Position numbers and translations under genes: made by a program. 64,000 nucleotides of DNA, taken from assembly GCF_001456935.1 (NCBI RefSeq), contig NZ_KQ758483.1, positions 744,001 through 808,000 of the forward strand, written 5' to 3'. Source of the stretch: [Bacillus] enclensis (GTDB lineage Bacteria > Bacillota > Bacilli > Bacillales > Bacillaceae_B). The notes beneath the pieces are model-generated. The model had not been told where the DNA came from. It was given only the letters and a program-made list of their open reading frames with translations, and did not search any database. Shown piece by piece: positions 1-64,000 of the stretch (its first letter is position 1; the number at the start of each line of letters is the position of its first letter).

Positions 1-25
1 AATAAATAAATAGCGGAGAAGAGAG

Positions 26-595
26 ATGATGAATGTGGATTACATATTAAAGGAAGTACCAGGCAGCATCGAGACGGAGAGACTGATAATACGGATGCCG
101 ATGCCGGGTGACGGGAAGGAGGTAAATGCAGCGATCAAAGCCTCGTATGCAGAACTAAAGCCGTGGCTTGGATTCGCGCAGGTCCTGCCTGAAGTTGATG
201 AGACAGAAGCTAACACCAGGGAAGCCCATGCGAAATTCATAACACGTAAAGCTCTCAGGTACCTGATATATTGCAAAGAAACCCACCGTTTCATCGGATC
301 GACAGGATTTCATAATATCGATTGGGATGTGCCTAAGTTTGAAATAGGTTATTGGATCGATGCAAGAATGAGCGGTAAAGGATATATGCGGGAAGCAGTA
401 GGAAGACTGACAGAGCTTGCATTAAATGACCTTGGTGGAAGAAGGGTCGAGATCCGCTGTGAAAGTGGGAATATCAGAAGCAGAAAGATTCCAGAACACC
501 TGGGGTATGAGTTAGAAGGCATTTTGAAGAATGAAGATTTGTCTGTCGATGGGAAGCGTGTTACGGACACTTGTATATATGGACTAGTTAGATAA
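26..595 (+). CDS. GNAT N-acetyltransferase, RimJ/RimL type
   Basis: Predicted acetyl-CoA-dependent N-acetyltransferase acting on a protein N-terminus or small amine; the substrate cannot be read. Family marks are the opening strand IETERLIIRMP (about residues 15-25), the acetyl-CoA loop region RMSGKGYMREAV (about 114-125) and the closing EHLGYELEGI (about 162-171). The 189-residue length is normal. Two adjacent ATGs (26 and 29) sit behind GGAGAAGAGAG. It converges on a second GNAT gene with a perfect 34-bp palindrome between them. The fold is secure, the role is not. Confidence 0.85.
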   Translation: MMNVDYILKEVPGSIETERLIIRMPMPGDGKEVNAAIKASYAELKPWLGFAQVLPEVDETEANTREAHAKFITRKALRYLIYCKETHRFIGSTGFHNIDWDVPKFEIGYWIDARMSGKGYMREAVGRLTELALNDLGGRRVEIRCESGNIRSRKIPEHLGYELEGILKNEDLSVDGKRVTDTCIYGLVR

Positions 596-599
596 AGTA

Positions 600-633
600 T
601 ATCAATCTGCTATCAATTGATAGCAGATTGATA
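600..633. repeat. Perfect 34-bp palindrome between convergent genes
   Basis: Arms of 17 bp (TATCAATCTGCTATCAA and its complement) meet with no spacer. It lies 5 bp after the stop of the first GNAT gene and 75 bp from the stop of the convergent one. No T-run follows on either strand, so it is not a textbook terminator, although a cruciform or hairpin could still end both transcripts. Confidence 0.8.
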
Positions 634-708
634 ACGTTATGGTATACGCTGCTATAACAAGGTTATTGAAGAATACTGTATGCAGCAATCTGACTAAGTA
701 AGATTTGG

Positions 709-1266
709 TTAAGAATCAGTTCCTATCTGAGTCCAATCTGCAGCAAGCATGCTGTATGTAACAATGTCCTCATAATGATCATGCAGCCATTGTCCGTCCC
801 GCTTAACTCCTTCTTTTTGAAATCCAAGGCGCTCAGGGATTCTAATGCTTTTGGAATTTGTAACAGCACACTGAATTTCAACACGGTTCAGCTCTAATTC
901 AGTAAAAACGTAGTTTAATAATGCTATTATGGTGCTCGTGACGATTCCCTTTCCTTGAGCTTGTTCTGATAAAAAGTAACCGATGCTCGTAGATTTCGTC
1001 TTCCAATCAATATAATGAAGACCGATCATCCCCACTAAATTTCCCTGAAAACGAATGCCCGCATCAAATCCGTTATTATCGGCATAATTGCGGATCCAGA
1101 TTGGAATGATCGGTATCAAATCATCAGGAGATTGACGCTTGTCCACCCACTGAAGCCTCGCGCGCAAATGTGCCCTGTTGCTGTCAATCAATTCATACAA
1201 TTCCTCTTTATGATGCTGCTGAAATAACTCCAATGAAATATCCTCATTTATTTTAAATGAAAACAA
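709..1266 (-). CDS. GNAT acetyltransferase, YdaF/RimJ-like
   Basis: GNAT-fold protein resembling Bacillus YdaF, a putative ribosomal-protein acetyltransferase. Signature stretches are GIRFQGNLVGMIGLHYIDW, the acetyl-CoA loop SEQAQGKGIVTSTI and ERLGFQKEGVKRDGQW. A GTG at 1275 is in frame, but the ribosome site AAAGGGGTGG overlaps it. The TTG at 1266 sits five bases past that site and gives the N-terminus M-FSFKINEDIS, matching the family and the paralog ending at 54171. That start is preferred (185 residues). Confidence 0.85.
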   Translation of the reverse strand: MFSFKINEDISLELFQQHHKEELYELIDSNRAHLRARLQWVDKRQSPDDLIPIIPIWIRNYADNNGFDAGIRFQGNLVGMIGLHYIDWKTKSTSIGYFLSEQAQGKGIVTSTIIALLNYVFTELELNRVEIQCAVTNSKSIRIPERLGFQKEGVKRDGQWLHDHYEDIVTYSMLAADWTQIGTDS

Positions 1267-1383
1267 TCTTTCCACCCCTTTGTGAAATTTAGAAAATTAT
1301 ACCACACAGGACAAAACACCGGGTAACAGTTTTTTTGAAATTCATTTATAATAAGAATCAGAAATGATGCAGGAGGTGGTAAC

Positions 1384-1473
1384 ATGGTAATGATATTACC
1401 AGAGTCCGGAGCGTCTCATGCAAAGCCTGTTACTGGAATGGCGATACTTTGCATGGGATGGAAGAGAATTTAA
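1384..1473 (+). CDS. Candidate 29-residue peptide
   Basis: A short frame (MVMILPESGASH... to ...CMGWKRI) follows a near-perfect ribosome site, AGGAGGTGG at 1371-1379, five bases before the ATG. No family is recognised. It stands about 80 bp upstream of the CD3324-family gene on the same strand and could be a leader peptide or a chance frame after a real ribosome site. The evidence is only the ribosome site and frame. Confidence 0.35.
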   Translation: MVMILPESGASHAKPVTGMAILCMGWKRI

Positions 1474-1554
1474 TCGCCCGTACATTTTTCGTATATTTCC
1501 AATGATGGGCTTTGTTCCTTATTTACTTTCATTAAAAATAAGGGGATGAGCTCG

Positions 1555-1818
1555 TTGAAATATGTGAACGCAGTCGATTTACTGCCGGAAAAACTATTAA
1601 AGGAAATTCAACATTATGTCCAGGGGGAGACAATTTATATCCCTAAACCCAGAAATGCCTATAAGAAATGGGGAAGTCAATCAGGATCTAGGGCGTTTAT
1701 TGATAAGCGGAATGCGGGTATTAAGCAGGCATTCAAGAACGGAAAGACGATTGATCAACTGGGATTGGAGTATCATTTATCTTGTGAAACGATCAAGAAA
1801 ATCGTTTATCGAAAATAA
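1555..1818 (+). CDS. CD3324-family (Mor-like) small DNA-binding protein
   Basis: Small protein of the CD3324 family, related to Mor/HTH regulators: KYVNAVDLLPEKLLKEIQ, then GETIYIPKP and a C-terminal helix-turn-helix (TIDQLGLEYHLSCETIKKIV). Family members are thought to bind DNA; targets are unknown. An ATG at 1546 lies inside the ribosome site AAGGGGATG, so the TTG at 1555 is the better start (87 residues). It is followed by its own terminator. Confidence 0.75.
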   Translation: MKYVNAVDLLPEKLLKEIQHYVQGETIYIPKPRNAYKKWGSQSGSRAFIDKRNAGIKQAFKNGKTIDQLGLEYHLSCETIKKIVYRK

Positions 1819-1828
1819 CCAGCATTCA

Positions 1829-1856
1829 CCGGGAAGCTTCATGCTCCCGGTTTTTT
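1829..1856 (+). terminator. Intrinsic terminator
   Basis: Stem CCGGGA/TCCCGG with a 10-nt loop and six T's, 10 bp after the CD3324-family stop codon. Confidence 0.9.
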
Positions 1857-1982
1857 CATTCATCATGCAGACTGTATGTATGGTTTATTTCTGAATCATT
1901 TATTACATTTATTTTTAACCCGTGATGTATTATTGTGGAATGGAAGTAAATGTTTATAACAGTCAATATAGGAGCGATCAAG

Positions 1983-2621
1983 ATGGATGCATTTATTCGA
2001 AATGACCAATTTAATTTCATCAGCTATCAGACCCAGGTGCTAATCAATGGCCATGCTGCCGTGAATGATCTCGGGGTGCTGCAAGCTTTAAGAGCACTGG
2101 TAAGAGATAAAGTCATGGATTTGTTCGAAGAGCCGGGATCTCAAGAGACGAATCTGATTGAGAAAATAACAAATATCAAAGATTCCAATCACGCAGAAGA
2201 ATACCTGGAACAGCTGAAAGAGTATGTAATACCTTTTTACAGTGTAAATGAAAAGGCTTTGAAAAAGATGTTCCCCAAGGTGAAGAAGCTTAGGGTTCCC
2301 GACTTGAAAGAAATGGATTACAAAGCCTTATCTTACCTTGGATGGAATGACTTCGGGCAGGAAAGTAAATACATCGTAGCTAATGTAGATGGAAAGCTCA
2401 AAGGGATCAAGGGGACATTTAAAAACAGCAGTAAAAAAGGACTTTGTACCATTTGCCATACCTTTTCAGAAGTTGGCCTGTTCGTATCCCAATCCAAGAA
2501 AACTTCTCAAGGAACATTTGTTAAAAGAGGGAATTATATCTGCCAGGATAGTATGGAATGCAATGGTAAGCTTAAGGATTTAGATAAGCTTGATGATTTT
2601 ATTGAGAGAGTGAACCACTAA
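1983..2621 (+). CDS. FusB/FusC-family EF-G-binding protein
   Basis: Homolog of the FusB-type proteins that bind elongation factor G and free it from stalled ribosomes; acquired members give fusidic-acid resistance. The N-terminal helical part starts DAFIRNDQFNFISYQTQ. The C-terminal zinc-binding module shows CTICHTFSEVGLF and a later pair in ICQDSMECNGKL. An in-frame ATG at 1950 lacks a ribosome site; the ATG at 1983 follows TAGGAGCG and matches the family N-terminus (212 residues). As a chromosomal copy beside rlmN it may protect translation. Resistance itself is not shown by the sequence. Confidence 0.85.
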   Translation: MDAFIRNDQFNFISYQTQVLINGHAAVNDLGVLQALRALVRDKVMDLFEEPGSQETNLIEKITNIKDSNHAEEYLEQLKEYVIPFYSVNEKALKKMFPKVKKLRVPDLKEMDYKALSYLGWNDFGQESKYIVANVDGKLKGIKGTFKNSSKKGLCTICHTFSEVGLFVSQSKKTSQGTFVKRGNYICQDSMECNGKLKDLDKLDDFIERVNH

Positions 2622-2624
2622 ACC

Positions 2625-2651
2625 GACCGGGAATGAGGCCGGTCTTTTTTT
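2625..2651 (+). terminator. Intrinsic terminator
   Basis: GACCGG/CCGGTC stem with an 8-nt loop and a T7 tract just after the EF-G-binding protein gene. Confidence 0.9.
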
Positions 2652-2727
2652 ACGTTTAACAAGCATCCGTTTCGGTATCGTTCATCGGATTACGGAATTC
2701 CAATATTGTGTAAACTGGATAATTCCC

Positions 2728-2756
2728 TTGAAACATGGCTGCACTTTAAGTAGTAT
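2728..2756 (+). promoter_or_regulatory. Probable sigma-A promoter of rlmN
   Basis: TTGAAA at 2728, a 17-bp spacer and TAGTAT at 2751, 43 bp before the rlmN start. The -10 matches four of six consensus bases. The upstream terminator supports rlmN having its own promoter. Confidence 0.5.
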
Positions 2757-2798
2757 AGATAAGTAGAAAATTTGTTTAGTTTGAAATGAGGGTTTTAA

Positions 2799-3875
2799 AT
2801 GGAGAAAACATCCATATATGGATTAACACTAGATCAACTTACCTCATGGCTGGTAGAGCATGGTCAGAAGAAATTCCGTGCTGCCCAGGTGTGGGATTGG
2901 TTATATAAAAAAAGAGTGACTGATTTTTCCGAGATGAAAAATGTAAATGGTGATTGTATAAAGTTATTGGATGAACATTTTCATATACAGACGCTGGATC
3001 AGGAAATCAAACAGGAATCAAAGGACGGAACGATCAAGTTTTTGTTCAAACTTCAGGATGGCAACCTGATCGAGACTGTCTTGATGCGTTTTAATTATGG
3101 CTTGAGTGTCTGTGTAACGACCCAGGTAGGCTGTAATATCGGCTGTACGTTCTGTGCAAGCGGATTGTTGAAGAAGAACCGCGATCTTTCCAGTGGTGAA
3201 ATTGTTGAACAGATCATGAATGTTCAGCACCATCTGGATGAACAAGGCAAGGACGAGCGTGTAAGTCATATTGTCGTGATGGGGATAGGTGAACCTTTTG
3301 ATAACTATGATAATATGATGGACTTCTTCAGGGTGGTGAACGATCAGAAAGGTCTTTCCATTGGGGCCCGCCACATCACGGTGTCGACAAGCGGCTTGGC
3401 GGATAAGATCTATAAATTTGCTGACGAGAACATTCAGATCAACCTGGCTGTCTCATTGCATGCACCGAATAATGAACTTCGTACGAAGATCATGAAAATC
3501 AATCGTGCGTATCCGCTCGAAAAATTGATGCCTGCTATCGATTATTATCTGGAGAAAACGAATAGAAGGATCACGTTCGAATATATCCTTCTTCACGATG
3601 TGAATGACCATAAAGAAGAGGCCCTGCAGCTTGCAAAGTTATTAAAAGACAAGCGTCATTTATCTTACGTCAACCTGATTCCTTACAACCCTGTTGATGA
3701 ACATAATCAATATCAGCGAAGTACAAAAGATGCGATTGTAGGATTCTACGGCACTCTTCTCGATCACGGCATCAATTGCGGTGTGCGAGTCGAACAAGGG
3801 ACGGATATCGATGCAGCGTGCGGTCAATTGAGAAGTAAGCAAATTAAAAAAGATAAAGAAAAAGCTAAATCCTGA
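2799..3875 (+). CDS. rlmN: 23S rRNA/tRNA adenine-C2 methyltransferase RlmN
   Basis: Radical-SAM enzyme that methylates C2 of A2503 in 23S rRNA and often A37 in tRNA. It shows the CxxxCxxC cluster CNIGCTFC (C112, C116, C119), the SAM-binding [11 protein letters not shown], and the catalytic cysteine in DIDAACGQL (C341). The 358-residue length is normal. The cluster context [12 protein letters not shown] is the type seen in Listeria and staphylococci rather than the CASTLGG type of the prkC-region copy in Bacillus, so this genome may carry two paralogs. It stands alone between terminators, next to an EF-G-binding protein. Confidence 0.95.
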
Positions 3876-3890
3876 TTATGATGAATGAAA

Positions 3891-3923
3891 ACACGAATTC
3901 CTATTTGGAATTCGTGTTTTTTT
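3891..3923 (+). terminator. Intrinsic terminator of rlmN
   Basis: Perfect ACACGAATTCC/GGAATTCGTGT stem, 5-nt loop, T7 tract. Confidence 0.95.
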
Positions 3924-4040
3924 GCATTGGTTACGTTGACTTTACCAATTTGTATTGAATAAATCATGAAATATAATAATTATTTATTGAAAAACAATAA
4001 ATGACCTCTTATAATGAAAAATATGGAAGGGGAGGGCGTA

Positions 4041-4517
4041 ATGAAACAAACTTCAACTTTTTTCTTGAAATCAGCCATTATCTTAATCGGATTGACTGTT
4101 ACAGGACTGAGTATTTTTGGACTGCCCGGGCTGGCAGCATTTTCAGCTGTGGAAAATCCTGAATTTGCGTATTTGAAGCTGCCGGTGCTCCTTGGCCTGT
4201 ATGCGACTGAGATTCCATTTTTTCTTGCACTTTATCAGGCTTATCGATTGATTCAGTCCATTGAGTCTGGCAAAGCGTTTACACTAGAGGCGGCAAATAC
4301 GTTAAGAATGATTAAGATATGTGCATGGGTCATTACTGGGATTTATTCCGCAGGTGCTTTATTTTTACTCCTGCAAGGTGCACTGCACCCCGGTATTGCA
4401 GCAGCAGGATTGGTGATTATATTGGCATCTATGACCATTTCTATATTTTCTGCATTATTGCATGAAATGCTGAGTCATGCACTCGAAATGAATTCGGATA
4501 ATGAATTAACCATATGA
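4041..4517 (+). CDS. DUF2975 membrane protein (YoaS-like)
   Basis: Four-helix integral membrane protein of the DUF2975/YoaS family, function unknown. Hydrophobic segments lie near residues 10-32, 50-70, 93-113 and 118-140, with a charged loop (RLIQSIESGKAF) between the second and third. The ATG at 4041 follows GGGGAGGGCG; an earlier in-frame ATG at 4014 has no ribosome site. In many Bacillus genomes this family is followed by a small Cro/CI regulator (YozG type); here a HAD hydrolase follows after 9 bp instead. Confidence 0.8.
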   Translation: MKQTSTFFLKSAIILIGLTVTGLSIFGLPGLAAFSAVENPEFAYLKLPVLLGLYATEIPFFLALYQAYRLIQSIESGKAFTLEAANTLRMIKICAWVITGIYSAGALFLLLQGALHPGIAAAGLVIILASMTISIFSALLHEMLSHALEMNSDNELTI

Positions 4518-4526
4518 GGTGAGGAA

Positions 4527-5207
4527 ATGAAGATCGATGCTGTCATTTTTGATATGGACGGAACACTATTTCAAACAGATCGAATTTTAGAATTATCCCT
4601 TAAAGACACTTTCGCCCGCTTAGAGAGTGAAGGATTATGGGAAGGGGCACCCCCGATTGAGAAATACCGGGACATCATGGGTGTTCCCCTGCCGAAAGTA
4701 TGGGAAACGTTATTACCCCTTCATTCAGAAGAAGTAAGGGAGAGGGTGGATGAACACTTCCTTGAAGTGCTGGTTGATAACATTCAAGGCGGGAAGGGTG
4801 AGCTGTATCCTCATGTAAAAGAAACTCTGGCTGGATTAAAGGGGCATGGATTGAAATTATTCATCGCCAGTAACGGGCTTCCTGCTTATTTGGAATCAAT
4901 CGTGAAGTACTATAAGCTGGACCGCTGGCTGGATGCAACATATAGTATTGAGCATGTGGATTCACTGTTTAAATCAGACTTGGTGCATATGATTTGCAGG
5001 AAACATGGTATTAAGAGTGGTGCGGTGGTCGGAGACCGGCTATCGGATATCACCGCTGCAAAAGATAATGGACTGCTGGCAGTAGGGTGCCGCTTTGAAT
5101 TTTCTCTAGAGCATGAGTTGAAGCTGGCTGATACAATTATCGAGGATTTAAACGAATTAAATCAAATTATTCTGACCGTTAATGGACTAAATGAAATCAA
5201 GCCTTAA
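4527..5207 (+). CDS. HAD-family phosphatase
   Basis: Haloacid-dehalogenase-superfamily hydrolase of phosphoglycolate-phosphatase type. Motif I DMDGT gives nucleophile D9 and acid D11; motif II is IASNG; motif III and IV are the conserved lysine in SLFKSDLV and GDRLSDI. The alpha-helical cap between motifs I and II places it in the C1-cap class. Substrate unknown. It is 9 bp after the DUF2975 gene and 19 bp before the next gene, so probably co-transcribed with both. Confidence 0.85.
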   Translation: MKIDAVIFDMDGTLFQTDRILELSLKDTFARLESEGLWEGAPPIEKYRDIMGVPLPKVWETLLPLHSEEVRERVDEHFLEVLVDNIQGGKGELYPHVKETLAGLKGHGLKLFIASNGLPAYLESIVKYYKLDRWLDATYSIEHVDSLFKSDLVHMICRKHGIKSGAVVGDRLSDITAAKDNGLLAVGCRFEFSLEHELKLADTIIEDLNELNQIILTVNGLNEIKP

Positions 5208-5226
5208 CATAATGGGGGCAAGCCGG

Positions 5227-5721
5227 GTGAAGAAGAGCCAGTTGATAATAGGTATGGTAGTTATAGTTTCGTTGATACTGCTGACAGGGTATGGGCAGGA
5301 TCTGAATGATCGAGAGAGTTTTTATAAAACCATTGAGCATACAGATCTTTCTCTTGAGAACGTAAAGGGAGTTTCTTTGGATACTGAGGAAGAAACTGTT
5401 TTATCGTACTTGAAAGCCCCTTATGAAGTGAATGAAATACCTGAAACACAAACTAAATACCTTGTCTATGAAGATGTTGAATTCGGTATAAAAGATAAGA
5501 AAGTTTTCCGTTACTTTTTCAGGGGCGATTACAATACTGCCAAAGGGATTCGTGCAGGGGATGAAGTCGAAAAAGTAATAGATGCATATGGTCCGCATTA
5601 CTATGAAAGAACGGACACAGGGACAGCTGTCATTGGATACTTTGATAAAATGCACAACATTAATATGGAGTTCAGTTTCGTTGATAAGAAGCTGATTGGA
5701 ACAATCATACAAAAACATTGA
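5227..5721 (+). CDS. Exported or membrane-anchored protein with a degenerate lipobox
   Basis: Unrecognised protein. The GTG at 5227 follows GGGGGC and starts a signal-like segment (VKKSQLIIGMVVIVSLILL), then TGYGQ, where a lipoprotein would have TGCGQ. A single TGT-to-TAT change would explain the loss, leaving an uncleaved anchor. The remaining ~140 residues look like the SmpA/DUF-type small beta domains that use GxxxxxVIDAYGPHY motifs (DEVEKVIDAYGPHYYE). Earlier in-frame ATGs (5191, 5212) are less well placed. It probably ends the 4041-5721 operon. Confidence 0.65.
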   Translation: MKKSQLIIGMVVIVSLILLTGYGQDLNDRESFYKTIEHTDLSLENVKGVSLDTEEETVLSYLKAPYEVNEIPETQTKYLVYEDVEFGIKDKKVFRYFFRGDYNTAKGIRAGDEVEKVIDAYGPHYYERTDTGTAVIGYFDKMHNINMEFSFVDKKLIGTIIQKH

Positions 5722-5725
5722 TTTC

Positions 5726-5759
5726 AAGGCCCGTCTCTCGCTGGCAGGGACGGGCCTTT
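5726..5759 (+). terminator. Intrinsic terminator
   Basis: AAGGCCCGTC/GACGGGCCTT stem with a 13-nt loop. The 5' arm and first loop bases (CAAGGCCCGTCTC) recur at 48039, so the two terminators look related. Confidence 0.9.
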
Positions 5760-5849
5760 GGCATGGAGAATAGTATGTTAAGATAAGAATAGAATGATTG
5801 GATTGTAAATCTATAGATACAAATTCATTGCAGGTAAAGAGGTGTTATT

Positions 5850-7211
5850 TTGGAATTGAATCATCATGATATCACCATCATCGGTGCAGGGGTAAGCAGT
5901 ATTTTCTTCGCGTATACGCTGATTAATGAGAATCCGGATATCAGTATCCATATGATAGATGTTGGCAAAGAACTGGAAAACAGGCACTGCGGGATTGATG
6001 AAGGAAAAGAATGTACGTGCGGAGATTCTTGCAGCAAGTATACGGGTTTTTCAGGACTTGGGAAATCTGAAGGAAAATTCAATTATACAAATGATTTTGG
6101 AGGAGAACTTCATAGGAAGATAGGAAATGAACGTGCGCTGCGACTTATGGAGGAAGTGGATGCGATTCTCTGTAAATTCGGGGGCAGTGTCAGGGAGAAA
6201 TACAGCACTAAGAACGAAGCTCTTTCCGAAAAAGCAAAGCGGCATGGCCTTCATGCACTTTCAACTGAAGTACGTCACCTGGGAACCGGTCTGTCGCAGG
6301 AGATCTTTCAAGATATGTATGTGTTCATGCAGGACAGAATGACTTTTTCGTTTGAAACTAAAGTTGAAGCTATTCACAAGAATGATAAGGGATTTGAACT
6401 CCATACCAATCAGGGAAAAGTCCACTCAGATACCATAGTGGTTGGGACGGGAATGAGCGGAAGCATCTGGTTGAAGAAGATGATGGAGTCTTTCGGTGTC
6501 TATCCGGGAGAAACGCGGCTTGATATGGGATGCCGGGTGGAAATGAAAGAAGATCAGCTAAAGTCGATCCTTAAAGACACTTTTGAGACAAAATTAAAAA
6601 TACAGGGCCTGGATTATGAAGCAACGACATACTGCATGAATCCCAGGGGACGAATCATTAGGAAACATCAACACGGGTTAGTTATGCCTGATGGACAAAA
6701 CGTTTATGAAAAAGAAACTCCAAGCACCAACTTGAATTTCACGCTATTCGTGCCGCGGTATTATTCTTCCTATGATGATGCAATGAACCGGGCAGAAGAG
6801 ATCATTGGCAGTATCAACAGGGGAAAGGACAGGGTTGTTGTCCAGAAACTTTCAGACTTTAAGAATGGAATGCCAACTGAAGCCCTTGCCGGCAATGGAG
6901 TGGTACCCTCCCTGAATGCGGATATCGGGAATGTCAGGAAAGAAATACCTCAACTGTATAGTCAAGCCCTGCTCGACTTTCTTTTTGCACTGGAAAATCT
7001 GCTTGGTGAAGAGATTCATGGAGATACACTTGTTTACGGACTGGATGCCAAATTCTATGAACCCAAGTTATTTACTGACGAATTCCTTCAAAGTGAAGTG
7101 AAAGGGATATATTTGATCGGTGACTGCTCAGGAGTCACTCATTCTCTTTCCCAGGCTGCAGCAAGCGGGATATACTTAGGAAAACACCTCGCAGACATTT
7201 TAGGTGCATAG
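5850..7211 (+). CDS. FAD-dependent dehydrogenase (COG2509-like)
   Basis: Flavoprotein with an N-terminal dinucleotide fold IIGAGVSSIFFAYTL (about residues 9-23), a cysteine-rich segment (CGIDEGKECTCGDSC, about 47-61) typical of this uncharacterised dehydrogenase family, and the C-terminal FAD contact GIYLIGDCSGVTHS followed by SQAAASGIYLG. The substrate is unknown. The start is TTG at 5850, behind AAAGAGGTG, and no ATG fits as well. The next gene starts 22 bp later and may be co-transcribed. Confidence 0.85.
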   Translation: MELNHHDITIIGAGVSSIFFAYTLINENPDISIHMIDVGKELENRHCGIDEGKECTCGDSCSKYTGFSGLGKSEGKFNYTNDFGGELHRKIGNERALRLMEEVDAILCKFGGSVREKYSTKNEALSEKAKRHGLHALSTEVRHLGTGLSQEIFQDMYVFMQDRMTFSFETKVEAIHKNDKGFELHTNQGKVHSDTIVVGTGMSGSIWLKKMMESFGVYPGETRLDMGCRVEMKEDQLKSILKDTFETKLKIQGLDYEATTYCMNPRGRIIRKHQHGLVMPDGQNVYEKETPSTNLNFTLFVPRYYSSYDDAMNRAEEIIGSINRGKDRVVVQKLSDFKNGMPTEALAGNGVVPSLNADIGNVRKEIPQLYSQALLDFLFALENLLGEEIHGDTLVYGLDAKFYEPKLFTDEFLQSEVKGIYLIGDCSGVTHSLSQAAASGIYLGKHLADILGA

Positions 7212-7233
7212 AAAATAATTTAAGGGGATACCA

Positions 7234-7821
7234 ATGATGGACTTTAGTGTGTTTGAAAAGATTATGTATAACAATGAAAGTAAGCTCATCGTAATTGGTG
7301 TTGATGGATTGAGCCGATCGGGTAAAACAACGTATGTGAATATGGTCGAAAAATTCTTGGTGGATAATCATATCGATCATGTTTGTCTACATTTGGATGA
7401 CTTTATCGAGACACGTTCTAAAAGATATAATACCGGATTTGAAGAATGGGAGGAGTATTATTTTCTTCAGTGGAATGCGGAAAAGTTGAGAAAAGACATG
7501 TTTGAACAGCTTAGGAACTCAACCTTCTTGAAACTTCAATTTTATGATGGGGAAAAGGATGTTCAAATTCCGAAAGATGTAAATATCCCATCAACCGGAT
7601 GTATCCTGATTGAAGGGGTATTTCTTCAACGGAAAGAATGGAAGGACTATTTTGATTATGTCATCTATTTAAACTGTGACAGGGAGACACGATTCAGAAG
7701 GGAAAGTGAACTGACGCAGTCCCGCTTGGAAAAGTTCAAGAAACGGTATTGGAAAGCTGAGGACTACTACTTAATGAATGTAAATCCTGAAGAAAGTGCC
7801 GATTATATAATCAACACATAG
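7234..7821 (+). CDS. Uridine-kinase-like P-loop kinase
   Basis: P-loop phosphotransferase of the uridine kinase/phosphoribulokinase group: Walker A GLSRSGKTT (about residues 24-32), a base-binding LHLDDFIETR, ILIEGVFLQ as the Walker B strand, and a lid with several arginines (ETRFRRESELTQSR). Its 195 residues and low similarity outside the core mean the phosphate acceptor cannot be assigned. The ATG at 7234 follows AAGGGGATA. Confidence 0.75.
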   Translation: MMDFSVFEKIMYNNESKLIVIGVDGLSRSGKTTYVNMVEKFLVDNHIDHVCLHLDDFIETRSKRYNTGFEEWEEYYFLQWNAEKLRKDMFEQLRNSTFLKLQFYDGEKDVQIPKDVNIPSTGCILIEGVFLQRKEWKDYFDYVIYLNCDRETRFRRESELTQSRLEKFKKRYWKAEDYYLMNVNPEESADYIINT

Positions 7822-7841
7822 AAATGAAGGAGGTCCTGACC

Positions 7842-8093
7842 ATGTGGGGAGTAATACTTATCATCGTGCATGCGATAAGCCTGACATTGGCTTTGGCTGT
7901 ATTTTTATCTATATACCGGAATAATCCAGTTAAAGGTAAGTTGTTTCTTGCAGCGATCATGTTATGGGGATTATTCAGTTTATATAAACTATTCATATTC
8001 TCAACTGCGGCCGGTGTTTTATCAATCTTCATGTACGCAGCATTCTCAACCATCACTTTCCGCGAACTTAAAAGAAACGGGCCTGCTGCATGA
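7842..8093 (+). CDS. Small two- or three-helix membrane protein
   Basis: Unrecognised 83-residue hydrophobic protein, with segments near residues 2-26, 37-53 and 57-72 and a short basic tail (FRELKRNG). An ATG at 7824 is in frame, but the strong site AAGGAGGTC at 7828-7836 selects the ATG at 7842. The terminator hairpin starts inside its last codons. Confidence 0.65.
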   Translation: MWGVILIIVHAISLTLALAVFLSIYRNNPVKGKLFLAAIMLWGLFSLYKLFIFSTAAGVLSIFMYAAFSTITFRELKRNGPAA

Positions 8094-8114
8094 CCGGCAT
8101 GCGCAGGCTCTTTT
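8081..8114. terminator. Terminator hairpin between convergent genes
   Basis: GCCTGC/GCAGGC outer stem with an inner GCATG/CATGC stem, followed on the + strand by TCTTTT. It overlaps the stop codon of the small membrane protein gene and serves the convergent GNAT gene less clearly. Confidence 0.7.
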
Positions 8115-8154
8115 AAAAGGTCAAACCATCTTTAAACCTTTCATCGTATGCCCT

Positions 8155-8583
8155 TTACAAGTCCTTCAAGAAAACAAAGCTTTTTTTCTGATACTCCATT
8201 TTTTCTTCATAAAATCGATGTGCATCAATCCGCTGAAGTCCCGATGAAAGAGAGATGCGCTCATAACCATGATTCTTTGCCCACTTCTCGACATACAAAA
8301 GTAATTCATGCCCGTGACCTTGCGAGCGCTCATTAGGATCAGTGACTAAATCGCATACCCAAATGAATCTTCCATTATAAAGTGTGATCATGGGCATAAA
8401 CCCGGTGACAGCCACAATCTTTTCGTTATAGTACAAAGCCGCCAGTTGATATCCGTCTGAAGCAGCCGAATCTTTTACTAATTCAAGATATTGGTCCCGG
8501 TCCAGATGAGTCCTTAGCTGCTTCATCAAGGGGTATGCCTCAAGCCAGTCTGTCTCGCTCTTCAATTCCTTAATGACTGTCAT
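8155..8583 (-). CDS. GNAT acetyltransferase
   Basis: Compact 142-residue GNAT enzyme. The core strand IWVCDLVTDPNERSQGHG carries the acetyl-CoA pyrophosphate loop (R/Q-x-x-G-x-G type), followed by helix ELLLYVEKWAKNHG and the closing HRFYEEKMEYQKKSF. Ribosome site AAGGAGCGG precedes the ATG at 8583. Substrate unknown. It probably follows the VOC gene (38 bp away) in one transcript. Confidence 0.85.
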   Translation of the reverse strand: MTVIKELKSETDWLEAYPLMKQLRTHLDRDQYLELVKDSAASDGYQLAALYYNEKIVAVTGFMPMITLYNGRFIWVCDLVTDPNERSQGHGHELLLYVEKWAKNHGYERISLSSGLQRIDAHRFYEEKMEYQKKSFVFLKDL

Positions 8584-8621
8584 ATTCCCGCTCCTTGTTT
8601 CGTTATTATGTTAATCAAGTT

Positions 8622-9038
8622 TTATTCATTTTCCTGCATTCTCTTTACTTCTTCCCTGTGAAAAGGAGAACCTTCCACTTCGTTGACGACACTGAAAGGA
8701 TTACCGTCAGGATCAATAAAATCAAAAAATTTCATCCCATCCCACTCATCTATTTCTGAAGTTCTGACACCATTTCTGTTAAAATGGGAATAAGCCTCAT
8801 CAATATCCGCAACGAGAAAGTTATAATATGAATTTTTCTTGTTTTTATCTATTGAAAACTCTGACGGCTGTGGTTTCTCTACTTGCACCAAGCCCATCTG
8901 AGTCGGGCAGTCAGGGAAATAAAACCCGGCGCCGCCGTCCCATTCATCAATTAATTTGACACCTAATAGATCTTGATACCACTTCTTGGATTTCTTTAAA
9001 TCGGTCACTGGTATGAATACGCTTCCTACTTTGAACAT
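8622..9038 (-). CDS. VOC (glyoxalase/bleomycin-resistance fold) protein
   Basis: Vicinal-oxygen-chelate protein of 138 residues: opening strand VGSVFIPVTDLKKSKKWYQ, and closing DFIDPDGNPFSVVNE with a candidate metal ligand. Substrate unknown; members include glyoxalases and antibiotic-binding proteins. The ATG at 9038 follows AGGAGTG. It is divergent from the sigma-factor gene, whose last residues resemble this protein's closing strand. Confidence 0.85.
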   Translation of the reverse strand: MFKVGSVFIPVTDLKKSKKWYQDLLGVKLIDEWDGGAGFYFPDCPTQMGLVQVEKPQPSEFSIDKNKKNSYYNFLVADIDEAYSHFNRNGVRTSEIDEWDGMKFFDFIDPDGNPFSVVNEVEGSPFHREEVKRMQENE

Positions 9039-9128
9039 AAGCCCACTCCTAACATATTTAAAATCATCCTGCTAACGAATGAAAGGAACGAAAAGTTACA
9101 CACTTTTTTAAAAAAATGGAGGATTGCC

Positions 9129-9779
9129 GTGATATTCGATAATATAGACAAAACCATGTCCCGCCTCTACCGTTTTTGTTTAAAGCAGACAGGTTCACCT
9201 TGGGCAGCTGAAGATTTGGTTCAAGAGACGTTGACTAAGGTATACTCGCTAAAAAAGAGTGATCCTGAAAGAGAGTTCACTATTAGTTTTCTGTGCAAAG
9301 TGGCAAAAAACCTTTTTATCGACGAATTAAGAAAGAAAAAAGTCGTCACCGGTTTCAGGGAAGAGCTTTACCAGTTTGAAGAGGACTTTGTTACCAGCGA
9401 AGGTTTGGTTGAAGAGCTGATGATGAAATTGCCAATCCGTCAGGCAGTTCTCATTACTTTGAAAGATGTTTTCAATTACCGTTCTCAAGAAATCGCAGAG
9501 ATGCTCAGAATTTCGGATGAATCAGTAAAGACGGCATTATCACGCTCAAGATCGAGATTAAAGAAAATGAGGGACTACACACCTCAGGTCCAACGTTCGC
9601 CTCAAGATCATGAGTTGATTTCCGAACTGACAAAGGCGATCAAGCACAGCCGCCCCGCCTCGCTTTTTACCCTTTGCCGGCTGCTGGAGTCAAGACATTT
9701 TAAGATTGGACGAGACTCAGGTACCAGGCGAATGCATTTATGTGACCCTGATGGGAACATCCTCGAAATTGTTAATTAA
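9129..9779 (+). CDS. ECF-like sigma factor with VOC-like C-terminal tail
   Basis: Sigma-70-family protein. Region 2 is at about residues 10-75 (RFCLKQTGSPWAAEDLVQET, then DELRKKKV) and region 4 at about 108-150 (YRSQEIAEMLRISDESVKT). Beyond region 4 there is an extra ~60 residues ending HLCDPDGNILEIVN, a stretch typical of the last strand of VOC proteins. GTG start at 9129 behind GGAGG. No anti-sigma gene is adjacent; the tail may do that job (inference). Confidence 0.8.
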   Translation: MIFDNIDKTMSRLYRFCLKQTGSPWAAEDLVQETLTKVYSLKKSDPEREFTISFLCKVAKNLFIDELRKKKVVTGFREELYQFEEDFVTSEGLVEELMMKLPIRQAVLITLKDVFNYRSQEIAEMLRISDESVKTALSRSRSRLKKMRDYTPQVQRSPQDHELISELTKAIKHSRPASLFTLCRLLESRHFKIGRDSGTRRMHLCDPDGNILEIVN

Positions 9780-9808
9780 TGAAAATTCATCACGGGGAAA
9801 CGCGTAGT

Positions 9809-9827
9809 TTTAGACAGTTTGTCAAAA
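9809..9827. promoter_or_regulatory. Candidate operator upstream of the osmoprotectant operon
   Basis: Imperfect 19-bp palindrome TTTAGACAGTTTGTCAAAA: GACA/TGTC arms around a 3-bp centre with T/A-rich flanks. It lies 99 bp upstream of the first transporter start. A GbsR/OpcR-like repressor is a possible binder by context only. Confidence 0.4.
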
Positions 9828-9858
9828 GAATGTTAAGCTTCTGTAAGGGTATACTAAC

Positions 9859-9894
9859 AATCGACTGGGCTATTGGCCTGATCGATTTTTTTTT
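9859..9894 (+). terminator. Terminator or attenuator ahead of the osmoprotectant operon
   Basis: AATCGA/TCGATT outer pairs, a mostly paired GGGC/GGCC interior and a T9 tract ending at 9894. It is 80 bp after the sigma-factor stop and only 16 bp before the AAAGGAGGG ribosome site of the transporter, leaving no room for a promoter between. So it either ends the sigma transcript, with read-through feeding the operon, or is a leader attenuator. Confidence 0.75.
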
Positions 9895-9925
9895 GGCCCA
9901 AAACTTATTAAAAGGAGGGTTTCGA

Positions 9926-10579
9926 TTGGATAAATGGATGAAGTTCCTCGAAGTCAATGCTCCGAGAATCTTGGATATGACGATTGAACACGCAGTACTT
10001 GTCGGGTTGGCGATTTTCGTTGCACTTTTGATCGGTATCCCGCTTGGGATTTATTTGACTACGAATGATTATCTGGCGGAGACTGTTTTGCAGATTGCAT
10101 CGGTAATGCTCACAATTCCAAGCATAGCATTATTCGGAGTCATGATCCCCATTTTCTCGATCATCAATCAGGGAATCGGTTTTGTCCCCGCATTTGTAGC
10201 ACTGGTACTTTATTCCCAATTGCCCATCATCCGGAATACATATACAGCAATTAAGAATGTCAGTCCTGAAATGAGAGATGCAGCAAAGGGGCTCGGAATG
10301 AAAACACACCAACGATTGTTCCGTGTAGAAATTCAGAATGCTTTTCCGCTGATCATGGCCGGTATCCGAACAGCGGTGGTGCTTAACATTGGAATTGGGG
10401 TCATTGCAGCTTATATAGGAGCTGGAGGACTGGGCGTCCTTATCACCCAGGGAATCTCCAGGGGGGATAATTATTTAATTATCAGTGGATCTGTTGCCGT
10501 TGCAATCCTTGCGATCATTGCGGATGGCATTCTTATGTGGATACAAAAACGCTTCACACCCAAAAGTATATCTAACTAA
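9926..10579 (+). CDS. Osmoprotectant (quaternary amine) ABC transporter permease 1
   Basis: OpuCB/OpuCD-type inner-membrane permease for compatible solutes such as glycine betaine, carnitine or choline derivatives. Several transmembrane helices are visible from residue ~20 on, and the cytoplasmic coupling region reads EMRDAAKGLGMKTHQRLFRVE. The upstream in-frame ATG at 9779 would add 49 unrelated residues across a terminator; the TTG at 9926 behind AAAGGAGGG is the real start (217 residues). First gene of permease-ATPase-permease-binding protein. Confidence 0.88.
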   Translation: MDKWMKFLEVNAPRILDMTIEHAVLVGLAIFVALLIGIPLGIYLTTNDYLAETVLQIASVMLTIPSIALFGVMIPIFSIINQGIGFVPAFVALVLYSQLPIIRNTYTAIKNVSPEMRDAAKGLGMKTHQRLFRVEIQNAFPLIMAGIRTAVVLNIGIGVIAAYIGAGGLGVLITQGISRGDNYLIISGSVAVAILAIIADGILMWIQKRFTPKSISN

Positions 10580-10591
10580 AGAGGTGAAAAG

Positions 10592-11584
10592 ATGATAACG
10601 TTCGATCAAACAACAAAAACGTATGAAGGCGGAGTGACAGCCGTCAACAAAGTTGATTTCACAGTGGAAAAGGGTAACATAGTGGTCCTTCTTGGCCCCT
10701 CAGGCTGTGGAAAGACAACATTGCTTCGCATGGTGAACAGGCTTGAATCCATTTCCGAAGGCAAGATCATCATCGATGGTCAGGATTCCATGCAACTGAA
10801 TGAAATAGAGTTAAGAAGAAAAGTCGGATATGTCATTCAAAGCAACGGATTATTTCCCAATATGACAATCGAACAAAATGTAATGATTGTTCCTGATATG
10901 CTGGGATGGGATAAAAAACAGAAAAGAGAACGATTTGATTCATTGATGGGTATGATCGGCTTGAGTCCCGACAAATATAGAAAACGCTATCCGCATGAAT
11001 TATCAGGCGGTCAACAACAGCGGATCGGCGTAATCCGGGCACTTGCAGCAGATCCACCCGTCATGTTAATGGACGAACCGTTCGGTGCTCTCGATCCGAT
11101 CATCCGGGAAAAAATACAGGATGAATTTTTGCAGATTCAAAAAGAAGTGAAGAAAACCATTCTGTTTGTCAGTCACGATATCGATGAAGCAATCAAGATG
11201 GCAGATAAAATCGTTTTACTGCGAGGCGGGGAAATCATGCAATATGATTCACCCTCCGAAATGCTCGTGCGGCCAAAAAATGACTTTGTGTATGAATTTT
11301 TCGGGAAAGACAGGGCGATAAAGAGTTTAAGTCTGCATACCATTTCTGATTTAAAAGAAATTATCGGACTTGTTGATATTGATGAAACCATAGAGGATAC
11401 AAAAACGATAAGCGTGCATCATGATTTGAGGAATACACTTTCCATGCTATTAAACCAGGAAGCAGAGCAGGTCATTGTTTTGGATCATGCCGGGGATAGA
11501 CTTGGTGCGATTACGATTGACCGTGTCCAGAAATATCTTCATTATGAAATCAAGGGCAAAACCTCTCAGGCTGTGAAAGGATGA
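10592..11584 (+). CDS. Osmoprotectant ABC transporter ATP-binding protein
   Basis: OpuCA/OpuBA-like ATPase: Walker A GPSGCGKTT (residues 35-43), Q-loop VIQSNGLFPN, signature LSGGQQQR, Walker B VMLMDEPFGALD and switch FVSHDIDEA. OpuCA proteins are usually ~380 residues with two CBS domains. This one has 330, and its C-terminal ~90 residues contain only one CBS-like unit (SMLLNQEAEQVIVLDHAGDRLGAIT), so its regulatory module looks shortened. Ribosome site AGAGGTG precedes the ATG at 10592. Confidence 0.92.
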   Translation: MITFDQTTKTYEGGVTAVNKVDFTVEKGNIVVLLGPSGCGKTTLLRMVNRLESISEGKIIIDGQDSMQLNEIELRRKVGYVIQSNGLFPNMTIEQNVMIVPDMLGWDKKQKRERFDSLMGMIGLSPDKYRKRYPHELSGGQQQRIGVIRALAADPPVMLMDEPFGALDPIIREKIQDEFLQIQKEVKKTILFVSHDIDEAIKMADKIVLLRGGEIMQYDSPSEMLVRPKNDFVYEFFGKDRAIKSLSLHTISDLKEIIGLVDIDETIEDTKTISVHHDLRNTLSMLLNQEAEQVIVLDHAGDRLGAITIDRVQKYLHYEIKGKTSQAVKG

Positions 11585-11588
11585 TTTC

Positions 11589-12326
11589 ATGAATAAGAAA
11601 AAACTGATCAGCCTGCTTGTTCGTTATTTGGTGTATGCACTGGTCATTATCTTTATGGTTTGGGCGGTAAAGAATCAATATTTCAGTTATATCTTCAGTG
11701 AAACCAACACGTTTCTATTATTATTAAAACAACACTTTCAGCTGGTCCTGGTATCATCCCTCTTAGCGATAGCAGTTGCAGTGCCAGCAGGGATCCTGAT
11801 TACACGCAAGTCGTTCAGGAGGGCTGAGTGGGCTGTTTCGAATACTGTAAACTTTGGTCAGACCATTCCGAGTCTTGCTGTTCTCGCCCTTATGATCAGT
11901 ATACTTGGAATTGGCTTTAATACGGCTGTGTTTGCACTGTTTATTTATTCCCTGCTTCCGATATACAGAAATACAGTAGCCGGTATCGATTCCCTTGATG
12001 AAAATTTAATAGATGCAGCAAGGGGGATGGGGATGACTCCATCTCAAATCCTTTTTAAAATCGAACTCCCAAATGCGGCTTATTCCATTTTAGCGGGGAT
12101 CAGGACAGCTGTCGTATTGAATATCGGGACTGCCGCACTTGCCTATGTAGTCGGAGGCGGAGGATTAGGTGTCTGGATTTTTACAGGTATTCAATTATTT
12201 GATAACGGTTATTTAATTTCAGGGGCAATCCCGGTCACACTGCTGGCGATATCAGTGGATTACTTACTCAGACTGCTGGAACGGGCAGTCGTTTCTGAAG
12301 GGATTAAGCGAACCGGTGGAATGTAA
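11589..12326 (+). CDS. Osmoprotectant ABC transporter permease 2
   Basis: Second OpuC-type permease, 245 residues, similar to the first. A leading helix is at about residues 10-27 and a longer N-terminal region precedes the core; the coupling motif is LIDAARGMGMTPSQILFKIE. Its start lies 4 bp after the ATPase stop, with AAAGGATG as ribosome site. Paired with the first permease it would form the heterodimeric channel. Confidence 0.9.
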   Translation: MNKKKLISLLVRYLVYALVIIFMVWAVKNQYFSYIFSETNTFLLLLKQHFQLVLVSSLLAIAVAVPAGILITRKSFRRAEWAVSNTVNFGQTIPSLAVLALMISILGIGFNTAVFALFIYSLLPIYRNTVAGIDSLDENLIDAARGMGMTPSQILFKIELPNAAYSILAGIRTAVVLNIGTAALAYVVGGGGLGVWIFTGIQLFDNGYLISGAIPVTLLAISVDYLLRLLERAVVSEGIKRTGGM

Positions 12327-12346
12327 CAAGAAACGGAGGTGATTGT

Positions 12347-13252
12347 ATGCTGAATAAACAACTGACTCTCGTACTTGCAGTGGCTCTTACACTTTTCCTT
12401 TCTTCCTGTTCAAGTGTAGGAGGAGGGAAGCAAGTTTCAGTCGGGGGAAAGAATTTTACGGAACAGTACCTGCTTTCTGAGATGACGGGATTTTTGCTCA
12501 AAGAGGAAGGTTTCAAAGTCAAGGAGATGAACAACCTGGGCAGTACGGTCGTAAGAAAGGCTCTGGAAAATGAACAGGTGGATCTTATGTGGGAATATAC
12601 CGGTACTGCTCTCATTACATACATGGGGAAAGAGCCGATATCAGATCCGGAGGAAACTTTCCAAAAAGTAAAAGCGATTGATGCCAAGAACGGAATTCTT
12701 TGGATGAATATGTCGGAGGTCAATAATACATATGCACTTGCGATGACTAAGGAAAAGTCGGAGGAGCTGGGTATTAAGTCGATCAGTGATCTTGCATCAT
12801 ATGTTAATGATAACCCAGGAAAACTGACGATGGCTTCCTATGCGGAATTTGCAAACCGTCCGGATGGACTTCCCGGAGTCGAAAAAAAATATGGCTTCGG
12901 CTTCGGTGCAGAAAATATCAAACAAATGGACATAGGACTGACACAGCGTGCCCTGGATAACAATCAGGTTGATGTATCTGTTGCTTTTGAAACGGATGCC
13001 ACAATCAGGGATTACGGACTTGTCACTTTAGAAGACGATAAGCATTTCTTTCCACCATATCGTGCTGCAGTTAGCATCAATGAAGAAGCATATGAAAAAT
13101 ATCCGGAAATAAAAGAAATCACTGCCCGTTTGGCTGATAAACTGAACAGTGATATCATGCGTGAACTGAATTATAAAGTAGATATCGAAGGAAACAGTGT
13201 TTCCGTAGTTGCCCACGATTGGCTCGTGGAAAATGGATTATTGGAAGATTAA
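12347..13252 (+). CDS. Osmoprotectant-binding lipoprotein
   Basis: Substrate-binding lipoprotein of the OpuAC fold. The signal peptide ends at lipobox LSSC (residues ~18-21), so it is tethered outside the membrane. The start of the mature domain, VSVGGKNFTEQYLLSEMTG, is typical of OpuCC/OsmF binders, and WEYTGTALITY contributes to the aromatic pocket for quaternary amines. It is the last gene of the operon, followed at once by a strong terminator. Confidence 0.92.
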   Translation: MLNKQLTLVLAVALTLFLSSCSSVGGGKQVSVGGKNFTEQYLLSEMTGFLLKEEGFKVKEMNNLGSTVVRKALENEQVDLMWEYTGTALITYMGKEPISDPEETFQKVKAIDAKNGILWMNMSEVNNTYALAMTKEKSEELGIKSISDLASYVNDNPGKLTMASYAEFANRPDGLPGVEKKYGFGFGAENIKQMDIGLTQRALDNNQVDVSVAFETDATIRDYGLVTLEDDKHFFPPYRAAVSINEEAYEKYPEIKEITARLADKLNSDIMRELNYKVDIEGNSVSVVAHDWLVENGLLED

Positions 13253-13274
13253 TCAGTGGACAAATGATTAGGGA

Positions 13275-13310
13275 GAGAGTGTGTGCCATTAAAGGTACAC
13301 ACTCTTTTTT
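13275..13310 (+). terminator. Terminator of the osmoprotectant operon
   Basis: GAGTGTGTGCC/GGTACACACTC stem with a 6-nt loop and T6. Confidence 0.95.
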
Positions 13311-13314
13311 GAAT

Positions 13315-13578
13315 TCAGGAAGAAGAATTATCATCCATGGATTTCAGTCTGTCCAAAGAGGAGCTTTTTTTATAGTAGTCCTCCATGATTTCCAATATCT
13401 TTTCCTCTGACAGACCGGAAAAATCAACCAGCATTGAAATGGTTGGCTTGATTGAAAGTGACTCACACGTCTGGAGGGTGGATAAGATCAGGTTATGGTA
13501 GTCCTGGTCACGGGATTTTGTGCTCTTCCGCTCTGGTTTGCTTTGTTCATTTATCTGATGTTGATCACATGGTTTCAT
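13315..13578 (-). CDS. Small hypothetical protein
   Basis: Not recognised. 87 residues: a hydrophilic, charged N-terminal third (EQSKPERKSTKSRDQD) and a helical rest with a possible helix-turn-helix (SIKPTISMLVDFSGLSEEKI). An ATG at 13599 is in frame, but AGGAGG lies downstream of it, nine bases before the ATG at 13578, so the shorter form is chosen. It converges on the osmoprotectant operon and sits directly behind that terminator. Confidence 0.6.
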   Translation of the reverse strand: MKPCDQHQINEQSKPERKSTKSRDQDYHNLILSTLQTCESLSIKPTISMLVDFSGLSEEKILEIMEDYYKKSSSLDRLKSMDDNSSS

Positions 13579-13742
13579 AAGGTTGAACCTCCTAGTCATA
13601 AAAAAGGAATTGTATAGGGTTTATCCTTAAAATAGAGGAGATAAACATATATTCCATCTTAACGATAAAATCCCCTGCTGGTTTTTTGTGATCCAGTTTG
13701 AGGTATATATACGTATATCTGGGACAACTGGGAGGAAAGAAG

Positions 13743-14624
13743 ATGAAAAAAGCAATGATGATCGTGAATCCTTCTTCGGGAAAGGAAGAAGCAGTCGATT
13801 ATGTTGAAGAAATAGAGCAGATATTAAGTCAGCAAGGTTATGAGGTGAAAATCAGTCAAACAGAGAAAGAGCTCGATGCAACAAAATTTTGTCAAAATGC
13901 ATGTAAAGATGAATATGATCTTATTATTTCAATAGGGGGAGACGGCACTTTACATGAGACGATCAATGGCCTTATAGATGAACATCATAGGCCGAAGCTC
14001 GGAATCATCCCGATGGGTACCGTGAACGATTTTGCAAGAGCACTGAATATTCCCTTGGACCCCAAGGAAGCAATTGAGCTAATTCGGCATCACAAGATCC
14101 GAAAAGTTGATATTGGGAAAATCAATGAAGACTATTTTGTCAACATTGTTGCTGCAGGGGCGATTGCAGAAGCGGTGTATGAGGTTTCCCCAGAGGAAAA
14201 GACGAAGATGGGACCCCTTGCGTACGTCCTTGAAGGCGTGAAAACATTGGCATCAAACCCTACCTACCCTCTTACAATAGATTATGACGGAAAGAAATGG
14301 GAGGGGAATTCATTATTATTCCTCGCAGCCTTGACCAATTCGATTGGCGGATTTGAGAAGATCGCTCCTGATGCAGAGGTCGATGACGGTATGCTGCATT
14401 GCTATATAATAGATGACATTAATGTTCTGAAGCTGCCTGCCGTCATGTCTTCCATCATGACCGGAAAGTTAAAGAAGAATAAAGATGTGACTTATTTCAA
14501 GGCGAAATCTATCAAACTGTCTTCTCCGGATGAGCTTATTACGAATGTGGATGGAGAGGAGGGACAGAAGCTGCCTATAGAACTGGGGGTAATCTCAAAT
14601 CACATTGAGGTAATGGTTCCTTAA
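13743..14624 (+). CDS. Diacylglycerol kinase-family lipid kinase
   Basis: DagK/YegS/BmrU-type kinase that phosphorylates diacylglycerol or a related lipid at the membrane. It carries the nucleotide-binding SIGGDGTLHE (residues ~63-72) and the following IPMGTVNDFARAL. The 293-residue length fits. The ATG at 13743 follows GGGAGGAAAG; an ATG at 13698 lacks a ribosome site. Monocistronic, with a strong terminator. The lipid substrate cannot be told from sequence. Confidence 0.88.
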   Translation: MKKAMMIVNPSSGKEEAVDYVEEIEQILSQQGYEVKISQTEKELDATKFCQNACKDEYDLIISIGGDGTLHETINGLIDEHHRPKLGIIPMGTVNDFARALNIPLDPKEAIELIRHHKIRKVDIGKINEDYFVNIVAAGAIAEAVYEVSPEEKTKMGPLAYVLEGVKTLASNPTYPLTIDYDGKKWEGNSLLFLAALTNSIGGFEKIAPDAEVDDGMLHCYIIDDINVLKLPAVMSSIMTGKLKKNKDVTYFKAKSIKLSSPDELITNVDGEEGQKLPIELGVISNHIEVMVP

Positions 14625-14638
14625 GAAGACATTTAGCG

Positions 14639-14668
14639 AAAGATCGAACAACAATGTTCGATCTTTTT
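14639..14668 (+). terminator. Intrinsic terminator
   Basis: AGATCGAACA/TGTTCGATCT perfect stem, 4-nt loop, T5. Confidence 0.95.
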
Positions 14669-14735
14669 AAGTGTCTGATGGAATTTTATGTTAATATAGG
14701 GGTGTTATACGTAATGGGTTATGGGAGGTAATGAG

Positions 14736-14924
14736 ATGAACAAGAAGGTGTTAACAGACTTAAAGTCTGTAATGGGATTTATAACGGCTTTATCATTAAG
14801 TATTGCAGCCATCATATTAGCAGTGAGTGACAGTCAATTATGGGTGGTCGCCATTGTGTTCTCCTTGGTTATATTAGCACTCAGTGTCAGAAGGGCGGAA
14901 AGATTGTATAGAGAAGTACAGTAA
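14736..14924 (+). CDS. Small two-helix membrane protein
   Basis: Unrecognised 62-residue protein with two hydrophobic segments (about residues 12-29 and 35-50) and a basic, hydrophilic end (RRAERLYREVQ). GGGAGG at 14723-14728 selects the ATG at 14736 rather than 14721. Between the lipid kinase and the sugar acetyltransferase, all on one strand. Confidence 0.6.
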   Translation: MNKKVLTDLKSVMGFITALSLSIAAIILAVSDSQLWVVAIVFSLVILALSVRRAERLYREVQ

Positions 14925-14986
14925 ACTCCCTTTATTAATACCGGTCTCTTATTGAATAGAAATCAGTGTAAAAAAGGAGTGAAAAT

Positions 14987-15559
14987 ATGAAAACAGAAAA
15001 ACAAAAAATGATGGATGGGGAGTTATACAAGCCCTGGGATGAATTACTGGTGAAAGAAAGGGAACACGCCAGGAGACTTGTCAGATATTTCAATGCAACA
15101 AAGGAAACCGAATATGAAGAGCGCGTGGACCTGATCAAGCAGTTGTTTGGCTCAACCGGTGAAAAGGTTTATATGGAGCCTAACTTCAGATGTGACTACG
15201 GCTATAATATCCACACGGGGGACAACTTCTTTGCGAATTTTGATTGTGTGATCCTTGATGTATGTGAAGTCCGATTCGGTGAACATTGCATGCTTGCACC
15301 TGGAGTACATATCTATACCGCCACCCATCCTGTCCATCCATATGAGCGGATCAAGGGGATGGAATACGGCGAACCGGTCGTTATCGGTAATAACGCATGG
15401 ATTGGCGGCGGGGCCATCATCAATCCAGGGGTGACAATCGGAGATAATGTGGTGGTTGCTTCCGGTGCAGTAGTAACGAGGGATATACCTTCAAATGTAG
15501 TGGTTGGCGGAAACCCTGCAAGAATCATAAAAGAAATCGACTTAACCAACCCAATGTGA
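14987..15559 (+). CDS. maa: Maltose/galactoside O-acetyltransferase-like enzyme
   Basis: Hexapeptide-repeat sugar O-acetyltransferase using acetyl-CoA. The N-terminal Mac domain begins [16 protein letters not shown]. The left-handed beta-helix starts near residue 60, with the catalytic histidine in [12 protein letters not shown] and the trimer/CoA region [20 protein letters not shown]. The 190-residue length is usual for Maa. Ribosome site AAAGGAGTG. Likely cytoplasmic detoxification of sugars. Confidence 0.88.
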
Positions 15560-15584
15560 TACCCAGTTACGATGAATGCATAAA

Positions 15585-15613
15585 AAAACGCTGAACAAGT
15601 CATTCAGCGTTTT
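15585..15613. terminator. Intrinsic terminator
   Basis: AAAACGCTGAA/TTCAGCGTTTT stem, symmetrical enough to work on either strand; it follows the sugar acetyltransferase gene. Confidence 0.85.
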
Positions 15614-15736
15614 AATTTATTCAAGGCTGATTTCTAAAAGATTGTTGCTTTTCGTAAATAGAGTTGTAACCTGAAAGGAACTCGTGTACGTGCTCTTTCC
15701 GAATTCAAGTTTAAACTAGAGACGGACGGACAACCC

Positions 15737-15762
15737 GAAAATACCCAAGTTCCGGTATTTTC
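15737..15762 (-). terminator. Hairpin downstream of the secreted helical protein gene
   Basis: GAAAATACC/GGTATTTTC with an 8-nt loop, 40 bp past the stop at 15802 on the minus strand. No U-tract follows on that strand, so the terminator call is tentative. Confidence 0.45.
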
Positions 15763-15801
15763 TTGTCTGTATAGCAACAAAGTATGCGAAAAGAGACTTA
15801 A

Positions 15802-16434
15802 TCAAAAAGTCTTTGGAAACTGTTTAGTGATCCCTGCAGACAAAGCATCAGACAAGTGGAAAATATGAGCCCGGCCTTTATCGAAGGTTTGGATATTCTT
15901 CACCCAATCTTTCTGAATACGGGCTACTGCTTCTTTCGTGACAAAATCAAGATGCATATATAGAAGTTCCTTCAACTCTTTTTCACTCCATGCCGGGTTA
16001 ACAGATGTCAAAAACAAGGTGATATCGTCAGCGTTCCGATACCATTCTTTATTTAGTTGTTCCACTTCTTTTTGTTTTCCTGCTTTTGCAGCTTCAACAA
16101 TCTTCCCTGCAAGGACAATGTGTTCTGTCAACAAATCAGCAAGCCTGTTTCCAGATTTCTCCCCATAGAAAGGTTTAAATGCATTTCCAATGTCTTTTTG
16201 ATTTTGAAGAAGTCTTTCAAGCACCATATCTTGATCTTCCAAACCGTCAACGGCACTGACAATATAGTTATGTGTCCAAATGACATGATCGTTCCAGAGG
16301 AGGCGCATGTCCTCCTTTAACTTTTGGGCAGCGGGATTAAGACACTCATTATTGACTGCCTGGGTTTTTGAAAGATTGGGTGACAGCGTTAAAGTCATAA
16401 GAATAGCCATTGATACAATGAGGTATTTTTTCAC
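15802..16434 (-). CDS. Secreted alpha-helical protein of unknown function
   Basis: A Bacillus family I recognise only as uncharacterised, often labelled glycosyltransferase without basis. A Sec signal peptide covers about residues 1-26, ending SKTQA; the mature part is nearly all helix. Conserved His/Trp/Asp positions in MRLLWNDHVIWTHN and YMHLDFVTKEAV resemble a four-helix bundle that could hold metal or haem (inference). GTG start at 16434 behind AGGAGTGG. No partner gene is adjacent. Confidence 0.65.
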   Translation of the reverse strand: MKKYLIVSMAILMTLTLSPNLSKTQAVNNECLNPAAQKLKEDMRLLWNDHVIWTHNYIVSAVDGLEDQDMVLERLLQNQKDIGNAFKPFYGEKSGNRLADLLTEHIVLAGKIVEAAKAGKQKEVEQLNKEWYRNADDITLFLTSVNPAWSEKELKELLYMHLDFVTKEAVARIQKDWVKNIQTFDKGRAHIFHLSDALSAGITKQFPKTF

Positions 16435-16512
16435 TTTTATCCACTCCTAGTTTATTGTCAATTCTATTCTTTACCAAAAAAGCGGGTTCATCCTAAAAAG
16501 ATGAAGAAGATT

Positions 16513-16590
16513 TTGCATCAAGATGCAGAAAATTGCCTCAAGGTGCAAAAAATCGCCCCCAGGTGAAAAAATTGCATCTTGATGGGGAAA
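16513..16590. repeat. Four tandem 19-20 bp imperfect repeats, each a short dyad
   Basis: Units start at 16513, 16533, 16553 and 16572, each TTGC/TCGC-x-TC-x-x-GATG-like followed by an A-run. Unit 1 holds the perfect dyad TGCATCAAGATGCA; unit 4 has the inverted core GCATCTTGATG. The spacing of about two helical turns suggests protein-binding sites rather than slippage. Confidence 0.65.
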
Positions 16591-16824
16591 TGACCATTTT
16601 CAGAAAAAGAATATGCTTGTCTGCACACCCCTTAAGGGTTGTACATATAGTGAAGTAGAGAAACAAACAAATCGGTAAAAAAGAATGCGGCTCTTCGAAA
16701 AGCGGCTTTTTTAAAATCCTTTAGTCACCGTAAAAGAAAAGCCTCATTCGTTTTACCCATAAAAAGTTTTCTCGTCTATATACTTCCGCCGTATAGACAA
16801 GAGTACCTCCTTATTTGTTCGTTA

Positions 16825-16872
16825 GGCAAAAGAGCTTCTGCGCCGTCAGGAGCTCTTTTGCCATTTTTGTTT
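16825..16872 (+). terminator. Strong terminator upstream of mgtE
   Basis: GGCAAAAGAGCT/AGCTCTTTTGCC perfect 12-bp stem, 14-nt loop, then ATTTTTGTTTT. No gene on the + strand precedes it for 1.2 kb, so it must end a non-coding transcript or act as an attenuator for mgtE. Confidence 0.85.
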
Positions 16873-16945
16873 TGACCATATTTGTTCAACATTGACCATT
16901 ATGGGTATTATAACAATACAATGCAGGCATAGAGAGGTGAGATGG

Positions 16946-18304
16946 ATGCAGATGCGGTCTTCTGAAAACGAATTGATGCATGAAATCATTCAGAGCTTGA
17001 AAGACGGAAAGAGAAGGGTTTTTCTGGATATCATAGACGAGCTGCAGCCATATGATGTGGCTCAGCAGTATCAGCATTTACCAGCAAAGCATCGAAATAA
17101 ATTCCTTTTATACTTAACGCTGGCACAACTTAAAGAGCTGATGGAGGAATTGTCGAAAGAAGATCAGCTCGAAGTCCTTCAGAAATTGGGGATTGAGAAG
17201 TCGACAAAAGTCCTTGATCTGATGGAAAATGATGACTTGACCACACTCTTAGCCGACCTTGAACCGGAACAAATCGAAGAACTGATGTCCGAAATGAAAA
17301 AAGAAGAATCGGATATGGTTCAGCACATGATGAAATATCCGGCTGAATCAGCGGGGCGCCTGATGAATAACCGTTTCGTATGGATTTCTAAGCATTATAC
17401 GGTCCGAGAAGCGGTTGATAAATTAAAAGACTTTGCAGAACTCGCAGAGTATTTGAACTACCTTTACGTTATCGATGAAGGTAAGAAGCTGGTAGGAGTT
17501 GTATCATACAAAGATCTGCTTCTTGGAGAAATGCAGGACAAAATAGAAGATATCATGTTTACAAGGGTGGTCAAGGTTGATGTCCTTACGGATCAGGAGG
17601 ATGTGGCCAAATTGATCAGCCGCTATGATTTTGTATCGATTCCAGTGATTGAAGACAATGACAAATTGATGGGCGTCATTACCGTCGATGATATCCTCGA
17701 CGTCGTGATCCAGGAGGCAAACGAGGATATTGAAAAACTCTCGGCTTCCGGTAAAGCGATTGATTTCAAGACAAAACCTCTCGTTGCTGCGTACAGAAGA
17801 TTGCCGTGGCTCATTCTGCTGCTTTTGATCGGGCTTGTCTCAGGGAGCATAATCGATGGCTTTTCAGAAACATTGCAATCAGCCGTTGCTCTTGCATTTT
17901 TTATGCCGATGATTGCCGGGATGACAGGGAATACAGGAACACAGTCGCTTGCGGTGGTGGTAAGGGGGTTGGTGGCTCAAGATTTGGATGTCAAACAAGT
18001 GGTGAAGCTGATATTCCGTGAATTATGGGTAGGCATCATCATAGGGCTTACTTGTGCCATTTTGATCTCTATCATTGCGTTTATATGGCAGGGCAGCTTG
18101 ATCCTTGGGATAGTCGTGGGCAGTTCATTATTAATCACCCTGATTATCGGTACACTTGCAGGAACAATCATCCCGCTTGTCCTGTACAAGTTCAATATAG
18201 ATCCCGCGGTTGCTTCGGGCCCCCTCATTACAACGATAAATGATATCTTTTCCCTTCTTGTGTATTTTGGCATAGCAAGTATGTTTATTTCAAAGTTATC
18301 CTAA
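16946..18304 (+). CDS. mgtE: Mg2+ channel/transporter MgtE
   Basis: Magnesium (and Co2+) channel of the inner membrane. The N-terminal helical MgtE_N domain (about residues 20-125) is followed by two CBS domains (about 130-255, e.g. YVIDEGKKLVGVVSY and IPVIEDNDKLMGVIT) that sense Mg2+, a plug helix and five transmembrane helices. The pore signature is GNTGTQSLAVVVRGL. AGAGAGGTGA supports the ATG at 16946; a frame extension to 16892 is unneeded. 452 residues is normal. Confidence 0.95.
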   Translation: MQMRSSENELMHEIIQSLKDGKRRVFLDIIDELQPYDVAQQYQHLPAKHRNKFLLYLTLAQLKELMEELSKEDQLEVLQKLGIEKSTKVLDLMENDDLTTLLADLEPEQIEELMSEMKKEESDMVQHMMKYPAESAGRLMNNRFVWISKHYTVREAVDKLKDFAELAEYLNYLYVIDEGKKLVGVVSYKDLLLGEMQDKIEDIMFTRVVKVDVLTDQEDVAKLISRYDFVSIPVIEDNDKLMGVITVDDILDVVIQEANEDIEKLSASGKAIDFKTKPLVAAYRRLPWLILLLLIGLVSGSIIDGFSETLQSAVALAFFMPMIAGMTGNTGTQSLAVVVRGLVAQDLDVKQVVKLIFRELWVGIIIGLTCAILISIIAFIWQGSLILGIVVGSSLLITLIIGTLAGTIIPLVLYKFNIDPAVASGPLITTINDIFSLLVYFGIASMFISKLS

Positions 18305-18307
18305 CTG

Positions 18308-18344
18308 AAAACCGCCGCATTGCTGTTTGCAATGCGGCGGTTTT
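18308..18344. terminator. Bidirectional terminator
   Basis: AAAACCGCCGCATTGC/GCAATGCGGCGGTTTT with a 5-nt loop between mgtE and the convergent small gene. A/T runs on both sides suit both strands. Confidence 0.95.
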
Positions 18345-18346
18345 AT

Positions 18347-18592
18347 TTATGATTTTACTTCCAATGGCTGTTTATTAAGATATCGTTCTATGATGCCTGC
18401 CAACTCATTTATATTTGTAAATTTCTCTGTTTGCTGTGTATCATTATAAGTCAGCAAGAACGTTTCGGTGTCAAAGTGGTAAATAACAGACAATATCGGT
18501 GTCTTGGTTGTGGAGTGGAACGTATGAACGATCTCACTCTCTTTGAAGTCCACTTGTGTTTGCAGCATTCGTACAATTGTATCGAATGACAT
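18347..18592 (-). CDS. Small conserved-looking hypothetical protein
   Basis: 81-residue soluble alpha/beta protein, not recognised: an N-terminal helix (FDTIVRMLQTQVDF), strands (ILSVIYHFDTETFLLTYN) and a C-terminal helix (NINELAGIIERYLNKQ), an organisation like YkuJ/DUF1797 proteins but without convincing matches. ATG at 18592 behind AAGGGAG. It converges on mgtE and is divergent from the SpoIIP-like gene. Confidence 0.65.
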   Translation of the reverse strand: MSFDTIVRMLQTQVDFKESEIVHTFHSTTKTPILSVIYHFDTETFLLTYNDTQQTEKFTNINELAGIIERYLNKQPLEVKS

Positions 18593-18797
18593 AAAACGTC
18601 TCCCTTCTACATTATAGAGGGGTTGACTAAATACAGTCTCGTAGACCCAAAATAATTTATTCTTGATTAAGTATTCATTATATCATAAAATAGAACATTT
18701 ATATACCCATTAAGCAATAACCACTATATTCACCAGATTAATCGGCTGTATTCAACATTGATTCCATTGTAAACATTCTATATTCACCTCAGTGCGC

Positions 18798-18805
18798 ATA
18801 TAGTG
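18798..18805 (+). promoter_or_regulatory. Candidate sigma-E type -10 element for spoIIP-like gene
   Basis: CATATAGT fits the sigma-E -10 consensus cATAcanT. An ATATT lies 12 bp upstream, slightly close for the usual -35. The 15-bp context CATATAGTGAACTAG recurs with one change at 16642, which may be another sporulation promoter. Confidence 0.4.
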
Positions 18806-18839
18806 AACTAGTAAATCTTATAAGTATAGGAGTTCATTC

Positions 18840-20000
18840 ATGGCGTACAAATCCAGAAAAGATGGCACCTTACCCTTACTAGTATTCGTGACTGTTAAAT
18901 CACTGGCAAGAATGATCGTTCTCGGGATCATCCTCCTTTATGTTTCTGTCTGGCTTATTTCTGCCACGGCGATTAAATTGAAAGTGGACACGCTGTTTTA
19001 CACCACAGTATCTGATATGGTTCCAAAAGAAACGCTATTAAAACTTATTTCTGAAGAAATTACCCCGTTAAGAGTATTGAACGAAGAAGAATTGGAGTCT
19101 GATTTTGATTGGCTGGAAAGCGTAACAAATGTCTCGTTGTTTGACCCCCGGAGTCTATTTGGAAGGGAGATACCCGGGATTGAAAATTATCACACACAAA
19201 TTGCGGTGGCGGGGAAAGGGACTGATATTACAAATCTCCCTGTAGAGTCGCCTGCACCGACCGATGAACAATTAAAGAATCAGGAAATCGATCAGCACCA
19301 GATTGACCGGGCGAACGGCGAAAGCGGCGACGAGTTCAAAGAGGTCGATAAAAAGTCTGTCTTTATCTATCATTCACACAGCTGGGAAGCCTTCAGTCCC
19401 CTGATTAAAAACAACCAATCAAAGGATCCCGCAAGTACGAATGAAAAAGTAAATGTATTAGCCATCGGCTCCAAGCTTCAGCAAGAACTCGCAAAAAGAG
19501 GGATAGGGGCTGTACAGGATAAAACAGATGCTACACAGGCATTAAAAGATAAAAATTGGACGTATTATGAATCGTATAAATTATCCAGGGAGCAGGTCCA
19601 GGAAGCACTGGCCGGAAACGATGACCTCAATTACCTGATTGATATACACAGGGATTCCCAGCCCCGTGACATTACGACCAAGACAATCAATGGAAAACAG
19701 TATGCGCGATTGTTTTTTATAGTCGGAAAAGAAAACAAAAATTTCGAAAAAAACCTGGCTATCGCGAAAGAACTGAATAGTGCCCTAGAAGAGAAGTATC
19801 CCGGGATCAGCAGGGGCGTATTTGTTAAAACAAAAGCTGAAGGGAATGGAGTTTACAATCAAGATCTGACAGAAAGAGCCATGCTCCTCGAATTCGGCGG
19901 AGTGGAAAACAACTTAGTAGAACTTTACAATTCCACGGAAGCATTTGCTGAAATCTTTGCGAAATATTATAAACAGGATGTTGTTGAAGTAAACGGATGA
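18840..20000 (+). CDS. spoIIP: SpoIIP-family peptidoglycan hydrolase
   Basis: Sporulation amidase/endopeptidase that, with SpoIID and SpoIIM, degrades septal peptidoglycan during engulfment. One N-terminal transmembrane helix (about residues 22-44) anchors it to the mother-cell membrane. The Zn-dependent domain starts near residue 173: SVFIYHSHSWEAF, then NYLIDIHRDS, and ERAMLLEFGGVENN as the catalytic-glutamate region. It stands alone rather than after gpr, so it may be a paralog. 386 residues is close to normal. Confidence 0.88.
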   Translation: MAYKSRKDGTLPLLVFVTVKSLARMIVLGIILLYVSVWLISATAIKLKVDTLFYTTVSDMVPKETLLKLISEEITPLRVLNEEELESDFDWLESVTNVSLFDPRSLFGREIPGIENYHTQIAVAGKGTDITNLPVESPAPTDEQLKNQEIDQHQIDRANGESGDEFKEVDKKSVFIYHSHSWEAFSPLIKNNQSKDPASTNEKVNVLAIGSKLQQELAKRGIGAVQDKTDATQALKDKNWTYYESYKLSREQVQEALAGNDDLNYLIDIHRDSQPRDITTKTINGKQYARLFFIVGKENKNFEKNLAIAKELNSALEEKYPGISRGVFVKTKAEGNGVYNQDLTERAMLLEFGGVENNLVELYNSTEAFAEIFAKYYKQDVVEVNG

Positions 20001-20072
20001 TATGGACAAAAGCTTCCGTACCTGGATAACGGGTCCTGTTTTCGGTATCAAAATAAAATAAAATCATATTTT

Positions 20073-20113
20073 AAAAGAAGTGACAATTTAAATGGATTGT
20101 CACTTCTTTTTTT
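20073..20113 (+). terminator. Intrinsic terminator of spoIIP-like gene
   Basis: AAAAGAAGTGACAA/TTGTCACTTCTTTT 14-bp stem and a T-rich tail. Confidence 0.95.
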
Positions 20114-20457
20114 GTTTTGACGGTATTTCTGGCTTAGCGGCGGGTTCGTCATTGGAATCTTCAGAAGAAGTTTGTGGAAATACTCTTTCATGAATTTCTG
20201 GGGAAGTGATAGTTAGGTGAAAAACTATACGACCTAGAAGATTTTTTCTGAAGGTGAAGCAATAGTGACTCGTTTATATTTAGTTAATTTTAAATAATAT
20301 AATGCAACTTGCATAATTTCTGCAATAAATCAGGGAAACTATATTCTATCCGGATCAACAAGCAAGTAATTCAATTGAATTCTGGTAAATTTGTTTAGTT
20401 GAGGTAAAACACGGATAAAGAAGAATGAACGCAAAATATTAAAGGAGGAATTGTAAA
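20114..20457. other. 344-bp region with a start-less reading frame and a possible promoter
   Basis: On the minus strand 58 codons stay open (20100-20273), ending in a charged, lysine-rich tail (PAAKPEIPSKQKKK), but with no start codon or ribosome site; it may be a gene remnant or chance. On the + strand GTTTAG at 20393, 14 bp and GGATAA at 20413 loosely resemble a sigma-B promoter for the copper-storage gene. Confidence 0.3.
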
Positions 20458-20784
20458 ATGTCACATGAAAAGTATCAATCGTTAGTACAAACATTACATG
20501 AATGTATGGAAGCTTGTAACCATTGTTACGACGCTTGCCTCGGAGAAGATGATGTTAAAATGATGGCTGATTGCATCCGATTGGACCGGGAATGTTCAGA
20601 CATGTGCGGATTTTTGGAACAAGCTCTTGTAAGAGGAACCCCTTTTGCATCCGAACTTGCTTCAGTATGCGCAAGTATTTGTGAAGCTTGCGGAAACGAA
20701 TGTAAAAAGCACGACCATGACCACTGTCAAAAATGCGCGGATGCCTGCCTCAAGTGTGCAGACGAGTGCAGGAAAATCGCATAA
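20458..20784 (+). CDS. Four-helix-bundle copper-binding protein (Csp/YhjQ-like)
   Basis: Small cytosolic copper-storage protein: a 108-residue four-helix bundle with 16 cysteines lining its core, in CxxxCxxC-type spacings (CMEACNHCYDAC near the start, CQKCADACLKCADEC at the end) and a His-rich HDHDHC loop. Csp proteins hold many Cu(I) ions. No signal peptide, so it is the cytosolic (Csp3) type. Excellent ribosome site AAAGGAGGAATTG. No copper-export genes are adjacent. Confidence 0.9.
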   Translation: MSHEKYQSLVQTLHECMEACNHCYDACLGEDDVKMMADCIRLDRECSDMCGFLEQALVRGTPFASELASVCASICEACGNECKKHDHDHCQKCADACLKCADECRKIA

Positions 20785-20803
20785 TTGCTGTTGTAAAATG
20801 TAT

Positions 20804-20853
20804 ATGCCCATCCTCCAGCATCTTCCCTTTTGGCAGGATGGGCATTTATTTTT
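20804..20853 (+). terminator. Intrinsic terminator
   Basis: ATGCCCATCCT/AGGATGGGCAT stem with a long loop and a TTATTTTT tail. Confidence 0.85.
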
Positions 20854-20980
20854 AAGCCGAATCCATTTAACAATACATAGACCTTCAATAAAATGACACA
20901 ATAATTTACCTATTTGTTTATGATTTCACAATGAAAAATGATAGGCTATTGGTATAAACCTGCATTTGGAGTGAAGGAAT

Positions 20981-22372
20981 ATGAAAAAGGTTGTTATAGT
21001 TGGCGGGGGAGTTACCGGGCTGACAACACTATACCATTTAGATAAATTGAAGAGAGAACAAAAGGTGGATATCGAGTTGACACTGGTTGAGCGAGATAAG
21101 GAGCTTGGCGGAAAAATAAAGACGGTGAAAGATCACCCCTTCATCATGGAGGCCGGTGCTGATTCAATTGTTGCACGGAATGAAGGCGTTCTGCCTTTTA
21201 TAGAGGAATTGGAACTTCAAGATGAACTTGTCTATAACAAAACAGGGACTTCCTATATCTATACATATGGAAAACTGCACAAAATTCCGGAAGATACGAT
21301 TTTCGGCATACCCATGAGTGTAGAATCATTGATGGAGAGTACCCTCATATCTGAAGAAGGAAAGCGTAGGGCGATGAAGGAGCTGGAGACTCCCAATACA
21401 CAGTTCACTAAAGACAGCTCTATAGGTCAATTTCTTGAAGCTTTTTTTGGCAGGGAGCTTGTCGAGAATCAAATCGCTCCTGTATTGTCGGGTGTTTATT
21501 CAGGAAAGCTGCATGAACTGACGATGGCCACCACACTTCCTTATCTCCTGGAATATAAGAATCGGTATGGAAGTATTATAAAAGGTCTCGGCGAAAATAA
21601 ACATAAATTCAAAAGTTCAAGTAAAGGAAAATTCATCTCTTTTAAAAACGGTTTATCTACCATGATAGAGCGGATGGAAGATATCATTAAGGAAGCTGAC
21701 ATCCTGAACGGTGCTGAACTTATTGAACTGAAAAAAAGTGGTGAAGAATATGAACTGACTATAGCAGAAGGAACAAAGATAAAGGCAGATTACGTCGTTT
21801 TTTCAACTACACATGATGTTACTCAAAAAATAATAAGGGATCCTCAATTGGATGTTCATTTCAATCAGTTGAAGAATTCATCCCTTACCAGCATCTATGT
21901 TGGTTTCAATGCAAAAGATGATCTTCTTCCTGCAGATGGGACCGGATTTATCACATCACATGGCAGCGATGTGCTGTGTGACGCATGTACCTGGACCAGC
22001 CGAAAATGGGATCACACCTCGAAGGATCACGAGCTGCTGGTAAGGTTATTTTATAAAAGTTCAAACCCGCATTATAAAGAATTAAAGAACTTAACTGAAG
22101 AAGCTCTTACTGCGACTGCCCTCAAAGATATTTCGAAGAGCCTGGGGATCGATAGGACTCCCGTGTCTGTAGAAGTTACAAATTGGAGCGGACTTATGCC
22201 GAACTATCATTTGCAGCACAGCCAGGTGGTGGAAGCTCTGCAGCATTCTATACAGATGAGGTATCCTAATGTGCTGCTGGCGGGAGCATCTTATTTCGGT
22301 GTAGGGATCGGTGCCTGCATAAAAAATGGTAAACAGACTGCTGAATCGATCCTTAAAGAAGTGACTCAATAA
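20981..22372 (+). CDS. hemY: HemY-type porphyrinogen oxidase (CgoX family)
   Basis: FAD enzyme of the protoporphyrinogen/coproporphyrinogen oxidase family; in Firmicutes HemY makes coproporphyrin III for haem. It has the N-terminal VVIVGGGVTGLTTLYHL (residues 4-20), the second FAD strand LTLVERDKELGGK, and the C-terminal LLAGASYFGVGIGACIKNG. 463 residues is normal. It stands alone instead of in a hemEHY operon, so it may be a second copy. The exact substrate is inferred. Confidence 0.85.
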   Translation: MKKVVIVGGGVTGLTTLYHLDKLKREQKVDIELTLVERDKELGGKIKTVKDHPFIMEAGADSIVARNEGVLPFIEELELQDELVYNKTGTSYIYTYGKLHKIPEDTIFGIPMSVESLMESTLISEEGKRRAMKELETPNTQFTKDSSIGQFLEAFFGRELVENQIAPVLSGVYSGKLHELTMATTLPYLLEYKNRYGSIIKGLGENKHKFKSSSKGKFISFKNGLSTMIERMEDIIKEADILNGAELIELKKSGEEYELTIAEGTKIKADYVVFSTTHDVTQKIIRDPQLDVHFNQLKNSSLTSIYVGFNAKDDLLPADGTGFITSHGSDVLCDACTWTSRKWDHTSKDHELLVRLFYKSSNPHYKELKNLTEEALTATALKDISKSLGIDRTPVSVEVTNWSGLMPNYHLQHSQVVEALQHSIQMRYPNVLLAGASYFGVGIGACIKNGKQTAESILKEVTQ

Positions 22373-22501
22373 AAGGAAAAGGGCTTGGATCCTTTAATGG
22401 GTTCAAGTCTTTTTGTTTATTTTCTACCTGCCGAAAATCCGAGCAATCATTAAGCATAATCTTACATGAAAAGAGAAACCTAAGGGCAGGAGGGATTACG
22501 C

Positions 22502-22972
22502 ATGAAGCATGTAAAAGCATTTGCCATAAAATTTGTGGCAACGTTTGTCCTTTTATTTTTAGTCCTTGGAGGTGTTCAAGGCATCACATTCGGAGATATT
22601 TTCTCGATATCTTTAGTATTGGGCGGGGCCGCTTATTTACTCGGAGATCTTTTTCTGCTTCCGAGAACCAGTAATACAGTAGCCTCACTAGCTGATCTGG
22701 GTCTGGCATTCATACTCATATACTTTATGAGTGGGGGCATGACTGATGGAGGTCCATACCTGACTAGATCGGTTCTTGCCGCACTTGCTGTTATGGTGTT
22801 TGAATTGTTTTATCATCAGTATGTCGTTCAGAACGTTTTGCCGAACCGGCGAAAAGCAAGGAGGGCCCCCAAAAATCTCCGATACCAGACCGAAGCTTCA
22901 GAACAGATCCATCCCGAATTCCCAACCAAACTTACGGATGAATTTCATCTTAAAAACAGGGACAAGGAATAA
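22502..22972 (+). CDS. YndM-family (DUF2512) membrane protein
   Basis: DUF2512 protein, function unknown: four membrane helices in the first ~110 residues (near 8-25, 36-53, 65-80 and 90-110), then a basic hydrophilic cytoplasmic tail (PNRRKARRAPKNL). 156 residues. The ribosome site is GGCAGGAGGG. Confidence 0.8.
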   Translation: MKHVKAFAIKFVATFVLLFLVLGGVQGITFGDIFSISLVLGGAAYLLGDLFLLPRTSNTVASLADLGLAFILIYFMSGGMTDGGPYLTRSVLAALAVMVFELFYHQYVVQNVLPNRRKARRAPKNLRYQTEASEQIHPEFPTKLTDEFHLKNRDKE

Positions 22973-22975
22973 ATA

Positions 22976-23018
22976 AAATGCACTGGACATCAACAGATAC
23001 TCCAGTGCGTTTTATTTT
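22976..23018. terminator. Intrinsic terminator between convergent genes
   Basis: GCACTGGA/TCCAGTGC with a 13-nt loop and TTTTATTTTATT on the + side. It follows the YndM-family gene and faces the amidinohydrolase gene. Confidence 0.85.
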
Positions 23019-23055
23019 ATTCAGGACAGAACGAGCCCTCAGCTGATTTGCAGGA

Positions 23056-23895
23056 TCATCCACGCAGTAGTGGCAGCGTACAGCATCTGAACGAGCCGCC
23101 TGATTTGATGATTTCATCGAACTCCACTTCGATTACTTCAAATCCGCGGTCGCGCAGTTCTTTATTGACCCCTTTATTAATCGGGAGACTGATGACTTTC
23201 TTATTACCTATCGAAAGTACATTCACCCCCATGGTAAATTGTTCTTCCCTGCAAACATCAATCAAGTCGAATTGCGACGACAGGCGGGTGATATCATCTC
23301 CCCGAAGTCCTTCACGGTAAATGAGTGCCTCATTGTCTGAAATAATATTGAAAATACAATCAAGATGTAAAATATCTTCATGTATCGGCAGCGGTATGAC
23401 ATTATAGTCGGGTAGATAAGATTGAATTCTTTCCACAGCTTCAAAAGTTGTCCTGTCACTCAGACCAATATATACCGTATTCCCGTGTACCAGAACGTCA
23501 CCGCCCTCCGTTTCATCTTCAACCAAGTCTATGTACGACATTCCCCTGGCTGATAGCCAATTTCTCAGTTCAATTTCTTCACCCTGCCTGACGGGCATTT
23601 TCATATCAGAAATGAATAAAGTCCTGCCAACCGTGAACCCGATATCCCTTGTGAAGACTTGTTCGGGAAATGTGTTCTTTGGAGAGAGCAGATGGGTCGT
23701 TATGTTGTTTTCTCTTAAAATTTCATGAAACTTATTGTGCTGTTCGACGGCTCTATCTACATCAATGTTCTCCTTGTGGTAACGTCGTTGAGTTTCATTG
23801 ATGATATCTTGTATTTTCATATAAGTCGGTTCACACAAAATTACTTCTTTAAGAGGAGAAAATTCATTAGGACAACTCAGTTGTGTTTGTTTCAT
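23056..23895 (-). CDS. Dimethylarginine dimethylaminohydrolase-like amidinohydrolase
   Basis: Guanidino-modifying enzyme related to DDAH/arginine deiminase (YkgA-like), which would hydrolyse methylarginine or a similar guanidine to citrulline plus amine. Signature parts: FTRDIGFTVG, the substrate acid motif VEDETEGGDVLVHG, HEDILHLDCIFN with the catalytic His, and the nucleophilic Cys in SGGSFRCCTLPL (C271/C272). 279 residues, ribosome site AAAGGAGGG. It lies 86 bp after an APC permease gene, suggesting uptake and degradation of an amino acid. Confidence 0.88.
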   Translation of the reverse strand: MKQTQLSCPNEFSPLKEVILCEPTYMKIQDIINETQRRYHKENIDVDRAVEQHNKFHEILRENNITTHLLSPKNTFPEQVFTRDIGFTVGRTLFISDMKMPVRQGEEIELRNWLSARGMSYIDLVEDETEGGDVLVHGNTVYIGLSDRTTFEAVERIQSYLPDYNVIPLPIHEDILHLDCIFNIISDNEALIYREGLRGDDITRLSSQFDLIDVCREEQFTMGVNVLSIGNKKVISLPINKGVNKELRDRGFEVIEVEFDEIIKSGGSFRCCTLPLLRG

Positions 23896-23981
23896 AGAAA
23901 ACCCTCCTTTAAGGAATCATTAAACATCCTTCTTGTTCATTATCATACTCATATCCAGTCTTACCATACATCATTGGACTT

Positions 23982-25346
23982 TCACGCTAGCTCTTCCATT
24001 TTCCATCTCTTATTCATCAAGAAGGCAGCTAGTGCAGTCAAAAGGACGACTGCCAAAGATACGTAAAAACCGAATCTGATGCTCTTTTCTAAAATTGTCC
24101 CGGATACAGCCAGAAATAGAAAGCATAAACCAAGTATCCCCATTGCTTTCCCGAATACCTTTTGATTTAAAATCTTAAAGGCTGATAGGATAATGAATGC
24201 CCAATTATATATAAGCAGTATTCCGGCTGCCGTTGTTAAATATTCATATACCTTTCCCGGTAAGAGCATAGCTGCAACTACAGAAGCAATCATTCCGGCA
24301 GTTGCCAGCAACAAAGAGGGAAGGGGTAGATCCCTGGGTGTCTTAAGTTTCTTTTTAAAGATGATAGGAGCTTCCCCATCCTTGGCAAGCGATACCAACA
24401 GATTCGTCACAGCGAAAAGAGCAGCAGTAAGAGCTGAGAAGCCGGCAATGATGACTGCTCCGTTAAAAATATGCGGAAAAAAAGGAAGATCATACAGACT
24501 CAATGCTGTAACAAAAGGACTTTCTTTGTCGTTGAAAGCATCAGTTGCTATGAGTAAAACTGCAAATGTCAACGAAGTAACATAAATGATTGTCAAAATA
24601 ATCAACATGACATTTCCCGCTTTTAGGATATCCTTCTTTTTCTTCAACTGGAGAGCCATCAATCCTATGACTTCAACTCCCCCATATGCATAAAAAGCAT
24701 AAATCAAGGAGGACCATAATCCCTTGAACCCCTCTGGCAGCAAAGTTGAACTTCGATATGTAAAATTCGGTATTTTCCCATCGCCTTCCATTACACCAAA
24801 GACAGCAAGGGCTGCAATAACAATAAACATGATGATTGCCGAGGTTTTGATTACAGCAAATAAATTTTCTGCTTTATCAAAACTCTTGGTTCCCAACAGC
24901 ATTATCAATAAGGATAGTATGCCGTATCCACCTGCAAGCAGCCATAGAGGGATCCAGGGGAACCAAAATTGAGAAAGAAGGGCCAGCGCTGTAAGCTGAC
25001 TGCCCATAATTAATATATTCGACCACCAATACACCCAACCGCAGCAAAATCCTGCCCATTTACCAAATGCTTTCGCAGCATAATAGCAAAAAGAACCTTC
25101 TTGAGGATCTTCTGCCGTCATTTTTGCGAGATGATAATAAACAATATACGTCCCTGCTCCAGCTGCAATGAATGAGATGACAAAAGAGGGACCGGCATAC
25201 TTTATCCCGATTGCAGAACCTAAAAAATATCCAGTCCCGATTGTACAGCCTACTCCGATCAGTGAAAGGTGCCACCAGCTCATGGTGCCTGTACCTGTGG
25301 ATTCAGAATTAGTTACATCTTTACATCCTCCAGTTTGTTCTGCCAT
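23982..25346 (-). CDS. APC-family amino acid permease
   Basis: Amino acid/polyamine/organocation transporter with 12 predicted helices. The first helix carries the substrate-binding glycine motif LIGVGCTIGTGYFLGSA, and helix 6 YAFYAYGGVEVIGL. GAAAGGAGAG is followed by TTG-ATG; the ATG at 25346 has the better spacing. It begins 21 bp after the upstream MFS gene and precedes the DDAH-like gene, so substrate is likely a basic or guanidino amino acid (inference from context). Confidence 0.88.
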   Translation of the reverse strand: MAEQTGGCKDVTNSESTGTGTMSWWHLSLIGVGCTIGTGYFLGSAIGIKYAGPSFVISFIAAGAGTYIVYYHLAKMTAEDPQEGSFCYYAAKAFGKWAGFCCGWVYWWSNILIMGSQLTALALLSQFWFPWIPLWLLAGGYGILSLLIMLLGTKSFDKAENLFAVIKTSAIIMFIVIAALAVFGVMEGDGKIPNFTYRSSTLLPEGFKGLWSSLIYAFYAYGGVEVIGLMALQLKKKKDILKAGNVMLIILTIIYVTSLTFAVLLIATDAFNDKESPFVTALSLYDLPFFPHIFNGAVIIAGFSALTAALFAVTNLLVSLAKDGEAPIIFKKKLKTPRDLPLPSLLLATAGMIASVVAAMLLPGKVYEYLTTAAGILLIYNWAFIILSAFKILNQKVFGKAMGILGLCFLFLAVSGTILEKSIRFGFYVSLAVVLLTALAAFLMNKRWKMEELA

Positions 25347-25367
25347 CAAGACTCTCCTTTCAAAATG

Positions 25368-26612
25368 CTAAACGGTTGCTTCTTTTAAGCGGGGCTTTTC
25401 CTCTGTCTTGATGAAAAAGTAAACCAAGGCAGCAACCGCAAGTGAAATGATCCCTGCCACAATGAAACTTCCATTAAGAAAATCCCTCATGAAAATCGAC
25501 ATCAGTGGAGGGCCTGCAGCTACACCAATAAAACGAGATGAACTATAAAAGGAAGAAATCGTACCGCGTTCTTCTTTCTCAATATTCTCCGTTATGATTG
25601 CATCAAGTGTAGGAAGAAGTGATCCTATAGCAAGGCCAAGAAAACTCGTGACTGCAAGGAGAATGATCAGACGGTCATTTACAAAGCCAACAAAGGAAAC
25701 ACTCAATGCTATGGCAGTCAGGCTAACCAACATGATTTTTCTCATCATTTTAAGATCACCCTTTATTTTCCTCCCTGTTATGAAAGATGAAAAACATAAG
25801 GCGAGTAGTGGTATCGAAAGGACGAAACCCTTTTTTACCCCATATAAATTATGCGTTTTTTCTAGAATGTCGGACAGGAAGAATAAAACAGCAAAAAGTA
25901 CATACATAACAAAAATCCCTATGACAAAAATGGTGAATATCCATTTTCCTTCATGTTTAAAGATTTTTTTGGTGTTTTTCATAAACTCTTTTAAAGCAGG
26001 CGGTTCTTCTTTTTTCTTTGGTATTTTAATGAAAAAAATGACCAGTAAGATAGAAATCAGGCTGAAAAATGAAATCGAAAAAAATGGAAGATACCATAAA
26101 AAAGCGGCAAACGCCGCCCCGAGTATTGGGCTGAGTACTTTTCCGAAGGTATTTGACGTTTCTATGATCCCAAGGCATGAACTTGTCTTTTCATCATCAT
26201 CTTTATAAAGGTCCCCGACCAAAGGCAGGATGATTGGCGCAGCACCTGCAGCTCCGATTCCCTGAAGTACACGGCCAATGATAATCCAGGTAAATGGCTC
26301 ATTTATTTTCCATGAAGCATATCCGGCTATAAGTCCCCCAATAAGAGCAAAAATCAAACTCGGCAAAATCACTATTTTTCTTCCGTAGCGGTCAGATAAA
26401 TATCCGGCGATGGGGATGAGGAAGATGGAAGCTATTGAATAAGAAGTAATGATCATACTTGTTTGAAAAGATGAAATACCCACTTTCTTTTCGAATATGG
26501 GCAGTACAGGAATCAGCATAGAATTGCCCAGTGTCATGACTAATGGGATTGAAGCCATACTGACGACACACCAATTACTGACTTTGTTTGTTTCCTTGGT
26601 TTTAACGTCCAT
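25368..26612 (-). CDS. MFS drug/siderophore exporter (YmfD-like)
   Basis: Twelve-helix major-facilitator antiporter of the DHA1 type. Motif A is SDRYGRKIVILPSL between helices 2 and 3, and GRVLQGIGAAGAAPI is the motif C-like region. It resembles the Bacillus bacillibactin/multidrug exporter group. 414 residues. It is the first gene of the minus-strand operon MFS-APC-DDAH, which could pair import of one amino acid with export of another product. Confidence 0.85.
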   Translation of the reverse strand: MDVKTKETNKVSNWCVVSMASIPLVMTLGNSMLIPVLPIFEKKVGISSFQTSMIITSYSIASIFLIPIAGYLSDRYGRKIVILPSLIFALIGGLIAGYASWKINEPFTWIIIGRVLQGIGAAGAAPIILPLVGDLYKDDDEKTSSCLGIIETSNTFGKVLSPILGAAFAAFLWYLPFFSISFFSLISILLVIFFIKIPKKKEEPPALKEFMKNTKKIFKHEGKWIFTIFVIGIFVMYVLFAVLFFLSDILEKTHNLYGVKKGFVLSIPLLALCFSSFITGRKIKGDLKMMRKIMLVSLTAIALSVSFVGFVNDRLIILLAVTSFLGLAIGSLLPTLDAIITENIEKEERGTISSFYSSSRFIGVAAGPPLMSIFMRDFLNGSFIVAGIISLAVAALVYFFIKTEEKPRLKEATV

Positions 26613-26815
26613 GGGGCCACCTCTGAATGATTAAATTTACAACTAAAGTATTTGGTCAAAGACAATAATTCATACACTTGCTGCTTGGCTAATTAATTCC
26701 ATTTGAGGATGTTCCTTGAGGACAGGGAAAGGTATTAAAACAAACATTTAGTGGAATGAATAAGTGCGGGTGGCAAGCAGTTCATATTTAATATACAGGA
26801 GGTGGACTTTACATA

Positions 26816-28102
26816 ATGGCACTGAATCTGTTTCTGCTTTTTTTATTGATAGCACTGACTGCTTTCTTTGTTGCGACAGAATTTGCAATAGTCAAAGTAA
26901 GGACGTCGAAAATTGATCAGCTTATAACCGAAGGAAAGAAAGGGGCAGTTTCCGCTAAGAAGGTAGTCTCGCATCTTGATGAATATCTATCTGCATGTCA
27001 GCTCGGGATAACTGTAACTGCATTGGGTCTTGGCTGGCTTGGGGAACCCACTATTGAGGCTATGATGCATCCTATATTTAACTATTTTTCATTAAATGAG
27101 TCATTAACTGAAATATTATCGTTCGGGATAGCATTTTCACTGGTTACATTTCTTCATGTGGTGATCGGTGAACTTGCTCCGAAGACTGTAGCCATTCAAA
27201 AAGCGGAAACGATTACTCTGCTTTTTGCGGGTCCGATCATCCTCTTTTATAAGATCATGTTTCCGTTTATCTGGCTGTTGAATGGTTCAGCAAGAACGGT
27301 GGTACGTGTATTTGGCATAGAACAGGCATCTGAACATGAATTGGCTCACTCCGAGGAGGAACTCCGGATACTGCTGTCAGAAAGTTACGAGAGTGGAGAA
27401 ATCAACAAATCAGAACTAAAGTATGTAAATAATATTTTTGAGTTTGATGAACGCATTGCACGCGAAATCATGGTTCCGCGCACAGAGATGGTGACCATCT
27501 CAAAAGATGCTACATTTGAAGATGTAAAAGGCATTATTTCTTCCGAACATTATACCCGTTATCCCGTTGTAGAGGATGGGGACAAAGATCATGTATACGG
27601 ATTTATCAATGTTAAAGAATTTTTAACGGCAAACATGATGAAAAATTTTGAAGAGGACAGTCTTGTACCATTCATAAATCCCCTTATAAGGGTTATTGAA
27701 ACCATACCCATTCACGACCTCCTGGTCAAAATGCAAAAAGAACGGATTCATATTGCACTTCTGCTGGATGAATATGGCGGTACTTCAGGATTAGTGACCG
27801 TCGAGGACATTATTGAAGAAATCGTCGGTGAGATAAGAGATGAATTTGACGAGGATGAAATCCCTGAAATTCAGAAAATAGATGAAAACCACTACATCAT
27901 TGATGCAAAATTGCTGCTACACGAAGTGAATGATCTGCTTGATACGAATATTCATCATGACAGCATCGACACCATCGGAGGATGGTATCTTGAGGAATGC
28001 ATGAATCAGCAGAATAAAGAAGTCAAAACAGATAACGGCTATTTGTTTTCGGTACACGAAGGCGACGGTCATCACATTCATTATCTAGATGTAAAAAAAT
28101 AG
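26816..28102 (+). CDS. CNNM/CorC-HlyC family metal transport protein
   Basis: Membrane protein of the CNNM/CorC family, linked to Mg2+ (and Co2+) efflux. The DUF21 transmembrane domain covers residues ~1-190, two CBS domains follow (about 205-330, e.g. [33 protein letters not shown]), then the CorC_HlyC domain at ~345-425. Ribosome site AGGAGGTGG. 428 residues, normal. With MgtE at 17 kb, this gives uptake and export routes for the same metal class. Confidence 0.9.
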
Positions 28103-28111
28103 CATGACAGC

Positions 28112-28146
28112 AAAAAAGGCTTGAGCAGTGACTCAAGCCTTCTTTG
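28112..28146 (+). terminator. Intrinsic terminator
   Basis: AAGGCTTGAG/CTCAAGCCTT with a 6-nt loop, A-run before and CTTT after. Confidence 0.85.
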
Positions 28147-28185
28147 CATTTTCTGAATAATTTATATGTTTGTAGATGTATTTGA

Positions 28186-28365
28186 TCAGATTGTTTTATC
28201 TATGAGCATTTCATAATGAGGGGAATTCATGTCTTTCATGAACGTATGCAATTCCTCTTTTGTTTTCTCATCGAGCCCTTTATAAATCAGGAAGGCCTTC
28301 GTCTTTTCAGAAGTAATCATCTTTCTGTAAAGTTTAGAAATTTTTTTACTCCTGTGGGTGTCCAT
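28186..28365 (-). CDS. Small protein of 59 residues behind a PerR-box promoter
   Basis: A frame of 60 codons starting ATGGACACC, preceded by AAGGAGTGG twelve bases upstream. The protein is basic in its first half (THRSKKISKLYRKM) and mixed-charge helical in the rest (GLDEKTKEELHTFMKDM), with no Cys and no membrane segment. No family recognised. Its upstream DNA carries TTGAAA-18-TATAAT with a perfect PerR operator on the -10, so it should be induced by peroxide or by iron/manganese shifts (inference). Confidence 0.65.
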   Translation of the reverse strand: MDTHRSKKISKLYRKMITSEKTKAFLIYKGLDEKTKEELHTFMKDMNSPHYEMLIDKTI

Positions 28366-28401
28366 TCAATCCATCCACTCCTTGAATATTGATTAAGATT
28401 A

Positions 28402-28416
28402 TTATAATCATTATAA
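28402..28416 (-). promoter_or_regulatory. Perfect PerR box overlapping a sigma-A promoter
   Basis: TTATAATCATTATAA is an exact match to the Bacillus PerR consensus TTATAATNATTATAA. On the minus strand TTGAAA (28427-28432), 18 bp and TATAAT (28403-28408) form a promoter, with the box covering the -10 and the end of the spacer, the usual repression geometry. It points to the 59-residue gene. A weaker + strand promoter toward 28630 cannot be excluded. Confidence 0.75.
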
Positions 28417-28629
28417 GCATGTTTTTTCAAGTTATTACACTTTGATGTTATAAAATTTTAATATTTTTGACAATTTAAGCTGCATCAGTTGTAACAGTAA
28501 AAATAATATGACAAGACTTACGTGAATATTTGTATTAATCGGGCAATTACATACAGAAATATGGTAAAATTTAGTTTAGAAATCCATGACACTGTATGTT
28601 CAATAAAAGGATCAAGAGGAGAGGTTAAC

Positions 28630-28737
28630 ATGAATTATTGGTCTTGGATCATTATATGCAATCAAATCATTGCCGATATTGCTTCAGGCAATTCAGGCAA
28701 AAAAATAAATCTTCGGGTGAGATGGGAAAATGAATAA
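28630..28737 (+). CDS. 35-residue leader peptide coupled to the hydrolase gene
   Basis: ATG at 28630 follows GGAGAGG. The frame (MNYWSWIIICNQIIADIAS, then SGKKINLRVRWENE) overlaps the next start by 8 bp, so translation is probably coupled. A hydrophobic start and basic end suggest a small membrane peptide; no family is known. An in-frame extension to 28522 has no ribosome site. Confidence 0.45.
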   Translation: MNYWSWIIICNQIIADIASGNSGKKINLRVRWENE

Positions 28738-29758
28738 GGTCCAAGAACAGCTGATCAGCAAAGAATGTAATGAAATGCAAAGCCTCTACAGATACGTTAA
28801 GAAGGTGAAGGATCAAATCTTTGCCACCGCAAGCTCAGTTTACATAATTCAGGGGAATGAAGTAATCGGGGAATGGTATGAAGGGAAGGATCCATCTTCA
28901 CATAGAAAAATTAATGAAAATACACGGTTTAACGTTTTTTCCGTGCGTAAAAGCTATATAGGACTTGCAACAGCCATCATGTTGCATGAAGGGGAAATTA
29001 AAGATATAGATGATGCTGTATCTGCTTATCTAGGGGACAATGACCTCTGGGAAGGAATAACGATCCGGCATCTTGTCACACACACACATGGTCTGAATGA
29101 TGATTTCCCGGATGTGATTAAATCAGCCGGTCCTGGTACAGTCTGGGAATACAACGGGGCAGGTCTTTCGCTGTTGTATAAAATATTAATGAAGGTATCG
29201 GGTACCACAGTAAGCGAAATTCTCAAGGCATATGTGTTTAACCCTCTTCAATTAAGAGAAACAGGATGGGAATCGGAACCTTCCCTGCATCTCACGGCTG
29301 ATGTGAATGAACAAAATCAACCAAGTATCCGGCTCGAAGATCCCACCGGATTTGAAAAAAATTTATTTGTCAGTACAAGAGAGCTCGCACATTGGGGGTA
29401 TTTCCATTTACATAATGGTCGAATCGGCCAAAAACAAGTTCTTCCCGCAGCCCTTTTCGAAATGACAACTTCGATTCAAACACCTGTCAAGCTGAAGAAC
29501 ACCCCGGAGAATGGATTCTTTTGGTTCCGTAATGAGAATCAATATGAAAAAAGTGAGCTTGGTGAGGAAGTACCGCAAGGCTCTTACCAGATTCTTGGGG
29601 CGTCAGGCTGTACGTGCCTGGTCATCCCGAAGTATGACGCCGTGGCTGTAAGAATGTATAACAAGCGTGGAAACCCTCCCGGATATAATTACCTAAGGGA
29701 CATTAAAAATTTCGGGAATATAGTAAATTCCATTTTAATGAAGCGAATGGGGGAATGA
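28730..29758 (+). CDS. Serine hydrolase, beta-lactamase class C/PBP4* fold
   Basis: Beta-lactamase-like serine hydrolase or esterase. The nucleophile motif SxxK is FSVRKSYIG (about residues 72-75), the second motif is WEYNGAGLSLL, and LVTHTHGLNDD is the typical preceding loop. No signal peptide, so it is probably cytoplasmic and not a resistance lactamase. It starts inside the 35-residue frame and ends with a 4-bp overlap with the next GNAT gene, a coupled operon. Confidence 0.82.
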   Translation: MNKVQEQLISKECNEMQSLYRYVKKVKDQIFATASSVYIIQGNEVIGEWYEGKDPSSHRKINENTRFNVFSVRKSYIGLATAIMLHEGEIKDIDDAVSAYLGDNDLWEGITIRHLVTHTHGLNDDFPDVIKSAGPGTVWEYNGAGLSLLYKILMKVSGTTVSEILKAYVFNPLQLRETGWESEPSLHLTADVNEQNQPSIRLEDPTGFEKNLFVSTRELAHWGYFHLHNGRIGQKQVLPAALFEMTTSIQTPVKLKNTPENGFFWFRNENQYEKSELGEEVPQGSYQILGASGCTCLVIPKYDAVAVRMYNKRGNPPGYNYLRDIKNFGNIVNSILMKRMGE

Positions 29759-30303
29759 TGATGATTCCAAATCATAAGTTCTCAACCGGGCGATTGATAT
29801 TCCGTGAGTTGGTGGAAAGTGATTGGAGAATGATTCACGATTACGCGTCACAAGAAGTCGTTTGCAGGTATCAGCCCTGGGGACCGAACACCGTCGAGGA
29901 AACGAAAACGTTTGTGAGTGAAGTCCTTACTGATCATAAAAAAAATCCTCGAACAAGGTTTATGTTTGCAGTTGTGAGTAAGGAAGATGACCGGTTAATT
30001 GGAGCAGTAGAACTGAAAATCGGTGATTTCCAAAACGGTGAAATTGGATACATCATTCATCCGGATTATTGGGGGAGAGGCATTGCCACGGAGGCAGCTA
30101 AACAAGTGGTCAACATAGGGTTTGAACACTTCCGTTTACATCGGATACAAGCAACCTGCGATCCCAATAATATTGCCTCTTCCAAAGTCTTAGAGAAAAT
30201 CGGCATGAGAAAAGAGGGGATTCTGCGCGAAAACCTTTTGATTAAAAGCGGATGGCGGGATTCTGCTGTTTATAGTGTATTGGAAACCGAGAATAAACGT
30301 TAA
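29755..30303 (+). CDS. GNAT acetyltransferase, RimJ/RimL type
   Basis: GNAT enzyme: FSTGRLIFRELVESDW start, acetyl-CoA loop GYIIHPDYWGRGIATEAAK (about residues 98-116) and closing KIGMRKEGILRENL. Three consecutive ATGs (29755, 29758, 29761) follow GGGGGA; the third has the best spacing but all give nearly the same protein. Coupled to the serine hydrolase gene. Confidence 0.88.
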   Translation: MMMIPNHKFSTGRLIFRELVESDWRMIHDYASQEVVCRYQPWGPNTVEETKTFVSEVLTDHKKNPRTRFMFAVVSKEDDRLIGAVELKIGDFQNGEIGYIIHPDYWGRGIATEAAKQVVNIGFEHFRLHRIQATCDPNNIASSKVLEKIGMRKEGILRENLLIKSGWRDSAVYSVLETENKR

Positions 30304-30352
30304 CATATAAAAACTGGCTTTTTTAAAACAAATTCTCTATTAAAGGTGGCGG

Positions 30353-30898
30353 ATGAGATTGCTATATGTTGTAAGGCACGGACAAACAGACCTAAACAAA
30401 GAAGGCCGGCTGCAGGGGAGGAACGGATTGTCACTAAACACAGATGGATTGAAGCAGGCAAATGCATTAAGAGAACATTTCAAGGAAGTTGAATTCGACT
30501 ATGTTTTTTCTTCACCTCAGGAAAGAGCCATACAGACCGCGGAGATTTCTACAAGTGTTCAGCCAATTATCGAGGAGCGTCTGAATGTATTCGATTTAGG
30601 TGAAGCAGATGGACTCAGAAAGCACGAAGTCAAGCTGAATGGGATACTGCCAGACAGAACTATATATAGAGGAATGGAGGATATTCATGACTTCATAAGG
30701 AGAATCTTCAGTTTTATGGGGGAGCTTCAGGAAAAGCACGCTGATGAAAGGGTAAATATCCTCTTATCTGGTCACAGGTGTACCACTGGAGGCATAGGGG
30801 CTTATTTCGAGGGCGTGCCTGAAGATCAAAATATTTTGAGGTATTCATCTGATAATGGCAGTTTCAAAACATATAAGTTCGTTAATTATCAACAATAG
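30353..30898 (+). CDS. Histidine phosphatase (phosphoglycerate-mutase superfamily)
   Basis: RHG-type phosphatase: the phospho-accepting histidine is in VVRHGQTDLNKEGRLQGR (about residue 9) and a second catalytic His in LLSGHRCTTGG. The acid of EFDYVFSSPQERAIQTAE matches the family. 181 residues, substrate unknown. Either ATG 30353 or TTG 30359 is possible behind AAAGGTGG. In the same-strand run of small enzymes from 28.6 to 32.9 kb. Confidence 0.85.
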   Translation: MRLLYVVRHGQTDLNKEGRLQGRNGLSLNTDGLKQANALREHFKEVEFDYVFSSPQERAIQTAEISTSVQPIIEERLNVFDLGEADGLRKHEVKLNGILPDRTIYRGMEDIHDFIRRIFSFMGELQEKHADERVNILLSGHRCTTGGIGAYFEGVPEDQNILRYSSDNGSFKTYKFVNYQQ

Positions 30899-30984
30899 TT
30901 TTCAATTTGCCTTTTATATGTTTAATTCGTAATTTGTAATTTGTAATGATAGAAACATTATATTATGAATGAGGGGGTAACGGG

Positions 30985-31401
30985 ATGAAAAATAAGTTAA
31001 TGAGGGTGGGAACCACCTATATACCCGTTAGTGACGTGGAAAAAGCTGCATCGTGGTACTCAGCTAACCTGGAGGCGGTCTTGAACTATAAAGATGGAGA
31101 AAAAGCCATTCTTGAGTTGGCAAATCATAGTCTGTTCCTTGTAAAAGCAAAGGAAGGAGAAACGGCGAACTTTCAAGATCATAATGGAAGAATAAGATTT
31201 TCAATGACGTTTGAGGTAGAGGGTATGGATGCATTGAATTCGCTTCATAGTGAATTGAATCGGAAAGGGATCATGGTGGGGGACATAGAGAACAGAGGAC
31301 ATGCAGGCAGAAATTTCGTCTTTACCGATCCTGATGGAAACAGATTTGACGTGTGGAGCGAGTTGAGCCCGTTTTTTAAAGAAATGATGATTAAGAAATA
31401 A
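30985..31401 (+). CDS. VOC (glyoxalase-fold) protein
   Basis: 138-residue vicinal-oxygen-chelate protein: VGTTYIPVSDVEKAASWYS opening and FVFTDPDGNRFDVWSE closing strands, with half-site acids typical of the fold. Reaction unknown. ATG at 30985 behind GAGGGGG. Similar in size and layout to the VOC gene at 8622. Confidence 0.87.
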   Translation: MKNKLMRVGTTYIPVSDVEKAASWYSANLEAVLNYKDGEKAILELANHSLFLVKAKEGETANFQDHNGRIRFSMTFEVEGMDALNSLHSELNRKGIMVGDIENRGHAGRNFVFTDPDGNRFDVWSELSPFFKEMMIKK

Positions 31402-31502
31402 CTGTCACAAGGATTAGGAATCGCTGGAAGTGTTTAAACCTTCATAGGGATGTTAGATAAAAAGTCTAAGAATTTTTATAGAAAGATAGATGGAGTGTTC
31501 AC

Positions 31503-32006
31503 ATGAATATTAGACCAGTCAAAAAGGAAGAAGCAGAAGAGTTATTACATTTAATCATGAATGTTGAGAATCAGTCCGAATTCATGCTGATGGCGCCCGG
31601 GGAACGTCAAATGACTTTGGAGAAGCAAACAACGATGATAGAAAAAGTTGAAAAGCAGGAGAATGCTGTGATATTAATTGCAGAGAAAGAAGGCGTCATG
31701 ATTGGATACCTTTTTGCGCTTGGAGGTTCTGCTCAAAGGAAGAAACATTCGGCATATCTGGTAGCCGGTATTTTAAAGGAGTATAGAGGTCAGGGTGCGG
31801 GAACACTGCTTTTTCAGGCTGTTGAGGAATGGGCGGTAATACACGGCATCTCAAGGTTGGAGCTGACCGCCGTTACCCGTAATACACCTGGCATAGCACT
31901 CTACAGAAAGCGCGGATTCGAGGTGGAAGGCACCAAGAGGAATTCTCTTTTAATAAATGGTGATTTCTATGATGAGTACTATATGTCTAAACTTTTATTC
32001 CGCTAA
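31503..32006 (+). CDS. GNAT acetyltransferase
   Basis: 167-residue GNAT: N-terminal MNIRPVKKEEAEELLHL, acetyl-CoA loop AGILKEYRGQGAGTLLFQAV (about residues 87-106), and closing GIALYRKRGFEVEGTKR. Typical of small-molecule or protein acetylases with wide substrates; no closer call possible. ATG 31503 follows GATGGAGTG. Confidence 0.88.
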   Translation: MNIRPVKKEEAEELLHLIMNVENQSEFMLMAPGERQMTLEKQTTMIEKVEKQENAVILIAEKEGVMIGYLFALGGSAQRKKHSAYLVAGILKEYRGQGAGTLLFQAVEEWAVIHGISRLELTAVTRNTPGIALYRKRGFEVEGTKRNSLLINGDFYDEYYMSKLLFR

Positions 32007-32058
32007 TATCAAGTGACAAATTAGTAAACGAACAACTATGAAGCGAGGTAAAGTCATA

Positions 32059-32886
32059 ATGGACAAATTAAAACAAAAATCTCTTGAAATGGCAGCTTTC
32101 TATAAACAAAATCCAAAGGTAGAAGCAATCCTGCTTGCAGGGTCTGTGTCGAGGGGCTGGCAAGACGAGCATTCGGATATTGAATTGCATATTTTATGGA
32201 ATGAGCCTCCGAGCGACGAAGATCGGCTTGCCCCAATAGAGAAAGCAGAAGGTGAAATTCTTTCCTTTCATCCATACGAAGATGAGGAATGGTCAGAAGC
32301 GTATCTGACAAATGATGGTGTAAAACTCGAAATCAGCAGTTTTCTTACCTCATCCATAGATAAGATGATTGAGGATGTAGTAATCAGGACTGAGACAGAT
32401 TATGATAAACAATGCATTGCGGCTTCGGTTTATTATGGCCAGTCATTGTTTGGGAAAGAGAAAATCACTCAATTGAAAAATACCGTCCATACATATCCGG
32501 AAGAGTTAACGAAAGAAATGATCCTGGAAAACCTGGACTTTGGAAATCGATGGCATAATCGGGAAGCGCTTCTGGATCGTCAAGACTGGCTTATGCTGTA
32601 TAGTGTTATTTGCGATGTTGAGAAAAAACTTTTAGGTCTATTATTTGGCCTTAATAAAATGTATATTCACCATCCGGCATTTAAATGGTTGGAGAAAAGT
32701 ATTGAGCTTATGGATGATAGACCAAGTAATTTGTACGAGAGATTGTCTGATATCCTATCAGGGAGAATTGAGAAAAGTTTAGAGGACCTTAATACGTTAG
32801 TTGAGGAAACAATAACTCTGGTGGAAATGCAGTATCCTCATTTGATAAACAGTGAAATAAAGAAAAAGCTAAAATATATCAAGTAA
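32059..32886 (+). CDS. Nucleotidyltransferase-fold protein
   Basis: Pol-beta-type nucleotidyltransferase like the aminoglycoside-modifying (ANT) group: core AILLAGSVSRGWQDEHSDIE, where G-S and the D/E pair bind metal-nucleotide. The second carboxylate is Glu rather than Asp. A helical C-terminal half follows (LYERLSDILSGRIEKSLEDL). No drug substrate can be inferred. GCGAGGTAAAG precedes the ATG at 32059; an ATG at 32038 lacks a site. 275 residues. Confidence 0.75.
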   Translation: MDKLKQKSLEMAAFYKQNPKVEAILLAGSVSRGWQDEHSDIELHILWNEPPSDEDRLAPIEKAEGEILSFHPYEDEEWSEAYLTNDGVKLEISSFLTSSIDKMIEDVVIRTETDYDKQCIAASVYYGQSLFGKEKITQLKNTVHTYPEELTKEMILENLDFGNRWHNREALLDRQDWLMLYSVICDVEKKLLGLLFGLNKMYIHHPAFKWLEKSIELMDDRPSNLYERLSDILSGRIEKSLEDLNTLVEETITLVEMQYPHLINSEIKKKLKYIK

Positions 32887-32973
32887 AAGGAGATTGAATC
32901 CTCTATCAAGGTAGGGGAAATCATTCATGATAAGAAAATTGTTGAAGAGGCATTATTTTTATGCCGAAAAATC

Positions 32974-33010
32974 AGGAAGAAAAGCGATTTTGCTTGCTCT
33001 TCCTTTTTTT
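32974..33010 (+). terminator. Intrinsic terminator
   Basis: AGGAAGA/TCTTCCT with an inner AGC/GCT pairing and a T7 tract, closing the 28.6-32.9 kb gene run. Confidence 0.85.
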
Positions 33011-33174
33011 GTGTGAATTAACACACCCGTAAGATATTGGCGAGACTTTTCATCATTCATCAAACAAATGAGCAAATTTTATGGCTTAGTATTATTTGTG
33101 AATCGTTGGAAGGGTTTTCAGTTTATTTTGTCGAATGAAAAATATATAACTATAATTCAAAGGGGAGTTTTTCT

Positions 33175-34014
33175 ATGGGTACCACTTTCGATAACAAGAA
33201 GGAAATTTCAGCATTTATAGTGGCAAATCGGAAAAATTTTCAGGATAAACTGCTTTCCGAAGCAGTGAATGTAGGGAGCAAGATCGATGATATATTAAAG
33301 AAAGGAAATATCGACCTTCTTAAAAATGCAGAAAAATTGGTCGTATATATCGCAGAGAGTCATGAGAAGGAATTGGAGGAATTCGCCAAAATCGAAGGCG
33401 TAGCCTGGGCGGAACATTCACTTACCCTTGCATTTAAGCTTGAATGGGTGCAGGCAATAAGACGTACATTATGGCACTTTCTTTATGAATATGACAAAAT
33501 GCATGAAACCCAAACAGACCGGGAAGAATTTTACGAATTGGAAAAAAGGATCAATGATAATGTTGATCGTTTCTTGAACAACTTTTTTATCAGTTATTCT
33601 GATTTTAAGGATCAGCAGCTCTTATCACAAAGAAAGCTTGTTGAGCATTTATCGGTTCCGATCATTCCGATCAGTTCTATGATTGCTGTACTTCCCCTGA
33701 TTGGAACAATCGATTCCTACAGAATTCAGACTATCGAAGAGAAAATATTAATGAATATCGCTTCATTGAAAATTCAAACCTTAATCATAGACATGTCGGG
33801 GGTAGCAGAGATGGAAATTGACATTATTGTCCATCTTCAAAGGTTATTAGGAGGCATCAATATGATGGGCTGCGAAGCCGTCATGACCGGTTTGCGGGTT
33901 GATCTAGTAAGAAAGATGATTCATTCAGGAGTCAGTTTTGAGAAGGATGCACTGACCAAAGGAACATTACAGCAGACATTAAGGGAGTATCTGGTGCTTG
34001 AACCATGTAAGTAG
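33175..34014 (+). CDS. RsbR-family stressosome protein (STAS), paralog 1
   Basis: RsbT co-antagonist paralog: an N-terminal non-haem-globin-like sensor domain (residues ~1-150) and a C-terminal STAS domain (~155-275). The stressosome of such proteins with RsbS releases RsbT to switch on sigma-B. The first phospho-threonine region is kept (PLIGTIDSYRIQ), but the position of the second (IDTMVA in relatives) reads MEIDIIVH, without Thr. Ribosome site AAAGGGGAG; TTGTCG-17-TATAAT at 33128-33156 is a possible promoter though very close. Confidence 0.85.
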   Translation: MGTTFDNKKEISAFIVANRKNFQDKLLSEAVNVGSKIDDILKKGNIDLLKNAEKLVVYIAESHEKELEEFAKIEGVAWAEHSLTLAFKLEWVQAIRRTLWHFLYEYDKMHETQTDREEFYELEKRINDNVDRFLNNFFISYSDFKDQQLLSQRKLVEHLSVPIIPISSMIAVLPLIGTIDSYRIQTIEEKILMNIASLKIQTLIIDMSGVAEMEIDIIVHLQRLLGGINMMGCEAVMTGLRVDLVRKMIHSGVSFEKDALTKGTLQQTLREYLVLEPCK

Positions 34015-34096
34015 TCTCCGAAATCCTAAATTATCATAACTTTATTATGTAAACCCTATAAAGCTATTGTGCATTTTTTTATTCATTCATAAAAGC

Positions 34097-34137
34097 AGCA
34101 CCTCCCGCCCATACTAAACGTATGTTCGGGAGGTGCT
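34097..34137 (+). promoter_or_regulatory. Hairpin sequestering the DUF3892 ribosome site
   Basis: AGCACCTCCCG pairs perfectly with CGGGAGGTGCT, with an inner CATAC/GTATG stem, a 2x2 internal loop and a 5-nt apical loop. The 3' arm contains the whole ribosome site GGGAGG (34128-34133), just before the TTG start. No U-tract follows, so it looks like a translational switch rather than a terminator. Confidence 0.75.
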
Positions 34138-34141
34138 ATTG

Positions 34142-34456
34142 TTGGAAAAAGAAAATTTTGAACAAATTTATGAACAGTACAAGCAGGAAGGCGCAAATCA
34201 TCTTCAACAAGAATCAGCACAACCTGGTCAGCCAGGTGCTGAAAAGATCGTAGCCATACGTAAAAATGGGGACGATGATATTATCGCTTTTAAAACAGAA
34301 AGCGGACGGGAACTTGATTACCTGACTGCTCTGGAGGAAGCAAAGACAGGGAAGCTTGCCCATTTAGATGTCTTTCACCGGTACGGAAGGGATATCATCC
34401 GTAGTGAACCGGATGGAATTGAAGAAAATAATCTAAATAATCTTCCACATTTTTAA
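34142..34456 (+). CDS. DUF3892 domain protein
   Basis: 104 residues. The C-terminal DUF3892 unit (about residues 36-96) reads KIVAIRKNGDDDIIAFKT ... YGRDIIRSEPDG, a domain of unknown function found in Bacillus. The N-terminus is a charged helix with a Gln/Pro-rich linker (QESAQPGQPGAEK). TTG at 34142 (or 34139) follows GGGAGG, which lies inside a strong hairpin. It stands alone 130 bp after the RsbR paralog. Confidence 0.78.
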   Translation: MEKENFEQIYEQYKQEGANHLQQESAQPGQPGAEKIVAIRKNGDDDIIAFKTESGRELDYLTALEEAKTGKLAHLDVFHRYGRDIIRSEPDGIEENNLNNLPHF

Positions 34457-34539
34457 CTTGAGAAGTGGAGTCTTGTAAATAAGGCTCCACTTTCATTTAT
34501 CAAGTCCAGATTGGGAAAGTAAATGTTGTTTAAGATAGA

Positions 34540-35064
34540 TTAATTTCTCAGCACTGTAATGAATCCTCCGAGGATTTCGTGGCTGACTGTAAATCCTTTT
34601 CTTTTATAAAACTCAAGTGCATCCACATTTCCGTTAGAAACAAAGATGAAAACGTCATCAACTTCATTGAATTGATTCAGCCAATCCATTGACATACCAA
34701 ATAGCTTCGAGCCGATGCCATATTTTCTATATTCTTCTTTAATATAAAACTGCGATAGGCATCCTACATTAGGTTTTCTGACAGTTGCCATATCAAAGAA
34801 AGTGGCAAATTCGTTGGAGTAGGTTTCCTTCGGTGAGATATTGGAATAAACATATCCTACAATCCGGTCTGCATCTTTAACGACTACGATGAAATTATGT
34901 ATGGCTTTTTCAATAGATGGAATCAGTCGCGTCTCAAAACTCATATCATCGAATAGCTCAGGTCTTATTGAAGCTGCTGATTGCTGGAATTTCATCAGTT
35001 CATTGCAGCTCTCCCGCAGGCAATCGACCTTATCCTCATGCAAAACTTCATAGATTAAGTTCAC
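34540..35064 (-). CDS. GNAT acetyltransferase
   Basis: GNAT enzyme of ~174 residues: VGCLSQFYIKEEYRKYGIGSKLF holds the acetyl-CoA loop (about residues 104-121) and DALEFYKRKGFTVSHEIL the last helix-strand. AAGGAG precedes the GTG at 35064 by eight bases, a better fit than the GTG at 35073. Substrate unknown; no operon partner. Confidence 0.82.
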   Translation of the reverse strand: MNLIYEVLHEDKVDCLRESCNELMKFQQSAASIRPELFDDMSFETRLIPSIEKAIHNFIVVVKDADRIVGYVYSNISPKETYSNEFATFFDMATVRKPNVGCLSQFYIKEEYRKYGIGSKLFGMSMDWLNQFNEVDDVFIFVSNGNVDALEFYKRKGFTVSHEILGGFITVLRN

Positions 35065-35257
35065 GTTTCTCACTCCTTACATACATAGACATGGTGGAAT
35101 AGTATATGATTATTTTATACGAGATTTATTTTAATTGGTATGATTTTAAAAGTACCACTTTAATAGTTCACTCTGGCTTTTAAAATCATCCAATTATTTT
35201 CAATTTTTAACGCTGTAGAGAGGGCGGCCTTGATATAAAGAGAGGGAGGAATCATCA

Positions 35258-35920
35258 ATGTACTCATCAGGATTTGTACCATCATGGTTTTACCTCATGG
35301 TCATTATTGTATTTATTTTATTTGTAGCAATAGGATATTGGGTGACAAGGGCAGAGAAAGACTTAAAAACAGGGGGAGACGGGAAGATTGCGGATAAGGC
35401 CATTTTCTATGAAAATCGTTTCAGGAATTCGATAAAACCTGCTGAAATCATTGATGTCAAAACGAATTATGCAGGATCCGTACAACGGATCTTCAGCACC
35501 AGGCTACAGCAGATATTTGCCTTTTTTTCACCTCGGCATCATATTAAACTGATTGGCAAGAATCATGATGAAAGGCTTGTAATAACCGTCAAAAACATAA
35601 AAAGCGGTGAGGAATTCCTACAGAGCAGCTGGGAAGCTGAAGTCAGAAAAGATGGGGTCAAGGAAAGATTTAAAATAAATAATTATTCAAAAAGAAGAAG
35701 GCGCATTGACTTGTCTTTCCCATTTAAAGGTAAGTTAGTCACAGTTTCAAGTGACCTCAAAGACGGGGTGATAAGGTTTCATGATGATAACAGAGAGTGT
35801 GCTTTAATCACTTTCCAACGAAAGTTTCCGCCCAGAAAAGTATTTATCGACGCAAAAGAGGGAGGGCTGCCACTCACAATGCTTGCAGTCATGTTTGAGA
35901 TCGTAAAGTATTATGATTAA
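35258..35920 (+). CDS. Membrane-anchored protein, tubby-C/LURP-like domain
   Basis: One N-terminal membrane helix (about residues 9-28, WFYLMVIIVFILFVAIGYWV), then ~190 hydrophilic residues rich in beta strands (YAGSVQRIFSTRLQQIFAFF ... LPLTMLAVMFEIVKYY). The pattern is that of tubby C-terminal/LURP-one-like domains seen in Bacillus proteins, though the match is modest. Ribosome site GAGGGAGGAAT. Confidence 0.6.
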   Translation: MYSSGFVPSWFYLMVIIVFILFVAIGYWVTRAEKDLKTGGDGKIADKAIFYENRFRNSIKPAEIIDVKTNYAGSVQRIFSTRLQQIFAFFSPRHHIKLIGKNHDERLVITVKNIKSGEEFLQSSWEAEVRKDGVKERFKINNYSKRRRRIDLSFPFKGKLVTVSSDLKDGVIRFHDDNRECALITFQRKFPPRKVFIDAKEGGLPLTMLAVMFEIVKYYD

Positions 35921-35962
35921 TAAAAGAGGGAGAACCAATCTGCTGGTTCTCCCTCTTTTATT
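35919..35962. terminator. Bidirectional terminator
   Basis: Perfect 19-bp stem (AATAAAAGAGGGAGAACCA and complement) with a 6-nt loop, between the tubby-like gene and the convergent RsbR paralog 2. Confidence 0.95.
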
Positions 35963-35968
35963 AAGTCC

Positions 35969-36793
35969 CTATTCCTGCAGTTCCTTCATTGCGATGTGAA
36001 GGCTTGAATAAATTGGTATAGTTGAAATGTTGATTCCGAGATTGATCATGGTTTGGGCAATTTCGGGGCGAATGCCTGTCAAAATGGCATTGATGCCGGA
36101 AAGACCCAGGGCATCGATTACTTTGAAAATCCGGTCTGCAACCATTGTATCAATGATCGGAACTCCTGATAAATCCATGATGATATGATCAAGTCCAAGT
36201 TCGGACCCTTTTATGAGAGCCTTGTCCATTAATTCGTGAGCCCGTTTTGTATCAATGTCACCGACCAAAGGCAGAATCCCGATTGTATCGGTGACCTTGA
36301 TTACAGGTACCGACAGTTCCAACGCAACCGATTCGGCTGCATAGATTCTTGAATAGTATTTCTTACTATAAGAAATACTGAGCCAGTGAACTGCACGGTC
36401 AACAACAGAATTAAACCGGGAAAGCACATTATAGAACTCAATATACGAAAGTTGCTGCTTTTCAGCTTCTTCACTGATGATTTTCCCGATTCTATCTCTG
36501 TAATTCCTGATTTCTTCTATTGCAATATCCAAAGGAAGATCTAAATCTATTAAAAGATTCACTGCCTGTTCTCCCCATTTATTTAAATGCTCATAGGATT
36601 CATCAAGAGACTCAGTGATTGATTTTGCATATATATTGATAAGGTTATGACGCCATTCTGTCATTTCCCTGCTGATTGCATTTGAGTAGTTATCCTTATT
36701 ATCAATCGCTCTCTGACCTACCATTTCATCTTTAAGTTTAAGGATGGATTGGGCGATATCATTCATTTTTGTATTCTCCATATTTACTGACAC
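35969..36793 (-). CDS. RsbR-family stressosome protein (STAS), paralog 2
   Basis: Second RsbT co-antagonist paralog, 274 residues: N-terminal sensor, then STAS from ~160. Here the first phospho-site position is Asp (PLVGDIDTKRA), while the second threonine is kept (SGVPIIDTMVADRIF), the opposite of paralog 1. The GTG at 36793 follows AGGAGG by nine bases. It lies about 2 kb from paralog 1, on the other strand, outside any rsb operon, as in Bacillus. Confidence 0.88.
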   Translation of the reverse strand: MSVNMENTKMNDIAQSILKLKDEMVGQRAIDNKDNYSNAISREMTEWRHNLINIYAKSITESLDESYEHLNKWGEQAVNLLIDLDLPLDIAIEEIRNYRDRIGKIISEEAEKQQLSYIEFYNVLSRFNSVVDRAVHWLSISYSKKYYSRIYAAESVALELSVPVIKVTDTIGILPLVGDIDTKRAHELMDKALIKGSELGLDHIIMDLSGVPIIDTMVADRIFKVIDALGLSGINAILTGIRPEIAQTMINLGINISTIPIYSSLHIAMKELQE

Positions 36794-36903
36794 AAAAGCA
36801 TTCCTCCTGCCGGCTTTTTAAAATATGGTAACACAAAATGATCATTTCGTCTTTAGTCAGCACTTCTTTACCAGGCAGATAGGTTAATATTACAGCTGAC
36901 AGC

Positions 36904-37335
36904 TTATGAATTAACTGTATTCCACTTCTTCAATTTTTTTTCAGGGATACCGTAATAAACTGTTTCTGTCCGGTCCCTTGCTCCGTAACTGACAATATAC
37001 TGACCCCCATTCCAATTGATTTCGATGGAAACAACTTCTGCATTCCGCTTCAAACCTGCGATTTCTATCTGGACATCATCTTCTAAATCAAACATCGTAT
37101 CATAAAACAGGCACTGCCTTTCAATGGATGTAAGGGACGCACAGTCCTCTACATTTACATATGTCTTGGATCCTCCATCAATATCATATGTGATGGCAGA
37201 GGAATGCTTATTTAACAAAAAGCTGATTTTAATTACTTTTCCTGCCTTCAGACGGCTGGAAGTATGAGAAGCACTAAGTACATCTTCATTGCTGACTTTA
37301 ATATTTAATGGAATCACTTCCACAGATCCAAACAT
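36904..37335 (-). CDS. Hypothetical protein
   Basis: 143 residues, not recognised. Mostly beta strands in the N-terminal half (VEVIPLNIKVSNEDV, KVIKISFLLNKHSSAITYDI) with two cysteines in VEDCASLTSIERQCLFYD and an aromatic-rich end. No signal peptide or helix. ATG at 37335 with a GGGGG purine tract upstream. It is divergent from the PhnB-like gene. Confidence 0.55.
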   Translation of the reverse strand: MFGSVEVIPLNIKVSNEDVLSASHTSSRLKAGKVIKISFLLNKHSSAITYDIDGGSKTYVNVEDCASLTSIERQCLFYDTMFDLEDDVQIEIAGLKRNAEVVSIEINWNGGQYIVSYGARDRTETVYYGIPEKKLKKWNTVNS

Positions 37336-37405
37336 GAACCAGACCCCCAGGTATAGATTGACTTAGTTATACCTATTAAGAAGGGACTATTGATAGAACA
37401 TTGTA

Positions 37406-37422
37406 ACAATATAGAATATTGT
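37406..37422. promoter_or_regulatory. 17-bp palindrome in a divergent intergenic region
   Basis: ACAATAT-AGA-ATATTGT is a perfect dyad and overlaps the smaller ATTGTAACAAT dyad (37400-37410). It lies between divergent genes at 37335 (minus) and 37558 (plus). Binder unknown. Confidence 0.45.
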
Positions 37423-37442
37423 AAAATAATTGCATAATCTTA

Positions 37443-37471
37443 TTGCGAACATTTGTTCTGTCTGCTATGAT
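37443..37471 (+). promoter_or_regulatory. Promoter with embedded LexA-like box
   Basis: TTGCGA (37443), 17 bp and TATGAT (37466). CGAACATTTGTTCT (37446-37459) inside it keeps the GAAC-N4-GTTC core of the Gram-positive SOS box, with two consensus deviations. A LexA role is possible but not certain. Confidence 0.45.
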
Positions 37472-37557
37472 TATCATGTAATGGGTGATGTCACGAATGA
37501 GCACAGTACTTTAATGGAGTACAGGAATGAAAATATTTTAAATTAGGAGATGTTAAA

Positions 37558-37983
37558 ATGAATGTACAAGTTTTTCCATACTTGGTGATGGACGGAGACG
37601 CCGGCGAAGCAATCAATTTTTATAAAGAAGCTTTGGATGCTGAAATTCTTTACTCCCAGACCTTCGGTGAGAGCCCTGAAGATCCTGAACATCCACTTCC
37701 AGCAGAGGCAAAAGCCCGTATCATGCACGCGACAATCAAGATCGGGGAATCGGAGATCATGTTGAGCGATACGTTCCCGGGGCAGCCTCATTCAATGGGA
37801 AGCCAAGTGACTTTGTGTATTACTACGAGTAATGCTGAAATTTCACAAAAAATATTTGAGGGGTTAAAGCATGAAGGCGAAGTAACAATGCCGCTCCAGA
37901 TGACATTTTTCAGCCCGCTATATGGGTCCGTGATTGACAAATTCGGAGTTTCCTTCCAAATTTATACTGGTGAAGAAAAATAA
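37558..37983 (+). CDS. PhnB-like VOC protein
   Basis: 141-residue protein of the PhnB/YjdN glyoxalase branch: FPYLVMDGDAGEAINFYKEA at the start, ARIMHATIKIGESEIMLSD in the middle and GSVIDKFGVSFQIYTGEE at the end. The reaction is unknown. Ribosome site TTAGGAGATG. Its promoter region holds a LexA-like box. Confidence 0.85.
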   Translation: MNVQVFPYLVMDGDAGEAINFYKEALDAEILYSQTFGESPEDPEHPLPAEAKARIMHATIKIGESEIMLSDTFPGQPHSMGSQVTLCITTSNAEISQKIFEGLKHEGEVTMPLQMTFFSPLYGSVIDKFGVSFQIYTGEEK

Positions 37984-38131
37984 TCTTTAATCATCACCCT
38001 TACAAGGATCCTCCTTAGAACCATACATAATCCTGAAAGGGCCATTCTCTGTTCACCATGGAGGCTGGCTCTATCGTTTACTATTCTCTGTTCCCCAAAC
38101 TGCTTAATTCCTCAAATATGTTACAATCAAC

Positions 38132-38140
38132 CTATCCAAT
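38132..38140 (+). promoter_or_regulatory. Possible extended -10 promoter for the SNF2 helicase
   Basis: TGTTACAAT in the sequence before 38173 fits an extended -10 (TGnTACAAT); no good -35 is seen 17 bp upstream. The coordinate is approximate within this AT-rich stretch. Confidence 0.3.
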
Positions 38141-38172
38141 ACCCGTAATTCAGCATTTAGAAGGAGATTACT

Positions 38173-41100
38173 ATGAATTTCAAGCTTAATCCCAAAATCA
38201 TTCAGGATATGTGCGGGACTGTGTCTTATAAAAGTGGAGAAGCTTACGTCCGTACCAATAAGGTTACCATCTTAAAACATGAATCAAATCTTTGCAAAGC
38301 TATAGTAAAAGGTGCCGAAACGTTCGAAGTAACCATATTCAAAGACGCTGTGGGTGAATTGGCAACTGATTGCAGCTGCCCGAAACTTGCATCCTATAAT
38401 CTTTCATGTCAGCATACCGCAGCTGTATTGATAGCAATTCACGACTCCCAGGCTTCATCCGGGAAGGAATTAACTGATGACTTTTTGTCTCTTTTTAACG
38501 GTCAGAAAGAAAGTCGTTCAAGAGCTGAAATGCTTCACTTTGAAACAAGAGAGGCAACAAATATGGATTTCATTCTTCTGCCTGTTTCAATGGTGGAAGG
38601 GCAGAGTTTGTTGGGTGCGAAAATTGTAATGAACCAACATCCTGTCGATGACATCAGGGGATTCTTAAAAGCTTTGAAAGAAGGCATCTCGTTTAAAATA
38701 AACAACAACTTCACTTATTCACCTCATAATCACTGTTTGCCAAGAGAAGCAGATGCAGTTGTAAGCGAATTAATTAAAACTCTGGATGATGAGCGAATAT
38801 ATAGAGACAAACTCAAGGGTGAGGTTGAGATTGTCAAAGAGATATTGATCCTTCCTCCCTCTTCATTCGAAGAAATTCTTACAGTTTTGGAAAAAGTGAC
38901 AGTGACCATCGAACATCGGGAAAAGGAGTTTTTCAGGTTTCAAAAATCCACCTCACCGCTGCCTTTGATTTTTGTCTTTGATGTATGGCAGGAAGATCGG
39001 TACACATTAAGTATCACCGGGCTTAAAGGTATGATCTTATTATCCCCGTACAATTCGGTACTGTATGATGGGATACTCTACCCCCTGAATGATACTGACT
39101 TTAGAAGGCTTACTGAATTGCAAACAATGTTGAATGCGTCAGGCCAAAAGGAAATAAACATCCCGAAAGACAAAATCGGTTTTTTCTTGGAAAAAGTGGC
39201 ACCGCATCTGAAAAACCTTGGTCAAGTAAGGATATCCAAATCTCTGACTGAACAGTACTTTAAAACTCCCCTGACAGCAAAACTCTATCTGGACAGGGTG
39301 CATAATAAACTGCTTGCCGGTCTTGAATTTCAATATGATCATATCATTATTAATCCTTTAGAAGAAAAAGACCTTGCAACCGGTTCACTGGTCATCCGGG
39401 ACACCGAGAAGGAAAAGAGGATTTTGGCTATCATGGAGGAAAGTTCATTTGCACAGACGGATGGCGGCTATCTTATTCAAAATGAAGAACTGGAATTTGA
39501 TTTTCTGTACTATCAACTGCCAAAGCTACAAAGACTCACGAGTGTGTATGCCACCACGGCTGTCAGGAATAGGATTTTCCGGGGGAACATGAAGCCGCAA
39601 ATCAGGATTAGGGTAAGTAAAGAGCGGACTAACTGGCTTGAATTCAATTTCCAAATGGATGGTATACCCGAAACTGATATACGTGACTTGCTATCCTCCC
39701 TGGAAGAAAAAAGGAAATATTTTCGTCTGCGTGACGGCAGATTAATGTCCTTGGACACAAAAGAAACTCAGGAAATCCGTCGTTTCCTGGAAAGAGCAGA
39801 AATACATCCTGCTTCTTTGTCAGATGGACTGGAAATTCCAATGGCTCAGTGCATTGAGTTGATTGATACTGTAGATGGAAGTGAAGGGTTCAAGATGGAG
39901 AAATCATTCCGTGAGTTCCTTGATACTCTGCATAAACCTGGAAGCTTGGAGTTTGATGTACCTGAAACCCTGAATGATGTACTCAGAGATTACCAGAAGA
40001 AAGGATACACATGGATGAAAACCCTTGCTCATTTTGGGTTTGGGGGCATCCTTGCTGACGATATGGGGCTCGGGAAGACGATCCAGAGCATTGCATTCAT
40101 TCAATCAATTTTAGAAGAATCCAGAAAGGATGAAGTACCCGCACTGATTGTTTGTCCTTCATCGCTCACATATAATTGGCTGAGTGAGATGATGAAATTT
40201 TCTCCCGAAACAAATACATTGGTTTTAGACGGAAGCAAAAACAACAGAAAGAAATTACAGTCAACCATTCAAGAGGTGGATGTCGTCATTACCTCCTATT
40301 CAATTCTGCGGAGGGATATCCGATGGTTTGAAGAACAGAAATTTTCAGTTGTGTTTTATGATGAAGCACAAGCTTTTAAAAACCCTCTGACTCAAACAGC
40401 CCGGGCTGTCAAGAAAGTCCAGGCCGTTCATCGATTCGCCCTTACCGGGACTCCGGTCGAGAATTCAATTGAAGATCTATGGTCGATCTTCCATGTAGTG
40501 TTTCCGCAACTGTTCCTGGGTTTGAAGGATTACAGCCAGCTCACTAATAAAACGATTGCACGCAGGGTCCAGCCTTTCATGCTTCGTAGAATGAAAGAAG
40601 AAGTTCTGGAGGAGCTTCCAGATAAACTAGAAACAAGAGAAACAGTCGAATTACTTCCCGAGCAGAAGAAACTATATGCTGCATACTTGGCAAAACTCCG
40701 TCATGACACACTCAAACATCTGGATAAAGATACTTTTAGAAAAAATAAGATTAAAATTCTTGCTGGAATCACACGATTGAGACAGATATGCTGCCATCCT
40801 GCATTATTTGTCGATGGATATGAAGGAAGTTCTGCTAAAATGGAGATGCTTATGGAATTATTGGATGAGTCCATGGAATCAGGCAGAAGGGTGCTGATTT
40901 TTTCTCAATTCACCAAAATGCTTCAATTGATTGGCAGGAAACTCGCGGAAAGAAGCACACCATTTTTTTATCTTGATGGTGAAACTCCTTCTGAAGAACG
41001 CCTGAACTTATGTAATCGTTACAATATCGGGGAAAGGGATATATTCCTTGTCTCCTTAAAAGCAGGAGGTACCGGACTTAACCTTCATAGTGCCGACACT

Positions 41101-41343
41101 GTAATCCTTTACGATACTTGGTGGAACCCCGCAGTAGAAGAGCAGGCCGCAGACCGTGCTCACCGTATGGGGCAGGAGAATGTGGTCCAAGTAATCAAAC
41201 TGGTTGCAAGGGGGACAATTGAAGAGAAGATGAATGAATTGCAGGACATGAAGCGGGATCTTATAGAAGAAGTCATTGATCCTGCAGAGAAAAAAGGAAA
41301 TCTGCTGAGTGAACGTGATATCAGAGAGATATTGATGATTTAA
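38173..41343 (+). CDS. SNF2-family helicase with SWIM zinc finger
   Basis: Large (1056-residue) ATP-dependent DNA translocase. The SWIM zinc finger is C67, C69, C79, H81 (DCSCPKL ... SCQH). A ~500-residue bacterial SNF2-associated region follows. The helicase core starts near residue 590: Walker A ADDMGLGKT (~627), DEAQ box YDEAQAFKNP, GTPVENS motif III and the C-terminal motifs VSLKAGGTGLNL and DRAHRMGQ. Role in repair or transcription recycling is inferred. Monocistronic. Confidence 0.92.
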   Translation: MNFKLNPKIIQDMCGTVSYKSGEAYVRTNKVTILKHESNLCKAIVKGAETFEVTIFKDAVGELATDCSCPKLASYNLSCQHTAAVLIAIHDSQASSGKELTDDFLSLFNGQKESRSRAEMLHFETREATNMDFILLPVSMVEGQSLLGAKIVMNQHPVDDIRGFLKALKEGISFKINNNFTYSPHNHCLPREADAVVSELIKTLDDERIYRDKLKGEVEIVKEILILPPSSFEEILTVLEKVTVTIEHREKEFFRFQKSTSPLPLIFVFDVWQEDRYTLSITGLKGMILLSPYNSVLYDGILYPLNDTDFRRLTELQTMLNASGQKEINIPKDKIGFFLEKVAPHLKNLGQVRISKSLTEQYFKTPLTAKLYLDRVHNKLLAGLEFQYDHIIINPLEEKDLATGSLVIRDTEKEKRILAIMEESSFAQTDGGYLIQNEELEFDFLYYQLPKLQRLTSVYATTAVRNRIFRGNMKPQIRIRVSKERTNWLEFNFQMDGIPETDIRDLLSSLEEKRKYFRLRDGRLMSLDTKETQEIRRFLERAEIHPASLSDGLEIPMAQCIELIDTVDGSEGFKMEKSFREFLDTLHKPGSLEFDVPETLNDVLRDYQKKGYTWMKTLAHFGFGGILADDMGLGKTIQSIAFIQSILEESRKDEVPALIVCPSSLTYNWLSEMMKFSPETNTLVLDGSKNNRKKLQSTIQEVDVVITSYSILRRDIRWFEEQKFSVVFYDEAQAFKNPLTQTARAVKKVQAVHRFALTGTPVENSIEDLWSIFHVVFPQLFLGLKDYSQLTNKTIARRVQPFMLRRMKEEVLEELPDKLETRETVELLPEQKKLYAAYLAKLRHDTLKHLDKDTFRKNKIKILAGITRLRQICCHPALFVDGYEGSSAKMEMLMELLDESMESGRRVLIFSQFTKMLQLIGRKLAERSTPFFYLDGETPSEERLNLCNRYNIGERDIFLVSLKAGGTGLNLHSADTVILYDTWWNPAVEEQAADRAHRMGQENVVQVIKLVARGTIEEKMNELQDMKRDLIEEVIDPAEKKGNLLSERDIREILMI

Positions 41344-41351
41344 TAAGGATC

Positions 41352-41415
41352 GCAGCTGTTGAAAAGGGGGACAGGTTCGTGATGGGCAAAGCCTTTCATG
41401 GAGATCAACAGCTGC
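41352..41415 (+). repeat. 11-bp inverted repeat with 42-nt loop after the SNF2 gene
   Basis: GCAGCTGTTGA at 41352 pairs with TCAACAGCTGC at 41405. Between them lies AAAGGGGGACAGGTTCGTG, a type of purine-rich GGGGACAGG element scattered in Bacillaceae genomes. No U-tract follows, so a terminator call is weak. Confidence 0.5.
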
Positions 41416-41466
41416 ACATAAAATATTTCTAACGTTTACAGGCAAATACATAGTAAAATGGTAAAA

Positions 41467-41481
41467 TAATGATTATTATCC
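41467..41481 (+). promoter_or_regulatory. Fur-like box ahead of the TraB-family gene
   Basis: TAATGATTATTATCC matches TGATAATNATTATCA at 11 of 14 informative positions, 19 bp before the ATG at 41500. The operator is plausible but not proven; PerR or Zur fit less well. Confidence 0.35.
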
Positions 41482-41499
41482 TGTAAAGGAAGGGACCCG

Positions 41500-42678
41500 A
41501 TGGCTATGGAAGTTGAAGAAAAGAATATTACAAGATTGAACATAGACGGTAAAGAATACATATTGATCGGTACAGCGCACGTTTCAAAAAAAAGTGCTGA
41601 ACAAGTAAAGGAAGTCATTGAACGGGAACAGCCCGATTCTGTGTGTGTTGAATTGGATGAACAAAGATATCAATCGATCATGGAAGGCGATAAGTGGAAA
41701 GAAACAGATATTTTCAAAGTGATTAAGGACCGGAAAGCGACATTTTTATTAATGAACCTTGCGATATCTTCTTTTCAAAAAAGGATGGCTAAGCAGCTGG
41801 GAATTCAAGCCGGGCAGGAAATGATCCAGGGAATCCAATCAGCCAAGGAGACCGGTGCGGAGCTTGTTCTTGCAGATAGGAATATCCAAGTGACGTTTTC
41901 CCGGATATGGAGCAATGTCGGGTTTACCGGAAAATCAAAATTACTAATGCAGATCATTTACAGCATATTCAGCAATGACAGTATTTCAGAGGAAGAGCTT
42001 GAAAAGCTTAAATCGAAAGATATGCTGGAAGGGATGCTGAACGAATTTACAGAAACATTTCCCCGATTAAAGGAACCTTTAATTGATGAACGAGATCAAT
42101 ACCTGTCTCAAAAGATAAAAGATGCGCCGGGCGAGAAAATAGTGGCGGTTTTAGGGGCAGCACATGTCCCGGGAATTAAAGAGGAAATCAAGAAAGAGCA
42201 TGATCTTGAACAACTTAATGAACGGCCGCCAAAATCCAAGCTTCCCAAAATCATAGGCTGGGGGATTCCAATTTTTATACTTGCACTGATTGCTTACACC
42301 TTCATCTCCAATCCCGATGCAGGTTTACAGCAATCGATAAGCTGGATTTTATGGAATGGAGGTTTTTCTGCACTTGGGGTGGCAATAGCTTTCGGTCATC
42401 CACTGGCGATATTGACCGCTTTTGTCGCGGCTCCGATCACCTCGCTGAACCCTTTGCTTGCAGCAGGCTGGTTTGCAGGGGCGGTACAGGCTTACTTCAA
42501 ACGCCCGAATGTGGCGGATTTTGACCGGTTGTCGGAAGATGTCTTGAGTATAAAGGGATTCTGGTCAAATAAAGTGACCCGTGTATTATTGATTGTAGTA
42601 CTAGCTAACCTCGGCAGTTCATTGGGGACCTTTATCGGAGGAGCGGACGTCATTCGATTATTTTTTGAAAACCTATGA
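41500..42678 (+). CDS. TraB/PrgY-family membrane protein
   Basis: Member of the TraB/PrgY/Tiki-like family. It has the metal-binding motifs ILIGTAHVSKKSAEQV (about residues 25-40), SVCVELDEQRY and VLGAAHVPGIKEE, then membrane helices from ~255 onward. PrgY shuts down pheromones in enterococci; other members are putative metalloproteases. 392 residues. No conjugation genes are near, so a housekeeping role is more likely (inference). Confidence 0.85.
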   Translation: MAMEVEEKNITRLNIDGKEYILIGTAHVSKKSAEQVKEVIEREQPDSVCVELDEQRYQSIMEGDKWKETDIFKVIKDRKATFLLMNLAISSFQKRMAKQLGIQAGQEMIQGIQSAKETGAELVLADRNIQVTFSRIWSNVGFTGKSKLLMQIIYSIFSNDSISEEELEKLKSKDMLEGMLNEFTETFPRLKEPLIDERDQYLSQKIKDAPGEKIVAVLGAAHVPGIKEEIKKEHDLEQLNERPPKSKLPKIIGWGIPIFILALIAYTFISNPDAGLQQSISWILWNGGFSALGVAIAFGHPLAILTAFVAAPITSLNPLLAAGWFAGAVQAYFKRPNVADFDRLSEDVLSIKGFWSNKVTRVLLIVVLANLGSSLGTFIGGADVIRLFFENL

Positions 42679-42714
42679 TTTCATTATAAAATACATGTTT
42701 AAAGGGGGATAGCG

Positions 42715-43257
42715 ATGATACAGACCCTTCATTCACAAAGACTCGTACTGCGGCCCTTTTCTAAAGCGGACGCAGCAGCAATACAAAATCTTGCCAACAA
42801 TAAAGAGGTTGCAGGCATCATCGGGCTTCCTCAACCATATTTGCAAGAACATGCTATTGACTGGATTGAAATTCAGCCGGAGTTGATTCTGCTTGGGACC
42901 GAATATCCACTTGCAATCGTAGAGAAAAAGTCAAACGACTTAATCGGAACGATTACTCTCCGGGTGAATAAAGAACATTTCAAGGGAGAGCTTGGTTATT
43001 GGATAGGCAGGCCCTATTGGGGTAGGGGATTTGCGACTGAAGCCGTGAAGAGGATGATCTCGTTTGGATTTGAGGACCTTGAATTAAATAAGGTCTGGGC
43101 GTCAGTCCTTTTAAGGAATAAAGGTTCCATTGCTGTATTGAAGAAAGCAGGGTTATTTAAAGAGGGTATCTTAAAACAAGACCGGCTCATATCCGGAAAA
43201 TATGAGGATATAAATCTATTTGGGATTTTGAGGGAAGACTGCTCTCGCAATAGATAA
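42715..43257 (+). CDS. GNAT acetyltransferase, RimJ/RimL type
   Basis: 180-residue GNAT: LHSQRLVLRPFSKADAAAI start, GYWIGRPYWGRGFATEAVKR acetyl-CoA loop (about residues 93-112) and LKKAGLFKEGILKQDR closing. ATG at 42715 behind AAAGGGGGAT, 36 bp after the TraB-family stop, so possibly co-transcribed. Confidence 0.88.
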   Translation: MIQTLHSQRLVLRPFSKADAAAIQNLANNKEVAGIIGLPQPYLQEHAIDWIEIQPELILLGTEYPLAIVEKKSNDLIGTITLRVNKEHFKGELGYWIGRPYWGRGFATEAVKRMISFGFEDLELNKVWASVLLRNKGSIAVLKKAGLFKEGILKQDRLISGKYEDINLFGILREDCSRNR

Positions 43258-43266
43258 AATAGTATT

Positions 43267-43314
43267 GGGCAGTCTCTGAAAGGTCTGTTTCGACCGGGCC
43301 ATCAGAGACTGCTC
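43267..43314. terminator. Bidirectional terminator hairpin
   Basis: GCAGTCTCTGA/TCAGAGACTGC with a 22-nt loop between the convergent GNAT and P450 genes; T-rich on the + side. Confidence 0.75.
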
Positions 43315-43317
43315 TGT

Positions 43318-44580
43318 TTACTTTACAGGAGATTTGTTAATTCGGATGTTTTTCATCACAAATCCACTTTTAGGGAGGGAGGGTATTTCCCGTAGGCTGT
43401 ATGATATATCTTGTTTAGGAAATGAATACGAAATACCACTTGCCAGGAATTTAAAGCTTGCATTCATTACTTCTATCGTGGGCCATTCTCCCGGACAGCG
43501 ATGGTTTTTATAATGGTCCCCGCCTCCTTGTGGAATGAGGTCATATTGACTGCCTACATAGTTAATGAAACGGTCAGGCATAAATCTATCCGGACTTTCC
43601 CAAAGCCTGGGGTCATGATTCGTTCCGTAAAGATCAAGCATGACCAGCTGCCCTTCCTTGAATGAATATCCCTGCCAGGTAAAGTCATTTTTCGCTCTTG
43701 CAGCCAAAAATGGAAAGAAAGGGTAGAAACGGCGGACTTCTTGAATGAAATTTTCAAGATATCCTTCATTTTCGCAGATCTTTATCTTGGACTCAGGGTG
43801 TTCCTGCATTGCACACGCTCCAAAAACAATGTACCTGGCAACGGCGACTAAAGGGCGAATGATGTTCAAAAGTTCTACTGCAGCCGTTTTTGCCTGAAGT
43901 GGATGCCCGTTGATGTCCTGATGAGTGGCAATTTCGTGTAGAGCCCTTCCTTCAGCTGCCATCTGATTCCCTGCACGCACGTTTTCAATCATCTTCATCA
44001 TCCATTCTTCAAGGCGTTTACGTGCAGAAACACTTGATAAATACTTTGGTCCCACTTTTGAAGCACCCTCGATTAATAAATTCAGTTCTTTTGCACGTTT
44101 AGGTGCCTCCTTGTCTGAAAGAGGGATTCCCGCCCATTCACACCCTGCTCTTGTAAGGAGTAAGAGTGTTTCATCAAAGAGAACAATCTTTCGTTTGCTT
44201 ACCCAATTATCGGCTGTGTGTTTCCACAGCTTGGTGGTAATGGTATGTAAATCGTGCAGCCTTGAAGGAGTCATTAAGTTCATGAACAGCAGTTTTCGGT
44301 GCTCATGAACTGCACCGTCCAAACCTTGAACACCCCCTTCTCCGAACAGACTTTTAAGGATATGGGAAGGCATGGCCCCGCTCCGTTTCATTCGTTCCCG
44401 GTCATAAAAGAGCCTTGCACCTTCCTCCCCGCTTAAAAGGGCCGTTTTTTTTCCTAGTACGCGGGTTTCAAATACATCCAGATGATGATTCTGTACTCGT
44501 TTTTGAATAAACTCATAACCATCCTTAAAAATGGAAAGCGTCCTGTCCATTCCCCGATCCTTCGGTATTTTAATGTTCAT
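43318..44580 (-). CDS. CYP152-type fatty-acid peroxygenase (P450 BS-beta-like)
   Basis: Cytochrome P450 that hydroxylates fatty acids at C-alpha/beta with H2O2 rather than a reductase. It follows B. subtilis P450 BS-beta closely: GVQGLDGAVHEHRK early, the R-P pair for the carboxylate in NIIRPLVAV (BS-beta Arg242 position), and haem ligand C362 in NHRCPGEW (Cys363 in BS-beta). AAGGAGG supports the ATG at 44580; an ORF extension to 44676 is not used. 420 residues, normal. Confidence 0.93.
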   Translation of the reverse strand: MNIKIPKDRGMDRTLSIFKDGYEFIQKRVQNHHLDVFETRVLGKKTALLSGEEGARLFYDRERMKRSGAMPSHILKSLFGEGGVQGLDGAVHEHRKLLFMNLMTPSRLHDLHTITTKLWKHTADNWVSKRKIVLFDETLLLLTRAGCEWAGIPLSDKEAPKRAKELNLLIEGASKVGPKYLSSVSARKRLEEWMMKMIENVRAGNQMAAEGRALHEIATHQDINGHPLQAKTAAVELLNIIRPLVAVARYIVFGACAMQEHPESKIKICENEGYLENFIQEVRRFYPFFPFLAARAKNDFTWQGYSFKEGQLVMLDLYGTNHDPRLWESPDRFMPDRFINYVGSQYDLIPQGGGDHYKNHRCPGEWPTIEVMNASFKFLASGISYSFPKQDISYSLREIPSLPKSGFVMKNIRINKSPVK

Positions 44581-44672
44581 CGAAACGTCCTCCTTCCAAT
44601 CAGTTAATATATAACATTCCCGGAAATCGGAGAGTAGAAACCCATATGGAGAAGGTGTGTTGGGTGCATGAA

Positions 44673-45620
44673 TCATTCAAACACTTCACCAGTCATTACG
44701 GACATAAACCTGCTGTAAAATTTTTTATAATCAAATCCAAATGCGATTCGATGCTTTTTGGCATCTTCCCCGAATTTTATATAAGGTCTTATGTCTGTGA
44801 TACTTTGTCCTTGATTTACACGCCCCTCAGTCGTCACGATGAATACAGGAAGTTCTTTGAAGGTGAACATGTCTTCGAATAAAGGGGCCATCAAGGTGAT
44901 GGCATCGTGTACGGGACTACCCTGAATGTCCGGATTCCGTTTCTTGTAGAAAGCGTAGTAGTAGTCGAGCAAAGGTTTTAAAAGTTCTGTCCGGCCTTTG
45001 GAGTCGATATAATCCACCATTTCCGGTGTCACAATTGAATAGTCGGTCACGTTAAGGGGGATGATCGTTAAATTATTGCCATAGTTCATGACAAGTCTTG
45101 CAGCTACCGGGTCCGAATAAAAGTTTGCTTCAGAGACAGCTGTTACATTCCCTGGCACCCAGAAAGCCCCGCCCATTACATAGACATCTTTCACTGTATC
45201 CATAAGGCCCGGATACAGAATATACATTGTAGCAAGTGAGGTCAATCTGCCGACGTTTACTATCGTGAGCTCTCCATCATATTGCTGGATGATGTTCACG
45301 ATTTCAAAAAAATTCTCAGTCGTGTCCACCAATTTGTCAGGAATGATCGGACCGAGTCCGTACTCCCCATGGATTTCAGGATAATAAGTCGGTTCCTGCG
45401 CAGTCATCGGTATTTCCGCTCCTCCTATTATCGGGAATTTTTTATCTTCCGGTACATACGTCATCAAGTAATTCGCTGTCTGGATGGCGCGTGTTCTGGG
45501 CACGTTGCCATAATCTGCGACCACTCCGACAAGTTCGATATCATCACTTAAGTATCCATAAATAAGCGCAACTATGTCATCGACCCCAACATCTGCAAAA
45601 AGCAGGATTTTCTTTTTCAT
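44673..45620 (-). CDS. Nucleoside hydrolase-like protein
   Basis: IU-type nucleoside hydrolase fold: the N-terminal metal site reads FADVGVDDIVALIYG (family D-x-D-x-G-x-D-D with changes), and YVMGGAF and the C-terminal PVHDAITLMAPL follow. The first Asp pair is altered (FADVG for DTDPG), so ribonucleoside hydrolysis is uncertain. GTGGGGTG precedes the ATG at 45620. 315 residues. Confidence 0.78.
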   Translation of the reverse strand: MKKKILLFADVGVDDIVALIYGYLSDDIELVGVVADYGNVPRTRAIQTANYLMTYVPEDKKFPIIGGAEIPMTAQEPTYYPEIHGEYGLGPIIPDKLVDTTENFFEIVNIIQQYDGELTIVNVGRLTSLATMYILYPGLMDTVKDVYVMGGAFWVPGNVTAVSEANFYSDPVAARLVMNYGNNLTIIPLNVTDYSIVTPEMVDYIDSKGRTELLKPLLDYYYAFYKKRNPDIQGSPVHDAITLMAPLFEDMFTFKELPVFIVTTEGRVNQGQSITDIRPYIKFGEDAKKHRIAFGFDYKKFYSRFMSVMTGEVFE

Positions 45621-45896
45621 AAAGACGCACCCCACAGTTTTTCACATTATATGGAAGCCGAATGTTGTCCCGTGCGTTCAGGTATCAAGTGTTTAAGATA
45701 TGAAAATGAAAATAAAAGTTTTTCAAAGAAATTCAACTTTCAATCATCATGAGTGTTAAAATATAACTATCTAAAAATTCTAAAAAATAGTAGGGTAAAA
45801 TATAGCATGAAGATCAATCCGCATTCCTGTCTGCAAAGTCTTCCTGAAAGAAGGATTCCCCATGATACTGTGTGAAGAATTAAGTGAGGTGAAACC

Positions 45897-47579
45897 ATGA
45901 AGAAAATTGAAAATTTTTATCTTGAAGATCCCCATTTTCAGCAATTGATCCGCCGCTCCCTTAAAGGAGACTTCCTTCAATGGGCAGAAAAAGAGCTGTC
46001 TGATTTCGGGGAAATGTGTGCAAATGAAATTGATGAACGTGCCGTTCATACGGACCGGGAAGGACAGCCAAAGCTGATTAAATATAATCGCTTTGGTGAA
46101 GAAGTATCTGAGGTCTGGGTAAATGAAGGGTATAGAAAAACGGTCCGGGATACGTACAATAAAGGGATTGTGGCGTATATCCACAAAGAGATCCCTGCTC
46201 TCGGGAGAAAAGGGAATTTTCTCTATTCATTTGCACAGGGATATCTTCTATCTCAATCAGAACCGGGGTTTTATTGTCCCGTCACATTAACGATGGCCAC
46301 GGCACTTCTTCTTGATAAATACGCCTCTGAAGATGTGAAAGGGATATTCATGAAGCATGTACTTTCAACCGGGGAAGTGGAGCTTTATGAAGGTGCGACC
46401 TTCCTGACAGAGAGGCAGGGGGGATCTGATGTAGGAGCTAATGTCGTTCGTGCTGTTAAAAATGGATCTGATTTTGAACTGTTTGGAGAAAAGTATTTTG
46501 CCTCCAATTCAGGCATGTGCGGAGTCGCGATGGTTCTTGCAAGGGTAGATGGTGCCGGAAAAGGCACCAAAGGACTCAGTTTGTTCGCCGTTCCATGGAG
46601 AAATACAGACGGGACTTTAAATGGTATCCATGTCCGCCGACTGAAAGATAAATTAGGGGTTCGTGCAGTTCCTTCTGCAGAAATTGAATTCGACGGGGCA
46701 AAGGCATTCCTTGTGGGAGAACCAAACAAAGGAATTTATTATATGATGGAAGCTTTAAATCTATCAAGAGTCTGCAACGCGGTTGCATCAATCGGGATCA
46801 TGAGAAGAGCATATATGGAAGCGAGAAATTATGCATTTCACCGCGAAGCGTTCGGAGAGAAGCTTTCCCAATATCCAATGATCAGGGAGACACTTGTAAA
46901 CCTTGCCGCTAAACAGGAAGTTGAAACAAGTGCAGTTTTCAGACTGATTGAAATGTATGACCGGGTCTCAAGTGAAGAAATACCAACTACAGAGGATGAG
47001 GCTGCCCTTACAAGGCTGTACATTGCTATTTTGAAAAAAGAAACTGCCGAGCAGGCAATTCACTTTTCACATGAAGCGATTGAAATGCATGGAGGAAATG
47101 GATATATTGAAGATTTCGTTCTTCCGCGTTTGTTGAGGGATGCCCAAGTACTTACCGTCTGGGAAGGGACGGCAAATATACTCGGCCTTGAAGTCCTTCG
47201 CTTGATGAAGAAAAACCGTGTACATGAACTATTTATAAACCAAATGAAACAGGAGCTTGATCGACTTCCCAAGAAGTACAGTGCGTCAATCGAAAAGGTC
47301 CTCAACGGGTTGACTATATTGGAGTCGTTGGCGGCCAAAGTAGCTGGTTCCGATGATGAAACCCAAACCTATCATAGTAAGCGGATAGCTGAATTGATGG
47401 TCAAGATTTTTGAAAGCGTTGTGGCCCTTGGGGATGCAGCTCTATATGGTGATGGCCGAAGGAGAATGATTGCGGAGGTATTCATTGATCATACGTGGAA
47501 AACCAATGAGTGGCTTGACTCAGAAATGAAATCACTTAAATACTTTGAAGAAATAATAGGTATGAAAGTGAAAGTATGA
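45897..47579 (+). CDS. Acyl-CoA dehydrogenase family protein (AidB-like)
   Basis: 560-residue flavoenzyme of the acyl-CoA dehydrogenase superfamily, longer than the ~380-residue type. Marks: TFLTERQGGSDVGANVV (FAD contact), LKDKLGVRAVPSAEIEF, SHEAIEMHGGNGYIEDF and LRDAQVLTVWEGTANI. The extended N-terminus and C-terminal helices resemble AidB and related acyl-CoA dehydrogenases. Fatty-acid oxidation near the P450 is possible. Ribosome site AGTGAGGTG. Confidence 0.88.
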   Translation: MKKIENFYLEDPHFQQLIRRSLKGDFLQWAEKELSDFGEMCANEIDERAVHTDREGQPKLIKYNRFGEEVSEVWVNEGYRKTVRDTYNKGIVAYIHKEIPALGRKGNFLYSFAQGYLLSQSEPGFYCPVTLTMATALLLDKYASEDVKGIFMKHVLSTGEVELYEGATFLTERQGGSDVGANVVRAVKNGSDFELFGEKYFASNSGMCGVAMVLARVDGAGKGTKGLSLFAVPWRNTDGTLNGIHVRRLKDKLGVRAVPSAEIEFDGAKAFLVGEPNKGIYYMMEALNLSRVCNAVASIGIMRRAYMEARNYAFHREAFGEKLSQYPMIRETLVNLAAKQEVETSAVFRLIEMYDRVSSEEIPTTEDEAALTRLYIAILKKETAEQAIHFSHEAIEMHGGNGYIEDFVLPRLLRDAQVLTVWEGTANILGLEVLRLMKKNRVHELFINQMKQELDRLPKKYSASIEKVLNGLTILESLAAKVAGSDDETQTYHSKRIAELMVKIFESVVALGDAALYGDGRRRMIAEVFIDHTWKTNEWLDSEMKSLKYFEEIIGMKVKV

Positions 47580-47582
47580 AAT

Positions 47583-47613
47583 AAAAAATTCCCGTGTAGA
47601 CCGGGAATTTTTT
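47583..47613. terminator. Bidirectional terminator
   Basis: AAAAATTCCCG/CGGGAATTTTT with a 7-nt loop and T-rich flank. On the minus strand it touches the stop codon of the nine-cysteine peptide. Confidence 0.9.
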
Positions 47614-47695
47614 ATTTCTCACAACAGCATGGGCAGTCACATTCTTTTTTTGTCTGACATTTGCATCGTTCACATGTGCAGCTTTTATTTATCAT
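47612..47695 (-). CDS. 27-residue cysteine-rich (metallothionein-like) peptide
   Basis: ATG at 47695 lies four bases after GGAGGTGA, a strong ribosome site. The 27 residues include nine cysteines: CTCERCKC, then CDCPCCC, in CxC/CxxC/CCC arrays with Lys/Glu between. This is the composition of a metallothionein or thiol redox peptide. Too short for the known SmtA/BmtA families. Orientation and the terminator directly behind it support a real gene; the function is inferred. Confidence 0.7.
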   Translation of the reverse strand: MINKSCTCERCKCQTKKECDCPCCCEK

Positions 47696-47887
47696 GGGCT
47701 CACCTCCAGGGAATTTTATCCTATTTAAAGGGTTACCAATTCATGCGGTTTCATACTTGAATGGACGATAGAGTGTGATTATGACCGGAGTAATTTAAGA
47801 ATCACCATATAAAACAAATAAAAGTGGATGTTTTAATGATTCCCTGCACATATTATTCCTAGCATAGTGGAAAGGAGATGCACCCTC

Positions 47888-48028
47888 ATGAAAGAAGAAA
47901 AGCAAAATAAAGACCTGCCCTTAAAAGAAAAAGGCGATATGCAGACAATTGAAAATATCTCCAATAACGAGGATATCCAACAGGCCGCGCAGCCCCAGCC
48001 GAAAGATTACGATGAAATTGAATATTGA
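47888..48028 (+). CDS. 46-residue hydrophilic protein
   Basis: Start at 47888 after AAAGGAGATG, own terminator after the stop. Sequence is highly charged without hydrophobic segments: MKEEKQNKDLPLKEKGDMQ, then an acidic, Gln-rich end DYDEIEY. No family recognised; it could be a small acid-soluble or stress peptide. Unlikely to be chance given ribosome site and terminator. Confidence 0.65.
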   Translation: MKEEKQNKDLPLKEKGDMQTIENISNNEDIQQAAQPQPKDYDEIEY

Positions 48029-48038
48029 ATAGCAAGAT

Positions 48039-48080
48039 CAAGGCCCGTCTCCCAGAAAATGTGGGGACGGGCCTTGTTGT
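48039..48080 (+). terminator. Intrinsic terminator
   Basis: CAAGGCCCGTCTCC/GGGACGGGCCTTG. Shares CAAGGCCCGTCTC and the GACGGGCCTT arm with the terminator at 5726. Confidence 0.85.
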
Positions 48081-48210
48081 GAGTTTTCCCTAAATACATG
48101 ATGAAAAGGGGCCGTTTTGTCGAATTTCTGTGCATTTTTCAGCCTGATCCATCACTAAAACATGTTATGATAGTGTAAATTAAATTGAAATTCAAATGGG
48201 GGAAAACATA

Positions 48211-48882
48211 ATGAGTAACAAAAAAGCATCGCCAATGAAATACTTGGTCATCATAACTTTATTGGTTGCCGTTCTGTTGGCAGCTATAGTTATGTTGAAC
48301 AATAAAGCGCAGCCAAAGGATGAAGCTCTTGAATCTCATCCGCCGACTGAAGGGCAGCCGACACTTGGTGAAGGAGATGCCCCGGTATCGATTGTGGAGT
48401 TCGGGGATTTCAAATGCCCTGCCTGCAAAGCATGGGGCGATCAAATTTATCCAAAGGTGAAAAGCGATTTCATTGATACCGGTAAGGCAAATTTAACTTA
48501 TGTGAATGTACTATTCCATGGTGAAGAATCGATACTTGCAGCACTGGCTGCAGAATCAGTATACAAAAACGATCCTGAATCTTATTGGGATTTCCAGAAG
48601 GAATTGTATAAAGAACAGCCTGAGGGCGATAATCACGACGCAGCATGGGTAACGGTGGACAAGCTGACCGAGGTTGCAGAAAAAACAACAAATATGGATA
48701 TTGGACAATTGAAAAAGGATATTGAAAATGAAGCAAATGAAGAAGAGCTAAATATTGATACCAATCTGGTACAGGAATTTAACATTGAACAAACCCCGAC
48801 GATCATAATCAATGGTACAAAACTGGAGGATCCATATGACTATGAACGAATTAAATCACTTATCGAAGAAGGTCAGGAGTAA
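48211..48882 (+). CDS. bdbD: DsbA-like thiol oxidase BdbD
   Basis: Extracytoplasmic thiol-disulfide oxidoreductase anchored by an N-terminal helix (residues ~11-29). The thioredoxin-fold active site is CPAC (C69, C72) and the cis-Pro loop is IEQTPTIII. With the adjacent DsbB-like protein it makes disulfides in secreted proteins. GGGGG supports the ATG at 48211. 223 residues. Confidence 0.92.
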   Translation: MSNKKASPMKYLVIITLLVAVLLAAIVMLNNKAQPKDEALESHPPTEGQPTLGEGDAPVSIVEFGDFKCPACKAWGDQIYPKVKSDFIDTGKANLTYVNVLFHGEESILAALAAESVYKNDPESYWDFQKELYKEQPEGDNHDAAWVTVDKLTEVAEKTTNMDIGQLKKDIENEANEEELNIDTNLVQEFNIEQTPTIIINGTKLEDPYDYERIKSLIEEGQE

Positions 48883-49311
48883 ATGGACAGGAATAAAACT
48901 GATAAAACCCAGCTGTTCATGTATGCTGCCTGGCTTGTGTCCATCATTGCAACGTTGGGGAGTCTTTATTTCAGTGAAGTGAAGGGTTTCATACCGTGTG
49001 AACTATGCTGGTATCAGCGGATTTTTATGTATCCGTTGACGTTGATACTCGGGGTAGCGACTTTTAAAAATGACGCAGCATTAAAACAGATAGTACTCCC
49101 GATGTCCATCACTGGAGGAATCATTTCAGTATTTCATTATATGGAGCAGAAAATACCCGGATTTGGCGGAATCAAGCCATGTGCAAGCGGAGTTCCATGC
49201 AATTCGGAATATATCAATTGGCTGGGATTTATCACAATACCATTCCTGGCAATGACCGCGTTCACTTTGATTACGATCGTAACGTTATGCTGGACGAATA
49301 ACAAAAAATAA
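48883..49311 (+). CDS. bdbC: DsbB-like quinone reductase BdbC
   Basis: Four-helix membrane partner that reoxidises BdbD and passes electrons to quinone. It has active-site pairs C39/C42 (CELC) and C100/C106 (KPCASGVPC). ATG at 48883 is the base after the bdbD stop, so the two are coupled. 142 residues, normal. Monocistronic pair closed by a long terminator. Confidence 0.93.
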   Translation: MDRNKTDKTQLFMYAAWLVSIIATLGSLYFSEVKGFIPCELCWYQRIFMYPLTLILGVATFKNDAALKQIVLPMSITGGIISVFHYMEQKIPGFGGIKPCASGVPCNSEYINWLGFITIPFLAMTAFTLITIVTLCWTNNKK

Positions 49312-49350
49312 AGAAAAGCTGAAGTTTACTAAACTTCAGCTTTTCTTTAT
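49308..49350. terminator. Bidirectional terminator
   Basis: 20-bp perfect stem (ATAAAGAAAAGCTGAAGTTT and complement) with a 3-nt loop; overlaps the ynfA-like stop codon on the minus strand. Confidence 0.95.
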
Positions 49351-49670
49351 CGTGGAGCCCATAAAATGATGGATACTCCGATCAGGCAAATCGCTGCACC
49401 TATGAAATCATACATATCAGGTGTGTTTTTATCAACCCACCATCCCCATAGAATTGCAAGGACGATGAACACCCCGCCGTAGGCTGCATATACTCTTCCG
49501 AAAGTAGGGAAGTTCTGGAGGGTGGGTATGACACCGTATAGCACCAGAATCAAACTGCCAAATACACCATACCATGGTGATGCACTCTCTCTAAGCCACA
49601 GCCAGACCAGGTAACCTCCGCCAATTTCTGCGAGACCTGCAATGATGAATAATACAATCGCGGATATCAT
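49347..49670 (-). CDS. YnfA-family (UPF0060) membrane protein
   Basis: Small multidrug-resistance-like membrane protein with four helices: [18 protein letters not shown] early and [20 protein letters not shown] later. YnfA proteins are putative drug/metal exporters. AAAGGAAGTG supports the ATG at 49670 (107 residues). It lies 56 bp after the iron-transport genes on the same strand and may be co-transcribed. Confidence 0.9.
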
Positions 49671-49726
49671 TTTTTCACTTCCTTTCAAAGCAGAAGGGGA
49701 AAGGCAGTGAAATGTCCCCGTTTAAG

Positions 49727-51124
49727 TCAGCCCCACCCGAACACTTTTGCCAGCTGGGCAATGGTAAAGGTAATGGCAATCGCCAAACCAGTAGGGATGG
49801 CAAAAGCAAGGAAAGTCCATTTCTTACTTTTTGTTTCCTTGAATATGTTGATAAGTGTCGTACCGCAAGGAAAATGAAGAAGTGAAAATAGCATCATATT
49901 TAATGCAGTGATCCAAGTCCATCCTTGATCGATAAAGATTTGCTTTAATGAATCCAGGTCTTCTACTTCGATCATGGCCCCCGTTGATAGGTAACCCATC
50001 AATAAAATGGGAAGGACGATTTCATTTGCAGGTAATCCAAGTATGAAAGCCATCAAAATGAAACCATCCAGCCCCAGCTGTTGTGCAAACGGATCTAAAA
50101 AGTTGACAATGTGCATCAATATACTTGTATCACCAATTATGATATTTGCAAGTACCCACGTCAAGACACCTGCAGGGGCAGCGATCACAATCGCCCTTTT
50201 TAGAACGAAAACTGATTTATCCAATGTTGCCCTGACGATTGTATTAATGAAGTCCGGTCTCCGGTAAGGAGGGAGTTCAAGCGTATAATGAGTAGGAACT
50301 CCTTTCAAGGCCGTCTTCGACAGGGTCCAGGAAACAGCCAGGGTGACTATGATGCCGAAAACAACCATGCCTACAACGACTGCAGCCGTTACCAGCGTAC
50401 CGGCTGCCCCCGTAAATCCTGCAGCCATGAAGATCGATGCGAGCAGTATAAGCGTCGGCCACCTGCCGTTGCATGGGACAAAATTATTGGTCAGAATCGC
50501 AAGCATCCTTTCACGGGGAGATTCTATGATTCTAGTTGACATGATCGCGGCAGCATTACATCCGAATCCCATCGCCATTGTCAGGGATTGTTTACCATGA
50601 GCCCCGGATCTCTTAAATAACCGATCCATGTTGAACGCTACCCTCGGCAAGTAGCCGTAATTCTCTAAGATAGCAAACATAGGGAAGAAGATTGCCATTG
50701 GCGGAAGCATGACGCTGATTACCCAGGAAGTTCCCCTGTAAAGGCCGAGCACCAAGATACCATGCAGCCAATCCGGTGCATGGATGGCGTTAAACCCAAG
50801 TGTCAGATACCCTTCAAGCCAGCCAAAAAAAGACGCCAGCATGGAAGAAGGGATGTTTGCACCCGCTATCGTTAAGTAAATGACGACAGCAAGCATGGAA
50901 AGCATGATCGGGAATCCCCATATTTTAGATGTGAATATTTTATCAAGTTTTTCAGTTTGTAATAACTTGTTCTGATCTTTTATAGAAACAGTTTCATTAC
51001 AGAGTGTTTTTGAATGAGAGAATGCACTGGTGACAATGTCATCCCGCAGTGAAGCAGTGGAAAGTTCAATTGCTTTTTTTCTTAAGAATTGACTTCGATC
51101 AGTATTCCCCGGAAGCGAACTCAT
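49727..51124 (-). CDS. feoB: FeoB-like membrane subunit (C-terminal part of a split FeoB)
   Basis: Transmembrane part of ferrous-iron transporter FeoB as a separate protein: two Gate/nucleoside-recognition repeats (SVMLPPMAIFFPMFAIL and AILTNNFVPCNGRWPTLILL) and an FeoB C-region. It has its own ribosome site AAAGGGGGT before the ATG at 51124 and overlaps the GTPase gene by 26 bp in another frame. A frame extension to 51148 is in the GTPase gene. 465 residues. Confidence 0.85.
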   Translation of the reverse strand: MSSLPGNTDRSQFLRKKAIELSTASLRDDIVTSAFSHSKTLCNETVSIKDQNKLLQTEKLDKIFTSKIWGFPIMLSMLAVVIYLTIAGANIPSSMLASFFGWLEGYLTLGFNAIHAPDWLHGILVLGLYRGTSWVISVMLPPMAIFFPMFAILENYGYLPRVAFNMDRLFKRSGAHGKQSLTMAMGFGCNAAAIMSTRIIESPRERMLAILTNNFVPCNGRWPTLILLASIFMAAGFTGAAGTLVTAAVVVGMVVFGIIVTLAVSWTLSKTALKGVPTHYTLELPPYRRPDFINTIVRATLDKSVFVLKRAIVIAAPAGVLTWVLANIIIGDTSILMHIVNFLDPFAQQLGLDGFILMAFILGLPANEIVLPILLMGYLSTGAMIEVEDLDSLKQIFIDQGWTWITALNMMLFSLLHFPCGTTLINIFKETKSKKWTFLAFAIPTGLAIAITFTIAQLAKVFGWG

Positions 51125-51827
51125 AACTGTGACCCCCTTTTTTTTCATTTAACAGTTTGGCATTCAATTCATCGATGATCCGCTCATCACCTTCCAGTAA
51201 GCGCAATGCAATCCACCTGGCCGGCAGATGAGAACCATATATTGATTGAATGTCCGGAAGAAGTTCTTCTATTCTTTCTTCAATTTCATCCCCATACTTC
51301 ATTTTGAATGGTGATAGAGGCAATAAGCCTTTAACAACACTAAGAACAGCATCTAATAAGCTGCTTATTCCGACTTTGTTCCGTGCAGAGATTTTCACAA
51401 CAGGCACGCCCAGCTTTTTTTGCAGCTTCGCTTCGCTGATTTCAATCCCTTTTTTGGCAGCTTCATCAATGAGGTTCAGACATATTACTGCTTTATCTGT
51501 TATTTCCAGCACCTGAAGGGCAATATTCAAGTTTCTCTCTAAAGAAGTGGCATCCAGAACGACGACTGTCACATCAGGCTGCTCAAAGGCTATATAGTTT
51601 CTGGCTATTTCTTCATCCATAGAGTTGGCAATGAGTGAATACGTACCAGGCAAATCAATGATTTCGAACTCTTCATTTTTATGTTCAAAGTATCCCTTTG
51701 ATTGAGCCACGGTTTTCCCAGGCCAATTTCCTGTATGTTGTCTAAGTCCTGTGAGTTGATTGAATAATGTGGACTTCCCGGTGTTTGGATTTCCTGCTAA
51801 TGCAATCCGGTATTTTTTCCCGTTCAT
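51099..51827 (-). CDS. feoB: FeoB-like GTPase subunit (N-terminal part)
   Basis: G-domain of ferrous-iron transporter FeoB: G1 GNPNTGKST (about residues 12-20), switch T in WPGKTV, G3 DLPGTYSL, G4 NLID, and a guanine-dissociation helical region after ~165. It ends at residue 242, where most FeoB proteins continue into the membrane. FeoA stops exactly before it. The overlapping next gene with its own ribosome site supports a real split. Confidence 0.85.
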   Translation of the reverse strand: MNGKKYRIALAGNPNTGKSTLFNQLTGLRQHTGNWPGKTVAQSKGYFEHKNEEFEIIDLPGTYSLIANSMDEEIARNYIAFEQPDVTVVVLDATSLERNLNIALQVLEITDKAVICLNLIDEAAKKGIEISEAKLQKKLGVPVVKISARNKVGISSLLDAVLSVVKGLLPLSPFKMKYGDEIEERIEELLPDIQSIYGSHLPARWIALRLLEGDERIIDELNAKLLNEKKGGHSYEFASGEY

Positions 51828-52067
51828 TTATACCATCTCCCCATATATATTCGAGCTCTCTTCTTTTCGCAAAGCTATTACTGTGCCACTGACCCTGAAT
51901 GCAATCGGATCACCTAAAGGGCTCTTGTTTACAACCGTCACAACATTACCGGGGACAAAGCCTAAATCCAGCAGGCGCCTTCTCATGACCCCGGTCAAAT
52001 CCATAGATATGATCTGTACGGACATGCCTTCTTGGAGCTGGCATAATTTGTATTTGTGTGCAGACAT
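51828..52067 (-). CDS. feoA: FeoA ferrous-iron transport regulator
   Basis: SH3-like FeoA of 79 residues: LCQLQEGMSVQIISMDL, MRRRLLDLGFVPGNVVTVV, GTVIALRKEES. It works with FeoB GTPase. First gene of feoA-feoB(N)-feoB(C); the stop is immediately followed by the GTPase start. The promoter is TTGACA-17-TACGAT at 52135-52163; no convincing Fur box is seen in the leader. Confidence 0.9.
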   Translation of the reverse strand: MSAHKYKLCQLQEGMSVQIISMDLTGVMRRRLLDLGFVPGNVVTVVNKSPLGDPIAFRVSGTVIALRKEESSNIYGEMV

Positions 52068-52134
52068 TATTTTTCCGCTCCCTCACATATTTTTTATAAG
52101 GTTATGATTGTTTCCTTTGTGCAACTTTTTCTTT

Positions 52135-52163
52135 ATCGTATGTCTCTAGAAAGGTTTTGTCAA
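52135..52163 (-). promoter_or_regulatory. Sigma-A promoter of feoA
   Basis: On the minus strand TTGACA, 17 bp and TACGAT, with a leader of about 60 nt to the FeoA start. Confidence 0.75.
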
Positions 52164-52292
52164 TGGATATTTGGAAGACTGCTTGTACTTTTTTAATATC
52201 GACTTGTTTATCATTACGATGAAACTGCTTAAACACGGTTGTATCTGCGAACACAGAACTTCCTATTTGAAATGAAGGCGGAAAGGGTTACA

Positions 52293-52451
52293 ATGGTTAT
52301 AAAAAAGGGGAGGTCGAGGGGGATTTTAAATCTGCTATTGGGATACGTCATATTATCCGTACCTGCATTATTCGTTGTTTTCTTCTTCAAACATAAATCA
52401 AAAAAGGAATTGGAAAAATTGAATGAAAATGAGTTTTCTCAAAAACATTGA
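52293..52451 (+). CDS. Small membrane protein
   Basis: 52 residues with one helix (residues ~10-29, ILNLLLGYVILSVPALFVVF) and a charged C-terminal tail (KHKSKKELEKLNENEF). GGAAAGGG precedes the ATG at 52293; a frame extension to 52239 is not supported. Divergent from feoA. Confidence 0.6.
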   Translation: MVIKKGRSRGILNLLLGYVILSVPALFVVFFFKHKSKKELEKLNENEFSQKH

Positions 52452-52485
52452 AAAAGAAAGCCCTCTGCTATGGGCTTTCTTTTTC
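52450..52485 (+). terminator. Intrinsic terminator
   Basis: AAAAAGAAAGCCC/GGGCTTTCTTTTT with an 8-nt loop. Confidence 0.9.
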
Positions 52486-52587
52486 AATCGCGCTTGGATG
52501 CATGAAGAAGAATTAAACCATAGATTAAAGGAATTAGCTTCATGCTGTAGAATTTATTATACTGACACTTTATAAGGAGGGGGATAT

Positions 52588-53079
52588 ATGGAGAAGTTAG
52601 ATTATAAAGTCACAGATCTGCCTGGGTATCGGGCCATCGGACTAAAATGGGAAGGCGCTTATTCAGAAGTGGCTGGTTTGAAGGAAATGATCCAAAAAAT
52701 GAGCAATAGGGTTTCTGAGTTGGAGCATGCGGTAAATCCACAGGAACAATTGGGTTTGTCATATCACTTGCGCCCCGATGGATTCTTACATTATTCTGTG
52801 TATGAAGTTAGTCCTGAGCAAGAGATTCCAGCAGGGATGGAAGAGATCAACGTCAGTCCCATGACTTATTTTTGCGTCCATCATCCGAAAGGCAAAGACA
52901 TCGGTCATACATACACTGCAATCTATCATTGGATGAAAGAGAACGGCGAATATACTCCTTTTACTGAAGCCGGGACGAAGTACTATGATGATTTGCCGAT
53001 CAAACATGAACGATATCCGTATAAAAGGGACTTAAAGGATCCACACTTTGATATATTAATACCTTTAACGAAAAAATAA
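52588..53079 (+). CDS. GyrI-like effector-binding domain protein
   Basis: GyrI/SBMC-like (AraC-effector-binding) stand-alone protein of 163 residues: KVTDLPGYRAIGLKWEGAY, LSYHLRPDGFLHYSVYEV, and a C-terminal strand RDLKDPHFDILIPL. Such proteins bind lipophilic drugs or DNA gyrase. No DNA-binding domain. Ribosome site AAGGAGGGGG. Confidence 0.82.
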   Translation: MEKLDYKVTDLPGYRAIGLKWEGAYSEVAGLKEMIQKMSNRVSELEHAVNPQEQLGLSYHLRPDGFLHYSVYEVSPEQEIPAGMEEINVSPMTYFCVHHPKGKDIGHTYTAIYHWMKENGEYTPFTEAGTKYYDDLPIKHERYPYKRDLKDPHFDILIPLTKK

Positions 53080-53081
53080 GC

Positions 53082-53118
53082 ATCAAAAAACCCATCCTTT
53101 CCGGATGGGTTTTTTGAT
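53082..53118. terminator. Bidirectional terminator
   Basis: ATCAAAAAACCCATCC/GGATGGGTTTTTTGAT with a 5-nt loop, touching the stop codon of the Cys/His-rich gene. Confidence 0.95.
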
Positions 53119-53489
53119 CATCTGCCGCAGCTGCATTTCTTACCGTGATGTTCATGTTGTTTATGACAATTACATTTGCGAGACTTCATACATCCACAGC
53201 TGTCGTGATGGTGATCTTTTTTGCATTCACATTTATGGTGATCTTTTTTACATCCGCATTTCTTCCATTCATGTTGATCGCTATTTTTATGACAGCTGCA
53301 GGAATGTGCATCTTTGATTTTAAAACATTTTTGTTCCACGGCTTCTTTTCTTCTGGAGTCTCTGCAGTCATCATGGTCATAATCGTCCTCATAGCAAGTG
53401 CAATGAATGAACATCAAATTGTCCCAGAAATTGCAGAATTTATGCTTTCTTCTGCCTCTTTCACAGCCCTGAGAATACGGAAACCACAT
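53118..53489 (-). CDS. Cys/His-rich spore-coat-like or metal-binding protein
   Basis: 123 residues with 18 Cys and about 15 His, mostly in seven CxC pairs spaced by Lys/His-rich links in the second half (KKCGCKKDHHKCECKKDHHH, then SCGC, CNCHKQ, CSCG). No signal peptide. Composition and context suggest a spore-coat or metal-sequestering protein (inference). AGGGGG seven bases before the ATG at 53489 selects this start. An opposite-strand frame over the same DNA is rejected. Confidence 0.75.
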   Translation of the reverse strand: MWFPYSQGCERGRRKHKFCNFWDNLMFIHCTCYEDDYDHDDCRDSRRKEAVEQKCFKIKDAHSCSCHKNSDQHEWKKCGCKKDHHKCECKKDHHHDSCGCMKSRKCNCHKQHEHHGKKCSCGR

Positions 53490-53542
53490 ATTATTTCCCC
53501 CTAACTCCATGTATTTGCCCAAGGTAATACCCCGACTTAATA

Positions 53543-53551
53543 CATTCTATG
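53543..53551 (-). promoter_or_regulatory. Candidate sigma-K promoter for the Cys/His-rich gene
   Basis: CATAGAATG on the minus strand (one base off CATANNNTA) with ACC 15 bp upstream fits the sigma-K consensus loosely, 54 bp before the start. Confidence 0.35.
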
Positions 53552-53622
53552 TATCTTTGTCCAATTGGTATGGACGAGCGCCCTTTTTTACAGTGGGAAT
53601 ATGCAGCATCTGTTTACTTTAG

Positions 53623-54171
53623 TTAGCTGCAGCCTTTCCATTCATCTTTAAGCATTCCGTACACGACGTGATCCACGTAGTGATCATACAGCCATTCCGC
53701 CTGTCTGATGGTTCCTTCTTCTGCAAAACCCAATCTCTCAGGGATGCTTCTGCTTTTCTTATTTTCTGCAGCAGCCCTGATATCGACTTTATTTAATTTG
53801 TGATAGTCAAAAGCATAATCCGTTAATGCTTTTGCAACTCTGGTCATGATTCCTTTTCCTTGATAGTCCTGGGGGAGCCAGTATCCAATATAGGCTGTTC
53901 TATTGGACCAATCAATTGAATTGTAGCCAGCGGTCCCGACCATTTTCCCATTATATAAAATCACAGTGTTCATGCTCTTATTTTCTGCATAGCTTCTCAT
54001 GCAGCCTTGAATGAACTCCTTTGTATCCTCTGCTTTTTTGGTGTAATCCAGCCAGCCAAGCCACTCCTTCAAGTGTTCTCTTGCTGTGTCCACCAATTGA
54101 AACATTTCTTCTGCATCATTCATGTCCACCAATTTCAATGCCAATTCTTCGTCAATTTTATGTAAGAACAT
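53623..54171 (-). CDS. GNAT acetyltransferase, YdaF/RimJ-like
   Basis: Paralog of the 709-1266 protein. VILYNGKMVGTAGYNSIDW and GYWLPQDYQGKGIMTRVAKA form the acetyl-CoA site, and PERLGFAEEGTIRQAEW closes. AGGGGTG sets the ATG at 54171 (182 residues, MFLHKIDEEL...). The two paralogs share the order of motifs and the C-terminal WL-x-DHY segment. Confidence 0.87.
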   Translation of the reverse strand: MFLHKIDEELALKLVDMNDAEEMFQLVDTAREHLKEWLGWLDYTKKAEDTKEFIQGCMRSYAENKSMNTVILYNGKMVGTAGYNSIDWSNRTAYIGYWLPQDYQGKGIMTRVAKALTDYAFDYHKLNKVDIRAAAENKKSRSIPERLGFAEEGTIRQAEWLYDHYVDHVVYGMLKDEWKGCS

Positions 54172-54275
54172 TTTCTTCACCCCTATTAATTAATATTGTA
54201 TAATTTTACTATATGAATTGAAAAAATTCTCGGATAATTATAAAAATAGAAGATTTGGTAAAAGAGGGGTCAAGC

Positions 54276-54734
54276 GTGCATATTTTTGAATTGAGTAAAC
54301 GGAAAGATTTATTTGAAGAAGCTGTAGACGCTTTCTGGAAGCAGTGGGGAAGTGAAGAGAGCTACCTTTTTTATAAAGACTGTATGCATCGATCATGTGA
54401 AACAGATGAAGAGGTTCCAAGGTTTTATATTGCGCTGGAAGATGAAACAATAATAGGTACGTTCGCTATCCTTCGAAACGATATCAATAGCCGGCAGGAC
54501 TTATCTCCTTGGATTGCCTGTTTATATGTCGATCCGGAATGGCGGGGCAGGGGACTCGGGGCACAGTTCCTTCAATATGCTTTGAAGGAAGCGGGCAGAA
54601 AAGGCTACAAAAAACTCTATCTGGCCACAGATCATGATGGTTATTATGAAAGATATAACTGGCTTCATTCATCAGAAGCCTATGGACTCGGCGGCAACTT
54701 TATTAAAGTGTATGAAAAGTCTACTGGTCTATGA
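54276..54734 (+). CDS. GNAT acetyltransferase, AAC(6')-like
   Basis: 152-residue GNAT: the core is CLYVDPEWRGRGLGAQFL (about residues 83-100) with RKGYKKLYLATDHDGYYER closing, a pattern common in aminoglycoside 6'-acetyltransferase-like proteins. Resistance is not implied. GAGGGG selects the GTG at 54276 rather than a TTG at 54255. First of three GNAT genes in a row. Confidence 0.83.
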   Translation: MHIFELSKRKDLFEEAVDAFWKQWGSEESYLFYKDCMHRSCETDEEVPRFYIALEDETIIGTFAILRNDINSRQDLSPWIACLYVDPEWRGRGLGAQFLQYALKEAGRKGYKKLYLATDHDGYYERYNWLHSSEAYGLGGNFIKVYEKSTGL

Positions 54735-54774
54735 AATGAACTGTTACATACCAAAATGACCAAGGAGGACTCCT

Positions 54775-55206
54775 TTGAATATAGAGTTGGCTAAAAAAAG
54801 TGATTTACTTGATTTAATACATATTGATCAAGCAGTGATTGGAAACGATCATCGAGCGGCTTTGATAGATAAATCCATTCATGACCGCTGTTGCCTTGTT
54901 TGCAAAATAGAAGGAAAGTCTGCAGGGTTTCTTTTATCCAATAACCAATTTTTTGAACATTGGTTTATCTCATTGGTCATTGTCCATCCAGATTGTCGGA
55001 AGAGAGGTATCGCCCGTGAACTTTTCACCGCATTTGAAGAAATGGCTGATGGAAATAAAATCTTTTCTTCCACAAATAAGTCACACAGCATCATGCATCA
55101 TCTATTCCTATCACTCGGCTATGAAAAAAGCGGGTTTATCGATAACCTTGACGAAGGTGACCCCGAAATTATATATGTAAAAAAGCGGAAAGAGAAAGAC
55201 TTGTGA
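54775..55206 (+). CDS. GNAT acetyltransferase
   Basis: 143 residues: LVIVHPDCRKRGIARELFTA is the acetyl-CoA loop (about residues 66-85); FLSLGYEKSGFIDNL closes. The start is TTG at 54775 after AAGGAGGAC. It ends with a 4-bp overlap with the next GNAT gene. Confidence 0.85.
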   Translation: MNIELAKKSDLLDLIHIDQAVIGNDHRAALIDKSIHDRCCLVCKIEGKSAGFLLSNNQFFEHWFISLVIVHPDCRKRGIARELFTAFEEMADGNKIFSSTNKSHSIMHHLFLSLGYEKSGFIDNLDEGDPEIIYVKKRKEKDL

Positions 55207-55658
55207 TCGTCAAAATAGATATCACTATACCTTCACTTGCTAAAGAGGTACTGGATCTTCAATATAAATCTTATCAAATAGAAGCAGACATAATCGGTTA
55301 TGGTGAACTGCCTCCGCTTAAAGATAACGTGAACTCGCTCAAGAAGTGCGGAGAAGTCTTCTTTGGTTTCTATGAAAAAAATCAGTTATGCGGAGCCGCA
55401 TCTTTCAAATGCGAGGAAAATATTGTTGATATTCACAGAATGATGGTCCATCCCAGCCATTTCAGGAAAGGAATTTCAAAAGCCTTGCTGAATCATCTGG
55501 AAGAGGAATGCAAGGGATTGGACGCCATGGTTGTATCAACAGGCACAAAAAACAGACCAGCCATTCATTTATATAAAAATGCCGGGTTTAAAGAGGTCGC
55601 TGAAAAGGAAATAACAGAAGGGCTGCGAATTACTACTTTCAAAAAGATGCTGAAGTGA
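55203..55658 (+). CDS. GNAT acetyltransferase
   Basis: 151 residues: HRMMVHPSHFRKGISKALLN (about residues 79-98) and PAIHLYKNAGFKEVAEKEI closing. GTG start overlaps the upstream gene's end, so translation is coupled. Followed after 15 bp by a HAD hydrolase. Confidence 0.85.
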   Translation: MIVKIDITIPSLAKEVLDLQYKSYQIEADIIGYGELPPLKDNVNSLKKCGEVFFGFYEKNQLCGAASFKCEENIVDIHRMMVHPSHFRKGISKALLNHLEEECKGLDAMVVSTGTKNRPAIHLYKNAGFKEVAEKEITEGLRITTFKKMLK

Positions 55659-55673
55659 ATTGGAGGATGAAAA

Positions 55674-56291
55674 ATGGACAGTATCATATTCGATTTGGAC
55701 GGAACGTTATGGGACCCCCGCGAGACGGTGGTTGAGTCTTGGAATAGAGTCATTAAAGAACATGATAAAGTAGACAATGAACTGACTTCACAGCATTTGA
55801 AGGAAACAATGGGAATGCAGATGCATGAAATAGGGAAGAAGTTGTTTCCCGAGCTGGAAGAAGAAGAAAGAGACCGATTCATGAAGACCTGCTCTGGTGT
55901 AGAAATCGGCCATCTGCGTGACAAAGGGGGCAACCTCTATGACGAGGTGGAAGAAGTCCTGGAAGAGCTTGCTAAGACATACAAGCTTTATATCGTTAGT
56001 AATTGCCAGGATGGTTATATTGAAGCATTTTATGACTATCACAAATTAGGAAAGCACTTTATCGATTATGAAAATCCGGGAAGGACAGGTCTTTCAAAAG
56101 GTGAGAATATTAAACTGATCATTGAGCGCAATCACTTGAAACATCCCGTTTATGTGGGGGATACGGAAGGAGACAGGAATGCTGCAATGCATGCAGGCAT
56201 ACCTTTTGTATACGCCAGGTACGGTTTCGGCAATGTAGACCATTATGATTATGTGATCGATACATTCGGAGAATTGCTTGAAATCTTTTAA
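55674..56291 (+). CDS. HAD-family hydrolase
   Basis: Phosphatase-like HAD protein, 205 residues: motif I FDLDGT (D7, D9), motif II IVSNCQDG, motif III lysine in GLSKGENIKL, motif IV VGDTEGDRNAAMHAG. Substrate unknown. Second HAD gene of the window, in the 54.3-57.9 kb same-strand run. Confidence 0.87.
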   Translation: MDSIIFDLDGTLWDPRETVVESWNRVIKEHDKVDNELTSQHLKETMGMQMHEIGKKLFPELEEEERDRFMKTCSGVEIGHLRDKGGNLYDEVEEVLEELAKTYKLYIVSNCQDGYIEAFYDYHKLGKHFIDYENPGRTGLSKGENIKLIIERNHLKHPVYVGDTEGDRNAAMHAGIPFVYARYGFGNVDHYDYVIDTFGELLEIF

Positions 56292-56368
56292 TTCCGGATA
56301 CTTCCTGGGCTATTCACAGGAACTCCATTATAGATGAAATGAGAACAGCAAAGGAAGGAGGAGTGACA

Positions 56369-57322
56369 TTGGATAAGTTATCGAATGGGTTTATGGAAGA
56401 AGTTGTGAAGGCTTGCAGACCATATACTGCTCAAGGAGAAGTTATCGATCATATCCCAGGGCTGGATCAGTCACATGCAACCGATCTCGGGGTTACCATC
56501 ATTACGAAAGAAGGAGACGTTTATTCAGCCGGAGAGGATGATTGCAACTTTTCACTTCAAAGCATTTCCAAGGTCATCATCTTATTGATGGCACTGGAAG
56601 ACTTCGGGAAGGAAGTCGTCTTTCAAAAGGTTGACATGGAACCGACCGATGATTTCTTCAATTCAATATCCAATCTTGAAAATTATGAGGGTCACCGGCC
56701 GTATAATCCATTCATTAATTCAGGAGCCATAGCCACAGCGAGCCTTGTCAACGGCTCAACGGTTGAGGAGCGCTTTCAGAGGATACTATCGTTTCTGCAA
56801 ACGATTACTGGGGATGATGAAAAAGTAAAACTCAACGAAGAAGTGTACCGCTCAGAAATAAAAAACGGTGCAAGGAATCGGTCACTTGCTTATTTCATGG
56901 AAAGTACAGGAGTTCTTTCAAATAGAGAAGCCGAAGAAGCGCTGGATCTTTATTACAGAGTGAACTCAATCGACGTAAACTCGCTTGCGTTGGCAAAGCT
57001 TGGTTTTTTCCTTGCTAATCACGGTAAAATCAGTGCAACAGGTTCTCAGCTGATACAATCCAGACATGTCCGAACCGTGAAAGCGATCATGCTTACTTCG
57101 GGGATGTATAATGAGTCGGGAACCTATGCAGTGGATGTTGGATTCCCATTAAAGAGCGGAGTGTCAGGAAGTATCGTTGGAGCAGTTCCAGGGAGAATGG
57201 GGATTGGGATCATCGGCCCTTCCATAAACAAAAAAGGAAACAGTGTAGCAGGCGGACAAGTACTGAGGATGCTGTCAGAAAAACTCAGACTGAATATATT
57301 TCACGATAGTACCATCGTATAA
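56369..57322 (+). CDS. glsA: Glutaminase GlsA
   Basis: Serine-dependent beta-lactamase-like glutaminase that converts glutamine to glutamate plus ammonia. The SxxK nucleophile is in LQSISKVIILL, the NPFINSGAIA loop and the C-terminal GVSGSIVGAVPGRMGIGI are characteristic. AAGGAGGAG supports the TTG at 56369; an ATG at 56339 lies before it without a site. 317 residues. Confidence 0.93.
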   Translation: MDKLSNGFMEEVVKACRPYTAQGEVIDHIPGLDQSHATDLGVTIITKEGDVYSAGEDDCNFSLQSISKVIILLMALEDFGKEVVFQKVDMEPTDDFFNSISNLENYEGHRPYNPFINSGAIATASLVNGSTVEERFQRILSFLQTITGDDEKVKLNEEVYRSEIKNGARNRSLAYFMESTGVLSNREAEEALDLYYRVNSIDVNSLALAKLGFFLANHGKISATGSQLIQSRHVRTVKAIMLTSGMYNESGTYAVDVGFPLKSGVSGSIVGAVPGRMGIGIIGPSINKKGNSVAGGQVLRMLSEKLRLNIFHDSTIV

Positions 57323-57380
57323 AGGGAAAGTTAAGGTTCTATTTATAAATGACAGTCTTTTCTTAATAGGGGGTATGAAG

Positions 57381-57923
57381 TTGATCATCATGCTGAATGG
57401 TGCGTTTGGTGCAGGAAAGACAACCGTTGCCGAGGGTTTATTAGAAAAAATTGATGATAGTATGTTATTCGATCCGGAAATAGTCGGATATATGTTAAGG
57501 TCCATGCTGCCGGAAGATATCAAACGTAATGAGTCTAAAAGCGGTGACTTCCAAAACTATGAACTTTGGAGAGTATTAACTGTGGATACAGCCAAGAGGT
57601 TGAAAGATAAATATGGTAAGCATCTCATTGTCCCTATGACACTGAGAGTCCCAGCGTACTTTACATATATCTTTAATGGCTTGAAAGAAATCGATGATGA
57701 AACACAGCACTTTTGTCTGCAAGCAAGCAGGAAGACAATATTTAAAAGGCTCAGGGACAGGGGGGAAGAAGAAGGGAACTGGTGCTTCCAGCAAACCGAA
57801 AAATGCCTGCATGCATATGAAGAATATGATTTTGGTGAGTATATTCAGACGGAGGATGTTGAAATCAATGAAGTAATCAGCAGCATAATGAAAAAATTGA
57901 ACACAACAAGTTTTCAAAAATAA
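57381..57923 (+). CDS. TmrB-like P-loop protein
   Basis: ATP-binding protein like the tunicamycin-resistance protein TmrB: Walker A NGAFGAGKTT near the start, FDPEIVGYMLRSMLP, LIVPMTL and FKRLRDRGEEEGNW closing. GGGGG places the start at TTG 57381, where LIIMLNGAFG matches TmrB; the ATG at 57375 is only two codons earlier. 180 residues. Resistance is not proven. Confidence 0.8.
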   Translation: MIIMLNGAFGAGKTTVAEGLLEKIDDSMLFDPEIVGYMLRSMLPEDIKRNESKSGDFQNYELWRVLTVDTAKRLKDKYGKHLIVPMTLRVPAYFTYIFNGLKEIDDETQHFCLQASRKTIFKRLRDRGEEEGNWCFQQTEKCLHAYEEYDFGEYIQTEDVEINEVISSIMKKLNTTSFQK

Positions 57924-57965
57924 GAAGAGGACAACCTTGACTTCAAGGTTGTCCTCTTCTTTTTA
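57922..57965. terminator. Bidirectional terminator
   Basis: AAGAAGAGGACAACCTTGA region with its near-perfect complement and a short loop; T-rich on both strands, at the end of the Spo0M-like gene too. Confidence 0.95.
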
Positions 57966-57966
57966 G

Positions 57967-58353
57967 CTAGGTGACAACTACGATCCAATCCTCGTCAAGG
58001 CTTTCAACCCCTTTATCAAACGTCAGCTTTGTTTTGAAAAGATAACGAATTCCGTTCTTTCCTGTTTGCAGCGTCTTAGGAATTCTATAGACAAAGTTAA
58101 GCCTGTTTGTTTCGTCTGGTGCTAAATCTTCTGATCTGTAAATCGTTGTTGAGTCGATGACCTTTTCTGTCGACTGTTTATCTACCATGATAAGATCACA
58201 GTCGATCCTCCGTACTTTTTGTTTTACAATCCCGCCCTTTAAAACGAAATACCCGTGAAGCAGCTCGCCGGGATAGAATTCTGTTTTCGGTAAGATTAAA
58301 TCAATCTTGGCTGAACCAACACCAAGCATGGAAGCATATTTTCTCAGTAACAT
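57967..58353 (-). CDS. Short Spo0M-like arrestin-fold protein
   Basis: Related to the N-terminal arrestin-like domain of Spo0M (SpoOM): KYASMLGVGSAKIDLILPKT, FYPGELLHGYFVLKGG, RRIDCDLIMVD, LNFVYRIPKTLQTG. Spo0M proteins have ~258 residues; this has 128, so it holds only the first domain. GGGGATG precedes the ATG, which overlaps the upstream FbpB-like gene by 10 bp. Controlled by an Mn2+ riboswitch. Confidence 0.82.
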   Translation of the reverse strand: MLLRKYASMLGVGSAKIDLILPKTEFYPGELLHGYFVLKGGIVKQKVRRIDCDLIMVDKQSTEKVIDSTTIYRSEDLAPDETNRLNFVYRIPKTLQTGKNGIRYLFKTKLTFDKGVESLDEDWIVVVT

Positions 58354-58484
58354 TCAGGCATCCCCTTTTGTGAGTCTGTGTGCTTTTGTTCCAAATTCTT
58401 TTCAATTACTCCCAGCTGTTTTTTATCGCGCATGATGTTTTCTTTATTATCCTGAATCAATTGTTGTAAACTTTTCTTAATCAA
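58344..58484 (-). CDS. FbpB-like small basic protein
   Basis: 46-residue frame from TTG at 58484, behind GAAAGGGTGG. IKKSLQQLIQDNKENIMRDK and KQLGVIEKNLEQKH fit the Fur-regulated basic protein B (FbpB) family pattern (L-x-x-L-x-x-x-N-K, D-K-x-x-L-x-x-I-E). FbpB assists iron-sparing regulation with a small RNA. Here the promoter and an Mn2+ riboswitch, not a Fur box, precede it. Family call is moderate because the protein is short. Confidence 0.6.
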   Translation of the reverse strand: MIKKSLQQLIQDNKENIMRDKKQLGVIEKNLEQKHTDSQKGMPECY

Positions 58485-58519
58485 GGTTTTCCACCCTTTC
58501 GCATTCGAGGTTGAGTATA

Positions 58520-58672
58520 TAAAAAGGACCTTTACCGAAAAGGTAAAGGTCCACTTGATGCATGTATCAACCTTCACCGGACGGTAAAGGTCTCGCTAAC
58601 AACGGTGTTGTCAATAAAGCCGAGAGCCAGGGCTCCGTATTGACGACTTTATTGTAAAAGCTACTCCCCTTT
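58520..58672 (-). ncRNA. yybP-ykoY Mn2+ riboswitch with terminator/antiterminator
   Basis: On the minus strand the aptamer begins AAAGGGGAGTAGC (58672 to 58660) and contains AAAGTCGTCAAT, CGGCTTTATTGAC and TAGCGAGACCTTTACC (ending near 58581), the conserved yybP-ykoY core. After it, GGTGAAGGTTGAT can pair with ATCAAgtggACCTTTACC (antiterminator), or GGACCTTTACC with GGTAAAGGTCC plus U5 (terminator). If Mn2+ closes P1, the 3' P1 strand is held and the antiterminator is free to form: an ON switch, as in known members. Confidence 0.92.
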
Positions 58673-58696
58673 AGGAGAATATGAAATTATGACTCT

Positions 58697-58725
58697 ATAG
58701 TACGAGCTCAGCGGCGAATTGTCAA
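58697..58725 (-). promoter_or_regulatory. Sigma-A promoter of the riboswitch operon
   Basis: Minus strand TTGACA (58720-58725), 17-bp spacer, TACTAT (58697-58702), 24 bp upstream of the aptamer. Confidence 0.8.
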
Positions 58726-58816
58726 TTGAAATCCTCCCGCGCGCAAAGTTTGTCGAGAGAAAAAGAGTAGAAGCCTATTGTATTGAAGTGATCCAACATG
58801 ATAAAATTCAGCTACA

Positions 58817-58836
58817 CGGTAAAATAAAATTTACCG
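58817..58836. promoter_or_regulatory. Operator CGGTAAA-N6-TTTACCG (regulator gene)
   Basis: 20-bp dyad, 30 bp before the start of the ArsR-type regulator gene. Its left half ACACGGTAAAAT is identical with the site before the MFS gene at 59556. Confidence 0.75.
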
Positions 58837-58865
58837 AGTTAATTTTATTACATGGGGATGTCTAA

Positions 58866-59492
58866 ATGAAATCAATGTTCATCATCAAGGAATATGATCA
58901 GTTAAAAGCGTTAAGTGATCCGTTTCGTATCAAGCTTATGATGCGCCTTGTAGAAAAGCCATATACAGGACAGCAGCTTTCTGAGTTGTTTGAAATGTCC
59001 CGCGCAAGAATTCATTATCACTTGAAGGAATTAGAGAAACTGGGATTGATCGAAATCGTTAAGACCGAAGAAAAGAACGGAATAATACAAAAATTCTTTC
59101 AGTCGGTATCTAGCGGTTTTTATCCTGATGCAAGCCTGCTGCCTCATAGAGAAGAAATAAGTGAAACGAAAAGACTGATGATGTACGGTATGCTCGAGAG
59201 GACGATGAGCCGGATACTTGAAGCACCAAGTTCAGCATTTGAAGAGGCTGGAGATAAAGATCCATCTGATTGGAATATACTTGCATCATCCTGGGAAACC
59301 ACAAGTTCAGAGGATAACTTTAAATGGTTTGTTAAAGCATACTTCGAACTTGTCGGTGAATTTCAAAAAAGAGCAAGAGAAGAAAAAGACGTTGAACAAA
59401 ATGTCTATTATATGACCGGGATTGGTTTCGAGGTGGAAGAATCTAAATTTGCAGGAAGGCTTTTGGATGTGGAAAAAGAAAAAGACCGTTGA
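58866..59492 (+). CDS. ArsR-type winged-helix regulator
   Basis: DNA-binding regulator, 208 residues: an N-terminal winged helix (about residues 10-80) with recognition helix TGQQLSELFEMSRARIHYHL, then a helical effector/dimer region without cysteine-rich metal sites. Its own gene and the following MFS gene have the same palindrome (CGGTAAA/TTTACCG), consistent with autorepression and control of the exporter. Ribosome site GGGGATG. Confidence 0.85.
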   Translation: MKSMFIIKEYDQLKALSDPFRIKLMMRLVEKPYTGQQLSELFEMSRARIHYHLKELEKLGLIEIVKTEEKNGIIQKFFQSVSSGFYPDASLLPHREEISETKRLMMYGMLERTMSRILEAPSSAFEEAGDKDPSDWNILASSWETTSSEDNFKWFVKAYFELVGEFQKRAREEKDVEQNVYYMTGIGFEVEESKFAGRLLDVEKEKDR

Positions 59493-59504
59493 TCGGTTTT
59501 TTTT
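59481..59504 (+). terminator. Short terminator after the regulator
   Basis: AAAGACCG/CGGTTTTT hairpin (with one G-U pair) with a 5-nt loop and T8, overlapping the regulator's stop. Confidence 0.65.
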
Positions 59505-59555
59505 AGACAATCAGTAAAAAAAAACTTACTGTATAAAAGTATTTTTTTGATGACA

Positions 59556-59575
59556 CGGTAAAATTATTTTTACCG
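59556..59575. promoter_or_regulatory. Operator CGGTAAAA-N4-TTTTACCG (MFS gene)
   Basis: 20-bp dyad with 8-bp arms, 36 bp before the MFS start; the second copy of the operator at 58817. Confidence 0.78.
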
Positions 59576-59610
59576 AATAAAATAATCACACTGATTTAGG
59601 AGGGGAAAGC

Positions 59611-60894
59611 ATGAAAGAATTATTGTTTCATAACAGAAATTTTGCTTGGTTATTTTTTGGGAGACTGGTCACGAATATGGGTGACAGTATTTACTATGTT
59701 GCAGCAATGTGGCTTGTATATGAAATGGGGGGGAATGCATTTTACACGGGTCTGGCCGGATTTCTGACACTGCTTCCGGGGACCCTGCAATTTCTGATTG
59801 GGCCGCTCGTTGATAGATGGAAGATCAAGAAGGTTTTAATTTTGACTCAGATCATCCAGGCTTTGCTTGTATTGATGATTCCAATCGCACACTACATGGG
59901 ATTTCTTACTGTGGTCTTCATCCTGGTAATTATGCCGATCATTTCTGCAATTAATCAATTTGTCTATCCAGGTCAGGCAGCACTGCTGCCCAGAATCGTC
60001 CGTAAAGATCAACTGGTTAAAGGCAACTCTTTGTTTTCTTTTGCTTTTCAAGGGGTCGATCTTGCCTTCAACGCCATAGCCGGTATTCTCCTGACTATGA
60101 TCGGAGCAATTACCCTCTATTTAATTGATGCGGTTACCTTTATTGCTGCGTGCATACTTTTCAGCCTGTTAAATATTCCTGAAAAAGAATCAGTTAAAGA
60201 AAAACAAAAGATTAAACAAACGATACACCAATACAAAACTGATCTTATTGAAGGTTTTTCAATAGTATTCCGTTCCCATCTGGCCAAATTCCTCCTGGGA
60301 TCAATCGTTGCAAACTTTGCTATTGGATCTGTGTATGCAATCTTACCTGCTTTTGCAGATGGCAGGGCTGGTTCCGGGCTTTACGGACTTTATTTGGCGG
60401 CAATTTCAGGGGGGGCGCTTATAGGTGCGCTTTCCGCTTCTTGGCTAGGGCGCTTCCCGGTCGGCAAGCTTACCATTCTATCATTTATGATTGGAGGAAC
60501 GATGTGGCTAAGTTCGGGTTTCATATCCAGCAACAGTATAAGTATTCTTTTATTTGGTATTTCATGGATACCCATTGGGGCGACAAATGTCATATTTGGA
60601 TCTGCGATTCAGTCAATGGTCCCATCCAGGTTACTGGGCAGGATATTTTCTGTAACAGCATCATTGGGAGCGGTGGCAATGCCGCTCGGCTCTCTTCTTG
60701 GAGGGCTGCTGGCCAGCCAGTTCGGCCCGGAAGCAGTATATATATCAAGCTCAGGAGGGATTTTGTTTATAGCCCTGGTATGGACTATAAACAAAACACT
60801 CCGCTCCCTTCCGGAAACTTCTAAACTAAAACCTGGAGAAATGGGCCTGCCTGAAGGAGACCCTGCTGTATCCGGGGAAGTAATCTCCGGATAA
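59611..60894 (+). CDS. MFS efflux transporter
   Basis: Twelve-helix MFS protein of the macrolide/multidrug type (MefA/ENT-like): WLFFGRLVTNMGDSIYYVAA start, GFLTLLPGTLQFLIGPLVDR (motif A region) and ISAINQFVYPGQAALLPRIV. 427 residues. It sits after the ArsR-type regulator and shares its operator, so expression is probably induced by the transported compound. The substrate is unknown. Confidence 0.87.
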   Translation: MKELLFHNRNFAWLFFGRLVTNMGDSIYYVAAMWLVYEMGGNAFYTGLAGFLTLLPGTLQFLIGPLVDRWKIKKVLILTQIIQALLVLMIPIAHYMGFLTVVFILVIMPIISAINQFVYPGQAALLPRIVRKDQLVKGNSLFSFAFQGVDLAFNAIAGILLTMIGAITLYLIDAVTFIAACILFSLLNIPEKESVKEKQKIKQTIHQYKTDLIEGFSIVFRSHLAKFLLGSIVANFAIGSVYAILPAFADGRAGSGLYGLYLAAISGGALIGALSASWLGRFPVGKLTILSFMIGGTMWLSSGFISSNSISILLFGISWIPIGATNVIFGSAIQSMVPSRLLGRIFSVTASLGAVAMPLGSLLGGLLASQFGPEAVYISSSGGILFIALVWTINKTLRSLPETSKLKPGEMGLPEGDPAVSGEVISG

Positions 60895-60913
60895 TGAATC
60901 AGCTTGTTTGTTA

Positions 60914-61255
60914 TTAACGTGACACCTCGCTAAAAGAAATCTGCTTCAACTGTTCGGTTTTAGTGTCAAATCTTATGTTTACAAGCACTCCGAATTCTTT
61001 ATCTTTTCCCTTTAGCCATAGTTTGAATTTTTCTGTGCTGATGCCTCCACTGTCTTCACGGCCAATATGAAGATAGTCGATGATCTGAGCCTGGGGATAA
61101 CGTTCTTTTGTTTTTTTCATTGCAAGACGGCCCCATTTCGCATAAGAAGGAATGGTCACGTTTATGCTTTCTAAGTACTTTGCTTCGCAGACCGTCCCGT
61201 GCAATCCAAGCGTCATCAATGGAATCAGGAACATACACATCCTTAATTTTTTCAA
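60914..61255 (-). CDS. Secreted DUF3889-like protein
   Basis: 113 residues: Sec signal peptide (about 1-24, ending VCEA), then a YqzG/YhdB-like (DUF3889) domain with IPSYAKWGRLAMKKTKERYP and LVNIRFDTKTEQLKQISF. Function unknown. Start TTG at 61255 after AGGAGG. Convergent with the MFS gene. Confidence 0.75.
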   Translation of the reverse strand: MKKLRMCMFLIPLMTLGLHGTVCEAKYLESINVTIPSYAKWGRLAMKKTKERYPQAQIIDYLHIGREDSGGISTEKFKLWLKGKDKEFGVLVNIRFDTKTEQLKQISFSEVSR

Positions 61256-61392
61256 AATAGAGGTCCTCCTGTTTTAGTATTATCATCTGTTGATTTTTCC
61301 TTCTTATTCCCTTCATGCAAAACCAAATCGTTTTTTATTGTGCTACTATTGAGAAGATAACAGGGAAAGTATGGTGGAAGGCAGGGAACTAT

Positions 61393-62085
61393 ATGGATAG
61401 TAGGAAGAAACGAAAGACAGCAGTCTGCTGGAGCAGTGGTAAGGATTGCAGTCTCGCATTATATCGCCTCATGAAGGATAATGAAGAAATCGTATGTCTT
61501 GTTTCGATGGTTTCCAGTAAAGACGAACGAAACCATGCACACGGAATTAAATTAAAGATCCTCAAATACCAGGCGGAGGCGTTGGGACTGCCGCTAGTGC
61601 TTATTGATTCAGAAGGAAATTATGAAGCTTCGCTTGTGGCTGCACTCAAGGGTTTGAAAGCCGAGCTGGGTATTGAACAAGTGGCGTTTGGAAGTTTGTA
61701 TGCAAAAGAAGATAGGAAATGGAATGAGGAAATTTCTCATAAAGCCGGAGTCGAACCCATATTCCCTGCTTGGATATCTCCGGAAGACTCGAATGAACTC
61801 ATGCAGGAATTCTTGTCTCTCGGGTTCACCGCTTACATTTGCAGGGCCTCAAGCGAACACTTCGATCAAACCTGTCCGGGCAGGATCCTTGATTTTCAGT
61901 TTTATGAAGAAATTCGGCAGAAAGCGATCTGTGTGATGGGTGAGGCGGGTGAATATCATACATTCGTGACAGATGGACCTATATTCAATAAGCGGATAGA
62001 GCTGCTGAAATCCGGTGTTGTGATGAATTCCGGATTGTGGTCACTGGATATACAAGATTGTCGATTGATTGCAAAAAACGAATAA
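61393..62085 (+). CDS. PP-loop ATPase, Dph6/MJ0570-like
   Basis: Adenine-nucleotide alpha hydrolase-like protein of the diphthine-ammonia ligase family. The PP-loop is CWSSGKDCSLAL (about residues 12-23), with VAFGSLYAKEDRKWNEE, MGEAGEYHTFVTDGP in the C-terminus. Bacteria lack diphthamide, so another amidation is expected. ATG 61393 is preferred; the frame runs back to 61315 without a ribosome site. 230 residues. Confidence 0.85.
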   Translation: MDSRKKRKTAVCWSSGKDCSLALYRLMKDNEEIVCLVSMVSSKDERNHAHGIKLKILKYQAEALGLPLVLIDSEGNYEASLVAALKGLKAELGIEQVAFGSLYAKEDRKWNEEISHKAGVEPIFPAWISPEDSNELMQEFLSLGFTAYICRASSEHFDQTCPGRILDFQFYEEIRQKAICVMGEAGEYHTFVTDGPIFNKRIELLKSGVVMNSGLWSLDIQDCRLIAKNE

Positions 62086-62104
62086 TGAAAGAATCTTTGA
62101 TGTT

Positions 62105-62133
62105 GAAAAGCGCTCGATATCGGGCGCTTTTTC
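62105..62133 (+). terminator. Intrinsic terminator
   Basis: GAAAAGCGC/GCGCTTTTTC stem with an 11-nt loop that itself contains CGATATCG. Confidence 0.88.
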
Positions 62134-62168
62134 ATATGAAAGAAAACACAACGAGCTAAGTTTATCCT

Positions 62169-62197
62169 TTGACATATGACATCGTGTCATCTATAGT
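62169..62197 (+). promoter_or_regulatory. Sigma-A promoter with TetR operator in its spacer
   Basis: TTGACA (62169), 17 bp, TATAGT (62192). The spacer contains ATGACATCGTGTCAT (62176-62190), a perfect 15-bp palindrome. This arrangement fits auto-repression of the TetR gene. Confidence 0.88.
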
Positions 62198-62213
62198 AAG
62201 GAAGGTCTTGAAA

Positions 62214-62228
62214 ATGACACTGTGTCAC
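62214..62228 (+). promoter_or_regulatory. Second TetR operator
   Basis: ATGACACTGTGTCAC, a 13-bp perfect dyad TGACAC-T-GTGTCA, about 38 bp downstream of the first and just before the ribosome site. It shares TGACA/TGTCA arms with the first operator. Confidence 0.8.
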
Positions 62229-62246
62229 TTAGGAAGGGGGATGTAT

Positions 62247-62864
62247 ATGCCAAAGCCGACTTTTTATAATTTAAATGAAGAAAAAAGGCATATCCTGATT
62301 GAGGCGGCAAAAAAGGAGTTCTCCCGCGTATCTCTCTATGAAGCCTCTATTTCAAACATCTTGAAATCAGCCGGGATACCGAGAGGAAGCTTTTATCAAT
62401 ACTTTGAAGATAAAGAAGATGCATTTTTTTATCTGCTGAATGAACATACACAGGAAAGACATGAAGAATTCTTATTCAACTTAAAGAAATATCAAGGAGA
62501 TCTCTTTCAAGCATTCATTGAAGTATTCTCCCACACATTAAAACGTTCACATAGTGAAGGTCAGAGCAATTTCATAAAAAACGTCCTCTTAAATATGAAT
62601 TATAAGATTGAAAAAGCATTCACCAAATTCATCAGTAAAGAAGAATTGAGCAAAAGGTATGATGAAGTATTTCACCTTGTGGATTGGGACAGCCTTAATA
62701 TCTCGGAAGAAAATCAGGTATATCATATCCTGCAGATATTATCAGCGGTAACGTTCCATAATCTTGTCCACAGCATCTCAAACGATTTAACGTTTGAAGA
62801 AGCAGTGACCAAGTATAAAGTTGAAATACAGCTTCTTCAAACTGGCATGACTAAAACAAGCTAA
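62247..62864 (+). CDS. TetR-family repressor of the following exporter
   Basis: TetR/AcrR regulator, 205 residues. The HTH (SISNILKSAGIPRGSFYQYF, about residues 33-52) ends with the family FYQYFEDKEDAF. The ligand domain is helical. GGAAGGGGG selects the ATG at 62247; a longer frame from 62169 covers the promoter and is wrong. Two palindromes at its promoter and the MFS gene 44 bp downstream indicate auto-repression of the operon. Confidence 0.88.
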   Translation: MPKPTFYNLNEEKRHILIEAAKKEFSRVSLYEASISNILKSAGIPRGSFYQYFEDKEDAFFYLLNEHTQERHEEFLFNLKKYQGDLFQAFIEVFSHTLKRSHSEGQSNFIKNVLLNMNYKIEKAFTKFISKEELSKRYDEVFHLVDWDSLNISEENQVYHILQILSAVTFHNLVHSISNDLTFEEAVTKYKVEIQLLQTGMTKTS

Positions 62865-62908
62865 CAAAAAGATTAAACATTTAATTTATATAAGAAAGAA
62901 GGGAGAAA

Positions 62909-64000
62909 ATGAAGCCAAAATCACACGATGTATCGCAATCACCCGATTCCATTAATAAATTCCCATTATTGCTGGTGTTAATTTCCGGGGCATTTGCGGC
63001 CATATTGAATCAGACTCTGCTTGCAACTGCTCTCCCGCATATCATGGAAGACCTGCACCTGGAAGCCAGTACAGCTCAATGGCTGACTTCCATTTTCATG
63101 CTGGTGAACGGGGTCATGATCCCCATCACAGCATTCTTGATTGAACGATTTACAACACGCTCACTTTTCCTGACGGCCCTGGGTCTTTTTGCTGCAGGAA
63201 CGCTAATCTGTGCTGTTGCACCAAATTTTGGCATCCTGATGGTGGGAAGGGTCATTCAGGCTTCCGGCGCTGGTATCATTATGCCGCTGATGCAGACGAT
63301 TCTATTTCTGATTTTCCCTGTGGAAAAGCGGGGGAGTGCCATGGGAATGTTCGGACTGGTCATTTCCTTTGCCCCGGCCATCGGTCCGACTCTGTCAGGC
63401 TGGCTGGTGGATCAGTTCCCTTGGAGGAGCTTATTCTATGTCATTCTTCCAATCGTCATCATTGACCTGATTGTCGCCTATTTCATTCTCGTCAATGTTA
63501 CGAAGCAGACGTTCCCTAAAGTAGATATCCTATCTATCATTTTATCTTCGTTCGGTTTCGGAGGGCTGTTGTATGGTTTCAGTACTGCAGGAACAGAGGG
63601 ATGGAGCAGTGTGCACGTGATTGTGTCGATGATTATAGGTTCAATTACACTGACCCTGTTCATATTGAGGCAATTTAAATTAAAACAGCCTATTCTTGAG
63701 TTCAGGGTATTCAAGATAAAATTATTCACGATTACCACAATACTTGGAATGCTCGTATTTATCGCCATGATCGGGGGTGCGACAATCCTGCCGATATTGA
63801 TGCAGAACATGCTTGGCTATTCAGCCTTTGAATCAGGTCTGATGCTGCTTCCCGGAGCCCTCATAATGGGCTTCATGAACCCGATTACGGGAAGGATATT
63901 TGATAAATTCGGGGCAAAGTGGCTTGCGGTTACGGGATTGATCCTGATTTCAATTACAACATTCATGTTCTCGAATCTTACACCTCAGACTTCCTTCATG
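62909..64000 (+). CDS. DHA2-type MFS drug exporter (partial, runs off the window)
   Basis: EmrB/QacA-type proton antiporter with 14 expected helices; 364 residues are visible and the frame is still open at 64000. Motifs: VLISGAFAAILNQTLLATAL start, HIMEDLHLEASTAQWLTSIF, LMVGRVIQASGAGIIMPLMQ and MGMFGLVISFAPAIGPTLSG (motif C). Ribosome site GAAGGGAG. Second gene of the TetR operon; resembles LmrB-like exporters, but drug range is not deducible. Confidence 0.9.
   Translation, partial: MKPKSHDVSQSPDSINKFPLLLVLISGAFAAILNQTLLATALPHIMEDLHLEASTAQWLTSIFMLVNGVMIPITAFLIERFTTRSLFLTALGLFAAGTLICAVAPNFGILMVGRVIQASGAGIIMPLMQTILFLIFPVEKRGSAMGMFGLVISFAPAIGPTLSGWLVDQFPWRSLFYVILPIVIIDLIVAYFILVNVTKQTFPKVDILSIILSSFGFGGLLYGFSTAGTEGWSSVHVIVSMIIGSITLTLFILRQFKLKQPILEFRVFKIKLFTITTILGMLVFIAMIGGATILPILMQNMLGYSAFESGLMLLPGALIMGFMNPITGRIFDKFGAKWLAVTGLILISITTFMFSNLTPQTSFM

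Follow-up and report, generated by a model that had tools for sequence, protein, structure and literature searches.

A P2-less yybP-ykoY-class leader as a probable Mn2+-responsive ON switch of FbpB-like and Spo0M-like genes in Bacillus enclensis and its relatives

Introduction

Which signal governs an operon that joins an FbpB-like gene to a Spo0M-like gene behind a leader of the manganese riboswitch class? The question is raised by a locus in a 64,000-nt stretch of the Bacillus enclensis genome, the whole of which is called the window here. A sequence-only reading of this locus had proposed that a single Mn2+ riboswitch ties manganese to iron sparing and to sporulation control. The targets named for the yybP-ykoY class include transporters and tellurium resistance, and the word Spo0M is absent from the main text of the paper that names them (PMC3766115). 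In a literature search covering open-licence papers, by which absence is unproven, we found no description of a yybP-ykoY leader with FbpB or Spo0M. The data presented below, drawn from the window and from related genomes, point to the recurrent aptamer-led pair, sometimes with terC, in many Bacillus-related families as an overlooked branch of manganese control.

Results

Overall organization of the operon

The transcription unit lies on the minus strand, to which all window coordinates refer, and consists of a sigma-A-type promoter, an aptamer, a terminator, the FbpB-like ORF, the Spo0M-like ORF and an end hairpin, in that order. The promoter (58697-58725; -35 TTGACA, 17-nt spacer, -10 TACTAT) matches the consensus at 10 of 12 positions and is present where it had been claimed; promoter-like sites number 3 in the 64,000-nt stretch against 1.8 in shuffles, which puts the promoter match alone within chance, and the Rossellomorea leaders show by eye a similar hexamer pair at the same place. 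The aptamer (58583-58675) is a yybP-ykoY (Mn2+) aptamer in a P2-less three-way-junction form, assigned by a covariance score of 102.1 bits and by covariation. The 5' strand of its switch helix P1.1 (UAAAGG) occupies 58668-58673, and the 3' strand lies in segment B (GACCUUUACCG, 58582-58592), whose alternative partner is segment B' (GGUGAAGGU, 58570-58578). B' can pair either with B or, as an antiterminator, with terminator arm C. The intrinsic terminator C:C' (58526-58552) comprises 11 pairs followed by TTTTT; the 64,000-nt stretch holds 6 terminator-like sites against 0.7 in shuffles.

The FbpB-like gene (58344-58484) has a TTG start and encodes a small protein of 46 aa. The Spo0M-like gene (57967-58353) encodes a single-domain protein of 128 aa, and its ATG (58353) lies inside the FbpB-like coding sequence with an overlap of 10 bases. 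A terminator hairpin of 18 pairs (57922-57961) ends the operon.

Additionally, a CUCC-UAAA-GGGGAG hairpin at 58664-58677 overlaps P1.1 and L1 and is conserved in most Rossellomorea leaders; it could be a further competing fold.

Class membership of the leader

The sequence-only reading had named the Rfam covariance model as the check on its riboswitch. The leader misses that mark: a scan of the window at the gathering score of RF00080 (45 bits) gave no match, and by E-value the model aligned to 58566-58681 at 31.5 bits (E 1.3e-6 in 1001 nt). We calibrated RF00080 on the E. coli mntP and alx leaders, both reported to be Mn-sensing riboswitches (PMC9603457). The mntP leader scored 41.6 bits, also below gathering, and the alx leader was not found at E<=0.01. 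Since one known member misses the cut-off and the other is not found, the cut-off is too strict to decide membership, and refutation by the Rfam cut-off alone was dropped after this calibration. The same model, run on 19 Spo0M-led loci, let none of them pass gathering; nine leaders scored 25-39 bits, nine escaped detection at E<=0.01, and at L113 the match was only to its other aptamer.

We built a covariance model, R1, from the leaders of Spo0M-like genes. R1 matches the window at 58583-58675 with 102.1 bits, a score obtained with the window's own leader in the seed. It finds the E. coli alx leader at 43.9 bits (E 2e-8) but, at a threshold of E<=0.01, not that of mntP, and it has a match at E<=1e-6 in 360 of 397 genomes of the order.

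Aptamer core and covariation

The L3 motif GUCG[U/A]CA, which lies outside the search pattern, is present in all 109 aptamers. This motif carries the invariant Mn-contacting adenosine, A41 in L. lactis, whose N7 touches Mn2+ (PMC6754395). The L1 sequence GGGGAGUAGC is present in the window leader; since the aptamers were picked with a pattern that included L1 and the 3' GC..AGACC strand, the invariance of both in relatives is a selection effect and gives no independent count. Covariation was assessed on 77 of the 104 distinct aptamer sequences. In this alignment 96.5% of cells are paired and 17 of 28 pairs show double changes, with 182 double-change cells against 47 in shuffles, and none of 500 shuffles reaches any of the five covariation measures. 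Specifically, double changes occur in 2 of 6 pairs of P1.1, 13 of 14 of P3 and 2 of 5 of P4, while P1.2 never varies and is uninformative on covariation. Chance match as an explanation was excluded by alignment, covariation and gene order.

The leaders differ from the full Rfam architecture in one respect. In all 102 distinct leaders of Spo0M-like genes the GUAGC-to-GUCG spacing is 10-12 nt, too short to accommodate P2; in the B. enclensis genome itself, the terC leader L001 has 22 nt at this place, scores 59.3 bits with RF00080 and passes Rfam. Most other terC leaders came through the P2-less model, and their short spacing is partly selection. The claim of a full yybP-ykoY aptamer thus holds for the class core and the covariation and fails on helix P2, which is missing. 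The four commonest L3 forms account for 84 of the 102 leaders before Spo0M-like genes and also for 16 of 22 terC-first leaders; the L3 form of the window, CAAUACG, is absent from those 22. Rossellomorea and other relatives carry a leader of the same kind upstream of the Spo0M-like gene.

Expression platform

The calculated duplex energies in the window leader are -4.4 kcal/mol for P1.1, -13.2 for B:B', -10.8 for B':C and -17.8 for C:C'. The pairings B:B', B':C and C:C' compete with one another, and B is additionally engaged in P1.1. Across 104 leaders the median energies of B:R and R:C, the counterparts of B:B' and B':C, are -16.9 and -13.9 kcal/mol against -4.4 and -4.0 in shuffled controls, and the two pairings are at least 4 kcal/mol better than the shuffle mean in 102 and 101 of the 104 leaders, respectively. 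A hairpin with a T-run within 160 nt follows 103 of 107 leaders (raw count). These data uphold the mutually exclusive terminator and antiterminator helices proposed from the sequence, as competing pairings in the window that are conserved across the 104 leaders.

In L. lactis, P1.1 is the switch helix and its 3' strand passes straight into the terminator (PMC11087558). For the window leader, the minimum-energy fold retains the C:C' terminator when P1.1 is forced, and the unconstrained minimum-energy fold contains B:C' and B':C helices; free-energy folding alone did not yield the ON state. Because energy folding with P1.1 forced retains C:C', antitermination would have to be kinetic.

Two leaders, L026 and L027, show by eye two tandem hairpins after the aptamer, each followed by a T-rich run, and B:B' itself therefore resembles a first terminator.

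Genes behind the aptamer in related genomes

We examined 129 Spo0M-like genes (30 + 19 + 80 from genome searches, among the matches listed), which encode 124 distinct proteins. A gene was called aptamer-led when an aptamer lay within 900 nt upstream on the same strand. L002, L034, L035 and L036, being the same places as L004-L007, were dropped before counting; L058, missed by the pattern, was counted as aptamer-led on its R1 match alone, and L113, whose reading frame contains a stop, was counted unchanged. An additional related-locus search gave three relatives, all at places also found by the genome searches.

An aptamer stands upstream of 108 of the 129 genes, in 19 families; these counts are of related genomes rather than independent events, with families taken by family number. 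At 68 of the 108 aptamer-led loci an FbpB-like gene lies between the aptamer and the Spo0M-like gene, so the gene pair of the window, which was to be sought in relatives, is recurrent and widespread. terC lies downstream of the Spo0M-like gene at 30 of the 108, and no terC was found within 900 nt at the other 78; in the window terC lies outside the operon. The 108 divide into 47 with the FbpB-like gene only, 17 with FbpB-like and terC, 10 with terC only, 4 with Spo0E-like and FbpB-like genes (3 of these with terC) and 30 without any of these. At 4 loci the TerC genes were confirmed by Pfam. The 21 Spo0M-like genes that lack an aptamer are all without a neighbouring FbpB-like or terC gene, and an R1 scan of these 21 found no aptamer either.

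The association between gene and leader is also seen within the genus. Of 23 same-genus genomes (G000-G022), 21 have the Spo0M-like gene, each beside an R1 leader of 99-107 bits. The remaining two, G004 and G011, have neither this gene nor this leader; their best Spo0M-domain match is a 35-36% paralogue, and their R1 matches (51.5 and 54.2 bits) are distant from their Spo0M-domain genes. When the aptamer label is mapped onto the Spo0M tree, 6 changes are counted, and none of 500 shuffles gives fewer than 14, but the leaderless genes do not form a single clade.

These distributions bear on whether the leader is a relic, that is, a terC leader duplicated before unrelated genes with its switching lost. 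The low Rfam score would suit such an origin, as would the presence of terC leaders, L001 and L003, at other places in the B. enclensis genome, but covariation, platform pairings and gene order are conserved over 19 families, and gene and leader are jointly absent in G004 and G011. We regard a relic as very improbable.

Two further samples were taken from the aptamer side. In L138-L167, the best R1 matches of 30 genomes, the region up to 1000 nt behind the aptamer holds an FbpB-like gene in 15, a Spo0M-like gene in 13 and a TerC-profile match in 12, and a Spo0E motif occurs within 600 nt in 2; with leaders of Spo0M-like genes as its seed, R1 biases this sample towards Spo0M. L168-L207 were picked from R1 matches away from Spo0M loci and are uninformative on Spo0M frequency. 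FbpB-like genes are also found behind the aptamer without Spo0M.

The Spo0M-like protein

The Spo0M-like protein of the window, described beforehand as short and single-domain, indeed consists of 128 aa and matches PF07070 at 60 bits (cut-off 23), over profile positions 2-134 of 213. Its nearest named relative, in Rossellomorea aquimaris, is 93% identical. Against the solved Spo0M structure (5cl2; 252-residue chain), the family profile aligns to residues 4-128 (E 1.3e-19). The protein thus has PF07070 in common with Spo0M and corresponds to one domain, the N-terminal half, of that two-domain protein; by the full-length criterion it is not a Spo0M. We take this part to be one domain of the arrestin-type fold. 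Unlike Spo0M, it is encoded in a riboswitch-led operon, and its gene is separate from four more Spo0M-domain genes in the genome, all of which lie away from the three aptamers found there.

The sporulation link of the sequence-only reading derives from the name Spo0M, and the match covers the N-terminal half only. It could be recast as a circuit in which the riboswitch would signal the Mn2+ sufficiency needed for sporulation, and commitment would be tuned through the Spo0M-like protein and, in relatives, through Spo0E-like phosphatases. Spo0E-like genes (PF09388, above cut-off) do lie between the aptamer and the FbpB-like gene in L029, L045, L067 and L079, and in L148 and L180 they follow an aptamer where Spo0M is missing, and the match to the N-terminal half of Spo0M is consistent with such a role. 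We nevertheless judge this circuit clearly unlikely: the Spo0E motif occurs at only 4 of the 108 aptamer-led Spo0M-like loci (a motif search that can miss some), terC is the commoner partner, the protein corresponds to one domain of a two-domain protein, and the other four Spo0M-domain genes of the genome stand apart from its aptamers.

The FbpB-like protein

The presence of an FbpB-like gene behind the aptamer was borne out by its position and conservation and by PF13040, which the protein matches at 38.7 bits (Pfam cut-off 25). The same protein scores 30.8 bits with the NCBIfam FbpB equivalog NF033227, below its cut-off of 60. A second PF13040 gene of the genome has the better PF13040 score (60.2 bits), lacks an aptamer and likewise fails the equivalog (31.4 of 60 bits). 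Because the PF13040 proteins of this genome fail the FbpB equivalog, FbpB function is not transferable by name.

We sampled 71 PF13040 loci, comprising the 30 best scorers, the own-genome locus L238 and 40 chosen ones, among the matches listed. An R1 aptamer was present at one of the 71 (L271). At least five listed PF13040 entries beside R1 matches (in G059, G102, G121, G136 and G039) fell outside the chosen 40, and 1/71 is a low estimate because the list favours high scorers and entries beside known aptamers were left out.

FbpB of B. subtilis is a Fur-regulated small basic protein, and upstream regions were therefore scanned for Fur boxes (173 entries, some places twice; 161 distinct). A box at 3 mismatches was seen at 2 of 89 distinct aptamer-led FbpB-like places, with a better box at none of the 89, and a box at 3 or fewer mismatches was seen at 7 of 72 other FbpB-like places; shuffled upstream sequence contained such a box in 174 of 3460 cases, which leaves the scan little power to discriminate. 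This weak scan gave no support for a second input through Fur. In summary, the window protein has the PF13040 domain in common with FbpB but fails the equivalog and stands behind a Mn riboswitch leader with no good Fur box seen. The iron-sparing link, which derives from the family name FbpB, is not supported as stated, given the equivalog score, the second gene without an aptamer and the few Fur boxes.

A yybP-derived variant responding to another divalent ion, e.g. Fe2+, would fit FbpB-like genes at 68 of the 108 loci as well as the aptamer-led FbpA-family domains of L168 and L186, and yybP variants for other divalent ions are expected (PMC7266159). However, all 109 aptamers retain the Mn-contacting adenosine, terC-first leaders show the common L3 forms too, and by sequence these leaders form no class distinct from the terC leaders. 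A different ion is accordingly an improbable choice, and we retain Mn2+ as the ligand in what follows.

Discussion

Together, our results favor a model in which transcription from the sigma-A-type promoter would produce a leader that folds as a P2-less yybP-ykoY Mn2+ riboswitch. At high Mn2+, docking of L1 with L3 would stabilise P1.1, which would sequester segment B and leave B' free to pair with C, giving readthrough and hence a transcriptional ON switch. Without Mn2+, B would pair with B' and the C:C' terminator would form. The output would be the FbpB-like small protein and the single-domain Spo0M-like protein, with terC next in many relatives. For the RNA part, a Mn2+-responsive ON leader of the operon is likely, on the strength of class membership judged by core and covariation. 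At the sequence level, the model draws on the aptamer core, the covarying helices, the terminator, the conserved alternative pairings and the conserved downstream genes.

The presence of terC at 30 of the 108 loci points to manganese handling. TerC proteins metalate exported enzymes; work on B. subtilis connects them with Mn2+ and places meeY behind a Mn riboswitch (PMC10550928). Both small proteins might then be accessory to Mn2+ handling around TerC-type proteins, perhaps modulating metal transporters or helping to set how exported proteins are loaded with metal. We therefore consider a Mn2+-ON operon of TerC-linked accessory proteins the probable reading, in which the Mn2+ ligand, the docking and the ON direction are inferred. 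Of the Mn2+ control first proposed, the yybP-ykoY-class leader over both genes stands and the iron-sparing link is unsupported in the form given; the terC link had been missing.

The leader has much in common with known members of the class (RF00080; L. lactis yoaB, E. coli mntP and alx, B. subtilis meeY (ykoY)), namely the L1/L3 core with its invariant adenosine, the P1.1 switch helix, the terminator platform and terC among the linked genes. It differs in lacking P2, in its Rfam score below cut-off and in its first genes, which are FbpB-like and Spo0M-like. A further parallel may be E. coli MntS, a tiny protein under Mn control that is likewise associated with Mn handling; in contrast to the proposed ON operon, Mn represses MntS rather than inducing it. 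Two protein families whose names refer to iron sparing and sporulation stand behind a manganese-class leader that is conserved across 19 families, and the score cut-off conceals such leaders from routine annotation. As an entry point to the roles of FbpB-like and single-domain Spo0M-like proteins, the arrangement directs attention to manganese homeostasis and to TerC.

Spo0E- and FbpA-family genes occur behind the same aptamer, which would fit a wider regulatory reading. The P2-less Mn2+ riboswitch of Bacillales might head a distributed regulon of FbpB-like, FbpA-domain, Spo0E-like, Spo0M-like, DUF1232 and TerC genes that would pass Mn2+ status to iron use and the sporulation decision, beyond Mn2+ export. 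We hold this extension to be rather unlikely.

Additional observations at related loci

Aptamer-led proteins with a C-terminal FbpA-family domain (PF13076; 30.7 and 31.6 bits, respectively) are encoded in L168 (380-754, plus strand) and L186 (2174-2542, minus strand), and both show an apparent signal peptide by eye. DUF1232 proteins precede terC in the aptamer-led operons of L140 (2291-2563) and L200 (2322-2591), where PF06803 was confirmed, and DUF1232-like proteins, recognized by eye only, precede terC in L148, L158 and L185. Tandem aptamers occur in L105 (602-1207) and L107 (603-1208; L166 is the same place as L107). In L166 the first aptamer leads to a small DUF1232-like ORF, again by eye, and the second to the fbpB-spo0M pair. 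Between the aptamer and the Spo0M-like gene of L095 (960-1281), a unit of about 52 nt recurs, each copy showing the same short ORF pattern. Finally, a sodium/calcium-exchanger-type protein (L206, 353-1348) and a CNNM/CorC-type protein (L153, 1795-3096) are encoded behind the aptamer, and these are possible further metal transport targets.
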